Shown here: one piece after another, positions 1-64,000 of the stretch
How the letters are laid out: each line of letters begins with the position of its first letter
How positions within the stretch are numbered: the first letter of the stretch is position 1
NCBI GenBank assembly: GCA_920105625.2
Contig: OV050030.1
Span: 96,985,152-97,049,151, forward strand
Direction of reading: 5' to 3'
Source of the DNA: Clusia tigrina
Taxonomy: Eukaryota > Arthropoda > Insecta > Diptera > Clusiidae
DNA length: 64,000 nt
Translations under genes and position numbers: made by a program
The notes under the pieces: model-generated
What the model saw: only the letters and a program-made list of their open reading frames with translations
Databases searched by the model: none
What the model was told of the DNA's origin: nothing

Positions 1-698
1 AAATTCGGTATATTCAGAATTCGGTTAGGTATATATTTCTAAACATGTTCAACTTTTCATTTATTCTAATACATGTTGGCACATACGAGTATGTATTTAC
101 GATACGGTCGAATTTCGACCGCGGACTATAACAGTATTTCAGAAAGAGGTAATATTACAAATGAATCATAGGAGGAACCATTTTGCAGTGGAACTTTTGT
201 AATACGATATTATACCGCATTGAAAGCAATTCTCTTGATCACAAGCCCACTCAACTACCATATTTGTCAATAGGAGCTCCTACCGATGAGGGAAGTTATC
301 GTACAAAACAAAAGCGCTACTAAATCGATGACTTGCAAAAAGAATCGCGTGAGTCCTGCTGGCGGTGCCGTAGTGGCCAGTCGCTTTGTTTACCTTTAAA
401 GACTTACATGACGTAGAAATAATGTTTGAGTACTAAGGACTATGGTTGGAAGGGGCAGGGATCATTCCTGGCTGGAAAGATGTAGAAGGCACATCGGGAG
501 CCCGAATTTGAGGTGAGTTGACTGAAAAATAGGTTCGAGTTATTTTTTTTGTTTTGTATTGAGAAACATACATTTAATTGTAAAGAGTAACCGGCGGTGG
601 CAAACAGAACCTAGTCGACGGGGTCCCCCCCTTCTAAGCCTGTTTTAAATTAACAGAAAGGGTCAAATCATGGGGAGAATTTATATTTACTCTACAAA
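1..698. other. No recognisable gene
   Basis: AT-rich sequence with no reading frame resembling a known family on either strand. A short C-rich run lies near 621-632. Nothing else stands out. Confidence 0.6.
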
Positions 699-1000
699 CT
701 GGAATTCATACCGCTGGATTGTGTAATAATCAAACAATTGCTTGGTTAATTTAGAACAATAAGCTTTATTTTATTATTGCAATTTACACATCTAAATCTT
801 AAGATTAAATCTTACCTTAATACAATTTGCACTTCACTTATTTTAATACTAATATTCTTAATTCACGATGTACACACTGCTACAATCACTTTTCGACTGT
901 GTCGACTTCATTTCTGTGGCTTACATATCTCTCGTGTGCCGGACCAGAATACGCCAGGATTTTCACTACACTCCGAAAGAAGTTTCGTAGAAGATTCCAG
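699..1000 (-). repeat. Solo LTR fragment of the SAP-gag gypsy family
   Basis: The stretch TGTGTAATAATCAAACAATT at about 720 and the following AT-rich block match, with divergence, the LTRs at 37750-38373 and 40926-41550 in the same plus-strand reading, so the fragment lies in minus orientation. Both LTR ends and all coding sequence are missing. Small frames across it are not credible genes. Confidence 0.65.
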
Positions 1001-1397
1001 AGCATGAAACTACGTATTTGTGGTGAAATGACTAATAGAGTATACCGTAAAAGTATGCAATTATTTATGTTTCAATATATAAATAAATTTCTCTAGAAAA
1101 AAACATATATTATGGCCACAGGAAAGATACACGAGAAGGGTGCCCAGCTCCAAAAACAGATTTGTTGATGTGTCTGAGACAATTACTCCAAGAAGGGAAG
1201 GTGTAGATCCTCTTAGTGTGGCACTATGGGAATCTGATGGAAGTAGAGGAATGCACGAGACAAGAGTCGTTACCGGACCAATAAAACCCAAGACGAGAAA
1301 ACTGTAAATTCTTAGCTGTGGCTTTAGTGAAAGCTTTTAAATACAAAAAATTTCAAAAATGATCTAATACCACAAACATGGAGGCATGGCCTGCTTT
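1001..1397. other. No recognisable gene
   Basis: No protein family match on either strand. It separates the LTR fragment from the TIR-bounded element that starts at 1398. Confidence 0.5.
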
Positions 1398-1920
1398 AGG
1401 CTCAATACACACTATTCGTGCCGGTCACGTTCAGTCAATCATCCGTCAAATATTCTTTGATGCCTTTTAATAGGAAGTATTCACATTACCGGTTACGTGC
1501 CAGCCACAGTCCAAGCAAGACCGCCTCGGTTTTTTCAAAAAGAATTCTTGACTGAAGGTTGAACGGCAGTGAGGAATGCATCGCATCTTGTGGACTTTTT
1601 TCAGAGGAAATTTTACGCATTCTAGCGTAGGGATCGACTTGATGTGCCAGCATATGTGTGAGTGTCGAATAAATACGATCGACGCCATCCACTTCGTTTA
1701 ACTTTTATTTATTTTTGTTGTTTTCTCTCCTACTTCAATAAAAACAAATTTATTTGGAAAGAAATTTCTCTCGCAATTATATTCCTCAAACACATAAAGC
1801 TGGCATTAGCATCCACATTTGCGAAGTTGTGACTGGAATGTGAATGGATAATGTGAATACATTGCGTTCCGTATGAAAGTGATTGGCATGTGACCGGAAC
1901 GAATAGTATGTATTGGGCCT
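1398..1920. mobile_element. Short non-autonomous element with 31-bp TIRs
   Basis: The left end (1398-1428, starting AGGCTCAATACACACTATTC) and the reverse complement of the right end (1890-1920, starting AGGCCCAATACATACTATTC) match at 28 of 31 positions. The 523-bp interior has no coding potential that I can recognise. This is the layout of a MITE or an internally deleted DNA transposon. Clear target-site duplications are not visible, so the superfamily stays open. Confidence 0.6.
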
Positions 1921-2102
1921 TACAGCGTGGATACTTCGCCATAAAGTCTACATATAGACGCTGGAATGGCCGTTCTCTCGCAATCTCCTTTCCTATAAAA
2001 GGACGCGAAACACAATTACTGAACTTTGTCTAAGGCTTCAGGAACCTATACTTGTACAAATGCGGTCCAGGCTCTCTTCTCCAGCAGCAGAACGTATAAC
2101 TA

Positions 2103-3079
2103 TTACTCTATTCTGTATTTGCACATTGGGGAACCTGCCCGCATTTTTTTCAATCGTGATTCAAACGAGGATGTATCCATCCCTAAAATACCCGGAGACA
2201 CTTCACCTATTAACCGGTATAGCGTATCCGGAACTACATTTTCACTCCCCTTGTTGTGTTCAATCTGGAAGTAAAACATCTGCACCCGGAGTGACCATCT
2301 AGCCAACCTACCAATCAAGTATTTTAAAGATATCAGCCACTTCAAGCTAGCATGATCTGTGATCACGGTAAATGACATCAACTCTAAAAACGCCGCACCG
2401 TTAGAGCCGCCGCTAGATACTCCTTTTCTGGTACTCTATAGTTGAGCCGGCAACTAGTCATCTTGCATGAATAGTACGCTTTTGGCCGTTAATTTTCCGC
2501 TCCATCTTTTTGAAACAGGATAGCCCCAAGTATGCCACACAGGGAGGCACTACACTGAATATAGAACCTATTACTGAAATCGGGGTGCGCTCATACTTGC
2601 ACCGTCGTGAGTGCCAGCTTTAATTTGCCAAACGCGGTAGTCGCTTCTGAAGTCATCACAAACTTCTCTCCATTGCTCAGAGTATCCGTTAAGGCGGGGA
2701 AATTTCCGCAAAATCCGCTACAAACTATATCATCCTATATCATCCTGCGGTCCCCAGAAAACCATAAATCTGCCTTGTCGTGTTTGGTACCGGAAGTTTT
2801 CTCATTGCTGATACCTTCTCGGGGTCAGTCTTTAATACCCAGATACATAAACTCCTTGCGGCAGAAACTCGACAACAAATGCATATGGATATCGAAATCC
2901 TGTGATATTTGCAAGAAGTCATCGGGGTACACAACAACATTATCCTTAAGACGCTCCGGAATAGCCTTATCCATTAGTCTGCATAGACTCTGCGCCGCAT
3001 TGCAAATCCTAAATGTCATCACTTGGAACTGGTAAAGAGGGATTGTAAAAGCTGTAAAGGCTTTACTTTCCTCCTCCAA
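2103..3079 (-). pseudogene. Ty3/gypsy pol relic (RT and RNase H)
   Basis: Read on the minus strand, 3079-2825 gives part of a reverse transcriptase: a palm segment, then VVYPDDF, a variant of the Y-x-D-D catalytic box. 2580-2390 gives the start of RNase H (FYIQC.ASLCG, FQKDGAEN). 2381-2103 gives its end (FTVITDHASLKWL, then a GSENVVPDTL motif). The order RT then RNase H is that of gypsy pol. Several frameshifts and stops break it, and protease, integrase and LTRs are absent. It is an old internal fragment. Confidence 0.85.
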
Positions 3080-3513
3080 CTCAATTTCCCAAAACGCTCA
3101 CTTGAAATCTATACTGCTAATAGGCATCGCCGTGTCTATACGACTGAAGTTGCCTTCGATGTTTTGAATGAGATACGCATTATGAAGATGAAATTTGTCT
3201 ATTGACAGATTTCACCCACACAAAATCTTTTGTTTCAAAATATAAAACTCAAGGTAGGCGAGCCAGATTTTGACTTCGTATGTTTCGTTCTTTTTGTATG
3301 AAACGAATTCTCAATCACGTTAATCTTTTAGGTTAAATATTGATTGAGAATCTTTCAGAGAGGTGTAAGAACAAACGTTCAAAGTCGAAAGCAAGCTTTC
3401 GAAGTTGAAACGAGAGTTCAAAGCAAAGACGAGTAGTTAAGCAAACCAAGATACAAACGCGGCAAACACAGTTTCCATTGATTCTACAAAATTGCATCAG
3501 AAGTCGTCCACAT
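3080..3513. other. Mostly unassigned, with frameshifted RT debris at its left end
   Basis: The first roughly 100 bases still read on the minus strand as frameshifted RT finger-domain debris of the preceding gypsy relic. The rest holds short GTTCAAAG/GAAGTT-type motifs leading into the minisatellite. No gene is seen. Confidence 0.4.
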
Positions 3514-3755
3514 GAAGAATTCAATAGCAGCAGAAGTTCAATAACAGGAAGAATTCAATAGCAGCAGAAAGAAGTTCGGTCACAGGAAGAATAAAATAGC
3601 AGCAGAAGTTCGATCATAGGAAGAATTCAATAGCAGCAGAAGTTCAGCCACAGAAATAGTTCGATAACAGCAGAAATTCAGTCACAGAAAGAAGCCAATA
3701 TTATCAGAAGTCCAGTTACAAGAAGAATTCAATCGTAGGAAGAATTTAGTCAAAG
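3514..3755. repeat. 34-bp minisatellite
   Basis: About six imperfect copies of a unit beginning GAAGAATTCAATAGCAGCAG and continuing AAGTTCAATMACAG. Five copies are 34 bp and one is 38 bp, and two partial copies follow. Purine-rich on the plus strand. No link to a neighbouring element is evident. Confidence 0.8.
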
Positions 3756-4018
3756 GAATCCTATACAATACCCGAATTAGTAGAAGTAGCATCCTTTGCA
3801 TAAGCGATTTTTCCCTTGCTTTCTAACCAAAGTGACAATACTGCTCCAAGGACTCTCACTTTCTTTGATCACCCCAACGAAAGCATATTATCAACCTCGG
3901 CATACATCAACTCCTGTACCGCCGGTGGCACCGGGTTGGTTGGTTGGTTCAGGTGGCTGATCCACGACATCCTTGCATGAATCATAGTTAGCGCCTTAGC
4001 GCCGTTCCACTTTGTGGA

Positions 4019-5960
4019 TCACTTTGTGGAAATTAGGTGTTTTAGAAGGTCTTTCGGTTTCACAGCCGAGAGATCGGATAGTCCTGCTAGAAAATAGTTT
4101 CCCAGGGCTCTATTTCTTGCTGCTGCCAGAGCTGGGCATTTGCAAAGAAAGCGAATTAATGTTTCCCTCTTGTCCGAATCCTTACAACTTCTACAATAGG
4201 TATTGAAAGGTGTATGCATTTTCTCCGCATGCGTACCTACTAGATAGTGTCCTGTAAAAACCGCCGTTAGTGGGCTGGTATCTCTACGCTCTCTGACCGT
4301 CTTAACCCCATGGATTCTAGTATGTTAAGTATATTGTCAATGACCAGTAGCCATAATAGTGGTGAAATTTCCCCGCCTTGTGGCGTTCCTCTACTGACAT
4401 GCTGACACGCTGACATGAGAACTCTATTGCCAAGCTCTGACTGAATGATCCTAGTCTTTAGCATTGAAACTATCCAGTCCCTAAGAACTTCCTCTACACC
4501 TACCCTGGTAAGAGAGTTCAGGATTGCGTTATTGTTAACATTGTTAAAAGCCCCTTCTATGTCTAGGAAGGCTGCTAAAGTATACTGTTTATGGTGAATA
4601 GTTTTTTCCAGTGATCGAATCACCTTCTGTGAAGCTGTTTCAGTTGATTTACCCTTGAGATACACATGTTGCGATTTCGAAAAGGGAAACTGATCCAATA
4701 TTTGCCTAAGATGGATTTCTAAAACTCTCTCCATCGTTTTGAGGAGAAACGATGTAAGACTAATTGGTCTGAAGTCCTTTGCTGACTCGTGGGAAATTTT
4801 TCCTGCCTTTGGGATAAAGACCACCTTTACTTTCCTCCAGCTGGAGGGGATGTAATTAAAACGTGTGCATTCCTTATATATCCCTTTAAGCCATGGGATC
4901 ACCACAACCTGTAGCTTCTGCAACATGATCGGGTAAACTCCAACCAGGCCTGGTAAAAAACAATCAATAGAGTATTTTATCTTTTCGTCCATAAATATTG
5001 AGTCCCAAACCGTTCCTTATCCGTTACGGACAATAGGGATACATCCGCGGTATCTTTGCAGTCTCGGAAGTGTGTTTGTAGTAGGAGGTCAAGTGTCTCG
5101 GAAGATGTTTCCGTTCATGCACCATCCCCCTTTTTGAGAAAAGAGGGGATGGTACGTTCCTTAGACAGTATCTTGCTGAGTCTTGCGGAAGTTAAGGTTG
5201 CCTCGATTGATTCACAAAATTCCCTCCAGCCATTTTTCTTGGCTTCGCTGATGTTAGTAAGGTTTGAGGCTGTCTTTGTACGGTACCTAGTTTTAATCCC
5301 CATAACACTGGTTGAACAGTTTCCTGGTTCTCATCCTGAGATCCGCTAATTTCTTTGTCGACCATGGTGGAAGGGTTTCTCTACTCCTAATGACGGGACA
5401 AGCGCACTTGTAAGCCATATTAAAGGCTTCCTCAAGATATCTCACTTTTCCTCCATCGACCCAGTAGATTCTACTTTTAATGTTTCGGAATTCTTTAGTT
5501 TTGTTCCAGCTACCCTTGTAAGAATATCCCACTTTATTCGCCTAGGGTTTCTGAAAGGAATGGCAAACTTAACAGGAAGACTATCCAATTGTGGTCCAAG
5601 AGGGACTTTTTATTTGAAACCCTCCAATCTCCTACCTGGACTGTTTCGTTTCCTGAAATTAGGATTAAATCTAGGAACTCTTCCCATCCAACATGATCTT
5701 TGCAACTGGGAAAGGTAAAAGTATTCCCTCTGTTACATACTGAAAGATTGGAATTACTTACTAGTATAAAATTAAAAATTCACTCACCCCTTTCGTTATC
5801 CTCGGTACTACCCCATAGCATAATCCTCGCGTTGGCGTCGCATCCAAGAAGGAGGGGTGTATTTTTGGCAGTAACATTGGCGACCAAGGTTGCAATCTCT
5901 TCCGGTAGTGAGTCTCTACGCGCGTGCGTCTGGTCCATTCGGAACCTCGATTTTCACTAC
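4019..5960 (-). pseudogene. I/LOA-type non-LTR retrotransposon relic (copy A)
   Basis: Minus strand. 5960-5790 encodes the end of an apurinic-like endonuclease, with GCDANARIMLWGSTEDN followed by ERGE. 5532-5115 is the linker before RT (PPWSTKKLADLRMRTRKLFN, then ARLSKILSKE). 4992-4267 is RT fingers and palm (IPKAGKISHESAKDFRPISL, AAFLDIEGAFN, GTPQGGEISPLLW). 4300-4019 is the C-terminal tail of the RNase H region (FNTYCRSCKD, CPALAAARNRALGN). The sequence jumps from just after the PQGG box to the tail, so the Y-x-D-D catalytic box and most of RNase H are deleted. The 5' part is lost where gypsy copy 1 begins. Family membership is firm; the clade (LOA-like rather than I proper) is inference. 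Confidence 0.85.
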
Positions 5961-6056
5961 TGTTAAATTGCCTGTGCCAAATTCCTTGTTCGCTTCAAGT
6001 ATGTGTGCTCAAGTGTGCTTTTGGCAAACTAGGCGGCCAGTCCTCCCTACCTACCT

Positions 6057-7470
6057 ACATAAGAGTGGTCGATCTTGCAAATGCAGCTAGAACCATAGAC
6101 AACGGACAAGCTATTGGAAATTACCAGGCAATTTCGGCAATTGTAAACAGTGAGAGCCAGCCGCGACACACGAAAAGTAAGATACCAGCTGATAAAAAGG
6201 TACTCGACGATCTAACGTAAGAATGGAGTAAAGACTTATCCACAGAGCAGAGAAAGACTGCCAGCCAACTATTGGCAAGACTTTGGCCAGTATTTGCTGA
6301 AAAGGGCCAAACCCACACGTTTCTCTGTAGATTATCAGAAAATTAATGAAGTTACGAAGAAAGATAGTTATCCATTGCCTCGCATCGATGATACCTTGGA
6401 CACACTTTCTGGTTCAAATTGGTTCTCAAGGTTGGATTTACAAAGCAGATATTGGCAAGTGGTAGTAGATGAGCAACACAAGGAAAATACGGAAGTTAGT
6501 GCCAGTGATGGACTATGGCAATTTTTGGTGATGCCATTCGGACTGTGTAATGCTCCAGCAACATTTGAACGCTTAATGGAACATGTGCCAAAGGGTCTCC
6601 ACTGGAAAACGTGTCTGGTGTATCTAGATAACATCATCATTGTGGGAAAGGACAACGAGGGCCACTTGAAGAATTTGGAAGAAGTATTGTCCCGATTAGG
6701 CTCTCCAGGGCTGAAGCTGAGCGCAAGGAAATGCTCAATATTCAAGAAAGCAGTCAAGTGCCTTGGACATAAGGAGTACACACAGATCCAGATAGAATAG
6801 AGTCAGTAAGGGAGTGGCCAAGACCAATTAATTTGCATAAGCTACGCTGCTTCTTGGGCTTTGCACCTATTACATACGCATTGTTCCAAGCTTCGCACAC
6901 GTGGCTGCTAGTCTGCTTGAATTAACGAGAAAGTATTGTTCTTTTGAGTGGAAAAGCGGACAGGAGAAGGCATTCAACGGACTGCAAGATCTATTGTGTA
7001 CAGCCCCAATCCTTGAGTATCCAATTCCTGGCGAACACTTTATTTTGAACACAAATGAAAGTGGTTTTGGGATTGGAGGTGTCCTGTCGCAAGTTATTGA
7101 CGGACATGAAAGAGTAATGGCTTACTTCAGCAAGATCTTATCAAAACCTGAACAAAATTACTGTGTAACACGGAGAGAACTTTTGGCGGTTATGCAAGGC
7201 GGTTAACAAGTACTTGTATGGGCAAAAGTTTCTGTTGAGAACGGGTAGTGCTGCTCTGCGGTGGCTATTACAGTTCAAAAATCCTGAAGGTCAGGTGGCG
7301 AGATGGATTGCGAGACTCCAAAGCTACGATTTCACAATAGACCATCGCAGCGGCGGAAGCCATGGGAATTCTGATCCATTATCGCGACGTCCTTGCAGTA
7401 CGGAATGTAAGCACTATTATAAATCTGAAGGGAAAGAAGGAGTTGTTCATGTCCGCTTAATGGCTGTTTT
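6057..7470 (+). pseudogene. Gypsy RT and RNase H, copy 1
   Basis: RT occupies 6294-6800: FSVDYQKINEVTKKDSYPLP, LVMPFGLCNAPATFE, then VYLDNIIIVG, where the second catalytic Asp of Y-x-D-D is Asn. RNase H follows in other frames at 6901-7206 (a TNESGFGIGGVLSQ-type motif) and 7214-7440 (ALRWLLQFKNPEGQVARWIA). About 200 bp present in copy 2 (about 14079-14279) are missing here at 6305, which brings the protease-RT linker against the first RT block. At least three frame breaks and the altered catalytic residue make the enzyme dead. The role in an intact element is cDNA synthesis in the cytoplasmic capsid. Confidence 0.85.
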
Positions 7471-7479
7471 AAAGAAAAT

Positions 7480-8345
7480 ATAAGAAGAACAACGAAATGA
7501 CCCAGAATTGGCAAAAATCGTTTCCAGTAAGATATAAGGAAAACGACCAAAATGCAATGGAATCTCATAATCAATGAAATCAACCATACCCGATCAAGAA
7601 ACTATGCCCGTTGCAGATGGATTTATCAATAATTGGGTCTGGAGATTCGGAGCTTCCCTTGAGTTGTTACTCGGATCAAGGCAGAAATTTCGAGTCAACG
7701 ATATGCAGAGAAATGAGTGAATTGAAGGGCATACGCGAAACTCGCGCAACCCCTTTAGACCCGAAATCCGATGGAGTAGTGGAAAGATTTAATCGGATGC
7801 TTGAGGAACACCTAAGGAAAGTTGTGGACAGAAATCAAAAAGATTGGGACTAACAAACCGTGTTCCTAATGGCATATCGATCTGCAACACACAATTCCAA
7901 ATCTACAATACCAGTCAAGGCTATTTTCGGTTGTGATATAAGATTACCTGCAGATCTGAAATTCGGTGCCTACCTATCTACGGAACTTTCATGTAGCAGT
8001 TATGTAGCTGACAAACGAAGACAGTTGAATGAAATTCATGGAAACATCAGAAAGCGCACACAACTGATGTGTGATAAAATGAAAGCCAGATATGATGTAC
8101 GAACAAACTCTCAGGGACTTCAGGAAGGGCAGCTAGTTATGCTTCATAATCCGCAAAGGAAAAATTGATTATCGCCAAAACTGCAAGCACACTGCAAAGG
8201 GCCTTATAAGGTGATAAAGGGGATCAACGATGAAGTATACCGCATCCAGTTGGCGAGAAATGTCAGGAGCAAAATGAAAGTCGTTCATCTGGAGAGGCTT
8301 TCTCCTTATAAAGGTTGCGAAATTATCCTTGTTCGGGACGAACAA
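7480..8345 (+). pseudogene. Gypsy integrase, copy 1
   Basis: The N-terminal zinc domain and the first catalytic Asp are missing. The core resumes at about 7611 with SDQGRNFESTICREMSELKG and reaches the catalytic Glu in DGVVERFNRMLEEHLRKVVD. A TAA codon at 7851-7853 splits the frame. 7860-8168 (FLMAYRSATHNS, LRLPADLKFG, QLNEIHGN, MKARYD) and 8169-8340 (YKVIKGINDEVYRIQLARN, MKVVHLERLSPYK) form the C-terminal half. The tail matches the intact tail in copy 3 at 38385-38597. No functional enzyme is expected. Confidence 0.85.
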
Positions 8346-8362
8346 AATTAAGCGGAGAGCAG

Positions 8363-8866
8363 TGAAACATAAGTGATTGCATACTTTTATGATACCCTCT
8401 ATTCATTGCAGTTTACGAGGTGCGAGAGGTGTATATAAGCCAAGACACGATGTAAATGCACACCCCAAAACCTTCTTAAAACTGCTTTCAAAGTGTAGAG
8501 AACATTCGGGAATGTGCTCGAAACTTCTTTTGAAGTGTGGAGAATATTCTAGAATGTTCTACTTCAGCATACGAGAGGTACCACACAATTAAAGTCGACA
8601 CATTTGAACAGCAATGGTAACAGTTTATACATCGTGCACTTCAATCGTAACAGTATTAAAAAGTAATAAAGTGATGAATGAATAGTTAATTAAAGTGCAC
8701 AATTGTATTCAAATAAACTTTAAGCCTAAGATTTAGTTTATAAATTTCAATAATTATATAAAATTAATTAGTTTAATTTAACCAGCGATTTTTTGATTAC
8801 TACACAATCCAGTGGTACGAATTCAAGTATTAAGAGTTAGTATAAATTGTAAGGAGGGCAATTTAT
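8363..8866 (+). repeat. 3' LTR of gypsy copy 1
   Basis: Begins TGAAACATAAGTGATTGCAT directly after a purine-rich tract (AAGCGGAGAGCAG), matching the LTR start in copy 3 (TGAAACGTGATTGCATATCA). It ends near GGAGGGCAATTTAT. It is about 120 bp shorter than the copy 3 LTRs, having lost internal sequence and one of two GGGCAATTT-type units at the end. Confidence 0.8.
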
Positions 8867-8961
8867 AATAAATAATGCAACTCTACAAATACCTTAATCT
8901 ATATGTACAAATTCTATAAATATACATAAAGGACAACAAATTAAATGCAAAAACCACATTT

Positions 8962-9344
<383 letters not shown>

Positions 9345-9629
9345 TGGTGAGGAGGAACTCCCATAAGCTGCATTTTACCGGCAACTAAAACTACGGCTTT
9401 TACCGCTGAAGGTGAGTTTTTATTCATTTATTTTATTTTACTTTCTATTTCTCTTCCTCCTGACAGGAGCTCTTTATTATTCTTCTTTTATTTCACTTTA
9501 CAAACACCAGCTAAAAACAAACAAAATTATTTGATATTACCGCCACTCATCTATGCAACAAGTGCTGTTATGCCAGGATTATTTTCTGGTCTAAGTCACC
9601 TTTCTCATTAACTCTGAGGCGGCACATCA

Positions 9630-11740
9630 TCAGAAAAAAACTATTTTGTAATATCAAGATATAAATTCTACAAGACAAACCATCCTGTTAATGAAGCTCA
9701 TGGTGGTACGGAAATATTAATAAAAAATAAATTTAAGCATCATGCACCAGAAGACTATGCAAAGGATTCTCTGCAGGAAATCTCAATATGTCTTCAATGT
9801 TGGGAGGAAAATATTGTTCTAAGCGCAGTATATTATCCTCCAAGATACTCAGACTCAGAATTCACACAATTATTCACATCACTAGGGACCAAATTTTTTT
9901 GCAGCAGGCGATTATAATGCGAAACATACCTTCTGTGGCTCCAAGTTAATAAATCCCAAAGGCAAACAACTGTTCTTTGTGTTAATGAATCGATGTGTCT
10001 TCAGGACCACCGACATACTGGCCCCCTCTGCAGACTCGTGGTTAGAGCTCTGATCATTCATTAGTGATTATATGTCTACATAAACAAACTAAACTCGGTC
10101 ACGTAAGTAACAAAAGAACAAACTAGCTCAGGTACCGCAAAGATGTAAGTAGTCATATAAACATTGGTCCTCGATAAAGAGTGCAAGCGACACGGCACTT
10201 TCGGCCATCAACTCAGATCTAACATCTGCAGCCACACACTCATCTCCGGCAGCCTCATTATCACACCCAACAGCTCGTATATCATCTGTAGTTATCGATA
10301 ATCACGTTAAGGAGAAAAGGCACTTAAGAAGAAAGTGACAACAAAATAGATCACCCCTCGACAACCAGAAATTAGCATTAACAAAAAGACGCCTCCGACA
10401 AGCGCTGAATTGCGAGCTAGAGAACAATTTGAAAAAGTATACTGAGACGCTAACTCCAACACAAAATACAAACAACCTTTTATGGAAAGCCTATAAAAAT
10501 ATAAAGACTCCTGATTTTGATCCACCACTCAGGCAAAATAATGGAACTTGGGCAGGCAACGACGAAGTGAAAGCCTCGGCGTTTTCAAATCATCTAAAGT
10601 CCGTAATTCAACCTAACCACCAACCAACAGTTTTGAAATGCCATTTCTGGTAGATAAAATACCACCAATCCCGATTAAGGTTAAAATGAAGGAAGTGCAA
10701 CATGCTATTAAAACTCAGCTAAACCCGATGAAAGCACCACGATTTGAATTAATTACCGCAAAAATTATTGTGGAATTGCTGAAATAGCTATCAAAATAGT
10801 GACAGTTATTTAATGCAATACTGATCCGGGTATGCCCAAAACCCGGAAAAGACGCAACTCAACCGTCATCTTATCGGCCACCCATAAGCTTGCTCCCAAT
10901 AATTTCCAAATTATTTGAGAAACTGCTGCTTCCAAAGCTGAGAATTCAAAAACTGTTACTGGAATCGTATTTAGATAACCGAAGGTCAGAGTATATATGT
11001 ATATATGAGAATATATCACAAAAGACTTTGGTATAAATGCTGGGGTTCCATATGGTAGTGTTCTAGGGACTGTACTATATGTATTATTGACTGCAGACCT
11101 CCGTACTGGTGATAATCTAGTCACTTCAGCATTCGCAGACGACACTGCTATTCAGCCAATCCAATAGTGACTTCAAATCGCCTTAAGGAGCATTTGAAGA
11201 AAATAGAAGTGTGTCTGGCAAATTGGCGCATTAAAGTAAATGAGACCGAGAGCATTCATGTTACGTTTATACTTAGGAAAGAAAAATGCGCTGTGATCAC
11301 ACTAAAAAATGTTTCTATTCCTCAATCGAATACTGTAACATACCTAGGAGTCCATCTAGACAGACGACTAACATGACGGAACCATATTGAGGTAAAATGA
11401 AAGCATATAAAGTTAAAGACCATAAAAAAAATTGGCTACTCAACTCCAAGTCAAGGCACCGATTAGAACATAAACTTCTATTGTACAAGGCAGTAATCAA
11501 ACCCATTTGGGATACGGAGCTGAGGTTTGGGAGAATGCTAGATCATCGAACGCCATGCTGATACAACGAGCGGAATCGAAAATATTACCTGCAATCACGG
11601 GTGCGCCTGAATTTGTTAGAAATACTGATATCCATAACATTCCTCTTGTTGAAAGTGAGTTCACAGAGATTATGCTCAAACACAAAGAAAAACTACGAGA
11701 ACACTCGAAACCATTGAAACAGCAACACGCCTCAAATTAA
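9630..11740 (+). pseudogene. Jockey-type non-LTR retrotransposon relic (J1)
   Basis: 9630-10070 encodes an endonuclease: FYKTNHPVNEAHGGTEILIK, LSAVYYPPRYSDSEF, and the AGDYNAKH box broken by a frameshift near 9900. 10429-10653 gives the linker into RT (NNLLWKAYKNIKTPDFDPPL). 10820-10960 gives CPKPGKDATQPSSYRP-type RT box sequence. 11040-11160 gives a PYGSVLGTVLY box and the catalytic FADDTA. 11167-11376 and 11507-11740 are the C-terminal part (VTYLGVHLDRRLT; PAITGAPEFVRNTDIHNIP). ORF1 is absent, part of the RT palm is missing, and many frameshifts occur. An intact copy would encode target-primed reverse transcription enzymes. Confidence 0.85.
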
Positions 11741-12171
11741 AGATAAGATTTAATTACTTCTTGTTAGGCTCGAAAGGAGGGAATTTTATAAATAAATGAA
11801 TTGTAAAAAAAGCCCCTAAAGTAAAGAATTTCAAACTTTTAATGCGAATAAAAAAAAAGGGACTTCTTGGAAAAAACAGTGTGTACATCGCATCGCATGC
11901 ATTTTAAATCGAAGCAGCAGTATTTGTAATTGTGATTTTGTAAAGTGATGAAATTCATTATTAAATAAAGTGATTAATGAATTGTGAAATAAAGTACAAA
12001 TTGTAATAAAGTAAACTTTAAGCTTAATATTAAATGTGTAAATTGCAATAATTAAATAAAGTTAGTTATTTTAATTTAACCACCGATTGTTTGATTACTA
12101 CACGATCCAGTGCTACGAATCCGAGTACAGAGAGTTAGAGAAAATTGTCAATAGGGCAATTTCGTAGCAAT

Positions 12172-12189
12172 TGGTGTCAGAAGTGGGAT
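12172..12189 (+). other. Primer binding site, gypsy copy 2
   Basis: TGGTGTCAGAAGTGGGAT follows the LTR end directly. It has the form expected for pairing with a tRNA 3' end finishing CCA; tRNA-Leu is the likely primer by analogy with other gypsy elements (inference). The same sequence occurs in copy 3. Confidence 0.75.
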
Positions 12190-12208
12190 TGTGTATCTGT
12201 AATAAACA

Positions 12209-13262
12209 ATGGTTAAATTTGAAAAAAACTGAGATTGGAGCAGCTCAAGAAGGAGCTTGAGCGCTTAAATTTGCAAACACAAGGGCTTAAAGCGGAGCTG
12301 CAGGTGCGATTAAGAAGCGCTTTAGAGGAGCAGGGTATAGAAGTCAATGAGCATGAATTCCAATGTGAAGAGCCAATGACATCTCGACACGAAGAAACAC
12401 CCGCAGAAACTAACACGGGTAACTTTGACACGAGTGCACTTATCGGGGTAAAACAATCCTTCAAATAGGATAGGCAGCAGATACAACAAAATTCTCAAGT
12501 AGCCGATGAGAGGATGCAGCAGAGAGATGAGAAGATGCAGCAGCAATATTGGATCCGTCGAAGAGAGTGTAGCATCCGTCGAAAATAGTGTTGCATCCGT
12601 CAAACAGGACGTCAAAGAGCGCTTACAGCAAAGCGGCGACAAGATGCAGCAGCGCTTACACCAGAGTGGTAGACAGGAAGGTTTGTTAAATTGAAACACG
12701 GCAAGAATCGTTAAAAAAATCTGTAGTACAAAGGCAGAATTAATAACAACAAATAGAACATAGAATTCACCTACTACAGGAAGGTGCATTGCCTGTCCCA
12801 GCTTTAACTTCAGTAAAACTGAAGCCTACTACCTATGGTGGAGAGTCTCTACAATAGTTTGCCGCGGAAGTGGAACGGTATGCTCATCTTCCTACCCAGG
12901 AGACATTATTGAGAGGTGAATAATGGACACATTCGTATATGGCATTCGCGATACGGAGATAAACGTTCTGCGATAACTAATCCAAAAACTAAATATATGG
13001 AGACAGTAGCTAGCGGTTTAACTTCAGAGACAGCAGCCTTGGTCCAGCCAGTATACAGAGCCCGTCAGGTACAAGTCGAAAGCGGACAAAGTTTCACGGG
13101 CAAATGCTTTACTTGCGGAGAGATCGGACACATGGCTCGTAATTGTCAGTCGAGACGGAAACGTTCTAGATCAAGCTCGCCGGTAAGACCGCCAAAGTAA
13201 GTCAGATTCCAAAATTGGGAATCAAAAAATGTTGATAAGCCGTCCACAAACTAGATGGAGTC
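12209..13262 (+). pseudogene. Gypsy gag, copy 2
   Basis: The ATG at 12209 opens the frame but a frameshift follows within about ten codons. The SAP-like N-terminus (LEQLKKELERLNLQTQGLKA) is read from about 12235. A coiled-coil Gln-rich region follows with a local repeat not seen in copy 3 (GSVEESVASVENSVASV, 12546-12602). Much of the capsid region is deleted between about 12830 and 12880. The zinc knuckle is intact at about 13105-13146 (CFTCGEIGHMARNC), followed by a basic RS-rich tail. Stops and frameshifts preclude function. Confidence 0.85.
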
Positions 13263-13318
13263 AGTCTCGAGGGGCTTGATCTGACTCCCACAACATTTAG
13301 CCCCAGAATCTTTCTCAG

Positions 13319-14350
13319 ATGGCACGGAAAATCAACAGCCTAACTGTCGAAAGCGTAATAAATGGAAGACAAATTGTGGTAACATTGGATACGGGCGCAT
13401 CACATTCCACAATTAGAAGCGATCTCGTTGGGGGAATCGAGCCGCTTCTGGGAATAAGATTGCGGACGGCACTGGAGATTATGCACCGGTACTGGGAAAA
13501 GTGACAAGCAACATCACTATCGGCACCACATCAGTGATGCACGAGTCTGTAGTTTCGGATATTGTGGACAAATTAATCTTAGGTGTGGATTTTTGATTCG
13601 GAATGGATTCACTCTAGACTTGAAAAGCCGAATGTTGAAATATGCGAACACTAAAATACCGTTATCCGTTGGTGAGGATAAGTATGGAGGCATTCGACAA
13701 GTATATGGGCCGAAATGGACCATGTTGAGAAGACCAAGTTGTGGATTGTGGAGACTGATGCAAAATTTGCACGGGATGACATCATAATTGGAACCACCCT
13801 CATAGAAGAACAGCTTGAACAGAAAATTGACAGTAAGAGTGTCCAATCTTGCAAATTCCGCTAGACCCATAGAGAAAGGACAGATAATTGAAAATTTTCC
13901 AGGCATTTTCGGCAATTGTAAACTGAGTCAGACGCGAGACACATAAAGTAAGATACCAGCTGATAAAACGGTACTCGACAATCTAACGAAAGAATGGTGT
14001 AAAGACTTATCCATAGAGCAGAGGAAGACTGCCAGCCAACTTTTGGCGAGACATTGGTCAATATTTGCTGAAAAGGGTAAAAACGAAGGCAGAACAAAGA
14101 TGGTAAAACACACAATCAACACTGGTGATGTCAAACCCATTCGTCAAGCTTCAAGAAGAGTGCCGATGGCGAAGAGAGAAGAGGTGAATGTGTTGCTGAA
14201 GGAAATGAATCAGAACAACATCATTGAGCCATCAGCAAGCCCCTGGATTCTCAAGTGGTATTAGTCAAGAAGAAGGATGGCTCCACACATTTCTGTGTAG
14301 ATTATCGGAAACTTAATGAGGTAACAAACAAAGATCCATTACCACGATGC
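13319..14350 (+). pseudogene. Gypsy protease and start of RT, copy 2
   Basis: 13319-13504 reads MARKINSLTVESVINGRQIV then TLDTGASHSTI, the aspartic protease active site. The frame then breaks repeatedly: 13593-13787 gives FMIRNGFTLDLK-like flap and tail. 14043-14340 gives the RT N-terminus ([40 protein letters not shown]). It ends at the mariner relic. Copy 3 carries the intact protease for comparison. Confidence 0.8.
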
Positions 14351-14905
14351 TGTTTGGTCGAAATTGAGTAATTTTGGAACCAATTTTGCGGCGACCCTCC
14401 TCATGCCCAAACTTTTGGTGATAATCGAATGACGAATAGATATTTAGGTTCTCAACAACTTTTCTGGCAGTGATTTGACGATTGGCCAATACTGGTTTCT
14501 TTACTTCATCAATGTTTTCGGCTGTTGTTGACGTACTCGGGCGTCCGGATCGCGCTTCGTCGCTCACATCTTCGCGGCCCTCTGAAAACATTTTGTACCA
14601 CCGCTAAACGTTACTTTTGTCCAAAGTAGCTTCGCCGTATGCAACAGTAAACATTCGGCATACTTCCTCGCACTTTATATTGTTTTTCAAACAAATTCCA
14701 TTTTTCGGGATAAACAAAAATCTAAGACAAGCTAAAACACGTCCACACACAATAGCTGTCAAGAACTGACTGAACATTCAAAATGGTCGAGATTGCCAAC
14801 ATTAGTGAGGGACATGAATACCAACATAACGCCACAAAAAGATCGAAAATCGAACATCCTTAGCCCGCGAAAATTCAAAATTTGCGATATTTTTTGGACA
14901 GACCT
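14345..14905 (-). pseudogene. mariner transposase relic inside gypsy copy 2
   Basis: The minus strand at 14720-14400 reads as a mariner N-terminal helix-turn-helix region: CEEVCRMFTVAYGEATLD, then a WYKMFSEGREDVSDEARSGR motif and the linker VKKPVLANRQITARKVVENL. The catalytic D-D34-D domain is missing. The right end (about 14770-14905) resembles the right end of the complete mariner at 28253-29572 in layout (GCCAACAT, CATGAATACCAACATAAC), so the two are related. Confidence 0.75.
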
Positions 14906-14914
14906 TGTATATTT

Positions 14915-14965
14915 ATATATATACGAGTATATACTCGTGCCGCGAGTATATACTCGTATATATAT
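14915..14965. repeat. Short perfect hairpin beside a (TA)n array
   Basis: TATACGAGTATATACTCG, a TGCCG spacer, then CGAGTATATACTCGTATA form a perfect inverted repeat. Each arm is itself nearly palindromic, giving a cruciform-capable structure next to the (TA)n array. Confidence 0.7.
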
Positions 14966-14970
14966 ATATG

Positions 14971-15153
<183 letters not shown>

Positions 15154-15434
15154 ATATAAGTTAACGTAACATATGCAAAAACTTCAATATAAATTAATTG
15201 CACGCGCGGATCGGATGACACAATTATGCTAACGTAGCGTCTGGAGCAGTTCCGCCGGTGGGAACCGAAGCAACTGGAAGGAAGACACGCAGCATGATCA
15301 CCCCAAGGCAGCGAGGCTTATATTATTTTCAACTTAAGTTAGTTCTAATTTGAAGTTATCTAAATAAAGACGTGCCAAGAGCACAATAAAAAAAAAATAT
15401 ATTTTTTATTTTAAATCGGCATAAAATAATTTAA

Positions 15435-15436
<2 letters not shown>

Positions 15437-15523
<87 letters not shown>
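15437..15523. repeat. (TA)n microsatellite
   Basis: About 87 bp of alternating TA, ending just left of the TIR element that starts at 15590. Between 15152 and 15436 there is no recognisable gene. Confidence 0.95.
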
Positions 15524-15525
<2 letters not shown>

Positions 15526-15589
15526 TCCGACAATACTACTAGTATTGAGCTGAAGGCTCCCGTCACATCGTACTCTTGCACTTAGATAA

Positions 15590-15703
15590 CACAGGTCTGC
15601 GAAAAAAAATTTTTTGTCAGCTGCATGAGATATTTTTACTGAATTATATGTTTTAAAGTGCGCTGATTTCAAAAGTGATGGCCATTTTTTTCTATCACAT
15701 AAG
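15590..15703. repeat. Left terminal and subterminal inverted repeat
   Basis: Starts CACAGGTCTGCGA and ends with the subterminal TATCACATAAG box. It pairs with 17860-17963. The 3' end of the transposase-like frame is about 115 bp inward. Confidence 0.75.
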
Positions 15704-15817
15704 GATTTTTTGCAAATTCAAACACAAAAAATTGGTTAAAGCACTCCTTTATTAAAAATTTTCAAACAATTAGTATTTTTTTTTTAAGCAAACGAAACAT
15801 TTTTTTGATACATATAC

Positions 15818-17521
15818 TTATTCATGTTCTTTATGAAACCTTTTCTTCTTTTCCTTGATACTTTGACGAGTCCTTTTCCGATTTCCATCTTCAGTTTCTC
15901 GCTTAAGCAGCCAACAGTAGTCAGCAAGCATAGTGACATCCCATCGCCCTTGGTACCTTCTCTCGATATCACGGACATCCTGGTGAAATCGCTCCCCCTG
16001 CTCTTCACTGTAAGCTCCCAGGTTTTCAGGAAAATAGTCTATGTGAGAGTGTAAAAAATGGACCTTCAAGCTCATCTTGCAGCCTTGAGCTTCGTATGCT
16101 GCTAGCATCCGTTGCACAATGGTTTTGTAGTTAGGATCCTTAGTATTTCCCAAAAACTTTCGCACTACGTCCTTGAACGATACCCAAGCTTCTTTTTCCT
16201 TCTCATTCATAGTTTCCACAAATGAAGGGTCCGTTAAAAGTGTTCTTATGTCGGGGCCGGTGAAAACCCCCTCTTTCAACTTTGCTTCTGACAGCTTCGG
16301 CAATTTTGTACATAAATATTTGAAACAGTCTCCATCCTTTTGCAGCGATTTTACAAATTGTTTCATCAACCCCAATTTGATATGGAGAGGGGGCAACAAA
16401 ACCTTTTCTGGTGGTACCAAGGTAGTGTTTATAACATTCTTCTCTCCAGGTTTTAAAGTTTCTCGGGATGGCCAATCACTTTTTTTCCAGTGCTGTTCTC
16501 TGGCTCTACTATCCCACAAGCATAAGAAGCATGGGTATTTGGTCCAGCCTGCCTGCTGACCCAAAAGCATTGTCAGTATTTTGAAGTCCCCACAAATCAT
16601 CCATTGATGGTCTTGATACTTGATTTTTTCCAGGATAATGGCCAAATCGTTATAATCTTCTTTCATATGCACTGAATGTCCAATCGGAATCGAGGCAAAT
16701 TTATTTCCATTGTGCAATAATACTGCTTTAAGGCTAGTCTTACTTGAGTCAATGAATAGGCGCCATTCAGATGAGTCATACTTTATATCACAGCGATGTA
16801 TGAGTTCTTCCACATTATTGCAGAAAACTAAATTTCCTTCTTTTGAGAAAAACTGGGTAAATTCTTTTTCTCGGTGTCTGTACCAGTAGAAAGAAGTGCC
16901 GGGTGATAAAAGGTTTTTATTTTTTAATCTAGAACCTAACAGTTCGGCTGCATCTTTTGAAAGACCTAAATCTCTTACTAAATCATTGAGCTCACCTTGA
17001 GCAAATAGTTGAGGCCTTCCATCTTCGTCAACAAAAATATCTGAGCTTGATTTACCCGGAGGAGATAATGTAGCTTCGTCCTCCAACTCACTAGGGTATT
17101 AATCCAAACTGGAAGGTGGCTGCGGGATAGATATCTCGGAGCTATGGGGCACTGGACGTATAGCTGAGTCAAGATTAGGATAACTTATGTTTCTTTTGTT
17201 TTTTGAATTGAATCCCTTAACGTTAACTGAGCAGAAGTAGCAGTCAGTAGTGTGATTTTTCTGCTCACGCCATATCATAGGAATTCCAAATCGAAATGCA
17301 TTTTTCTTTCCCTTAAACCACAAACGAAGATCTTCTTCGCATCTTCTACACACCTTATGCGGGGCCCATGGTTTATCTTGATCACCAAGTTTTAATTTAA
17401 AGTAGGCAAAATAAACTTTCCTTACAAAATCACTTATATTTCTCTGTTGACTTTTAATAGTGAATTCACCACAGATATAATAAAAACTGTTTGGAGAAAT
17501 AACACAACCCCTTGTAGCCAT
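15818..17521 (-). pseudogene. Transposase-like protein, 567 codons with one in-frame stop
   Basis: Begins with ATG at 17521 and runs in a single frame to 15818, broken only by TAA at 17099-17101. N-terminal part (140 aa): a cysteine-rich region with CRRCEEDLRLW and a later HTTDCYFC, likely zinc-binding, then a Pro-rich hinge (RPVPHSSEISIPQPP). In the 422-aa part: FIDSSKTSLKAVLLHNG (Asp 113), CGDFKILTMLLG (Asp 167), PCFLCLWDSR (a CxxC at 186-189), PPLHIKLGLMK (His 235), HFLHSHIDYFPENLGAYSEE (acid residues 361-365), and a Lys/Arg-rich C-terminus. I recall similar uncharacterised multi-copy proteins in many arthropods but cannot name the family. The D-D-CxxC-E order suits an RNase H-fold transposase (inference). 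The bounding TIRs support this. Probably inactive here unless the stop is read through or wrong. Confidence 0.7.
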
Positions 17522-17859
17522 GATTAACAGACAACAGCACTATTCACTTGAATATCAGTATGTATACTGAGAGCTTTTCTTTGTTTCAAGCGATATACGT
17601 CATTTGACTTGTCTCAACCAGAGAATACCTTTCAAAGGTATTCAGAAGTAAACGAAGGCACTTGTGCGTGTTAGGTTGTACAGAGAGTAAATGAGTGTAG
17701 CAATAGACAATGGATAAAGCGAAAAGCAATATGTTAGTATGAGTAAAAAATTGGTTGCCATGCAAAGGAACGCTGTTGAACGGCGGAATTATAGGGAAAT
17801 ATGTACATATATACTGGTTTATTACCAATGAACATAGATGCTGCAAATAAACATAAAAA

Positions 17860-17963
17860 CTTATGTGATATAAAAATTTGAATATTTTTTCTGTTTTGGG
17901 GAGGTCAAAATCTGTAAGAAAATGTAAAAAAATCCTATGCAGTTTTTTGGTCGCAGACCTGTG
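17860..17963. repeat. Right terminal and subterminal inverted repeat
   Basis: Complement of the left end: the subterminal box CTTATGTGATA at 17860-17870 and the terminal TCGCAGACCTGTG at 17951-17963. About 340 bp separate the box from the gene start at 17521. That stretch is unassigned and may hold the element promoter. Confidence 0.75.
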
Positions 17964-17966
17964 TAA

Positions 17967-18600
17967 TTAAATACACAGATCCATTAATATTTTATAAATT
18001 TAATGAACTTATCTTATGGGACGAACCGGGATGGCTGTCTAGTCGTTGGAAGAAGCACTATGTTTTTGAAAATTACATCTTGATATCGAACCTATGGTCA
18101 CCCACCGAACACTTCTCTCCCGTCAAAACTTAACTGATGTCTTGTTCTTCGTTACTTTTTGGCTCTTTCAATTACGACACTTTTCCGCGGTCAAATTGAC
18201 ATTTTATTAAAATTAAATCATTTTTTTTTATTTAATGGGAATTGATTTAAATAATTTGTTTGAATCGTTCGCACTTTTAATGGCTCAGAGCAAATAACAA
18301 TCACAATACATAAGACGAGAGACTATCAGCTCAAGATCACAGCGGCACCAACGAACATTTTCTGCGACTTCCTTTCAACATTCCAAAAAAACCACTCCTT
18401 CCCATTTTTGACGTGTCTCTGCCTTATATATCCGTACGTTACTTTCCACATTCCTGCTACAGTCCTATATGTGTCTCCCTTGCAATACTTTCGTTCCCAG
18501 CCTTTCCCCAGCCTTTCACACATTCACTCTTTTTGCCCTCCTCAGAAGCAGCCAAAGCAACAGCTGCACTGAGTAAGTCAACCACTTTATCGCTAGGCAC
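17967..18600. other. No recognisable gene
   Basis: AT-rich, with a CACACACACA tract near 18598. A 134-codon plus-strand frame crosses the end of this stretch, but its first two thirds show no protein-like features. Confidence 0.45.
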
Positions 18601-18620
18601 ACACACACAACCATCAAAAG

Positions 18621-18817
18621 CGATGACATTATTAAATATGTACAAACATATTTTTATAGTATTTCTAATAATCTACAATATTGGATTAATGAGTGGGAAT
18701 CCAATTCCAATCAATTTGTGTGTTTCAGGTGGAAATAAAGGAAATTTAGAGTTTTCTCTCAGACTACCAAACAATGATACTGTAAAAATTGATTTATCAA
18801 TTGCTTACACTAAGTAA
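18621..18817 (+). CDS. Hypothetical small protein with signal-like N-terminus
   Basis: From the ATG at 18621 the frame gives about 65 residues. A hydrophobic segment (IFIVFLIIYNIGLMSG) follows MTLLNMYKH, like a signal peptide or membrane anchor, then SVSGG-like polar sequence with SLRLPNNDTVKIDLSIAY. I do not recognise it. It stops at TAA and is followed by an unrelated frame with an ACA/GCA repeat. It lies left of the Polinton remnant and might be part of it, but there is no sequence support for that. Confidence 0.3.
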
Positions 18818-18832
18818 TTCATTGAATAATAT

Positions 18833-19140
18833 AAATGATGAAGAACATTTAAATAATACAGTAATTACCACAACAACAACAACAACAACTACAGCAGCAG
18901 CAGCAGAACCGGAATATTTTACTGTGGCAGAAGCAATTTAAGCTTTTAGGCAAGATTTTATTAAAAAAGAGTTGGATATAGCAGGAATAATTGAAAGTGA
19001 AAAATTATTTTACAGACATTTTAAATTGGAATATAATGATCTAGAGTTAATAATTCGATGTACATACAACAGTAATTATGAAGAACGTTCTCTTAATATA
19101 AATTGTTTTGAGTATCGTGAGTATGAAAGCGAGAGAATAT
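18833..19140 (+). pseudogene. Unrecognised frame with Thr/Ala tract
   Basis: Plus-strand reading: NDEEHLNNTVITT, a run of Thr then Ala encoded by ACA and GCA repeats, EPEYFTVAEAI, a TAA, then AFRQDFIKKELDIAGIIESE and further charged sequence to about 19140. One stop breaks an otherwise protein-like frame. No family recognised. It may be element cargo; the mariner at 19322 cuts off whatever followed. Confidence 0.3.
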
Positions 19141-19321
19141 AAAAATATAGGCAAACTTATATCCTAATGATTACTTGAAACATAACTGCAAAACTAACAT
19201 CATCAACACATTCGTTGAGAGAGAAAGAAAATAAAAAATGAATAGTAAAGGAATCAAAAATTTTATAAACAATTTCAAACATTGTTTACTGGAAGAACAT
19301 GCAAGTGAACTTTACAATATT

Positions 19322-20315
19322 TAAAAGTCAGGTGCAGTAAGGTCCGGTATCAGCTTATTGGGAAATTTTCGTCGCAATTCTGTCATAACAGGCCGGGCTA
19401 TTGCACCATCTTGCTGAAACCACACTGAGTTGAAAGTAATTCTCATTCGGCGTAATTCTGGATAGAAAAAGTCTCTCAACATGGCCAAGTAACGGTCTCC
19501 AGTAACCGTAACGGTGTGACCGAACTGAAGGGTTTCGATGGTAAGGTCTTCTGTTGACTGTCCCATGCTCGGCAAAATTGTTTACAAGTCTCATTATGGT
19601 CCAACAATGCAGCGTGATGAAACTGCACACCACACTGTAACACGAAGTGGATGTAATTCCGTCTCATGGAGTATCTGTGGGTTGGAAGCACTCCACATTC
19701 GACAATTTTGTTTATTTATGTTGCCGTTTAAATCGAAATGGGCCTCGTCAGACATAAAAAGACAGTTGATCATGTTTCCGTCCTCTTCCACCATTTGAAG
19801 CATCTTCTGGCAAAATTCCAAGCGAATCGGGAAGTCTGCTGCGTTCAATTTGTTGGCCATTTGCATTTTATATGGGAATAAGTCCAAATCTTTATGCATA
19901 ATTGACTGCAATGACTGTCTGCTTATACCCATTTGAGCAGATAAGCTTCTTGTCGAAACTCTTGGATTATTTTGTATGGCAGCAGCTACTGCAGCGATTG
20001 TTTCCTCCGTCCGATCTAAAGGGTTTCGATGGTAAGGTCTTCTGTTGACTGTCCCATGCTCGGCAAAATTGTTTACAAGTCTCATTATGGTCCATCTGCT
20101 CGGTGGATTGCCGCCAAACGTGCGCCTGTACTCCCTTTGAACCGCAACTACGGACTCCAGTGCGTGATAGCGGCGGACAATCCAAATTCTTGTTTCAGTG
20201 TCCCAGTTATCCATTTTTGATAAATCTAACAATCAATCTGCAAAATACCAGATTCATTAAATAGAAAAAAAGTTATTACATTTTTTTTTGGTAGCGGCTT
20301 TCATCAGCCACCTTG
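19322..20315 (-). pseudogene. mariner-superfamily transposase with DUF4817-type N-terminus, rearranged
   Basis: The minus strand from 20214 reads MDNWDTETRIWIVRRYHALE, VAVQREYRRTFGGNPPSRWT, then IMRLVNNFAEHGTV: the helix-turn-helix N-terminus common to insect DUF4817 transposases. Catalytic landmarks follow: MSDEAHFDLNG (first Asp) and FNSVWFQQDGA (second Asp, after the rearrangement). The frame ends at about 19322 in LTAPDF, so the third acidic residue and the 3' TIR are gone. The right end keeps its TIR (CAAGGTGGCTGATGAAAGCC on the minus strand from 20315) next to a TA target site. At 19528-19603 a 76-bp copy of 20019-20094 has been pasted in, breaking the frame. It sits inside the Polinton phospholipase-like gene. 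Confidence 0.85.
19528..19603 (-). repeat. 76-bp ectopic copy of an upstream transposase segment
   Basis: Identical to 20019-20094 over all 76 bases, in the same orientation. The junction at GGACCAT is shared by both contexts, suggesting a microhomology template switch. Confidence 0.9.
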
Positions 20316-20317
20316 TA

Positions 20318-20512
20318 TGATCTGCTGTGTGTCGTTTGTTTATATCTTTTGTTTGAGAGTATAAAATATCATGCTCTTTACATGCTGCATCCAATGAATT
20401 ATTACCTTTACCTCCTCTATCTAAACGTGTTTTTAATTTAGTCCCTTGCCCACAAAATTGATATCCTGGTAAGTGTTATTCAATTGGCAGAGAATTGATC
20501 AAGTTATTTACT
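20318..20512 (-). pseudogene. Polinton phospholipase A2-like domain, truncated
   Basis: The minus strand reads GLVNNLINSLPIE, a TAA, HLPGYQFCGQGTKLKTRLDR, then GGKGNNSLDAACKEHDILYS and QTKDINKRHTAD. YQFCGQGT is a calcium-loop-like motif and CKEHD carries the His-Asp catalytic pair of the parvovirus-like PLA2 fold known from Polinton/Maverick elements. One nonsense codon precedes the motif and the mariner cuts the gene just after it. In intact elements the domain is thought to act on membranes during particle entry; here only a fragment remains. Divergent to the ATPase to its right. Confidence 0.75.
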
Positions 20513-20654
20513 AAGCCTCTAGCTTTTACAGATTACAAGCTGTGTTTTTATACATTGCAGTCATATTTATTGCGTTTGAGCCCGTTAAGAGTTCAAGTAA
20601 AAATTATTCTAATCAATAAAAACATATGTTTCATATATGATTGCAATAGTTGCA

Positions 20655-21416
<762 letters not shown>

Positions 21417-21497
21417 TCTGATATAAAAGAAGAGACATGGATTATTATATGTTTAGTATGATATCTGCAATCAACACTTGACAAGGGCAATAGCTGA

Positions 21498-21966
21498 ATA
21501 GGAAAAATTAATGAAAAACTTTTAAAAGATATAATTAAGACCAGAAGCATATTAAGAAAAAAATTCAAGAGTATTAGGTTGGGGGAAGCAGATGCAGAAA
21601 ACCTTTTCGAAGATACATTCAAACCTATTACTAAACCACTGAATGAATTAATTGAAAAGACCAAAGCAACTGATGCAAATAACACAACAATCGATGGAAA
21701 TGAATATGATTTTAAGTTTGATAGGAAGACAAGTACTCCAATCAAAAGAAGTCAATCACATTTGTTGAGTAAAATCAAAGTTCAAGATATTGCTGACTGT
21801 AATGTGGATGATACTTTTTTCAGTCAAGGAAGCAACACAAACTCAAATTAGTCAAAATTACAAACAAATTTAACACATTTGGAAAAGAGTGGTCAACTAG
21901 ATAAACTATATGGAACACATAAAGATTTAAATGGTGCATGGAGATTTGGTGGTAGTGCTTTTAAAA
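21498..21966 (+). pseudogene. Polinton PY-like protein
   Basis: An open frame from 21498 reads EKLLKDIIKTRSILRKKFKS, then LGEADAENLFEDTFKPITKP, with the FKPITKPL box typical of the Polinton protein that follows the ATPase. It is polar and Lys-rich, with an SQSHLLSKI segment. A TAG at 21849-21851 interrupts it; the same frame continues with LEKSGQLDKLYGTHKDLN and GAWRFGG, a short C-terminal domain. It ends at about 21966. Its place directly after the ATPase end, in the same direction, matches Polinton gene order. Its exact role (minor virion protein) is inferred from the family. Confidence 0.7.
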
Positions 21967-22229
21967 TTTCTTCGTGCAAAAATTGCGTTCGTTACATGCG
22001 TGCACTGATGTAGCAAGTCATGTGACCACTACCGTCTACACGTCTCAAACCAGCTTGACCATTTGAACGCATTGAACGGCATCGATTTTTGCGAGCCAAC
22101 AAATACTTATTTGCGAATCAGAGCAAAACCTCCTATCAAATCATACTTGGCTGTTTCGGACTTCTCAACAAAGTCTTTCTAACAACACTCTAAAGCGCAT
22201 GGGTGATCGGCACCACGAATTTTGCTCAA

Positions 22230-22602
22230 AAATGATCATAGATATAAAACAACGATTTGGTGGCGCTGGTCCTCAGACTACCGAACCGAACCATGCGCAC
22301 CTGCATCCAATCTCTCTGAGGGAACGTTAGTTGTCATTCACGACAACAATTTACTACCACAACGTTGGAAACTTGATCGTGTTAAATCCACTGTGCTTAG
22401 ACGAGACGAGTCGAAAACCTCCGCACTGCCAATGGGACCTGCTGCCGGCCGATACACAAACTTGCCATTCTACCAGTTTGGATTTTGGTTCACCCTATTA
22501 GCATTATTAGCACTGAGGCTTGGATTTAAGCATGCAATCTTGAAGTACACACATTCACAATCACGCACTCAAGTTATTTATTATTACACTCAGCTACTTT
22601 AA
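22230..22602 (+). pseudogene. BEL/Pao pol 3' end
   Basis: Reads WWRWSSDYRTE, then NLSEGTLVVIHDNNLLPQRW and KLDRV, the conserved C-terminal integrase tail of BEL/Pao elements, followed by LPMGPAAGR. The frame then runs on into a hydrophobic stretch without family resemblance. No LTR could be delimited. It is an isolated tail next to the Polinton remnant. Confidence 0.75.
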
Positions 22603-23737
22603 CTCATTCGTTTTGCTCTATTCTCGCTTTCAGTTATTAGGATGCCTTTGTAATAAATCAGTTGAATTCTATCTCTCTAATCAAACATGTCGTTTTGATT
22701 GCTTATTTGTACTCCCCACATCCTAAGTTTCATGCTAGCAGGGAAAAGCTTTCTGTTACAACAGTCTCTATATAGTGTTTAAGTTAGGTTAACGAAATAA
22801 TAAACAAATAAAAAAAAAACTTTGCCTACTGAAGAATGTTTCATATGGAACCCGTACTAGAAGTTTGGACTAATTCTTTTCAAATAAATGTAAGAAAGCA
22901 ATTTGAAAAGTAACGCTTTTCAGTTATTTTTACTTTACAGGCAAGAACCCAATCTAAAGCAGACTGGAAGCTTTGAGTCCTTCCGAGGTTTGCAAATCTT
23001 TTAAATTTGTGACATTTTTAAATTTTTGGGGAAATATCCCAATTTGAGAATGGTATTAAATACTCGTATCATCAAAACTATTTTTATGCAAATTTCGTGC
23101 ATCTGGTTTTTGTAGTGATCATATCCTACTCTGCTGCTTTATTTAGTTTTATATCCGTAGTTATAATTTTTGTTACGATTTTATGATTTAGTTTTATTGG
23201 TCGAGAACTCTCTGTTATCAGGGTTTTTCGAATTTCGAAATTATTTGTTGCTGGATTTGGCGTAAAGCTACGTTGAATGTAGTTTGCAAATTTAGGGCTA
23301 ATTCTTTCTCATTAATGAATCACTTACCATTAGCAGTTCGAAGAGGGGATTACTCAATATTGGTGCTTGTATATTGGCACTTTTCCACAAATAATGGTTG
23401 GTTTTTTTAGTTGGTGCGAGAGCTTCCTTAAATTTGTCGGGTCTGTCTTCCAGTTCATAATTTAAAGCGGCTTTGAGATTTAAAATAGATAAAAAAAAGC
23501 TTGTGCAGCAGCTGATACTAGTAAAGCGTTTGAGTCGTGCAAAGTGGAATCGACATCATCTGCAGTCTTTAGAGAAATATCAATGTTTACATGAATGCTA
23601 CTATATTTCCGGTATTTAAGTACAATTGTTTTGCTATTTGTTCCTTTTCTGGTGTATTTTTGTACTTAGGTAGGTAGTGTACATATAATAACGCTAGCAC
23701 ATGGTCTGTTGAAAGTTCATATCATTTTTCGGATAGA
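22603..23737. other. No recognisable gene
   Basis: AT-rich DNA with short homopolymers. No convincing LTR boundary or protein family on either strand. Part of it may be the degraded 3' LTR of the BEL relic. Confidence 0.4.
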
Positions 23738-24106
23738 TTAGAAGGTGGGATGCCCTGAGGATATCATATCTAATTTACTGTATTGATCCATTATCGTTGA
23801 ATACAACTGTCTAAATTTAGTATAAATTCGTCTCGAACCACAGAATGTATGCTTGGCATTATAATCTCCAGCCGCGATGAATTTTTCTCCAAGGATATTC
23901 AAAAGCTCTTTGTATTGGTGTTCTGAAACAGCGACTCTTGGTGGATAGTATACAGCGCAGAGAGTGATAATTTCCCCGCAACATTGTAGTAAAATGGAAG
24001 TAACTTGTAAGTAGTACTTTGGAATGTTTTCAAGTGCGTAATATATAATATGACTTTTTATTAGTATACCAGTACCACCGTGGGCAACGAGGATGGTTAG
24101 TTTCAT
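23738..24106 (-). pseudogene. Jockey-type endonuclease fragment (J2)
   Basis: One open frame of 122 codons: HGGTGILIKSHIIYYAL, ITLCAVYYPPRVAVSE, KFIAAGDYNAKHTFCGSR, MDQYSKLDMISSGHPTF. The AGDYNAKH box carries the catalytic Asn/Asp region of apurinic-like endonucleases. Same group as J1 at 9630-11740 but a different copy. The rest of the element is missing on both sides; an LOA-type relic follows. Confidence 0.8.
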
Positions 24107-24189
24107 GAAATATATAGTCCGGGAGGAAAATTAAATATATTTAATAATTTCGTAAAACGTTTTAATTTATTGTTTGTGTTGGCCTACAT

Positions 24190-26469
24190 CGTTTCCATAC
24201 CAGTGACATAGGGTAGGTTAGGCTGCGAAGGCGTGGGCGGATACGAAAAATCGGCACTTCTCCAAGAAGAGTGAAGAAGCACGACCCAAAACATTGAAGT
24301 CCTTCCAAGTGTAGTCTTGGACATTGACATAAAAAGTGATGAATCGAGTCTATCTCTTCTTCATCATGTCAACTCCTGCATAACCCGGTCGATGGAATAC
24401 GCCAACGTTGAAGCATTGGTGCGATAGCACAATGCCTTGTAATGACCCCCGTAAGCACTTTTACTGCAGGTTTGTTGAGCCCTAAGAGAACCATTGTTCT
24501 CTTCATGTCTAACCTAGGCCATAAGGCCCGTGAGACCTCACAATCGTCACAATTAGTCCATAAGTTGTTTGTCACTGCAATAGTGAATCTTCCGTTTTAT
24601 TTCGCTCAAATTTGTACAATGTCCATAGTTGGCAGATTTTGACGCGTTGCACTCCCTTAGTCTAAGAGCACACTTGGCGGCACAACCCTGAATTAACACC
24701 CCTAGTTTGAAGAGGTGAAACTTCTTGAGGCGCGCTACTTACAGCCCCTGAAATTCCCAGGCTGGCAAGTCTTTGTACTTTTCTAATACGGCTAAGATTA
24801 TATTTCCTTCGCAACGCCTTCCACTAGACGATGGACCCGTTGGTGATAATTGGTTTTATGATTGTGGTGTACATCCCATACACAATGTACGGTAAAAATC
24901 CCCATTTTTCTCAAATATCGTTTTACAGGTATAGTATGCAGCCAAACCCTTCTTTGTTCTCTCCTCAATATTCCTTCTCCGATTTAACTTGGAGTCTAGA
25001 ATGGTACCTAAGTATCTCGCTTCTGAAGAAAGATTCAACGTTACCCTACCTAATTTTGGCAAAGGGAACTCAGGGATTTTTATTTTCCTGGTGAATAAAA
25101 CTAACTCCGTCTTAGTAGGGCTAACTCCTAAGCCGTTGCGATCAGCCCATCCGGCAATCTCACACAGTGCTGATTCCATGAGTTCGCCAATCGTTGACAA
25201 GAACTTGGGCGGGATTAGTATGACAACGTGATTAGCGTAGACAACATTTGTTATCTTTGCTTTGAAGGTTCCTAATATCTCCGTTACTACTCGAAGCTAT
25301 AGGAGAGGTGACAGAACTTCCCCCCCTGCGGGGTACCCCTTGTAGGCCTACTATTCACCTAGGTTGTCTCCATAGTGGCGTTGACGACCCTGCTTACTAA
25401 CATTGTGTCAATCGTTGTCACTATGAATTCTTTGACTCCGTGATCTCTCAGCGCCTTGCAGATCGCCTCTGTGTTTACGATGCCCCTCAATATCCAGTAA
25501 AGCCACCAAATTGAAATCCTTATAGTTGATAGCCCTCTCAATGATACCAACCACTTCATGAAGTGCGCTATCCACTGATCTATCCTTACAGTATGCGTGT
25601 TGCGCGATATCCATTATGCGAATATTCGTAGCCCTTCTAATATACAAATCGATGCTTCTCAAGTGTTTAAAGAATAAACGATGAGAGATTTATTGGTCTG
25701 TAATCCTTGGCAGTAGAGTGATTTATTTTTCCCGCTTTTGGAATGGAAACGACCCTGACTTCTCTCCAACTTTTTGGAACGTACCCATCCTTGAGACACT
25801 TTGTGAAGATGTGAACTAGATGAGGAATCATGCCCTCAGCATAATGTTGCAACATGGCCGGTAGAACTATATAATAATATAATGTGTATATAAAAATATA
25901 TGGGTCGCAGGAACCTATCGCCCAAGCAACACGTCGTTCCTTGACACACGGGCAAGATTTATCAACTGCGTATCGACGGCGCGTGCAACCGGTGCCTCAT
26001 TGACCGTCTCCAGAGCTCCGCAGAAATGCTGCCAGGACTCCCTCTTCGCAGCATTAATTTGACTTTTGTTTTCATTAAAACTGACTAGTTTCCCAAATCC
26101 TCTTCCAGCCGACTATTATTGGACTTGTTGAAGAGTCCTCTTGATTTATTCCTAAAAAGACCTAATTCTGCATTCCACCAAACCGCAACAAACTAGGCTT
26201 GTGCCTGTGCTCGCATACCACCGTTGTAAGGTCTCCAGTGCTGTGTGGAGCAAGACGAAAAATATTAATATCGTTCTTAGCAACTATACCTTGATCTTAC
26301 TTTGTGTCTGTGGAATGCAGAGGCGATAACCATCCATCCCGAGTCCGTTTACCTTACCTTTGACGAGCCAAGGCTCTTGGACAATGGCTACGTTCACATC
26401 GTCTTCCGCGGTAAAATTAACTAAATCGAGTGAGGCTGAGAAGGAGTGATGCAAATTAATTTGCACCAC
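24190..26469 (-). pseudogene. I/LOA-type pol relic (copy B)
   Basis: Minus strand. 26469-26284 is the endonuclease N-terminus (QINLHHSFSASLDLV, VAIVQEPWLVKGK). Most of the endonuclease is deleted. 25855-25667 gives VPKSWREVRVVSIPKAGKIN, TAKDYRPINLS. 25660-25408 gives AYCKDRSVDSALHEVVGII and FNLVALLDIEG. 25231-24856 gives the palm with VVYANHVVILI, where both Asp of Y-x-D-D are replaced (Asn, His), then ADRNGLGVSPTKTELVLFTR. 24575-24369 is the RNase H tail (LNKPAVKVLTGVITRHCAIA). Frameshifts split every block. It retains the palm-to-tail region that copies A and D lack, which helps to define their deletions. Confidence 0.8.
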
Positions 26470-26682
26470 CTCCAGATTCCTCTACGTTGTCTTTTGACCG
26501 GTTACCCGGCACGCGAACCTTCAGAGAGCCAACCCCGAATTCAAGACAGTTATCGCTCCTGAGTTTGGATAGCGACGCTTAGTCCACTGCGATCACTGCG
26601 TCACTTCCCATTCTATTTTTGTAGGGGGTCACGGAGATCACCCGCCATTCTGCTGAACTTAACGACTGGTTTTCTCTTCCGA

Positions 26683-27595
26683 TCAGCTTGAGTATGGAGT
26701 CCTTGCCTCGAACCGGAGGTAGAAACCACCGGGCAGATCGGAAGCAGAGAGCGAGATACCACTTCCAACCAAGTCCAAAGACTTCTTGTTGTTACAGCCA
26801 ACTACCTTAACACCCCTCTGCCAGCCGGCCCCATCGAACTGTAGCTCCCCGCTGTCAGCTCCGACCATTTCCGATAGCAGCCGAGCCTCCACAAACAACC
26901 AGTTCTCCGGCGTTATCTTCCCATCAGCTTCAACTCTGTCGATGATGGCTACCTGTAGTTCCATAGGCGATTCGAAAGAGGCCGATGGCTTCGCCTTTTT
27001 TGAAACCCTCTGAACTTTCTCATCAGACCGTGGAGTTTTGACCACTGCTAAGCTTTGTGGCTCCTTCAAAGAACTGTGGCCTTTTGCGACTTATAATTTT
27101 TGCTGGAGATCGAAGCGTTGTCCTTATCGGACTTTGTCCCAACAATTCCTTGCTCATTTTTGTTGCATGAGATGGCCGCAGCGTTATTTTTCTCAAACTT
27201 TACAACGACCTTTTCATGCTTCTTAATGAGTCCTTCTCCCATTTTGTAAAGGAAGAAGCATCTTTCACCTTCATTTTCCAAAGGTATTAAGCCGAGCGCT
27301 TGTAGCCATTCCTGGTCTTTTGCACTTTTGTTAAGCATACTACCTTTCTCGTCTCCTTTCCCGGCTCAGGAGCATGTGGAGCGGAGGGTTCAGAAGGACT
27401 AAGCAATAGCATCTCAACATCCGAGCATATGTCATAGATATTGCTAACCTGTGACAACGAGTCTTCATCGGTTACGTGGTCTATGCACAAGCTCAGCAGC
27501 TGAGATTCTATGCGATTCCCCTCAGCCTCCAACTCACAGGCCCCTTCTCTTCCCAAAGTTGGCTTCGAGTCCCTTCCAGTAGCACAAGCAGACAT
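26683..27595 (-). pseudogene. ORF1 (gag-like) of LOA-type copy B
   Basis: 27595-27287 and 27338-27066 give a polar N-terminal region with an acidic stretch (EDSLSQVSNIYDICSDVEML) and Lys-rich sequence. 27069-26683 gives the conserved block found in these ORF1s (ELQVAIIDRVEADGKITPEN, DSGELQFDGAGWQRGVKVVG, PGGFYLRFEA). It resembles the block at 60540-60700 of copy D (EVVKGGGEMLAIIDRKEEEG). Two frame breaks. The product would be the nucleic-acid-binding ORF1 protein. 27600-27858 is probably its 5' leader. Confidence 0.7.
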
Positions 27596-27858
27596 CGCCG
27601 GGATACCACGGCGATGCTTGAGGAGTTGCTGAATATCGACGCCAGGTGGCCTCCTCGCTAACCACCTACCGCCGGTACTGTGGATCCAACCCCCAGGACC
27701 TTAACTTCTTCCTTTTTATCTTAAAACATCTCATGGACGAACAAAAACACCTCCTCCCTGTGGAGTTTCTCTTCAGCCCATCAAAAAATATTCGACCGCT
27801 CCTAGCATGAAAAAATTGACGTCGTTGTGTTCGCGGTCTTAGAGGAGAAGCTTCAAGG

Positions 27859-28250
27859 TTGCTCAAATTCCAAAAACCGAAAACTTTGGCAGAGGCTTAT
27901 GCCGCTTGTCAAGACTTTCAATATATGAACTACCGCGACCATACGTTGCACAATAAACGAATGCACAATACAATTTCCGCACCAAATAACCAAATGACAT
28001 TCGACAAAAAAGTTACGATACCACTAAGAACCAACAATACGACATACCATCTTCCAAACAAAATTGCCATACGCGAACAGAACCAGAAATACAACTATGA
28101 AAAGAAACCATATATAAATAATTTTCCACCAAGGCCTACACAACCTAAGCCGGCAATTTCAATGGAAGTTTATCATACTGTGCGACCGGAGAGAATGAAT
28201 AGCGAAAATAAACTTACTCCTATGATTAGAATGTCAAACGAATCTTCAAA
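27859..28250 (+). pseudogene. Gypsy/errantivirus-type gag fragment, left half
   Basis: Reads LKFQKPKTLAEAYAACQDFQ then YMNYRDHT, the conserved end of an insect gypsy-group capsid. A basic, Asn-rich tail with KPAISMEVYHTVRPERM follows, equivalent to the PEPMEIDRSTQ region of the gag at 46166-47578. The mariner at 28253-29572 is inserted here. The tail resumes at 29577-29720 (FNTETPADEVLEDNYEAI). No CCHC knuckle is seen, as usual for this group. Confidence 0.75.
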
Positions 28251-29574
28251 TACGAGGTTTGATCAAAAAATAACCGTTATTTTAAATTTTTTCAAAAAGT
28301 ATTTATTTATTCATCAACTATCTTGTGCCCTTCAAAGTAATTCCCCTCAGATATAATACACTTATGCCAGCGTTTTTTCCAATCCTCGAAACACTTCTGA
28401 AACGCTTTTTTTGGTATCGCCAACAGCTCCTGTTTCGATTTTTCTTTTATCTGCTCAATCGTAGCAAAATGCTTTCCTTTCATCGGTGTCTTCAGTTTTG
28501 GAAAGAGGAAAAAGTCAGCGGGGGCGAAGTCCGGTGAATACGGTGGTTGAGGCATGATAACGGTTTTGTTTTTGGCCAAAAAATTACGCACAAGCATTGA
28601 TGTGTGAGCTGGTGCGTTATCATGGTGCAAAATCCATGATTGGTTTTTCCACAATTCTGGGCGTTTCTGACGAATTGCTTCTCGCAAACGGCGCATAACT
28701 TCAAGGTAGTATTCCTTGTTGACCGTACGACCTTGTGGCAAGAATTCATGATGCACCACGCCATTGCAATCAAAGAAAACTGTCAGCAAAACCTTTACGT
28801 TCGACCGAACTTGATGTGCTTTTTTCGACCTTGGCTCATCTGGACGTTTCCATTGGGATGATTGGGCTTTGGTTTCAATATCATAGCCATACACCCACGA
28901 TTCGTCAACCGTTATGATCTTTTGGAGGAAATCTGGATCGTCGTTGACGATGTTCAACAGCTCCTGAGCGATGTCCATGCGACGTTGTTTTTGCTCAAAA
29001 TTTAGCAATTTTGGAACAATCTTAGCTGCCGCACGTTTCATGCCTAAAACATCCGTAAAAATTGCTTGGCATAACCGAACGATATGCCAACATCATCAGC
29101 AACCTCTCTGATAGTGATTCGACGATTATCCAAAATCATTTTCTTCACAGCATCAATGTTTTCATCGGTTGTTGACGTGCTCGGGCGACCAGGACGAGCA
29201 TCGTCATTGACATCTTCTCGGCCTTCCTTAAACCGGTTATACCACAATTGAACTTGTGTTCTGCTCGAAGTAGACTCGCCAAAGGCCACAGTCAACATTT
29301 CAAATGTCCTTGCGCATTTAATTTCATTTTTTACACAAAACTGAATACAGTTTCTTTGATCCATTTTTTCGAATAGTACAAAATCGAAGAGCACACCAAA
29401 ACACGACTAACCTTTTTATCGGTCAAAAACAAACTGACAATCCAAAATGGTTGGTATTGCCAACATATATAACAGACATGTGTACCAACATAACAGAAAA
29501 AAAAATGCGAACATCGAACATACGTAACTCATGAAATTTGAAAATAACGGTTATTTTTTTTATCACACCTCGTA
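28251..29574 (-). mobile_element. Nearly complete mariner, 1320 bp
   Basis: Ends CGAGGT at 28253 and ACCTCG at 29572 are inverted, and the TIR continues over about 30 bp (common core AATAACCGTTATTTT). TA target duplications flank both ends (28251-28252, 29573-29574). It is inserted in a gypsy-type gag. Confidence 0.9.
28307..29364 (-). pseudogene. mariner transposase, one frameshift
   Basis: Starts at ATG 29364 (MDQRNCIQFCVKNEIKCART). Helix-turn-helix region: ESTSSRTQVQLWYNRFKEGR and the GRPSTS linker. A one-base frameshift near 29050-29090 ends the first frame; the second runs 29041-28307. Catalytic residues in the second frame are Asp 46 (ITVDESW), Asp 141 (HHDNAPAHT) and Asp 176 (SPDFAPADFFLFPKLK), with 34 residues between the last two: the mariner DD34D signature. 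WVYGYD precedes the core as usual. Only the frameshift prevents a full-length product, so the copy is fairly young. It would cut and paste at TA sites in the nucleus. Confidence 0.9.
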
Positions 29575-29576
29575 TA

Positions 29577-29720
29577 GCGCGCCAATATCAAAAGTTGTTC
29601 AATACAGAGACTCCTGCTGATGAAGTACTCGAAGACAATTATGAGGCAATTAAAGGAATAATATGATGAGGAAAATTTTGATCACGACGCTGAGCTCAAT
29701 TTTATGACGCAACCCTCTCT
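29577..29720 (+). pseudogene. Gypsy-type gag fragment, right half
   Basis: Continuation of the fragment at 27859-28250 beyond the mariner: FNTETPADEVLEDNYEAIKG, then an acidic tail in several frames. 29721-30003 is AT-rich and unassigned. Confidence 0.55.
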
Positions 29721-30003
29721 AGTATACCCTGTGAAAAGTTATGTCATAACTCTAAATGCTTTAACTCTCCAATTGATATCCACTCCTAGCCAAGTAATAA
29801 TATTACGAAAATATGGAGTGGACATTTCTAGCTCGGGATATGATTTGTCACGTGAAAAAAGGTCGAAAAAATACAAAAATTACAATATCTCAAAAACTAT
29901 TCCATGAAAAAAAATTTAACCATGATTTTCGAATTCAGCAGATGAAAATACATAAGAAAAGTCACCTCTCAACAAATGTACATGAACAAAATTTTAATTT
30001 GTA

Positions 30004-30960
30004 AACTAGTGTTAATAGTGCCGACTTCGTGGGACCGCTACCACGCTCCAAGCAGGGGTATACTATGCTTTTAGTATTCCATGTCAAATTTTCGAACTGA
30101 TACCACTACGGCAGGCAGCGACAGCAGGGGTACAGTAGGCCTTCAGGGAACTCATTTTACCTCATTTTGGCGTCCCTAAGGTACTTATCGCAGACAACGG
30201 AGCCCAGCTCACCAGCAGGGGTATACTATGCTTTTAGTATTCCATGTCAAATTTTCGAACTGATACCACTACGGCAGGCAGCGACAGCAGGGGTACAGTA
30301 GGCCTTCAGGGAACTCATTTTACCTCATTTTGGCGTCCCTAAGGTACTTATCGCAGACAACGGAGCCCAGCTCACCAGCCACGCATTTCGAAAATTCTTA
30401 GAAGAGCTCGGGGTACGGCACCAAATAGAACCATTACAACCATGGTGGCACAATGCGCAAATGGTAATCAACGAAAATGGGACACACACGTACCGGAGAT
30501 CGCGCTAGCAATCAATTCATGCGTAGCGGAAACCACGGGATATTCTCCCGCATACTTAAGATATGGGCGTGAGTTTCGCCTACCCCATGCGCTATACGAT
30601 GAATGCACTCTCGGCACGGGGCAGATAACACTTCCACCAACGGAAAAGGGAAAGGGAATGCCGGAAATATTCACCATTATACGACGACGATTAGGAAGAG
30701 ATGCTCAGGACCAGGCTCATTATTACAACCTACGGAGGAGGGCCTGGAAACCAGCCATTGGGGAATGTGTACTTGTGAATGCACACCACCTCTCCAAAGC
30801 AGTGGACGGGTTTGCCACAACATTTTTACCAAGATACGAAGGCCCATACCAAGTAACTGGCTTTATATCACCAGATCGCACAGCTTAAACGGCGAGCAGA
30901 TAACCGGCCTCGCACAGCACACGTGAGTGAAATGGAAGTTTTTCATGACCCCATAGCCTA
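30004..30960 (+). pseudogene. Ty3/gypsy integrase, 3' half
   Basis: Reads ADFVGPLPRSKQGYTMLLVF (first catalytic Asp region), then across a frameshift FGVPKVLIADNGAQLTSHAF (second Asp), a region where the Glu box is disrupted, NQRKWDTHVPEIALAINSCV, ETTGYSPAYLRYGREFRLPH and a C-terminal KFLPRYEGPYQVTGF-like module, ending near AHVSEMEVFHDP. A 163-bp tandem duplication (30051-30376) repeats the core. Stops precede the Glu. The LTR at 31003 follows directly. Confidence 0.8.
30051..30376 (+). repeat. 163-bp tandem duplication within the integrase
   Basis: Two apparently identical copies (30051-30213 and 30214-30376), each starting AGCAGGGGTATACTATGCTT. AGC occurs at both ends of the unit, consistent with slippage or unequal repair. 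Confidence 0.9.
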
Positions 30961-31338
30961 GCACGACGATGGTTTGCCATCGTTCCCGAAGAGGAGAGGA
31001 GATGTAAGGATCTTAATGATTTATCCTCATACATAACATATCGGCACCACTCGCAAAATGAGGAGATCACCAGTTGCCCGACACTGGAGAGTCACTTTTA
31101 TCATCACGCCACTGCCTCCCAACAAACCCACGCGGTGGAGAACACGTGGAGAAAACCCACGTGGAGGAGGACCACGAGGCAGCTATCCAGAAGAAGAAGA
31201 AGACAAAGTGAAAACACCTGGAGGAGAACCACGCGGTGCTGAAACATATGGCAGCTATCGGGAAGAAGAAGACCAAACCACGCCATTCTGATAGCCAATG
31301 ATAGCACGCCACGCATTGTGTGCGAGCAGCCACTGTGT

Positions 31339-31369
31339 TATATAAGGAGCAGCATCGGGGTACTCAGTC
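31339..31369 (+). promoter_or_regulatory. LTR core promoter
   Basis: TATATAA at 31339-31345 and TCAGTC, an arthropod initiator-like motif, at 31364-31369, 25 bp apart as expected for a fly Pol II promoter. Confidence 0.6.
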
Positions 31370-31495
31370 TCTTTTTCATCAGACAGCGGAACAAGCCAGA
31401 CCTCTTTTTCATCAGACAACAGCGGAAGCAAGAACTCTTTTTTCATCAGACAGCCGGGCAAGCAAGACTTCTGTTGATCGAACATCAGCGCAACC
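31368..31495 (+). repeat. TTTTTCATCAGACA tandem repeats in the LTR
   Basis: Three imperfect units of about 40 bp share TTTTTCATCAGACA followed by CGGAACAAGC-like sequence; a fourth weaker unit follows. They lie just downstream of the putative start site, within the transcribed leader. Confidence 0.75.
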
Positions 31496-31540
31496 AAGAA
31501 CAACTCTATTATTGATAGAACAACAACGGAGGCGTGAACG

Positions 31541-32012
31541 CATAATCTACACGGAGCGCAATAGCAGTGACCTGACGCTTCTGACGACCTGAGCGAGCCA
31601 TTCACTCGCGCCGAACGTACATATTTATCTGAACGAGTTATTCAATCGCGCCGGACAAACTGTCACCTACCTGAGCGAGTTATTCACTTGCGCCGGACGA
31701 CTACTTCAGCGAGTTATTCACTCGCGCCGGACATCTACGCCACTGGGACGCGCGGCACAAAGCCTCACTACACGCATAATCTACACGGTGGGCAAGGAGT
31801 GACCTGACGCTTCTGACGACCTAAGCGAGTCATTCACTCGCGCCGAACGTAAATTTTTATCTGAGCGAGTTATTCGCTCGCGCTGGACAAACTGACTCCT
31901 ACCTGAGCGAGATATTCACTCGCGCCGTACGACTACTTGAGCGAGATATTCACTTGCGCCGGACTGCAACGACACTGGAACTCGCGACACAAAACCCCCC
32001 ACCATGCGATTC
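31541..32012 (+). repeat. Hairpin repeats in two 232-235 bp blocks
   Basis: Two long units, each starting CATAATCTACACGG, each contain four copies of a GAGCGAGTTATTCACTCGCG-like motif. GCGAGT and ACTCGC pair around a TATTC loop. The first motifs of the two blocks lie at 31591 and 31823. Eight motifs in all, some with one stem mismatch. Confidence 0.85.
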
Positions 32013-32026
32013 GCCAACTGAAGGAG

Positions 32027-32043
32027 AAAATATATATATACGA

Positions 32044-32113
<70 letters not shown>
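32027..32113. repeat. (TA)n array
   Basis: Alternating TA with one CGAG interruption, between the LTR and the palindrome complex. Confidence 0.95.
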
Positions 32114-32117
<4 letters not shown>

Positions 32118-32202
32118 AGAGTTCGTTAGCAAAAAATAAGTCTTAAACTGTGGTTTACCTCGTGGATACTTTTATTGTCTCTTAGTTATTTACATTTTTT
32201 CT

Positions 32203-32278
<76 letters not shown>

Positions 32279-32300
32279 AGAAAAAATGTAAATAACTAAG
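32113..32300. repeat. Partial copy of the large palindrome
   Basis: 32113-32206 duplicates 32422-32515 of the left arm. A (TA)n core follows, and 32273-32300 equals the first part of the right arm (TACATAAGAAAAAATGTAAA). It is a truncated version of the adjacent palindrome in head-to-tail order. Confidence 0.85.
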
Positions 32301-32842
<542 letters not shown>

Positions 32843-33379
32843 ACGTTTAAGCAGAATAAGAATTTTCCAGTCTGCAGCTATGTTTTTGGACAGAAACCCT
32901 GCCAATGCATTTAAATACTCTTGCGACATCACAATTGGGCTTGAGGCTGCTACATTTCCTAACTAATCAGTTGACTAGGACTTCGAAGGCGTAGCACAGG
33001 TACTGGGATTTCATCACACTGTGGCTTTGGGACCAAGGCTGATGGTAATGCTTTATAAACAAAACTCTTTCGCCCATACCTATTCAACTTTAATATGCAG
33101 CTATTTTGACACATTTAGGAGGTGGCGTCGTCATGCTCACCTGGGTCCATGCTCCATGGGTATATCAAACGGCATTAAATTTCGTTCACCTTCGAAAATT
33201 CAAAAATATTATTATCGTGTTATAGACTAGAAAAAAAAAAATAAAATACCTCGGGGCCACAGCATTCAGCAGTTGTAGCAATTGCGACAGCAATGCTTTG
33301 GCGCCCACAGTTTATCAGGAAAAATTTCCAGTTCAAAATACCATTCATATTTTTCCCAACAATTAGACAAAGCAAAAAT
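32843..33379. other. No recognisable gene
   Basis: Short frames only, none with family resemblance. An A-rich run occurs at about 33230. The start of the following LOA-type relic cannot be placed exactly. Confidence 0.4.
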
Positions 33380-35110
33380 TATTCGTCAAAGCAAAAATGT
33401 CTCAGAGTATTGAGCACATTGTTCCACCAGGGAACATCTCTTTGAGTCTTTTTAAGTCTTTCCGGGCAGCTCTTCCCGAAAGCATTTTTTTAGGTTATTC
33501 AGAAGAATACCTGTTTCCACCTCCAGATCGCGTACCGTTTTAATAGGTTCAGGCGAGCAATTCACATTGTCATTTATGTGAAAGTGAAACCAATTTCTGT
33601 TAGTTTTCCTGGCATTACGATACCTCTGGCATATCTCCATTCGGGCGAAGTCAAATATTATATGAAAATGATATGACATTGATACCTCTTTTGAGACATG
33701 CCAGCTTAAGATACCTGACTACAAGTTGGAACTGAGCAGGGGGAGATCAATGACATTTCCTCTCATGGCGTTCACAAAGGTCGGTGCGTTACCTCTCTTA
33801 AGTATTTCAAACTTATTACTACATTTTAATTCTAAAAGGTACACACCCCAAAAATCTGTATTTGTGCTGCCCGAAATGATAAGATGTGAATTTGCGTCAC
33901 AGCATAGTAGTCATTTCAGCCGTCCTTTCTCACAGTACTCCTTTAGGGCAACTACCTCCCTTGTAGGGGCGTCGTGATAATTTCCGGCCAGGTATACTGA
34001 AGCACTCACCACCTATTGCTCTCCTCTGAGTTTGGGCACGTTGGTCCGGATGGCTGTTTCTCAAAATTTGAAATGGGAAAGAAGTTAAGTTCTCTTCGTA
34101 AAAGCATAGCCGTTCTAGTCCTTGAATGGTTGCAGTCATATATTATCTTACCATCAGTGTTGTTTAGACTCTTAATTTTCCTCTTATAAGATATCGTTTG
34201 TAAACCTCTTCCTTAGGATTTCAGAAGCCCCCTTTGCATGGTGGAGGTTTGCCTGCAGGCATTTTAGTTGCCTTGTGGAGTACCTATTTTTTGTCGGTTG
34301 GTCATTACGCCTGTTGGGCACAGGAATAATTCCTCCTGAGACTCGGCACCCCAGCTTGAACTTTTATGCGTTTTCAAAACAAAGCCAATCGTGACAGGTG
34401 TGGAGAAAGGAATATACTTATTAGGCCGGCTGGGTAGTGAGGTAACTACCGTTGTGGTCAGCTTTGTACTTCCCTTTTCTACGGCTTGTAAGGAACAAGG
34501 TTGTTTTTCAAACAAAGTAGTGGTTGGCGTCTTGGCATCTGTCAGAGCAACCTGTTCCACTGTCTTTGTCCCTTCCTTTACACAGGTGTTTGTCCCTCCC
34601 TCGGATTTATCTATGGGTTGAACTCTAACCTTGCCGAATCCGTAGTCGATGAAGTGCCTTTTCTTGCCGATTATCTCCACTGAGAAAGGATCCATGGCAA
34701 TTGTGAGCACGCAATCCAATCAAATTATCCTTTTTGGGCTCTGTGCAACACTCTCCAATCGTCGACCCTTATCCTAGCGTTCTGATCCTCGACAAGAGCC
34801 AGGATCGCACCCAAACCCGTGGTTTGCTCCTCAGAAAAAGTACCCCAAAAAAGCTTTGGGTAGTCCGGTCGTGTGATACCGACTTTTAACCCAGTAATTT
34901 ACCCTTTGGAGGCAAATGAAATTTTGATAACATTGCCGTACGTTGCTTTCACCTTGTGTGTGTGCCGACGGTCTGTCTTGCAAAGTAGCATCCATAGGAC
35001 CTGACCTTTTTGGAGTATTTTGGTCTAGATACGTTATGATATTTTCGGAGCGGTCCCTCTTACTTGTTTAATTTACAAGCGTCTCTATCTCCTTTTTCGG
35101 CTAACCTTTT
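33380..35110 (-). pseudogene. I/LOA-type ORF1 and endonuclease relic (copy C)
   Basis: Minus strand. About 35000-34740 gives the ORF1 C-terminal block (VGITRPDYPKLFWGTFSEEQ, LALVEDQNARIRVDDWRVLH). 34719-34264 is a 151-codon frame with Thr-rich sequence, probably linker. 34139-33930 and 33930-33730 give the endonuclease: CCDANSHLIISGSTNTDFWG (catalytic Asn/Asp box), then APTFVNAMRGNVIDLPLLSS. 33679-33452 gives HIIFDFARMEICQRYRNARK. RT and RNase H are absent, so the copy is truncated at the 3' side, unlike the usual 5' truncation of non-LTR elements. Many frame breaks. Confidence 0.7.
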
Positions 35111-37749
35111 GGCTTCATCAGGACCTCTTTGCAAGACAAATATTATTTGGATGCATTGAGCAAGTTTCTGTTTCTTCTAGTGGGGGATAATAAAGCATTC
35201 TACTCATCCGCTGGAATTGGGTCGATTGCAACGTCGATCGTAACGTCGTCGACATCGACATTCCAATCTGTCACCAGTTTCATTGGACTCTAAAATCTAC
35301 TCCGAACACTGGATGGCAGCAATATTTGCTGCGACTAGAAATTAAATGTTTGTATGCGTCCATAGAAAATTCCAACGAGTAATGGGGAATAACATTTCAC
35401 CCAGAGAAGAGCCCCTTCAGTTACCTGCTTACAAAAGGCACGCTAACGTTGTGCATTTATCCCACGTACAAATGCCATCAAGCTACCCACTATACAGTTG
35501 TATATCGTCTATGTCCGATGGAATCCGTCTGCTTTAATTTGTCCGGAAATGTTTTTTTTAAATTCTCTAGCATTATAAGAATAGTATTTCGCTGGTTAAA
35601 TTTTTTTTGTATAATCCTGAATACATACAAATTCAGTACGACCATCACTGTTTGAGAAGTATGCACACCCACACCCATTTTCCCTGAACTAGATCGAAGC
35701 AAAGCTAAGTATGCAGACCCGCATCCAACTCTAAAATCTAGTATCATAGCCCCAATTTGTTTTTCGTTCCGATATTTAATTAGCAGCTACTGGATAGAAG
35801 AATTCTTATTATTGGCAGAATTTGAGGGAGCCTTTGCTACGCCAATACCGTGACACAAGGAATGATTTTGAGCTAATGGATATAAAATAATAAATAATGA
35901 ACTGGTACAAAGAAAGCAGGTCCCCTTAGAGTTAGTGGATGCGTTCTTCCATCAAGTATAGAAGTTGAGGGTTAGGTTAAGAGGGGAAGTAACCAAGTTC
36001 GAACTGATGAAAATTATAAAAAGGAATTTCAGCGAGAATTTGGCAAAACTAGTGTACCCCATTACTTGTTATAGTGTAGAGTAGCTCAAGGTCGTCCCGA
36101 GAGGTCTATACACCATCCGTCTGTTAAATAAGAAAATGAAAAGGTAGTAAAAGTGCACGGGAAGGGGGAGGGAGTGCTCCGGTGAGTTGAAATGGCAATA
36201 TATACTAAATATAAATTTTATTCACGCAGATTGGCGGGGTAAGAGCAGACCACAGGCACTTGAGCTTGCTGTGGTGACCACTCGGCGTATGACAACTTGG
36301 CGACGTAACAAGTGGTATTGGAATATATCAACCTGCATCCGCCCAAATAGTTTTATAAATTAGTAGTTGGTGGTATTCTGCTTATATAATGTCTTTTTGT
36401 TATTTAAGTATATATGCTTCTGTTCGTTTTTATTTCTAGGTTTTTTCAAGTTAACTCTATATGTGCTATCACTCCTGCCAAATTAACACTACTTTCAATT
36501 AATAGTCCTTAATTTTCTAAATCAATTTTGTTTATTGTTTAAAAATAAAAATGAGCGTTAAAAATTTGTCATACCTCAATGCAAAAAAAGCATTGCAAAG
36601 ATAAACAAAGCAAAATATGTTTTTGGTGTTGCTTTGCATTGTCTATGCAATTATTTGTACTAATAATTTGAATGATTCATCTAGTAAGTCAACCATTATT
36701 AGACTTTTCAAAAACATTTGATTCTGCAAATCATAATATTCTGAACTAAAAATTTAAGCAGTAGTTTGGTTTGAATGATAGTGCAGTAAAATTTATTAAC
36801 AGCCACTTGAAAAAGAGTTCACAACAAGATCCTAGGAGAGTAGATCATTAAACGTTGTGGAATCGTGAATTACGTGTCAATTTATCTGTATAAGCATTAT
36901 TCTCAGGCGGAGTTACATCGTCCTTAGGGATATTTTGAAATCTAAGAGTTAGGACAATTGACGATTTTTACTCCATACTTCGCTGCAACATTTTCTTAAA
37001 TTAAACGTAGCGAAAACAAAGGCGATAGCTTTAAAATGATAGCATTTTATGATAAAATTTGAACCTGTGACTAATTTGAGATAATGACTAAATTCCAAAA
37101 TCAGTTGTATATAGCGACCTATTTATTAAGTTGAAATTTACTCAATCCCTGACATCTAATAGGATCGGAATTTAATTTTATGATATTTCCACATGTTTTT
37201 TGCCAGAGAGGTGTTGTTCAATTAACCGAATAGCATTAAATCCAGCTGTCGCTTGCATGACTCTAAATAACAGTATTTAAATGTTTATGAAAATAAAATC
37301 AAGTAGCATAGGCTTACATTTTATATTTTATACAAGTAGTAAAGAAAATATATAAGGAGTATTCATTCATCATTATAAGTTTATGATTGTTGTAAATTAA
37401 AATTTTTACAATGATGAACGATCAGCAGTTATGCTTACTCTAAAAATTACATGAAAAAATTTACTGATTGCTAGTTTAAAATTCCCCGAACCAGTGAAAA
37501 AAGCAAACTTATTAAAATATTGCAAACCTAAGGTGCGGTTAGTCTTGACGGAAACAAACAAAACGAAGCAAGCATGTCGTTAGTAAAACTTCGTGTAAAA
37601 ACAAATATTTACCACCTACTCCAATTTTCTTTTCTAAATTACTAAAGTGAATAAATATTAAAGTAAAGTTAATACCTTCAACTTAAAAAAATTAATACCT
37701 TCAAAAATGCAAAAAATTGGGGTTGTATTTTTAACATATATAATATAAC
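35111..37749. other. Long stretch without a recognisable gene
   Basis: No host exon, RNA gene or transposon frame could be supported, apart from the short RT-like fragment at 36690-36830. Short frames at 35346-35747 look like chance. The stretch ends at the gypsy LTR at 37750. Confidence 0.4.
36690..36830 (+). pseudogene. Small non-LTR reverse transcriptase fragment
   Basis: Reads LLDFSKTFDSANHNILN, then, after a stop, FGLNDSAVKFINSHLKKSSQ. This is the palm motif A region (F/L-D-F-S-K-A-F-D) of non-LTR reverse transcriptases, unlike the LOA copies, which have FLDIEGAFN. Nothing recognisable on either side. Confidence 0.55.
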
Positions 37750-38373
37750 TGTTACGAAATTGCCCTCTTGACAATTTACTCTGTTACAAAATTGCCCTCC
37801 TGACAATTCCTCTAACTCTCTGTACTCGACTCGTACCACTAGATTGTGTAGTAATCAAACAATCGCCGGTTAAATTAAAATAATTAGCTTTATTTAATTA
37901 TTGCTATTCACACATTTAATATTAGGCTTAAAGTTTACTTAGTTATTATTTGCACTTTATTTCACAAACCATTAGTCACTTTATTTAATAAGTAATTTCA
38001 TCACTTTATTTAATAATGAATTTCATCACTTTGCAAAATTACAAATACTGCTAATACTGCTGCTTAGATTAAAATGCCTGATGTATACACTTTTACGATC
38101 TCTGATCTACTGTCCTCGAGTTTGAACAGTCTTGTCGCTTTTATAGTTTTCGAATGGTTGGTGTAGAAACTTCAACGCTATTCTCGTAGTTTCTAGAAGC
38201 TTCTATCCTCTTCGACAGAAGTCGAGAATATTCTTTTTGATATTACCGGCAGATGGTTCTTGAATAAACTTTTATTCGAATAGTTCGCATCTTGACTCAC
38301 AGGGGGCACTCATTCTCCAGATGGGATCCTAAAAATATGCTATCCCGTTTCACTGATATGCAATCACGTTTCA
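37750..38373 (-). repeat. 3' LTR of gypsy copy 3
   Basis: 624 bp; on the minus strand it begins TGAAACGTGATTGCATATCA and ends TTTCGTAACA. It is preceded by the purine tract AAGCGGAGGGCAG. It contains two GGGCAATTT-type units at its end. Confidence 0.95.
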
Positions 38374-38384
38374 CTGCCCTCCGC

Positions 38385-39419
38385 TTAATCTTGTTCGTCC
38401 CGAACAAGGATAGTACTGCAACCTTTGTAAGGAGATAACCTCTCTAAATGAACGACTTTCATTTTGCTACTGGCATTTCTCGCCAACTGGATGCGGTATA
38501 CTACATCGTTGAGCCGCTTTATCACCTTATAAGGGCCTTCCCAGTGTGTTTGCAGTTTTGGCGATAATCCCTTTTTCCTTTGCGGATTATGAAGCATAAC
38601 TAGCTGCCCTTCCTGAAATCACTTGGAGTTTGCTCGTAGATCATATCTGGCTTTCATTTTATCACTCATCAGTTGCGTACGATTTCTGCTGTTTCCATGA
38701 ATTTCATTCAACTGTCCTCGTTTTTTAGGTATACAATTGCTGCATGGAAGTACTATAGATGACTCTTTAGACCATTCTTGCGCTAGATCGTCGGGTACCT
38801 TTTTATTAGCTCGTATCTTGCTTTTCGCGACGCGCGGTTGCCTCTCACAGTTTACAATTGCTGAGATTCTCTGGCACTTTACCTTCTTTTTCTCTATGGT
38901 TTCAACGGTATTTGAAATATTCACTACTTTTTCTGTTACGATTCGGCTCTTATGCTTCCCAACATCTCCGCCCATTTTGGCCCGTATAACTGCCTCTGAC
39001 GTGGGTGCGATTTTTGTCCGTCTCGATCCAATGGCTTGTTTAACAACTCCATACTTATCATCACCTATAAATAACGGTATTTCGGTGTTCGCATACTTCA
39101 ACATTCGGTATTTCAAATCTAGGGTGAATCCATTCCGAATCATAAAATCCACACCTAAGATTAATTCGTCCACAATATCCGCAACTACGAACTCGTGCGT
39201 CACTGTTGTGGTGCCGATAGTGATTTTACGTGTAACTTTTCCCAGTACCGGTGCATCATCTCCAGTTGCCGTACGCAATCTTATTCCCAGAAGCGGCTCG
39301 ATTCCCCGAACGAGATCCCTTCTAATTATGGAATGTGATGCACCCGTATCCAATGTTACCACGATTTTTCTACCATTTACTACGCTGTCGACAGTTAGGC
39401 TGTTGATTTTCCGTGCCAT
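38385..39419 (-). pseudogene. Protease fused in frame to the integrase tail, gypsy copy 3
   Basis: The ATG at 39419 starts a 266-codon frame. It opens MARKINSLTVDSVVNGRKIV, then TLDTGASHSII, the aspartic protease active site, and LILGVDFMIRNGFTLDL, the flap and C-terminal motif. It continues to AQEWSKESS, equivalent to the start of the protease-RT linker in copies 1 and 2. It then jumps to CSNC..KKRGQLNEIHGNSR, equivalent to the integrase C-terminal part at about 7995 in copy 1. The jump keeps the frame. The frame stops at 38619; the remaining integrase tail is open at 38597-38385 (YKVIKRLNDVVYRIQLARN). The protease looks intact; all polymerase and integration functions are lost. Confidence 0.85.
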
Positions 39420-39487
39420 CTGAGAAACGAAGATTCTGGGGCTACATGTTGTGGGAGTCAGATCAAGCCCCTCGAGACTGACTCCAT

Positions 39488-40886
39488 CTAGTTTGTCGAC
39501 GGCTTTTCAACATTTTCTGATTCCCTATTTTGGAATCTGACTTGCTTTGGAGGTCTTACCGGTGAGCGTGATTTAGAACGTTTCCGTCTCGATTGGCAAT
39601 TACGGGCCATGTGTCCGACCTCTCCGCAGGTGAAGCATTTTCCCGTGAAACTTTGGCCGCTTTCAACTTGTACCTGACGGGCTCTGTATACTGGCTGGCA
39701 CACCAAGGCTGCTGTCTCTGAAGTTACGGCGCTAGCAACTGTCTCCATATATGTAGCTTTCGGATTAGTTATTGCAGAACGCTTTATCTCCGCATCGCGA
39801 ATGCCATATACAAAGGTGTCCATCATACACCTCTCAGTGATCTCTCCTGGGTAGGCAAGATGAGCCAACCGTTCCACTTCGACCGCAAACTGTTGTAGAG
39901 ACTCACCACTCTTCTGCACCCGTGTTCGTAGCTCTACTTGGTACATCTGCTTGCGATGTTCACTACCATACTTGCGCTGAACGGCATTCATCAAGCTTTC
40001 ATAGCAGTCTCGCTCACTTTCTGAGATAGTTTGAAGCACATCAGCGGCAGCACCTTTCAACGAAACGGTTAATGCAGCCACTTTTTCGCGAGCACTCCAA
40101 CCATTTGTGCTAGCGGTAGTCTCAAACTGCATTCTGAAGATACTAAATGTCGTGGTTCCATCATAGGTAGGAGGCTTCAGTTTTATTGAGGATAAAGCTG
40201 GCACAGGCAATGCACCTTCCTGTAGTAGGTGAATTCTTTGCTCTAATTCGTTCTGCTTTTGTTCGTTCGCAATGAATTTTTGTTCTACAGATTTTTCGAA
40301 CGATTCCTGCCGTGTCTCAATTTCACAAACCTTCCTGTCTACCATATCAGACTTCTTTCATCTGCTGTGAGTTTTGTTCCGCTAATAGAGCAAGTCGTGT
40401 TTCACTCTGCTCTAACCGCTGCTGCAACTTGTCATCGCTTTTCTGTAGCTGCTGTTCCAACTGTTCTTTAATATCCTCTTTGACAGCTTATGCATTTTGC
40501 TGTAATCGCAACTGCATCTTCTCATCGGCTGCTTGAGAATTTTGTTGTAACTGCTGCTGCATCTTCTCATCTCTCTGCTGCATTCTCTCTTCGGCTGCTT
40601 GAGAACTTTGATGTAACTGCTGCATATCCTGTTTAAAGGATTGCATTATCCCGATAAGTGCGCTCACGTCAAAGTTACCCGTGTTAGGTTCTTGTGGTGT
40701 TTCTTCGTGGCGATATGTCGTTGGCTCTTCACACTGGAATTCATGCTCATCGACGTCTATACCTTGCTCCTCTAAAGCGCTTCTTAGTCTCAGCTGCAGC
40801 TCCGCTTTAAGCCCTTGTGTTTGCAAATTTAAACGCTCAAGCTCCTTCTTGAGCTGCTCCAATCTCAGTTTTTCGAATTTAACCAT
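39488..40886 (-). pseudogene. gag of gypsy copy 3
   Basis: ATG at 40886. Residues 8-45 look like a SAP fold (LEQLKKELERLNLQTQGLKA, LRLRSALEEQGI). A Gln/Met-rich heptad-like coiled coil follows (MQQRDEKMQQQLQQ). A TAA lies at about 40488 in the coiled coil, and a frameshift lies at about 40345. The frame 40345-39488 holds the capsid (YDGTTTFSIFRMQFETTAST, AAALTVSLKGAAADVLQ-like, FAVEVERLAHLAYPG) and the zinc knuckle CFTCGEVGHMARNC, then a basic RS tail. Only two lesions separate it from a full-length protein of about 460 residues. Confidence 0.85.
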
Positions 40887-40905
40887 TGTTTATTACAGAT
40901 ACACA

Positions 40906-40923
40906 ATCCCACTTCTGACACCA
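40906..40923 (-). other. Primer binding site, gypsy copy 3
   Basis: TGGTGTCAGAAGTGGGAT on the minus strand, two bases inside the 5' LTR, identical to copy 2. Probably primed by tRNA-Leu (inference). Confidence 0.75.
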
Positions 40924-40925
40924 AT

Positions 40926-41550
40926 TGTTACGAAATTGCCCTCTTGACAATTTACTCTGTTACAAAATTGTCCTCCTGACAATTCCTCTAACTCTCTGTA
41001 CTCGGACTCGTACCACTAGATTGTGTAGTAATCAAACAATCGCCGGTTAAATTAAAATAATTAGCTTTATTTAATTATTGCTATTCACACATTTAATATT
41101 AGGCTTAAAGTTTACTTAGTTATTATTTGCACTTTATTTCACAAACCATTAGTCACTTTATTTAATAAGTAATTTCATCACTTTATTTAATAATGAATTT
41201 CATCACTTTGCAAAATTACAAATACTGCTAATACTGCTGCTTAGATTAAAATGCCTGATGTATACACTTTTACGATCTCTGATCTACTGTCCTCGAGTTT
41301 GAACAGTCTTGTCGCTTTTATAGTTTTCGAATGGTTGGTGTAGAAACTTCTACGCTATTCTCGTAGTTTCTAGAAGCTTCTATCCTCTTCGACAGAAGTC
41401 GAGAATATTCTTTTTGATATTACCAGCAGATGGTTCTTGAATAAACTTTTATTCGAATAGTTCGCATCTTGATTCACAGGGGGCACTCATTCTCCAGATG
41501 GGATCCTAAAAATATGCTATCCCGTTTCACTGATATGCAATCACGTTTCA
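40926..41550 (-). repeat. 5' LTR of gypsy copy 3
   Basis: 625 bp, nearly identical to 37750-38373. The differences seen are GTACTCGGAC/GTACTCGAC, GTCCTCC/GCCCTCC, TTCTACG/TTCAACG, CCAGCAG/CCGGCAG and GATTCAC/GACTCAC. Confidence 0.95.
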
Positions 41551-41852
41551 ATACATATTTTAGTATGAATAATTATAGAAAGAACGTCATTCATTTTTTT
41601 TTAAATTACGCAAAAGAAAAAAGTTTAAAACAAGTCCATCGTGTTCGCTGTACTCTACTCTACTACGACTGTTCATCGTGTGTCACAAAGAAGTAATAAC
41701 AAGCGTTCAAAAGTGTCAAATGACTTCGGAGGATGTATGAACTCTGACAGCAAATTTATCCAACATCAGAAATTTTTTTCGTCACTGGTAAATATACGTT
41801 TTGTCAGCACGAAACTATGCGCTGACTTTGATTTACATGCAGTTTGGCTGCA
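41551..41852. other. Short spacer between two LTR elements
   Basis: About 300 bp with no recognisable coding potential. The TATA at 41853-41856 is the probable target duplication of the errantivirus. Confidence 0.5.
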
Positions 41853-41856
41853 TATA

Positions 41857-42160
41857 AATTAACAAAATATTAATTTAATTTAATTTTTAAAAAAGGTTGC
41901 GTGTTGGATTAGCAACACGTCTTACTTTAATTATGAACAAAACCGGACTGAAGTTTACAAACAATAATGATCTTAACATAACTTAACTAAAGACATAAAC
42001 TGCTGTCGTAGTCCACGCGCCGAGTGATGAGTGTGGGAACGTTGCTAAATACCTTTACCCGTTCCCAAGTGCAATAGGATCCCGCTGGAATGTTGGTGCT
42101 GACACAATGTCTGCGTTGTATGCTCGTGTGTGGACAAATACAATGTATTATACGTTTACT
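41857..42160 (-). repeat. 3' LTR of the errantivirus
   Basis: 304 bp, preceded on the minus strand by the polypurine tract AGAGGGGGAGG at about 42163-42173. It differs from the 5' LTR at three positions that I could see. Confidence 0.9.
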
Positions 42161-42198
42161 CCTCCCCCTCTAAGTTCCATACGTCCTCGAATGGAACA

Positions 42199-43042
42199 TC
42201 AAAAGAATGGCAGGCTGTGGAATCTCTTTTTCTTGTCATTACTCGATATCCTGGTAAAATCATTTGTAGGTTGATTATCTTGTTGAGGCTCTTCGATAAC
42301 ATTTTCAACTGGTTTAGGTCTGATGTTTCTCCATTTCTTCCAGTATTTTGCAAGAACAAAAACCCCAATTAGCAGGAAAGTCGATACCATTCCCAAGTTC
42401 AATGATACACTTATTTGGTTTATCGATTTAAGTTTACGGATTGCCAAAGAATTTTTGATATTGATGTCATTGATTAGTTCCAGAGATAATGTTCTTTCTT
42501 CAGAGTTGGAGCTCATGTGTTGAATTAAGGCAGGAAGAGGTTTTGTTGCAGTGATTTGTCTGGATAAGTATGTCCTGTTGTTTACTCGGACCGTAGAATT
42601 ATAGTGGTGAATTACATACGATCCATTGAGCCACATGGTTGAGTTGTCAACATCAATTTGTCCACTGAATTGGTTCAAAAATAATATGCCATCCTCAATT
42701 TCTTCTGTTGTAAAAATGTGTTCGTTATTGGTGGTGGTGCACTTTGATGTCTGGACTTCCAGCAATCCATTTCCATGCACTACCGAGGAAATCCAGTGAT
42801 CGTTTAGACTTTACATTTGGTTTTAATCGTGATATGTAGGATTTAATTTGGGATATTGTGTATATAAGGTAAGGGATCAGGGGATGGTTTAAGGTAATAT
42901 TCCGAACAATATTATCTTCCATTTCATGGATCAGGTTATCGTAGCTCCGTAAATCAAACGTATGAACTATCTTGAAAGTTCCGGTCTGGACTTTAGCCAA
43001 TCCGGAATGCATTGCCAATAATTTTGAATTCGAGTAATCCAA
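42199..43042 (-). pseudogene. Errantivirus envelope gene, broken
   Basis: Two overlapping frames. 43042-42725 (105 codons) holds the ectodomain start and a basic cleavage motif (KSKR) followed by a hydrophobic fusion-peptide-like segment. 42780-42199 (193 codons) holds a Cys-containing region, several N-x-S/T sites, a hydrophobic membrane anchor near residues 130-150 and a short charged tail. An upstream signal-like region (to about 43095) contains a stop. Together the frames are much shorter than the usual 450-500 residues, so a central segment is deleted and the junction also changes frame. In intact relatives the product mediates membrane fusion. This copy cannot make a complete protein. 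Confidence 0.85.
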
Positions 43043-43106
43043 TATTTGTATTTCGCCAGCACATAATGCCGTCTAGAATAATAATCTGTAAAATAGGAGT
43101 TGTGAA

Positions 43107-45926
43107 TTAATTTCTAATATGTCTCTTGTGTACAATTCTTCCGCTTTCGGTGACTATTGTACAATTCCTGTTTTCTTTTACTATTTCTTCTTTAAATCGC
43201 TCTGATAATTTTGTCCCTAATCTCTTATTGATTTTAACGAAGACTGTCTGGCCTGGAATGTATTGTTGGTCGTTTTGTTTCCGTTTGTTATGATATTCTA
43301 AACTACGTTTCTGTTTTTCTTGGATTTTCTCCATATTCGACTGTCTAGTTCTGTCATAGCTACCTGGAGAAAAATCTACAGTTCTCCCAAAAAACAAATC
43401 AACAGGTTTCCTCTCAACAGTCGAGTGTATCGAATGATTATACTCGTTCACTGCTTTTTCAAGGAGTTCTTCGAAATTTCTGCATACCCCTTCGTCCTTT
43501 AAACATCTTAACAATTCAGCAAGGGTTGAATGAAATCTTTCGACTTGACCGTTTGCTTCGCTTCTGTAAGGAGGAGTAGTGAACACTTCGATGTTCAATT
43601 CATCCCTCATCATAAACAGAATAGTGGCGGAATTCAGAGACGTCTCATTATCGATGACGATAGTTTTTGGTACGCCAAAGAAGAATAGGAGTTCTCTTAG
43701 GGGTCTTCTCACATCCTCAATAGATTTTCCCGTTAACAATTTAACTTGTGCGTACTTGGTGAATTTATCCAAGGCTGTCATTACCAATTTTTTGTCTGTT
43801 GAAAATATGTCAATATGCACTACCTGGCCGGGATATGAGGGTATAGGCGTTTCCCCTAACTTCGGATCATTGGGGTGCCTATCGTATTTCTTCTTCTTCC
43901 ATGTTGAGCAAAGTTTCACTATTCTCTTTATCTTGGCAAACATGCCTGGGAAATAACACTTCTCCAAAATCTGTAATTTATTTTCCGCTGCATTTCTGTG
44001 GGCCCTGTTGTGAGTATCAATAATGACATTTTCCTGGTCATTTTCTGAGGTCACGTCCTCCACGAATTTTTGTGTGAAGCGAACCTTATAATTCAACAAG
44101 TGCAGAGGATAGATTTCCTGGATTTTACCCATTACAAATTCTGGTGCCTTTATACCATTATTCATAGAGTTGTTCAAGGATCTTTTCAATAAGGCTTCTT
44201 TTCTGATCATGCTCCCTTTCTACAATTGTATGTCTATGATACCCAGGGAATATAATTTGGAATTGATATGACGGCACTTCGTCCACACAAAGGAATATCT
44301 GATTTTTGAATGCATTTATAGGACCCTCCACGCTGGGTACCAAATTTTCCGCAGAACTTTCATGGCTATGAACGGTTCCAGTTAAAGAGTTCACATTGGT
44401 CATTGGTGTTCTAGAGAGAGCATCTGCTACCACGTTAGATTTCCCTGGTTTGTACCTAATTTCATTGTTATATTCCTCGAGAATCGCCTTCCACCTTTTC
44501 ATCTTGACATTACTATTTTTGTTACTCAGTGCATATGTTAGGGGCTGGTGGTCAGTGTAAATTATAATTCTAGCAGTTCCATATAGGTAGTTTCTGAAGA
44601 TCTGTAGGGACCATACTATAGCTAGCATCTCTCTCTCATTTGTAGCATAGTTTTCCTCCGTTTCCGACAATACTCTGGAAATAAATGCTATTGGCCTATC
44701 GTCCTGGCTAAGCACGGCTCCGAGGGCTACGTTGGAGGCATCGGTCGTTAGATGAAATTCTCGTAGTTTGGGTAAAAAAGCATAACTTCTCGAGATAATA
44801 AAGCCTCCTTTAAAGAATCCATTGCCTTCATTTCCTTACAACCGAGTACTATTTTTACTTTGCTGGACTCGGACCTGGGAATTGAACCATTTGGGCCCCT
44901 CAGCATAGCAGTTAGGGGTTTAGCTTTATCGGCATAACCCTTTATGAATCTTCTATAGTAATTGCAAAGCCCCAAAAAAGATCTTAATTGCCTCAAAGTT
45001 TTAGGGTAAGGAATTCTTACCATGGCATCCACTCTGTCCTTTATTATACTTATGCCACTCTCAGATACTTTGAAACCAAGAAATTCAACTTCTCTTTTAA
45101 AGAAGACGCATTTATCTAACTGCACTCTCATATTTGCCTCTGCCAACGTACAAAAGATTTCCTTCAAATGTTTAAAATGTGATTCTTCGTCTTTACTGAA
45201 TATAATTATGTCATCGATATAGACATAACAAGTCCTTCCGATGAAGTTTCTTAGCCTTGTGAGCTCGTACTTCCCATTGTTCACTGAGAATGCCGTTTTC
45301 TCGATGTCTTCTTGCCTGAGCGGTATTTGATGAAAACCACTTTTCAGATCAATTACCGTAAAGAATTTGTTGCCGCCCAGTTGAGATAAAACTTCCCCAA
45401 CTTCTGGTATTGGATATTTGTCTGCTACAGTAACCGCATTCAATTTTATAAAATCCACTACGACTCTGTACTTCCTCTTTCCAGATGCATCCTCTTTTTT
45501 CGGCACGACCCGTATGGGTGAATTATAGGGAGAATGAGATGGTCTTATGATCCCGTCTTTTAATAATTTGCTTATTTCTTCCTCGACAACATTTTTCAGA
45601 GCCATTGGGTAAGGATAGTTTCTTGTGTAAGTAGGCTCGTCCGTGGTTGTACGAATTTCACCCTGTACTCTCGTTGTGTAAGTTAATTTTTCATCAGGAT
45701 CTGCAAAAAGATTCTTGTGAGATTCTATGATTTTCATCATAGTTGATGTTTGGTTCTCAGAAAGGTGTTCAACTCGTATTTCCAGATTGTTCACGTCCTG
45801 CGACATATATTGGTAAATTGGTATTTTCATACCATTCGTTATTGTAAAGTAATTATCAGCTGTGTGAATGATTGCAGAAAGTTCCTTCAAGGTATCATTA
45901 CCTAGTATTGCATCAAAAGTCCGCAA
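43107..45926 (-). pseudogene. Errantivirus RT, RNase H and integrase, broken
   Basis: 45926-44748: end of protease, RT with VVDFIKLNAVTVADKYPIPE, FFTVIDLKSGFHQIPL and catalytic VYIDDIIIFSKDEE. About 24 residues expected between TRL and the YIDD box are missing without loss of frame. A frameshift near 44755 leads to RNase H (44715-44158: IIIYTDHQPLTYAL, KPGKSNVVADALSR). A second frameshift near 44165 leads to integrase (44158-43107): the zinc motif has H-H-C but its last Cys is Trp (LCSTWKKKKYDRHP). Catalytic Asp (VHIDIFSTD), Asp (VIDNETSLN) and Glu (ANGQVERFHS) are present. A GKT/chromodomain-free tail ends at 43107. Confidence 0.9.
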
Positions 45927-46165
45927 TCCAGGTAGAAGGAAAAATTTAATAGGTTCAATAGAATCACCAAATATCCTTAGTAAGGTGTGGTGTGTAATTT
46001 TAACATTGCCAGATATTGTTTTAACGCAGAAGTAGTCGCAATTTTTTTGAGGATTATTTGCCAGATCAGACTTAATATAATTCTTATTGCTACCAGTGTC
46101 CAGAAGGAATTTCAGTATTTTTCCGTTCCCCGTTCTTTTCTTAAAGTATGGTAACGAGGAACTGT
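45927..46165 (-). pseudogene. Errantivirus protease region
   Basis: Lies in the -1 frame relative to gag. KILKFLLDTGSNKNYIKSDL carries the aspartic protease active site; NCDYFCVKTISGNVKI and LRTFDAILGNDTL complete the domain. The frame is open through to RT, so the protease itself looks intact. Listed as part of a broken pol. Confidence 0.8.
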
Positions 46166-47578
46166 TTAACCAAAAAAATTAAGATCCGCATTAAGATCTT
46201 CAGTAGAAAAATCTTCCACTAGACTGTCCGAGGTTTTTACGTCCTCTCCTGAATAGTGTGTTAGTTCATTAATATATTCATTATTGGCCACATCCATGTA
46301 TTCATTTATATCCGGTACACCTCCTACAGCTCCTTCGAGTGCTTCAATTTCTTTGTCAATTTTTGGATTATCCACTTCGCTGCCTCCTCTGTTGCAATTA
46401 CCCTCTGTTCTTAAATGAAAGTTTCGTTGAGCCTTGTTGATTGGTCCTTGGAACGTACCTTCATAAGGCCTCTTATAACCATTATTGACCGGCGGTCTGT
46501 TGACATAATTTATCTGCCTAGATTGGGTGGACCGATCAATTTCCATCGGTTCCGGATTTGTAGGATATTGTTGATAATTTCGCGGATATCCTTGAGGTCT
46601 TTGATTCATGTTAGTGAACTGGTAATTTTGTTGACGGGGTTGATACTGAATATTCGGCCCATTCCTTGTCCTTGGTATGAATCGTGGTGGCAATTGTGGT
46701 CTGGTTGGAGTTCCCCCATGAGCGAGTTCAGGATAAAAAATATTTCTGGTGAATACCTGAGGATTTGGTTTGTATCCCTGCGCGTTTGGCTTAGGTATCT
46801 GCCCGTGAGCATGATGCATCCGATAAGTCATATTGTCCAATTTTAAACAGATGTGTAATGCCTGTGGCAAAGATGTGGGTTCCTTGACGCTTAATAGTCT
46901 TGGCAATTCGCCTTTCAGCCCACGCACGAAGGTATCAAGTGCTTTTTCTCTATAAGCGTTTGTCATTGAAGAAAGGCTACCTGTGTCCAGTTCAAGACAA
47001 GTTATCTTGTCCAATATTAGCGATAGGTGTTGGTACACCGCTTGATAGAATTCTGTTATGGTTTTGTGTCCTTGACACATGGTTGTCATCTGATATTCAA
47101 GTGTACCAATATCTCTCCTATCGGAGTAATGCATCATTAGACACTTTCTTATCTTGACCCAGTCTAGAGGTGTTCTGTATGAATCAAGAGCAGTGTCTGC
47201 TTCCCCAGTAATTTTTGTCCGTATTGTATGGAGAATGGCAAAATATCTTCCAGTACCTTTAATGCTTTCGAAAAGCTCCAGTACCCTTTCTACCGATTTC
47301 CGCCATGAACCGAATTCGCCCGCAATTCCCGAAAATTCTCTTAGTGATCTAACAATATCGGGAATTTTGTCCAATTCTTCGATACGAATTGCTCCTATAG
47401 GTTGATCCCCTCCTTCATCAGGGGTGTCCTGTTTGAAGTAATCCAACACTATAGTTCTAACTTCCTCCTTTTGAGCTTGAGAGAGTCCACTGGAACTAGT
47501 GCTAGGCCTCTGTGGTTGGCTCATTGTGAGGGTTCTACTTAGTCTGTCCGTAATCTCTTCGATACTGTCAACTGGCAT
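46166..47578 (-). CDS. Errantivirus Gag, intact 470 codons
   Basis: ATG at 47578, stop TAA at 46166-46168. The N-terminus is Ser/Thr-rich. The capsid part has IVRSLREFSGIAGEFGSWRK and SVERVLELFESIKGTG, with ILHTIRTKITGEADTALDSY and ALDTFVRGLKGELPRLL, typical of gypsy-group capsids. A Pro/Asn/Gln-rich nucleocapsid-like region follows (PEPMEIDRSTQSRQINYVNR), then an acidic C-terminus. There is no CCHC knuckle, as usual for errantiviruses. It is the only long undamaged gene of this element. It overlaps the protease frame through a slippery site. The product assembles particles and packages RNA. Confidence 0.9.
   Translation of the reverse strand: MPVDSIEEITDRLSRTLTMSQPQRPSTSSSGLSQAQKEEVRTIVLDYFKQDTPDEGGDQPIGAIRIEELDKIPDIVRSLREFSGIAGEFGSWRKSVERVLELFESIKGTGRYFAILHTIRTKITGEADTALDSYRTPLDWVKIRKCLMMHYSDRRDIGTLEYQMTTMCQGHKTITEFYQAVYQHLSLILDKITCLELDTGSLSSMTNAYREKALDTFVRGLKGELPRLLSVKEPTSLPQALHICLKLDNMTYRMHHAHGQIPKPNAQGYKPNPQVFTRNIFYPELAHGGTPTRPQLPPRFIPRTRNGPNIQYQPRQQNYQFTNMNQRPQGYPRNYQQYPTNPEPMEIDRSTQSRQINYVNRPPVNNGYKRPYEGTFQGPINKAQRNFHLRTEGNCNRGGSEVDNPKIDKEIEALEGAVGGVPDINEYMDVANNEYINELTHYSGEDVKTSDSLVEDFSTEDLNADLNFFG
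46172..46178 (-). promoter_or_regulatory. Candidate -1 ribosomal frameshift site (U7)
   Basis: In the gag frame the last codons are AAT TTT TTT GGT TAA. The heptamer T-TTT-TTT fits the X-XXY-YYZ slippery rule, and slipping by -1 enters the open protease/RT frame with no intervening stop. Confidence 0.7.
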
Positions 47579-48255
47579 ACTCTTTTAACAATATTTTTTC
47601 GGAACCTTTTCACAAAAAAAGGAAAGGAATAGGATGGACTAAGGAACGTTTTGTTTCGCGAATAAATATAAAATAGCAATCAATATGTAATCTTACAATC
47701 TGCCACTCACCTAACAATCACCATGACTTTTTTTGCACTGATGCCGTTGATGCTGTTTGCTTCGTATGAATTTTTTCTTTCGAAAGTTACAATTTCACTA
47801 TACTTTTTTTAACAACTTTTTTCCAATTTCTTCTTATTAATTTTTTTATATATTTTTCTTATTAATTTTCGGTTTTTTCTTAAGCTCAAACAAATTTTTT
47901 CAATTTCAGTTTTTTTTCTTTTTAATAATAATTTCTTAATATTTCTTCACATTTATCATTTATTTTTAATTTTAATTTTTATTTACTAATTCTTTTTTTT
48001 TTCAATGATAGTTTCTTTTAATTTCTTCACACTTATTTATGTTTAATTTTCCTTTTCATTTAATAATTCTTTCTTTCAATGATAATTTCTTTTAATTTCT
48101 TCACACTTATAATTTATTTTTAATTTTCCTTTTCATTTAATAATTCTTTTGTCAATGATAATTTCTTTTAATTTCTTCACACTTATAACTTATTTTTAAT
48201 CTTCTTTTTTTCTAAATAATATTTAATTCTTTTCCTTTTAATAATAATTTCTTTC
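47579..48255 (-). other. Errantivirus leader, gag-proximal part, with tandem repeats
   Basis: T-rich on the plus strand. Units of 74-76 bp beginning CAATGATAATTTCTTTTAAT start at 48003, 48077 and 48153, with a more diverged copy to the left (about 47930). The BEL element interrupts the leader at 48256. No long frame. Confidence 0.75.
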
Positions 48256-48609
48256 TGTTCGCTCCGAATCCTAACGTTCAGGTGGCTTCCGCCTGGTACC
48301 TGGGGCGCCATGTTGTCGGCCTATCTCTGCGTTCCATTGTTCGGTACGGTGCGAAAGCACGTGTTGTGCAGTGGAGAGCGAGAGAACAGTCGAGGCAGGT
48401 GCATATCGTATTTGTGCGGAAGCCATCTTTAACTGTTGGTATATTTTGGCGCGGGGCTACGAAGCAGCGGCAGCTGCTCTCTTTGCGCCGTTTTCAGTCT
48501 GTTCTGGAGTTGCGGCAAGTGCGGATCGGCAACAAATAGTTAATATTTAAAATACGTTATATATGTTAAAAATCTTAAAAAAAAAAAATTATTCATTCTG
48601 AGCACAACA
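48256..48609 (+). repeat. 5' LTR of the BEL element
   Basis: 354 bp, starting TGTTCGCTCCGAATCC and ending GAGCACAACA. It differs from the 3' LTR by about four substitutions, plus variation in an A-rich stretch near its end. Confidence 0.95.
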
Positions 48610-48612
48610 TTT

Positions 48613-48630
48613 TGGTCCTTCGAGCCGGAT
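48613..48630 (+). other. Primer binding site of the BEL element
   Basis: TGGTCCTTCGAGCCGGAT three bases after the LTR. The form fits pairing with a tRNA 3' CCA end and T-arm; I did not identify the tRNA. Confidence 0.7.
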
Positions 48631-49080
48631 AAGAATCCGGTTTTTGGTAAGTGTCGATTGTTTTAATCGAATTAAAAATATTATTATTATAAATTAATAA
48701 TAATTTAAATTTGATTTATACACAAATTGATTATTTTTTGTGTTTCGGTTGGGTTTGCCGTGCGTTGGGGTGTTTGTGCTCTGTCGGCGCTGATGACTAT
48801 TAAAACTATTGCGCTGTTGTTGTCTTCGCTGCATTATCGCCGTTTTTAGGTACTGGTGGCTAATGCAGAAAGCAGAATAAGAAAAGTAGGTCAGTGGCTC
48901 GTGCGATCAGCTGCTGTCTCTATTTCTTTTGTGAAGCAGGGCCGGTTACGGGTAGCAATTGGTTTCCTGAACATTGTGGGCCCTTCTGTCGCAGTGCGTT
49001 TAAACGATAAGTGTTGGGCGTGGTTTCAGTGCGGTTGCGTTCGGAGGTGCATATAAGCCAATATTGAGCTGCGTTCGCAG
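48631..49080 (+). other. BEL leader
   Basis: Noncoding leader between the primer site and gag. The ATG at 48856 opens only a short 66-codon frame with no family resemblance. Confidence 0.5.
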
Positions 49081-49098
49081 GCGCATAAGTTCCGCAAA

Positions 49099-50135
49099 AT
49101 GGTGGACTCGTATATTTCGGCGGCAGATGAACTTCTGATGTTCATAAGTCCATTATATCACTTCAACTTGATGAAGCAGAATTGGATGCTCGGGGGGCTT
49201 CGCTTAAAACGGGAAAAATAACTGCCATGTCCGAGGCGCGGGTCATGAAAGACGGTGAATCACTGTTAGAGTAAATCGGACAGCGGTTCGAGTCAAGTTT
49301 TGATACTTGTAAGCGGGGTCGTATTTTGATCGCGGAAGTGAGACAACGTTTAGAGCAGGCAACTCCCGTTCCTACTACAGGGGAGCCATTTTAATCATTG
49401 CTGTGCGCCATCCACGTACCCCCTTGTGATATCCCTGCCTTTGAAGGGAGTTATGATGCATGGCCAACGTTCCGTGACATGTTTACAGCACTATTCATTA
49501 ACAACACGCGGCTGTCTAATGCGGAGAAATTCTACCATTTGTCCCTTAAGACCCGGGGAGAACCACATGAAATTGTCTCCAAAATTCCAATTACTGAGGC
49601 GGGTTTTCAGCAAGTGTGGGAAAACTTACTGGAGCGCTACAACAACAAGCGCATCCAGATCAACAGCCAATTGAAGACACTGTTGGGCCTTGACCCGGTT
49701 AGAAGAGAAGATGGTGGGAAAATTAAACGCCTACAGCGTGAGATCGGTAACTGTATCGCTGCACTGACATCTTACGGCATCGACGTTGCGAGTTGGGATG
49801 CCATTTTAGTATACTTGTGCTCCATGCGGCTGCCTGAGCTCACACTGTCCCTGTGGGAACAGACCATGGGGGGCCGCGCAGATATTCCAGAATGGAAGGC
49901 GATGGATGACTTCTTGTCATTGCGGTTTCATACACTCGAGGCGATTTCGGATCTCCGGTCGCAAGGCTCCAGTTCATCACAAATAAGGGTTCAGCCGAAT
50001 CAACCGCGAACAGCACGGGTGCAAACCCATCCAGTAAGTGTTACCCCGGAAGGGTGCAAAGTGTGCAGGCGGTCTGCACACTCGGTGTGAAATTGTCCTG
50101 CGTTCCATTCCGCCACCGTATCAGCTCGGTGGGGC
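49099..50135 (+). pseudogene. BEL Gag
   Basis: From ATG 49099 an N-terminal region is read in broken frames. 49398-50090 is a 230-codon frame with the Pao-type capsid: FEGSYDAWPTFRDMFTALFI, LSNAEKFYHLSLKTRGEPHE, YNNKRIQINSQLKTLLGL, EIGNCIAALTSYGIDVASWD. A TGA at 50088-50090 interrupts it just after the first zinc-knuckle half (CKVCRRSAHSV). The same frame continues into VRKHGLCVNCLSASHRVANC. Gag and pol are therefore one long frame broken by single stops, as usual for BEL. The product would form the particle and bind RNA. Confidence 0.85.
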
Positions 50136-51660
50136 TTGGTGCGCAAACACGGGTTGTGTGTGAATTGCTTGTCAGCTTCACATAGAGTGGCAAATTGCCC
50201 CAGCTCCTTTTCGTGCTCCACCTGTCGGGAGCGGCACCACACTCTGCTGCATACGGACTCGCCACGGGGTCGTCCAACCGCTGCGACGCTAAACCCACCA
50301 TCCACATCGGGGAGGGGACGCTCCAATTCAAATGGACGCTCCTCCCTGGTCCATCCACCCGTACCCAAGTCTTCTTACCACACTGCGCAGGTATCGCGTC
50401 CGGCAGATAGGGCGGGGCCGAGTCCAAGTCATCCAAGCCTCTCCAATCGTGTTATCTTGGGTACGGCCTTAGTCACGATAAAACATCAAGGAGTATGGTA
50501 CACAGCCCGGGCTCTGATAGATTCTGGTTCTGAGGGGTCCTTTGTTTCGGACCGCCTCCAAAAGCGCCTTAAGCTGCCGGCGCGCTCAGTACATGCCCAG
50601 GTATCGGGGGTCAGCAATACCCTTGCTGGCACCGTTACCAAAGCATGTCATAACACCATCGGGTCGCGGTACGATGCCACTGTGCGTCTCCAAGTATCGG
50701 CTTTGGTGTTGCCTACCCTGACAGGTGAACTGCCGCCGCTCCTATTGAGTAAAGGAGAGCAACACAAACTGAGACATTTCAGGTTAGCCGATTCAAGCAC
50801 TTCACACTCCACCCAAGTCGATTTGTTAATCGGAGGGGATCTTTACCCTCAGGTCTTGCTTGATGGGTTGCGGCGCAACCTGGTGGGGTCACTAATTGCC
50901 CAAGAAACGGTATTCGGCTGGATCCTTACAGGGCCTCTGCCGGATAAACGGATATCCACTTTCACAACTCGCGTGCAAGTGTCTGAAACTGCATCGCTCG
51001 ACCACCTTCTACGACAGTTCTGGGAAATGGAACAGCCTCCGCAAGATCGAAAGCTGTCCCAGACTGATCAAGACTGCCTTAATTTGTACTCCCAGACTAC
51101 TCGTCGGGATGCTACGGGGCGATACATAGTCTCTCTGCCGTTCAAACAAGGGTTTGTTCCGGAGAAGTCTCTAGGAGCGTCGCGCTATATTGCCCTTCGG
51201 CAATTTGAGCGCAATGAGTCCCGGCTGGTAAAGAGCCCGGCTGATAAGCGAATTAAATCACATGCGCAAGGTTCCACCGCCGTCAGTAACTCCTGTGCCT
51301 CATTATTACTTGCCACATCATGCAGTAATTAAGCCAGAGAGTACAACCACCAAACTTCGCGTGGTGTTCAATGACTCACAGGCGACTTCCAACACGGTCA
51401 GCTTGAATGATGTGTTACACACAGGGCCAGTGTTACAAGCCGATCTGACCCGGCTAATAATCCAGTGGCGTATGTTTCGCTATGTCCTGAACGGGGATAT
51501 ACAAAAGATGTATCGTCAGATTCTGGTTGAGCCAAGCCAGGCATCATACCAGAGAATTGTGTTTAGGGAATCTCCCGACAGCGATATCTCTGACTATGAA
51601 TTGAAAAGGTCACCTTCGGGGTGAATTGTGCTCCTTATCTTGCAATAAGGACACTTTTGC
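50136..51660 (+). pseudogene. BEL zinc knuckles, protease and RT start
   Basis: 50136-51332 is a 398-codon frame: CVNCLSASHRVANC and CSTCRERHHTLLH (zinc knuckles), a Pro/Ser-rich hinge, the protease with ARALIDSGSEGSFVSDRL (active Asp) and LLIGGDLYPQVL, then the DUF1758-like region into LPFKQGFVPEKSLGAS. A frameshift at about 51270 leads to 51262-51624, the RT fingers and palm A: YLPHHAVIKPESTTTKLRVV, FNDSQATSNTVSLNDVLHTG, MFRYVLNGDIQKMYRQILVE. Another break follows at about 51620. Confidence 0.85.
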
Positions 51661-53365
51661 AATTGGCAGACGAGCAGGTTCCCATTGGCTTCTCAGGTGC
51701 TACGTAATTCGATGTACGTGGATGATGCTCTAGTGGGTACACATGATATTGCTACTGCCATTCGCACTAGGGATGAGCTGATTGAGAGCTTGGATTCAGC
51801 CGGGTTCTAAATGCGAAAATGGGCAGCAAATTCTCCAGAAATTTTATCCGGTTTGCCTCCAGGAAATCTGCTTAGGGAAGATTTTCTCCAATTCGAGGAG
51901 ACCAGCACCACTCGCACTTTGGGCATTCGATGGAATGCGCGGGGGGATTGGTTTTGTTTCCACGTGGCAGCTTAGCCAATCGTTGCCGTATACACCAAAC
52001 GTAAGGCCCTGTCGGTCATCGCACAGCTGTTTGACCCAGCGGGATGGTTGACTCCTATTGTCATCTCCGCTAAGATCTTGACGCAACGGATATGGTTGGA
52101 TCAAATAGGTTGGGACTAGCAACTTACTCCTACCACTTTAACAAGGTGGACACACTTCTTATCACAGTATCAGGCAATCTCCCAAGTACGCGTGCCTCGC
52201 TGGGTACGATCTGCACCTGATCGCGATATTGAGTTCCACACCTTCTGTGATGCTTCTCAGCTAGCATATACCTGCAGCCCTTTACGTTCGGTGTAAAGGT
52301 GAAAATTCCATCTCTACCCATTTGCTAGTGGCGAAATCGCGGGTGGCCCCATTGAGAACTATCTCTCTTCCACGTTTAGAACTATGTGGGGCAACACTTT
52401 TAGCAGAGCTGATTTTCCCTCTTAAACCTCTATTAAATATTTCAGATGACAACTTGTTTTGTTGGTCCGACTCTACGATTGTGTTGGCATGGCTGCGAAA
52501 GCCACCCCACGTGTGGAAAGTCTTCGTGGCGAATCGAGTCACTGCCATTACCAGCAAAGGAGGTGTGAACAACTGGCGTCATGTCCGCTCAGAAGATAAC
52601 CCAGCAGATTTAGCTAGCCGTGGTGTGGTACCTGATGCACTACTCCACAACAAGCTCTGGTGGGAAGGCCCGGCCTGGCTGCAGCAAGAGTGGAAACGGT
52701 GGCCGCCTCCGTTGGACGAAAACGTGTTAGCAACCGATGAAGAGCAACGACCTGCAAAGTGTCATGTAGTATATGTGTCCTCTGCGGACGACCCAATGTT
52801 GCGCTTCTCCTCATTTTCTAGGGCCCTCCGAGTGTTGAGTTTCGTGCGCCGCTTTATGCGCCACTGTTCGGTGAAACATCGGGACACGACTCCTGACAGG
52901 GGGTCCCCGCTTACTCGGGGAGAAATCGCTGAATTGACCACTTGCCTTATTGTGCTCGCGCAGAAAATGTATTTCCCAAAAGAATACAGCGCACTTGTGA
53001 CACGGGAGCCGATATCCAGCTCCAGTTCGCTTTTGGCTCTGAATCCGTGCGTGCACTCCGATGGTACTCTGCGCGTAAATGGTCGGTTGGCGCTCACTAC
53101 ACATTTGCCATTTTCGGAGAGACACCCGATCATTCTGCCATACTATGGTCATTTGACTCGTCTAATAGTGAAGTTCATCCATCAGGTGTCCCTACACGGG
53201 GGGAATCAACTAATGCTGCGGCTAATCCGGACCCAATATTGGATTCCAAAAGCGAAAACGCTCATTAAAAGCACAATTCTCCAATGTAAGACAAGTATTC
53301 TGTGGAAGAAGCGTCGACAACAGCAGCTCATGGCAGCTCTTCCGGTTGAACGTACCACGTGTTGA
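51661..53365 (+). pseudogene. BEL RT palm, RNase H and integrase N-terminus
   Basis: 51700-51800 gives SMYVDDALVG, with the intact Y-V-D-D catalytic box, and the helix after it. Several stops and frameshifts follow to 52320. 52322-53365 is a 347-codon frame: PRLELCGATLLAEL and FCWSDSTIVLAWLRKPPHVW (RNase H with Asp), HVRSEDNPADLASRG, then LVKFIHQVSLHGGNQLMLRL and IRTQYWIPKAKTLIKSTILQ, the His-His-Cys-Cys zone of integrase. It stops just after that at 53363-53365. Confidence 0.85.
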
Positions 53366-54311
53366 CGTCCTTTTACTAATACTGGAGTTGATTTCGCGGG
53401 GCCGTTTGATATCAAGCACTATAAGGGGCGGGCATGCCACGTTACGAAGGGGTATGTCTGCATCTTTGTATGCTTCGCTACGAGAGCAGTTCACCTTGAG
53501 GCGACTACCGATTTGAGTACTCCTGCCTTCCTTGCGGCATTGTCTCGGTTTATCGCCCGCCGGGGATGTCCTTTGAAAATGCACTCGGAAATTGGTCGGA
53601 ACTTTGTGGGCGCGGAAAAGGCGTTGAGGCTTGATTTCCAGCGGGTGCTCCGCGAAATCCGTGACCGAACCGTGGTGGGTCACTTTCATACTCAGATCGA
53701 GTGGGATTTTAATCCCCCCCATGCTCCACATATGGGGGGGCCTTTGGGAAGCAGCGGTCAAGAGCTTCAAGCACCATTTCAAGCGCATGGCAGGGCAACT
53801 TAAATACACGTTTGAAGAATTTGTGACTCTCTTAGCGCGCATCGAGGCGTGTCTTAATTCTAGGCCTATCAGCGCTCTGTCTGAGGACCCCACGGATCTC
53901 CAAGCGCTGACGCCTGGTCATTTCTTGGTGGGTGCGCCACTGTTGGCACCAGCTGAGCCTCCGGATACAACACCCTTTCTCTCAATTTTGAACCGATGGC
54001 AAAAACTGAAGGCGCTGGCCCATCAATTCAGCGTCGGGTGGAAAAACGAATATCTTCTCGAGTGTCAACGGCGGAGTAAGTGGCGGACGGCTCAAGTGAA
54101 TGTCAAGGTGGGTGAGTTAGTGGTTGTGCGGGAAGACAACCTAGCGCCTCAAGAATGGCGGCTGGGCAGGGTCACCGATACGCACCCTGGTCCTGATGGA
54201 AAAGTGCGTGTTGTGGATGTGCGGACCGCACGTGGAATGCTAACCCGACCTATCACGAAGGTGGTGATCCTACCGGGAGAAGAGCCGCCTCCTACCAGCG
54301 GAGGGGTATAA
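53366..54311 (+). pseudogene. BEL integrase core and C-terminus
   Basis: 53390-53800: TGVDFAGPFDIKHY (first catalytic Asp), FATRAVHLEATTDLSTPAFL, then KMHSEIGRNFVGA, where the usual second catalytic Asp is Glu and the following residues are altered. A frameshift near 53720 leads to 53725-54311: GGLWEAAVKSFKHHFKRMAG (catalytic Glu), LLARIEACLNSRPISALSED, LTPGHFLVGAPL, NRWQKLKALAHQF and the C-terminal VKVGELVVVREDNLAPQEWR. With the Asp substitution and frameshift, this copy cannot integrate. Confidence 0.85.
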
Positions 54312-54891
54312 CGTACCTTGTACTTTTTTAATTTATAGTTTTTATGTTTTCTTTTATATATATTGCCTTCTTGTACTAATTAAATTTTTGATATTTTCTC
54401 AGATCTCGGCCCACTCGGTGCACAAGACCCGCTACGAGATTTCTGACGGGTGCTGCTTTTTGTCTGCCAGTTGTACGAGTGTGGCCGTGCTACCACCTCC
54501 ACTCTCCATGGCGGTGCCACCGGACGCAACAGCACCTCGTAGGGCCAGGTCAACTAAATTCGACCTCCCATCGAGCTTCACCTCTCTGTCACCGGCGCGC
54601 CACCTGGCTGCGTGGTTCCGAAAGAGCCAAACCAAGGTCAGGGGGAGACCAGGCGGGAACCATCCCGCGCTGTTCCGCCCTTTCTGGCTATTACGAAGAG
54701 ACCGGTGCAGCTACGCCCTACTCCGCAGATCATCTGCACTATGTGTTAGCAGATGGGCCACCGCATTGAGGGGTGCGCATGCTTCCTGAAGCTGCGCCCT
54801 CGGGCACCAAACCACCCTCCATTGATGAAGGATATGAACGGGATCCGGCGTGGATATGTTCTTCTCTTGCAATAATGCAAGGGGGGCGGCA
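54312..54891 (+). other. BEL 3' untranslated region
   Basis: No clear protein family. A 133-codon frame at 54388-54789 (SMAVPPDATAPRRARSTKFD) looks like a compositional frame in GC-rich DNA, though similar text in other copies would argue for a small accessory ORF. It ends with the purine-rich AAGGGGGGCGGCA, the polypurine tract. Confidence 0.5.
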
Positions 54892-55246
54892 TGTTCACCC
54901 CGAATCCTAACGTTCAGGTGGCTTCCGCCTGGTACCTGGGGCGCCATGTTGTCGGCCTATCTCTGCGTTCCATTGTTCGGTACGGTGCGAAAGCACGTGT
55001 TGTGCAGTGGAGAGCGAGAGAACAGTCGAGGCAGGTGCATATCGTATTTGTGCGGAAGCCATCTTTAACTGTTGGTATATTTTGGCGCGGGGCTACGAAG
55101 CAGCGGCAGCTGCTCTCTTTGCGCCGTATTCAGTCTGTTCTGGAGTTGCGGCAAGTGCGGATCGGCAACAAATAGATAATATTTAAAATACGTTATATAT
55201 GTTAAAAATCTTTTAAAAAAATAAATTATTCATTCTGAGCACAACA
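54892..55246 (+). repeat. 3' LTR of the BEL element
   Basis: 355 bp, starting TGTTCACCCCGAATCC and ending GAGCACAACA. CTTTC follows at once as the target duplication. Confidence 0.95.
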
Positions 55247-55251
55247 CTTTC

Positions 55252-55591
55252 TTTTAAATAAATTTCCTCACTTTCTTAGATTATTATTTTTTTATTAATA
55301 AAGTCACATTTTTATATTCTTAGGATTCTATAATTTATTTTCACAAACAATTTAAGCATTTACTTCACAATTTCCTTATTTTTTAAAGTTCTTTAACACT
55401 ACAGTGAGACTGCTGATGGTCCCGTGATCACCTCCCGTTTGCGTTGACTACTAGGGCGCGTCCTTTTCTCACTCTAAACGGTGAGCCGGAATGGTTGGAC
55501 CTTTTTCTGGGTTAAACCTCTTCGTCCTTACTTGCCTATCGTCTCAGGCAAATGTGTGCAAGTATACAAAAGAGGTCCCTGCTCGGGCGCC
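55252..55591 (-). other. Errantivirus leader, LTR-proximal part, with primer site
   Basis: Continues the leader across the BEL insertion. The primer site TGGCGCCCGAGCAGGGACC on the minus strand (about 55574-55592) adjoins the 5' LTR and resembles tRNA-Lys-type primer sites (inference). Confidence 0.75.
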
Positions 55592-55893
55592 AATTAACAA
55601 AATATTAATTTAATTTAATTTTTAAAAAAGGTTGCGTGTTGGATTAGCAACACGTCTTACTTTATTTATGAACAAAACCGGACTGAAGTTTACAAACAAT
55701 AATGATCTTAACATAACTTAACTAAAGACATAAACTGCTGACGTAGTCCACGCGCCGAGTGATGAGTGTGGGAACGTTGCTAAATACCTTTACCCGTTCC
55801 CAAGTGCAATAGGATCCCGCTGGAATGTTGGTGCTGACACAATGTCTGCGTTGTATGCTCGTGTGTGGACAAATACAATGTATTATACGTTAA

Positions 55894-55895
<2 letters not shown>
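55592..55895 (-). repeat. 5' LTR of the errantivirus
   Basis: 304 bp; the minus strand begins AGTTAACGTATAATACATTG. The outer flank is a (TA)n array, so the target was TATA. Confidence 0.9.

Positions 55896-55960
<65 letters not shown>
55896..55960. repeat. (TA)n array at the errantivirus target
   Basis: About 65 bp of alternating TA directly abutting the LTR. Its first four bases double as the target duplication. Confidence 0.9.
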
Positions 55961-55963
<3 letters not shown>

Positions 55964-56108
55964 ATATGGCTATCGGAAAATGTATCTCGCGTGGTAGAAC
56001 CGCGATGTGGTTACGCTAGATGGTGTTAGAAAAATGAGATTTCGTAGAAAGAAAACTTGACTAGTTTTGTGCTTTCTTGACTCAGCCTTGTTTGAGTGGG
56101 CGTCAAAG

Positions 56109-56485
56109 ATGAACAGCAGCAAAGAGAAACTATGCCATGTTTTACAGTTTTTCTTGGATAAAGGTGAAAACGCAAGACAGGCGGCAGAAAATGTGTATAG
56201 TGTTTATGGAGCTGCTACTGTAACAGCCAATCACCCGAAATTTTTTTTTTGTCGACTCTCTTCGAATAATTTTGATGTTAAAGACTTTGTGGAAAACTAA
56301 TTGTCGAAAAGTTGACAAAATCCTGGAAATCGTCGAGTGCCACCATCATGTAAGGACTGTTTTGAAAGGAAGCTCGATGTATCAGTGCCAGACGATTTGT
56401 CGCAAAAAAACCTCATGTACCAAATTTCCATCTTGCAAAACAATCGGATGGTGGCTGGAGATGCAAAATGAGTCGTTTACGGTTA
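56109..56485 (+). pseudogene. mariner transposase N-terminal relic
   Basis: Reads MNSSKEKLCHVLQFFLDKGE then NARQAAENVYSVYGAATVTA, the helix-turn-helix domain of another mariner group. After a frameshift it gives RKVDKILEIVECHHHVRTV and a degenerate remainder ([10 protein letters not shown]). The catalytic domain is absent. The palindrome at 56486 begins immediately downstream, so the truncation and the palindrome may be linked. Confidence 0.75.
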
Positions 56486-56523
56486 CAGTTAAAAATATAT
56501 TTTTGCAGGACGAGTACCCGAAT

Positions 56524-56611
<88 letters not shown>

Positions 56612-56679
56612 ATTCGGGTACTCGTCCTGCAAAAATATATTTTTAACTATATATATATTTGCAGGACGAGTACCCGAAT

Positions 56680-56755
<76 letters not shown>

Positions 56756-56793
56756 ATTCGGGTACTCGTCCTGCAAAAATATATTTTTAACTG
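56486..56793. repeat. Double TA-centred palindrome
   Basis: The arm CAGTTAAAAATATATTTTTG followed by CAGGACGAGTACCCGAATCC points inward at 56486 and outward at 56793. Between them lie a (TA)n core, an inverted arm, a second direct arm (from about 56655) and another (TA)n core. The order is arm, TA, inverted arm, arm, TA, inverted arm. No reading frame. Confidence 0.9.
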
Positions 56794-57089
56794 CCTCGGC
56801 TGGTACTAATATAACACTTAAAGTTTAAAACGAAAAAAAATATTTTTTGGGGCGTTCCGCTGTGCTGCCCAATTAAATCTAAAAGTAAAATATGATTCAA
56901 AATTAAACCTAAGCTCGGCGCAGTCCCGTGCACCCGCACGATCTTCCCACGTTGTACCTGTAGTTTGTTGCCAGCGTGCGGGAATGTGCTGAGCTAGCGG
57001 CCGGCATATTTCCGTAGCATATATGCGTATACTTGTATATTTGCAGGACGGCGCGTGTGCAGTGTCAGCCAATTCGTATAAGTCACATT
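56794..57089. other. No recognisable gene
   Basis: Unassigned stretch between the palindrome and the gypsy relic; no family resemblance on either strand. Confidence 0.4.
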
Positions 57090-57960
57090 GAGATGGATTT
57101 CACAATATGGCGTAATTGATCTCAAAATCATAATCAGACAACTTCGGACTGAGCCTGGCCAGCCTGGAGGTTTTGTCCTTCATATTCGCTTTATATATGC
57201 CACGCAATGGCTGGTGGTCAGTGTAAATTTTAAACGGACGACGTAGCACATACGCCCTGAAGTTTTTCATGGCCCAAAAGATTGCTAGAAACTCCTTCTC
57301 TATGGTAGAATACCTTTTTTCGGTACCACCTAACGCCCTGCTAGCAAACGCTATTGGTCGGTTACTTCACACCAGACCTTGTGACAGCACCGCTCCCAAT
57401 GCTTCATTACTATCATCGGTGGTCAACAAAAAAATTTTTTTAAAATCAGGGTACGCCAAAATTGGCGCCGAGCTAATTATTGCTGTTAGTTTTTCAAAAG
57501 ACTCCTGACAGCTCTCTGTAAATTCAAATGTTGCTTCTTTCCATAGCAGTTTGTTACTTTGCATAGCAAACCCAGCCAAACCTTCTACGAACTTTCTTTA
57601 GCAGTATACTAACACCAAAAATCCCTGTATTTCTTTCTTATTCCTTAGAGCGGCTAAATTTTTCGCACACTCTGACTCCGAGCAATGATGGACTAAGCAA
57701 ACTACCTCTCTTCGCAAACACTGACACTTTCCCGTGTTCAATTTCAGATTTTGTTTTCGTAATTTCTGCAACAAGTTTTTCCCATAAATTACTACATCGT
57801 CGAGATACACAAAACCGTCTAACCCTTGCAAGCCCGCAAGCACGTGGTTTATGAGCCGATGGAAGGTAGCAGGTGCTTCTGTTAAATCAAACGGTATTCT
57901 ATTAAACTCGTAATGCCCCAGACCGGTGCTCGGTAAATCAAGAGTACAAAAATACTTACT
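57090..57960 (-). pseudogene. Ty3/gypsy RT and RNase H relic
   Basis: Minus strand: about 57940-57850 gives RIPFDLTEAPATFHRLINHV, then FVYLDDVVIYGKNLLQ (catalytic YLDD). A frame shift and loss follow (57720-57600). 57579-57367 gives FEFTESCQESFEKLTAIISS and the RNase H start TTDDSNEALGAVLSQ. 57370-57100 gives RPIAFASRALGGTEKRYSTI and FKIYTDHQPLRGIY. It is a different gypsy lineage from copies 1-3. No LTRs or integrase. Confidence 0.85.
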
Positions 57961-58945
57961 GTGCCTCTATGTCTTGCGTCGACTTGACTAACCTGGATCT
58001 CCACAAATTAAAATTTATTTTTCAAATCCACAAATGACCAATTTTTCTATTCACTATTTTTTCTATTAAACTTAAATTTTGCGAATGTGTACTCTATATC
58101 AATTTTTTGAATCTCCACTAATTTTCAAATATTTTTCCAGATTGATCTCCATTTTCCATTGCTTCCGGTTTATATAGTCTTTCCCCTTTTTCTAATACCG
58201 CTCCGGTTGTTTCAGCCACTGACACTATCTTACCGACAGTTTTCCCTTTCACTCTCTCTTCCCAGTTGCTCAATTGTTTAGGTCAACAAACCAGCACAAG
58301 GCCAGTGTCACCGAATGTACTAGTACTGCCACATACACACGTACGCCCACACTCCTACTTGCATGCACTTCAAATACAATAGAAACACAAAAAAACCCTT
58401 AACATTCAATCTAGGTTCTTGTCCCCACTGAATCCGGATAGAGGCCAAGACCCATAAATCATAATATTCCACAGTCCTGGCACCAACTTTATTAAGGCGA
58501 ATCCAGCCCAACGTAATCAATCCGCACTCAACTCCACTGAGGCGCTCTACCCAGAGATAGCCACGCAACTATACTCTTTACTTTCGTACTTACACTCTTA
58601 TAATACTTATTAACCATATTCTTTTTTCCAGACCACCAATAAAAGTAATAAAAAAAGAGTACAAAACCTCTAATTATATATATAGTAACAAAAAATTTAC
58701 TTTCCCAATTAGTCGACCATTAATAAGCTCTCTTTCTCATCACCCTACACTCCGCAGACAACCGGATCTAACTGTAACGTCAGGACTCATGCAAGTGTCT
58801 ATAATTCTTTAAACCTACTAATTTCTATGTTGAGCTTTAACCATCAGATTCCGGATCTGCTACTGCTTCATATCTTTCGCATGGAATACCCCTAAACAGT
58901 TTCTCGCGTAAATTCTAGAGGACTCTAAGACTCGATCACACTTCC
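57961..58945. other. No recognisable gene
   Basis: AT-rich DNA with C/T-rich patches. No frame resembles a known family. The source of the sequence is unclear. Confidence 0.4.
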
Positions 58946-59444
58946 GTGAACATCTGGAATATTAAACAAAGAAACACCAAAAAACCATTGCCAATGTTCC
59001 TTATTGAGCTAAAAGGGAATCCAAACAACAAGGATATTTACGGAGTCAAGTGCCTCTTCAATACGAAAATTGTATTTGAGCCACCACGCCCAAAGCGCGA
59101 TATCTCTCAATGCGCTAACTGCAAACAGTATGGTCACACAAAAACCTACTCGTCTGCTGTTTGCTAGCTTAAGACGAGAACTGATGACTTCATATGTGCA
59201 TTGTGTGAAGGTAATCACCCAGCAAATTATAAAGGCTGTATGGTGTACAAAAAATTGCAAACATTAAAATATCCACCACTGATAAAAAAGGAACCCAATC
59301 CCACAACTCTTGGCGGCTATAACAAATCTAGATCTTCTCACAGCTTCCTCAGGCTCACCAACGTATTGGCCAACCGATCCAAATAAAATTCCTAACCTAA
59401 TAGACTTTTGCATAATGAGAGGCATATCGACTAGGGATACTCTG
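58946..59444 (+). pseudogene. Jockey-type ORF1 joined to the endonuclease end (J3, left part)
   Basis: 58946-59167: KQRNTKKPLPMFLIELKGNP, NNKDIYGVKCLFNTKIVFEP, PKRDISQCANCKQYGHTKTY, the conserved ORF1 region and first zinc knuckle. A stop and an internal deletion follow. 59180-59380 gives CALCEGNHPANYKGCMVYKK, the last knuckle. At about 59345-59440 another frame gives YWPTDPNKIPNLIDFCIMRG, the last part of a Jockey endonuclease. The body of ORF1's tail and most of the endonuclease are missing. The element continues at 63771 after the LOA-type insertion. Confidence 0.8.
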
Positions 59445-59447
59445 GTG

Positions 59448-59516
59448 GTTGAAGCGTCAGTTTCGTTGAAGCGTAATTTTCGCTGAAGCTTAAGTTTCGT
59501 TGAAGCGTGAAATTTC
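59448..59516 (+). repeat. 17-bp tandem repeat at the LOA/Jockey junction
   Basis: Four copies: GTTGAAGCGTCAGTTTC, GTTGAAGCGTAATTTTC, GCTGAAGCTTAAGTTTC, GTTGAAGCGTGAAATTTC. They sit at the 5' junction of the LOA-type element. Confidence 0.85.
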
Positions 59517-59904
59517 GCAGGATGGGAATATGCGATAATAGTTCTAGGAACATTAGCCTCTATTCCATATAGACCGATATTGCGTGGCGAAGAGTCACAT
59601 CCTGCCCGAGGTAACCCTGCTATTCATAAAAGAACACTACGGATCTAGACTGAGGAGTCAATAAACACCTTCCGGGACACAGGGTGTGGAAGCCCAAACC
59701 TCTATAAAAAACCTCTGGGTTGGAGCAAGATGTCATACGACCCGTATCGATGCTCAGCCTGGCTGGGGACCCAGGTAAAAAATAGCCCAGTCTCTAACGG
59801 AGTGCTCCGGATACTTGGCGTCCTCCAGTTCTATCTAGCCTTACACGCGCACTCGGACCTCTGCCCGAGCGGACCTCTCTTGTCCGATTATCGTTGGACC
59901 ACAT

Positions 59905-61312
59905 ATGTTCAAACAAACTTCAAAAAATTCAAAACCAAAGGAGGGCGGTCCTCCCAAAAAACCGATAAGGGCGATCCTGTCTACCGCTGATACAAGGGTG
60001 GTAGACAGATCGATAGCAGCACGAGGCAGAGGGGGCTTAAGCGTTAGGGCTGGTCCCAGCACGAGTGCTGGTAGCAGGGGACGGGGAGGCTTGGGAAAAC
60101 CGGTCTCTCGTCTCTTTCAGAGGGGTGCTGAAGGAAGAATCCCGGAGGATGTGGTAAAAACCCAAACGCTGACTGCGGTCAGGGGGCGGGAAGCCACCCC
60201 GGGGATCTATCGGCAGCAGACAGTAGAGGGGCCCAGCACCTCAAAGAAGTTTGCTGGGGTAGGCCAGGGGGGTCGCTTAAACCCGTCCGTCCGTCAAAGC
60301 AGGCCTTTTACGAAAAGAAGGCGGCCTTCAAGGTTCTGACAAAATACGAAGCTCTACCAACTGATCAACTCAATGAGGAGCAGGCCAAATCGGTAGAGTG
60401 TGCAAGGGGTGTGCTATCCGGTTTTAGGCAAACCGGTGGGTACAGCCCCAAAGACACAAAGTTCGGCTGAAGAGGCGGGTGAGGTCGCTAAAAGACAAAA
60501 AGTCGGCGGCCAGAAATACCCATCTCACAGCGAAGTTGTCAAAGGTGGGGGTGAGATGCTGGCCATCATTGACCGGAAGGAGGAGGAAGGGGTCTTACCG
60601 AAAGAGAAGTGGAGGTGGGTGGAGCCTACCTCCAAGTCTTAGAGGAAAACCCTGGGCCCCCCTTTCTGTCACGATGCGGGCTGGTATCAGGGCAGGGCCA
60701 AGCTTATCGCATGCGATGACAGCAGGTCAGCCAACCTATACAAGATCGCGGTAAGCAAGGTTGGCGAGATCTGGCCGGGAGCCAAGCTAGAAGCCGTCAG
60801 CAGGGAAGAAGTTCCCAGCAGACCCAGAGCCCGGGTCTGGATCCCGGCTAAGCCAGCTGAACCGGAGAAAAAGGAGCCGATCTTTAGATCGTGTAACAGA
60901 GAGCTGCCAACCATTAATTAGAAGATAGCGAAACTCGAGGAGCCAGTGGAAGGTAGGAGGCAGATTTTGCTGATACTCAACACTGAGTCCCTTGCCCCAC
61001 TGGCAGAGAGAAAAGGGGCAGTCAGGTTCGGGTTCGTTGACGCGACCGTTCGGATCTACCGCAGCGACGGGCAAATTTGGAACCGGAGAAGATAGAGGGT
61101 GACAAGGCTAGCGAGGCTGGCGGTGGTGAAAAAGGGTTGTCCAGCAGCCAAAGGTCGACTGATTTAGAGCAGCTGACCGGGGTCGCGCAGTTCTTTGAGG
61201 AGGACAACCTGCTTGACTACACCGAAGAAAAAGAGGACGCGGACGTTACGATGGTGGAGGTAAAAAGAACAGATTCTTATGAAGCTGATCCAAATCAACC
61301 TCCACTATTGTA
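59905..61312 (+). pseudogene. ORF1 of LOA-type copy D
   Basis: 59905-60339: basic, Gly/Arg-rich N-terminus (RSIAARGRGGLSVRAGPSTS, RGRGGLGKPVSRLF). 60400-60642: VAKRQKVGGQKYPSHSEVVK, then MLAIIDRKEEEGVLPKEKWR, the block shared with copy B. 60770-61060 gives WPGAKLEAVSREEVPSRPRA, RVWIPAKPAEPEKKEP and ILLILNTESLAPL. 61077-61313 is the acidic C-terminus (QFFEEDNLLDYTEEKEDADV). Several frameshifts. RGG-like repeats and basic charge suit RNA binding. The endonuclease frame begins at about 61285, overlapping the ORF1 end. Confidence 0.8.
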
Positions 61313-63600
61313 AACTCACCTCTGCGAACTGGATGGTCCGCCTGGGTTCCGGTAATTTTGACGTGGCCCTCATTCAAGAGCCGTGGATATGCGGCAACAA
61401 AATCTGCGGTTTGTAGATGAGATGTTTCAAGATGATAGCCGCTCAGAGCACAGGTAAGCCTCGTGCTTGTATAGTAGCAAAGGATAACATTAACATCTTC
61501 TTGCTTCCACAGTTAAGTAATGGCGATACGGTGGCGGCAAGCATTGAGCTGCAAAACAGCAGTCTCTGGGTAGCCTCTGCATATATGCCACATGACAAGG
61601 ACGCTCCACCGGAGGAGATTCGGACATTGGTCATGGAGGCAGCCGCAGCCAACAGGAACTTGGTTGTCTCCAGCGACGTAAACGCACACAACATATTGTG
61701 GGGAAGCTCGAACACTAACGCAAGAGGTGAGTCAGTTTTAGACTTCATTATAGACAATAAGCTTAGTGTCCTAAATTTAGGCTCAGAGCCGACGTTTATA
61801 ACACAAAATAGAAGGGAAATGTTAGATATTACCCTGATCTTCGATAAGTTCGCTTACTATATAAAAAGATGGAGAGTGTCGAATGAAAATTCCTACTCTG
61901 ACCATCGCTATATAGAATACGAATTGAACTTCCCAGTATCTCTAGTTAAGACCTTTAGAAATATACGGAGAACGGACTGGGGGAAGTATAGGAAGATTCT
62001 CAGGACCTCACTGCAAGAAATCCCCCGTCTGATCCCACAGACCCTGTGGAATTAGACTAGCTGATCAATCAGGTAACCACGGCCCTGAATAGGTCACTGT
62101 CAGCCGGGTGCCCGGTTGTAAAACTGAGAGGCCAGGACAAACCACCTTGGTGGTCAATGGATCTAGGCCTTCTCCGGAAGTCCAATAGGCGGTTATTTAA
62201 AAAACTTTCGGGTCTGCCCGCGGACTGGGAAGTCTACAAGGCTGAGCTAAAAATATACTAGAAAGCACCCAGAACTGCGCAGCGACAGTCCTGGCAAAAT
62301 TATTGTAGGGATGTGGAAGAAACATCGGAAGTAGCTAGACTAAGAAGAATCCTAGCGATGACACCACACAACCTGGGCTACCTTTAAGGTCCGAGTGATG
62401 TGTGGAGCGAATCGCGCGAGGAATTTTTGGCTCTTCTCTTAGATACGCATTTTCCAGGCAGTAGCACAGTGGAGGGTGATAACTCGACTCCTACGGGCAG
62501 GCAGTCTGAGATAGGGAATGCGATAGTTACAGTCGAGAAAGTTCAATAACACATTTGGTCCATATAAATCTCCGGGTCCGGATGGAATTTATCCAGTTGA
62601 AATTGAACAATCACGGGACATAATTACGCCCTGGGTTGTGACTGTAATTAGAACCTGTCTTAACATGGGCTATATTCCGCTACGATGGAGAGTCCTTCAT
62701 ATCGAAAGCGGGCAGGTCTTCACATGTAAATCCTAAAGACTTCAGACCAATCAGTCTCACGTCTTTGCTCCTAAAAACACTGGAGAGATTGTTGGATGCA
62801 CACTTACGGGAAGCTATACAACATGCATACAAGAAGGGCAAATCGACAGACACGGTGTTACATGTGCTCATGTGTATAGTGGAAAAAGCCATCCAGCAGA
62901 AAGATTTTGCATTGGCGGCATTCATTGACATAGAACGCGCTTTTAACAACATAAATGCGAACGCCATTACGGTAGCGTTAGAAGCTCTGGGCGTCGATCC
63001 TAATGTGGTTTCGCTGATAGAGACTATACTCATCAGCAGGACATAGTACTTACACTTAGGCACCTACACTTTAAGGAGACAGGTCTGCAGAGGCACTCCA
63101 CAGGGAGGAGTTCTCTCCCCCCTGCTTTGGAATTTGGCGGTAAATTCCTTACTTGCCATAGAGAGGGGTTTGCCATGTTAGGTTAGCCAGCCGGGGTACC
63201 AACCTTCCTTTAGGCACGGACAGATGTGAGATTGGAATACCAATTGCCACCTGAAAACTGATGCTGAAGGATAGGGTCGTGTGTGAGACCAGAGGGTCTT
63301 GGGCACAAGAAGGCACTTGTTTAACGACTACGCTAAATGTGGCCGAACTTAATAGAGGGAAAACTAGAGAAATGCTTGCCCTTTCGAGAGAGAATATCTC
63401 TAAGGTCGTGGCTTGTATTACTGGTCACTGGCATTTCGGCATACACGCTCTCAGGCTGAGAATATTCTCTCATGAATACTGCAGTAGCAGTGGGGATGAG
63501 GAGGAGGAGGAGACTGTGGAATATCTCTTCTGTAGTTGCTCCGCTCTGGCTAAAAGTAGAGCTGGCTCTTAAGGCAAATACGCTTTTAGCTCTCTTACAG
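61285..63600 (+). pseudogene. Endonuclease and RT of LOA-type copy D
   Basis: 61285-61412 gives LIQINLHYCKLTSANWMVRL and VALIQEPWICGNK, the endonuclease start. After a TAG, 61417-62055 gives ASAYMPHDKDAPPEEI, SSDVNAHNILWGSSNTNARG (catalytic box), EMLDITLIFDKFAYYIK, NSYSDHRYIEYEL. Further stops, then the pre-RT linker (PPWWSMDLGLLRKSNRRLFK). RT at 62540-63170 gives KSPGPDGIYPVEIEQ-like sequence, SRTDTVLHVL, AAFIDIERAFNNINANA, CRGTPQGGVLSPLLWNLAV. The sequence then passes within about 100 bp to the tail (63390-63570: VVACITGHWHFGIHALRLRI, EEETVEYLFCSCSALAKS). The Y-x-D-D box and most of RNase H are missing, as in copy A. Confidence 0.8.
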
Positions 63601-63770
63601 AGGTGTCTAGCGCGAAGGTCGAACAAATCCTGCGCTTTACTAGGGCTTCAAAATGGTTCGACGAGTGAATCGGAGGTGCGTTGTGGCGCGGTGGTATCAC
63701 AATGGATCTAGGGTGGTCTGAGTGAGCTGGTCCTTGGACCGGCTGGCACGTTAACCTAACCTTACCTAAC

Positions 63771-64000
63771 CTAGGGATCACTCTGATCATTCTCCTTTAA
63801 TATTTACAATAATTAATAATTTTTTTGACTCACCTTCTGAATGTCGCCTTTACAAGAGCAAAACTTTTGGAATTACTTCCGACTGTCAATATCTTCAACG
63901 ATTAACCTGAAGCACTGGCTTAAGTCTAGTGAAGATATCATGATAGCTATTGAACACTTCAATAATTGCCTCCAGCATGCTGGTTGGAAGTCAAAACCAC
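63771..64000 (+). pseudogene. Jockey J3, continuation
   Basis: Reads SDHSPLIFTIINN, the last endonuclease motif (S-D-H-S-P), then in a shifted frame INLKHWLKSSEDIMIAIEHF, the linker before RT. It resumes the frame left at about 59440, so the LOA-type element split this Jockey copy. It runs off the window end. Confidence 0.7.

Follow-up and report, generated by a model that had tools for sequence, protein, structure and literature searches.

A broken copy of a Chapaev3-type transposon in the genome of the fly Clusia tigrina

The element at positions 15590..17963 of the window (the whole 64,000-nucleotide stretch of Clusia tigrina contig OV050030.1 that was analysed) is, with a probability of roughly 0.95, a broken copy belonging to a family of Chapaev3 cut-and-paste transposons that was active recently, Chapaev3 being part of the CMC (CACTA-Mirage-Chapaev) group. 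This assignment is made because the element and its copies carry the published hallmarks of the class, namely CAC/GTG ends, a TWA duplication preceded by A and followed by T, and three protein motifs. A first-pass annotation, made from the letters of the window, had suspected a CMC-like relative with a CAC terminus, which proves right, and had called the element possibly undescribed; that description fails for the kind of element, since the Chapaev3 hallmarks are already in print (in the part of PMC4079192 drawn on here), and can apply at most to the particular family, which may be unnamed.

Boundaries, copies and insertion sites

The element is 2,374 bp long with its coding strand on the minus strand, and its ends are common to the copies in its own genome. 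It is bounded by a perfect 13-bp terminal inverted repeat, CACAGGTCTGCGA, at 15590..15602 (plus) and 17951..17963 (minus), and is flanked by TAA at 15587..15589 and again at 17964..17966. An exact 11-bp subterminal inverted repeat, TATCACATAAG, lies at 15693..15703 (plus), starting 104 bp from the left end, and at 17860..17870 (minus), starting 94 bp from the right end. The first-pass annotation had reported the 13-bp repeat and an 11-bp repeat about 100 bp inside the ends, and had thought a TAA duplication possible, all of which is found; the gapped extension of the terminal repeat that it also described is weak, as beyond 13 bp the ends differ and have nothing in common but CTGCAT, which stands at unequal offsets. 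When segments of 2,374 bp drawn at random from the window were searched for a four-letter 11-mer with an inverted match within bases 15-220 of both ends, such a match occurred in 27 of 3,000 segments if any distances were allowed and in 3 of 3,000 if the distances from the two ends had to be about equal. Immediately to the left of the element the window contains long runs of the AT dinucleotide (15000-15150 and 15437-15523).

A search of the genome (1.21 Gb, 666 contigs) returned at least 50 matches to the element, and the copy counts are lower bounds because 40 of 82 candidates were scored. In all 11 nearly full-length copies the first base is the one that corresponds to 15590, and 10 of them stop at 17963 or one base before, so that homology ends where the first-pass annotation had placed the ends of a transposon, rather than continuing past them. 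Flanks were compared in 24 loci (L009 to L032, the window copy being L009); five of these (L016, L024, L025, L029 and L032) lack one end and stand outside the count of duplications, and removal of the duplicates L012 and L028 from the 19 loci with two ends leaves 17 independent copies. The 3-bp flanks are identical in 14 of the 17, the chance identity of 3-mers within the window being 0.018, and the matching flanks are TWA (TAA or TTA) in 13 cases and TTT in one (L015). The duplication is preceded by A and followed by T in 12 of the 14 matching copies (11 of the 13 with TWA), and the flanks of L021, L027 and L031 are unequal. CAC...GTG termini are present in 15 of the 17 copies, with point changes at the right end of L010, which was kept in the duplication count despite this mutation, and at both ends of L021. 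The sharp ends of the copies and their TAA/TTA flanks support the original proposal of a DNA transposon with terminal inverted repeats and 3-bp duplications. Two of the loci, L011 and L012, lie about 21 kb apart at the same insertion site, with about 500 bp of left flank and only 40 bp of right flank in common; the pair reflects either a duplication or spread along with a host repeat.

Empty sites, which the first-pass annotation had recommended looking for, were located for three insertions. That of L011 sits within repeated sequence, and its joined flanks are uninterrupted at every one of the 40 places scored out of 78 candidates; the entire 300-base query is spanned at 34 of them, and the three places whose sequence was read are gap-free and carry a single TTA. 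The TTT site of L015 is uninterrupted in L058 and at window positions 24787-25187. The L013 site is uninterrupted at 21771-21969, which is no proof of a single TAA because this relative differs in the target letters.

The family was active recently: the 11 nearly full-length copies diverge from their majority sequence by 0.67-1.24%, and their median pairwise difference is 1.8%. One internal deletion with an identical junction is common to L026 through L030 (L028 duplicating L026) and occurs at four different places, and a second is common to L022 and L023. An unbroken 567-residue frame is found in just one of the 11 nearly full-length copies, L016, whose right end has lost 47 bp between two CTGT words, leaving TTA on both sides and GTG adjoining TTA. 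This copy may be able to provide transposase while being immobile itself.

The transposase and its classification

The single frame of the element (15818..17521, minus strand) has 567 codons and no intron. Its length is as first annotated; in this copy it is interrupted by an in-frame TAA at codon 141 (17099..17101, minus), which the annotation does not mention, and an unbroken relative, P0001, is 98% identical. The motifs follow the order of a DDE transposase (D, D, C(2)C, LH, H(4)H, E), in agreement with the Asp, Asp, CxxC and acidic residue, and with the N-terminal cysteines, that the first-pass annotation had picked out. They comprise D258 (16748..16750), inside model strand 253-259; D312 (16586..16588), directly after model strand 308-311; C331 and C334 (16520..16531); L379 and H380 (16382..16387); H488 and H493 (16043..16060); and E507 (16001..16003), which is most likely the catalytic Glu and is the first residue of model helix 507-522. 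All lie on the minus strand and are invariant in an alignment of 78 sequences. Fold prediction, another of the checks suggested at the outset, gave a model with a pLDDT of 88.9, for which RAG1 is the best match among the best 50 listed. The catalytic core has an overall predicted fold like that of RAG1 and Transib transposase, at 12-15% identity in the aligned rows, and the predicted model contains an RNase H core with a zinc-binding helical insert of the RAG1 type.

The protein has 3,153 relatives at E <= 0.001, and the 120 of them that were listed carry no precomputed Pfam domain. The suggested link between a family of unnamed arthropod proteins and these terminal repeats is supported, the family being a large and unnamed one of animals. 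The window protein reaches the curated cut-off of no family in Pfam or NCBIfam, a sequence search of the PDB gave nothing meaningful, and a scan of viral contigs yielded no confirmed relative.

The N-terminal part of the frame (17231..17506, minus) is a cysteine-rich region and a candidate Chapa domain, with CxxC pairs at 14/17, 58/61 and 94/97 in the relatives; position 14 is Cys in at least 90% of the relatives and Tyr in the window copy. Pfam zf-AD is matched by 36 of 78 members at E <= 0.1 and, in a second, overlapping member set, by 14 of 78 at E <= 0.01 (best 7.7e-4), while the N-terminal piece from the window scores 13.7 bits, below the cut-off of 28; this apparent similarity is weak and is offered as a lead only. 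An N-terminal Chapa zinc finger domain is mentioned for Chapaev3 in the available text of PMC4411706.

Chapaev elements are described in the consulted sections of a 2014 study (PMC4079192) as having CAC/GTG ends, and Chapaev3 in particular as having TWA duplications between A and T and the motifs C(2)C, LH and H(4)H. The present element resembles Garfield, Merrow and Conan, as that study describes them, in all of these features and in having deletion derivatives. Its 2,374 bp and 567 residues are close to the 2,289-2,455 bp and 554-562 residues of complete Merrow and Garfield and exceed the 1,865 bp and 461 residues of Conan_ET; Merrow and Garfield transposases have two exons, unlike the intronless frame here, and most other Chapaev3 have one (PMC4079192). 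Two families of the same group, Chapaev3-1_CV and Chapaev3-2_CV, occur in another fly, the blowfly Calliphora vicina, and are listed in the cited text only as short pieces, the longest apparently 1,075 and 302 bp (PMC3630058). The passages used from PMC4411706 group Chapaev3 with Transib and RAG1, and its reference list attributes Chapaev3 to Repbase Reports of 2007-2008; those used from PMC12730594 give C(2)C and H(3-4)H motifs and CA..TG ends for the wider clade. A literature search, with Repbase outside its scope, listed no publication on this particular family. The element differs from the RAG system in that no second frame of the RAG2 kind was seen within it. The ends of Transib and of RAG1 substrates also begin with CAC. 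Transib is set apart by its 5-bp duplications (PMC4411706), as against 3 bp here.

It could be argued that the lack of any family at the curated cut-offs, and of a precomputed Pfam domain in all 120 listed relatives, points to a previously undescribed superfamily that is kin to CMC and Transib and lies outside Chapaev3. This is very improbable, as the testable hallmarks of Chapaev3 given in the relevant part of PMC4079192 (the ends, TWA between A and T, and the three motifs) are all present. TWA duplications, which occur at the copies of this element, are also known from Harbinger elements. Canonical Harbinger elements are described as making 3-bp duplications (PMC12730594, in the portion consulted), which would suit a transposon of the PIF/Harbinger type. 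The termini here are CAC/GTG, the C(2)C and H(4)H motifs are placed between the second D and the E, the top fold among the matches listed is RAG1, and the element has one frame only, all of which leave the PIF/Harbinger reading with next to no credibility. The Harbinger-type DDE transposase is of the Pfam DDE_Tnp_4 type, and no DDE of that type is among the 15 Pfam families matched by the 78 members at E <= 0.1, an absence which is no proof. A domesticated host gene lying by chance between inverted repeats, as the very large and conserved animal protein family might suggest, has a negligible chance of being correct when the copies are dispersed and sharp-ended, with duplications and empty sites, and 10 of the 11 nearly full-length copies lack the whole frame.

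Related families and the subterminal repeats

A search of the genome with the protein gave at least 103 matches, 77 being scored of 2,370 candidates. A second, Chapaev3-like family, family B, has 12-bp ends, CACTGCGCAACA, which recur with small changes at 7 of 13 loci and were not found at the other six (L046, L047, L048, L049, L053 and L058). Among five more loci, further ends were recognized at L067 (CACTGTTC) and L069 (CACTGTTCAAGTT), and no convincing ends were found at L068, L070 and L071. The boundary scripts demanded matching flanks (TWA for family B and any A/T 3-mer for L067 and L069), and the duplications at these loci are therefore not independent evidence; for family B the independent evidence is the recurrence of the ends.

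Subterminal inverted repeats were considered as a general rule for these elements and rejected. Three of the seven family B loci (L051, L055 and L057) have one, about 94-107 bp from the ends (72 bp on one side of L055) and differing in sequence from that of the window element; L050, L052, L054 and L056 have none at the 11-bp level, the first 250 bp of L067 contain no inverted repeat of 9 bp or more, and in L069 a long inverted repeat takes the place of a subterminal one. The presence in two families here of an inverted repeat some 100 bp in from either terminus is a lead. It is a doubtful proposal that Chapaev3 ends consist of two parts. The RAG1-like core would then read a terminal CAC repeat, and a zinc domain at the N-terminus, kin to the insect ZAD (zf-AD) domain, would read an inverted repeat that lies some 95-105 bp inside it.

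Candidate fragments of other mobile elements lie elsewhere in the window. At 28265-29559 a 19-bp inverted repeat pair, AAAAAATAACCGTTATTTT, encloses a mariner-like transposase fragment (28307-29041) that matches Pfam Transposase_1 and DDE_3, and a minus-strand frame at 19594-20232 that matches the helix-turn-helix family DUF4817 is perhaps a transposon fragment. Frames at 43107-47578 (minus) and 49398-54311 (mainly plus) resemble retroelement gag and pol by eye; a Pfam scan of the frame at 46166-47578 gave no match.

Mechanism and significance

The unit bounded by the 13-bp terminal repeats has moved, mostly into A-TWA-T, duplicating 3 bp on insertion. Deletion derivatives with a common junction have also spread to different places, their transposase presumably being supplied in trans by other copies. 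The CAC repeats at the termini would be bound by the transposase, whose N-terminal zinc region may also contact the subterminal repeats. Cleavage 5' of CAC would be made by a RAG1-like DDE site (D258, D312 and E507), set in an RNase H fold that is interrupted by a zinc-binding helical insert. RAG1 and Transib nick the DNA and form a hairpin on the flank, and by analogy the same two steps might be expected here, after which the 3' ends would be joined with a 3-bp stagger.

As the discovery of a kind of element the finding is ordinary. Its wider interest is twofold. Transposon ends are now attached to a very large family of animal proteins that goes unnamed, so that annotators can drop the label of uncharacterised gene; and a Chapaev3-type transposase now has a structure predicted with confidence, whose RAG1-like core is relevant to the early evolution of the V(D)J recombinase. 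If the proposal of two-part ends were true, such ends would be a long-spacer counterpart of the heptamer and nonamer of RAG1, and there would be a possible link between the ZAD domain and transposons.
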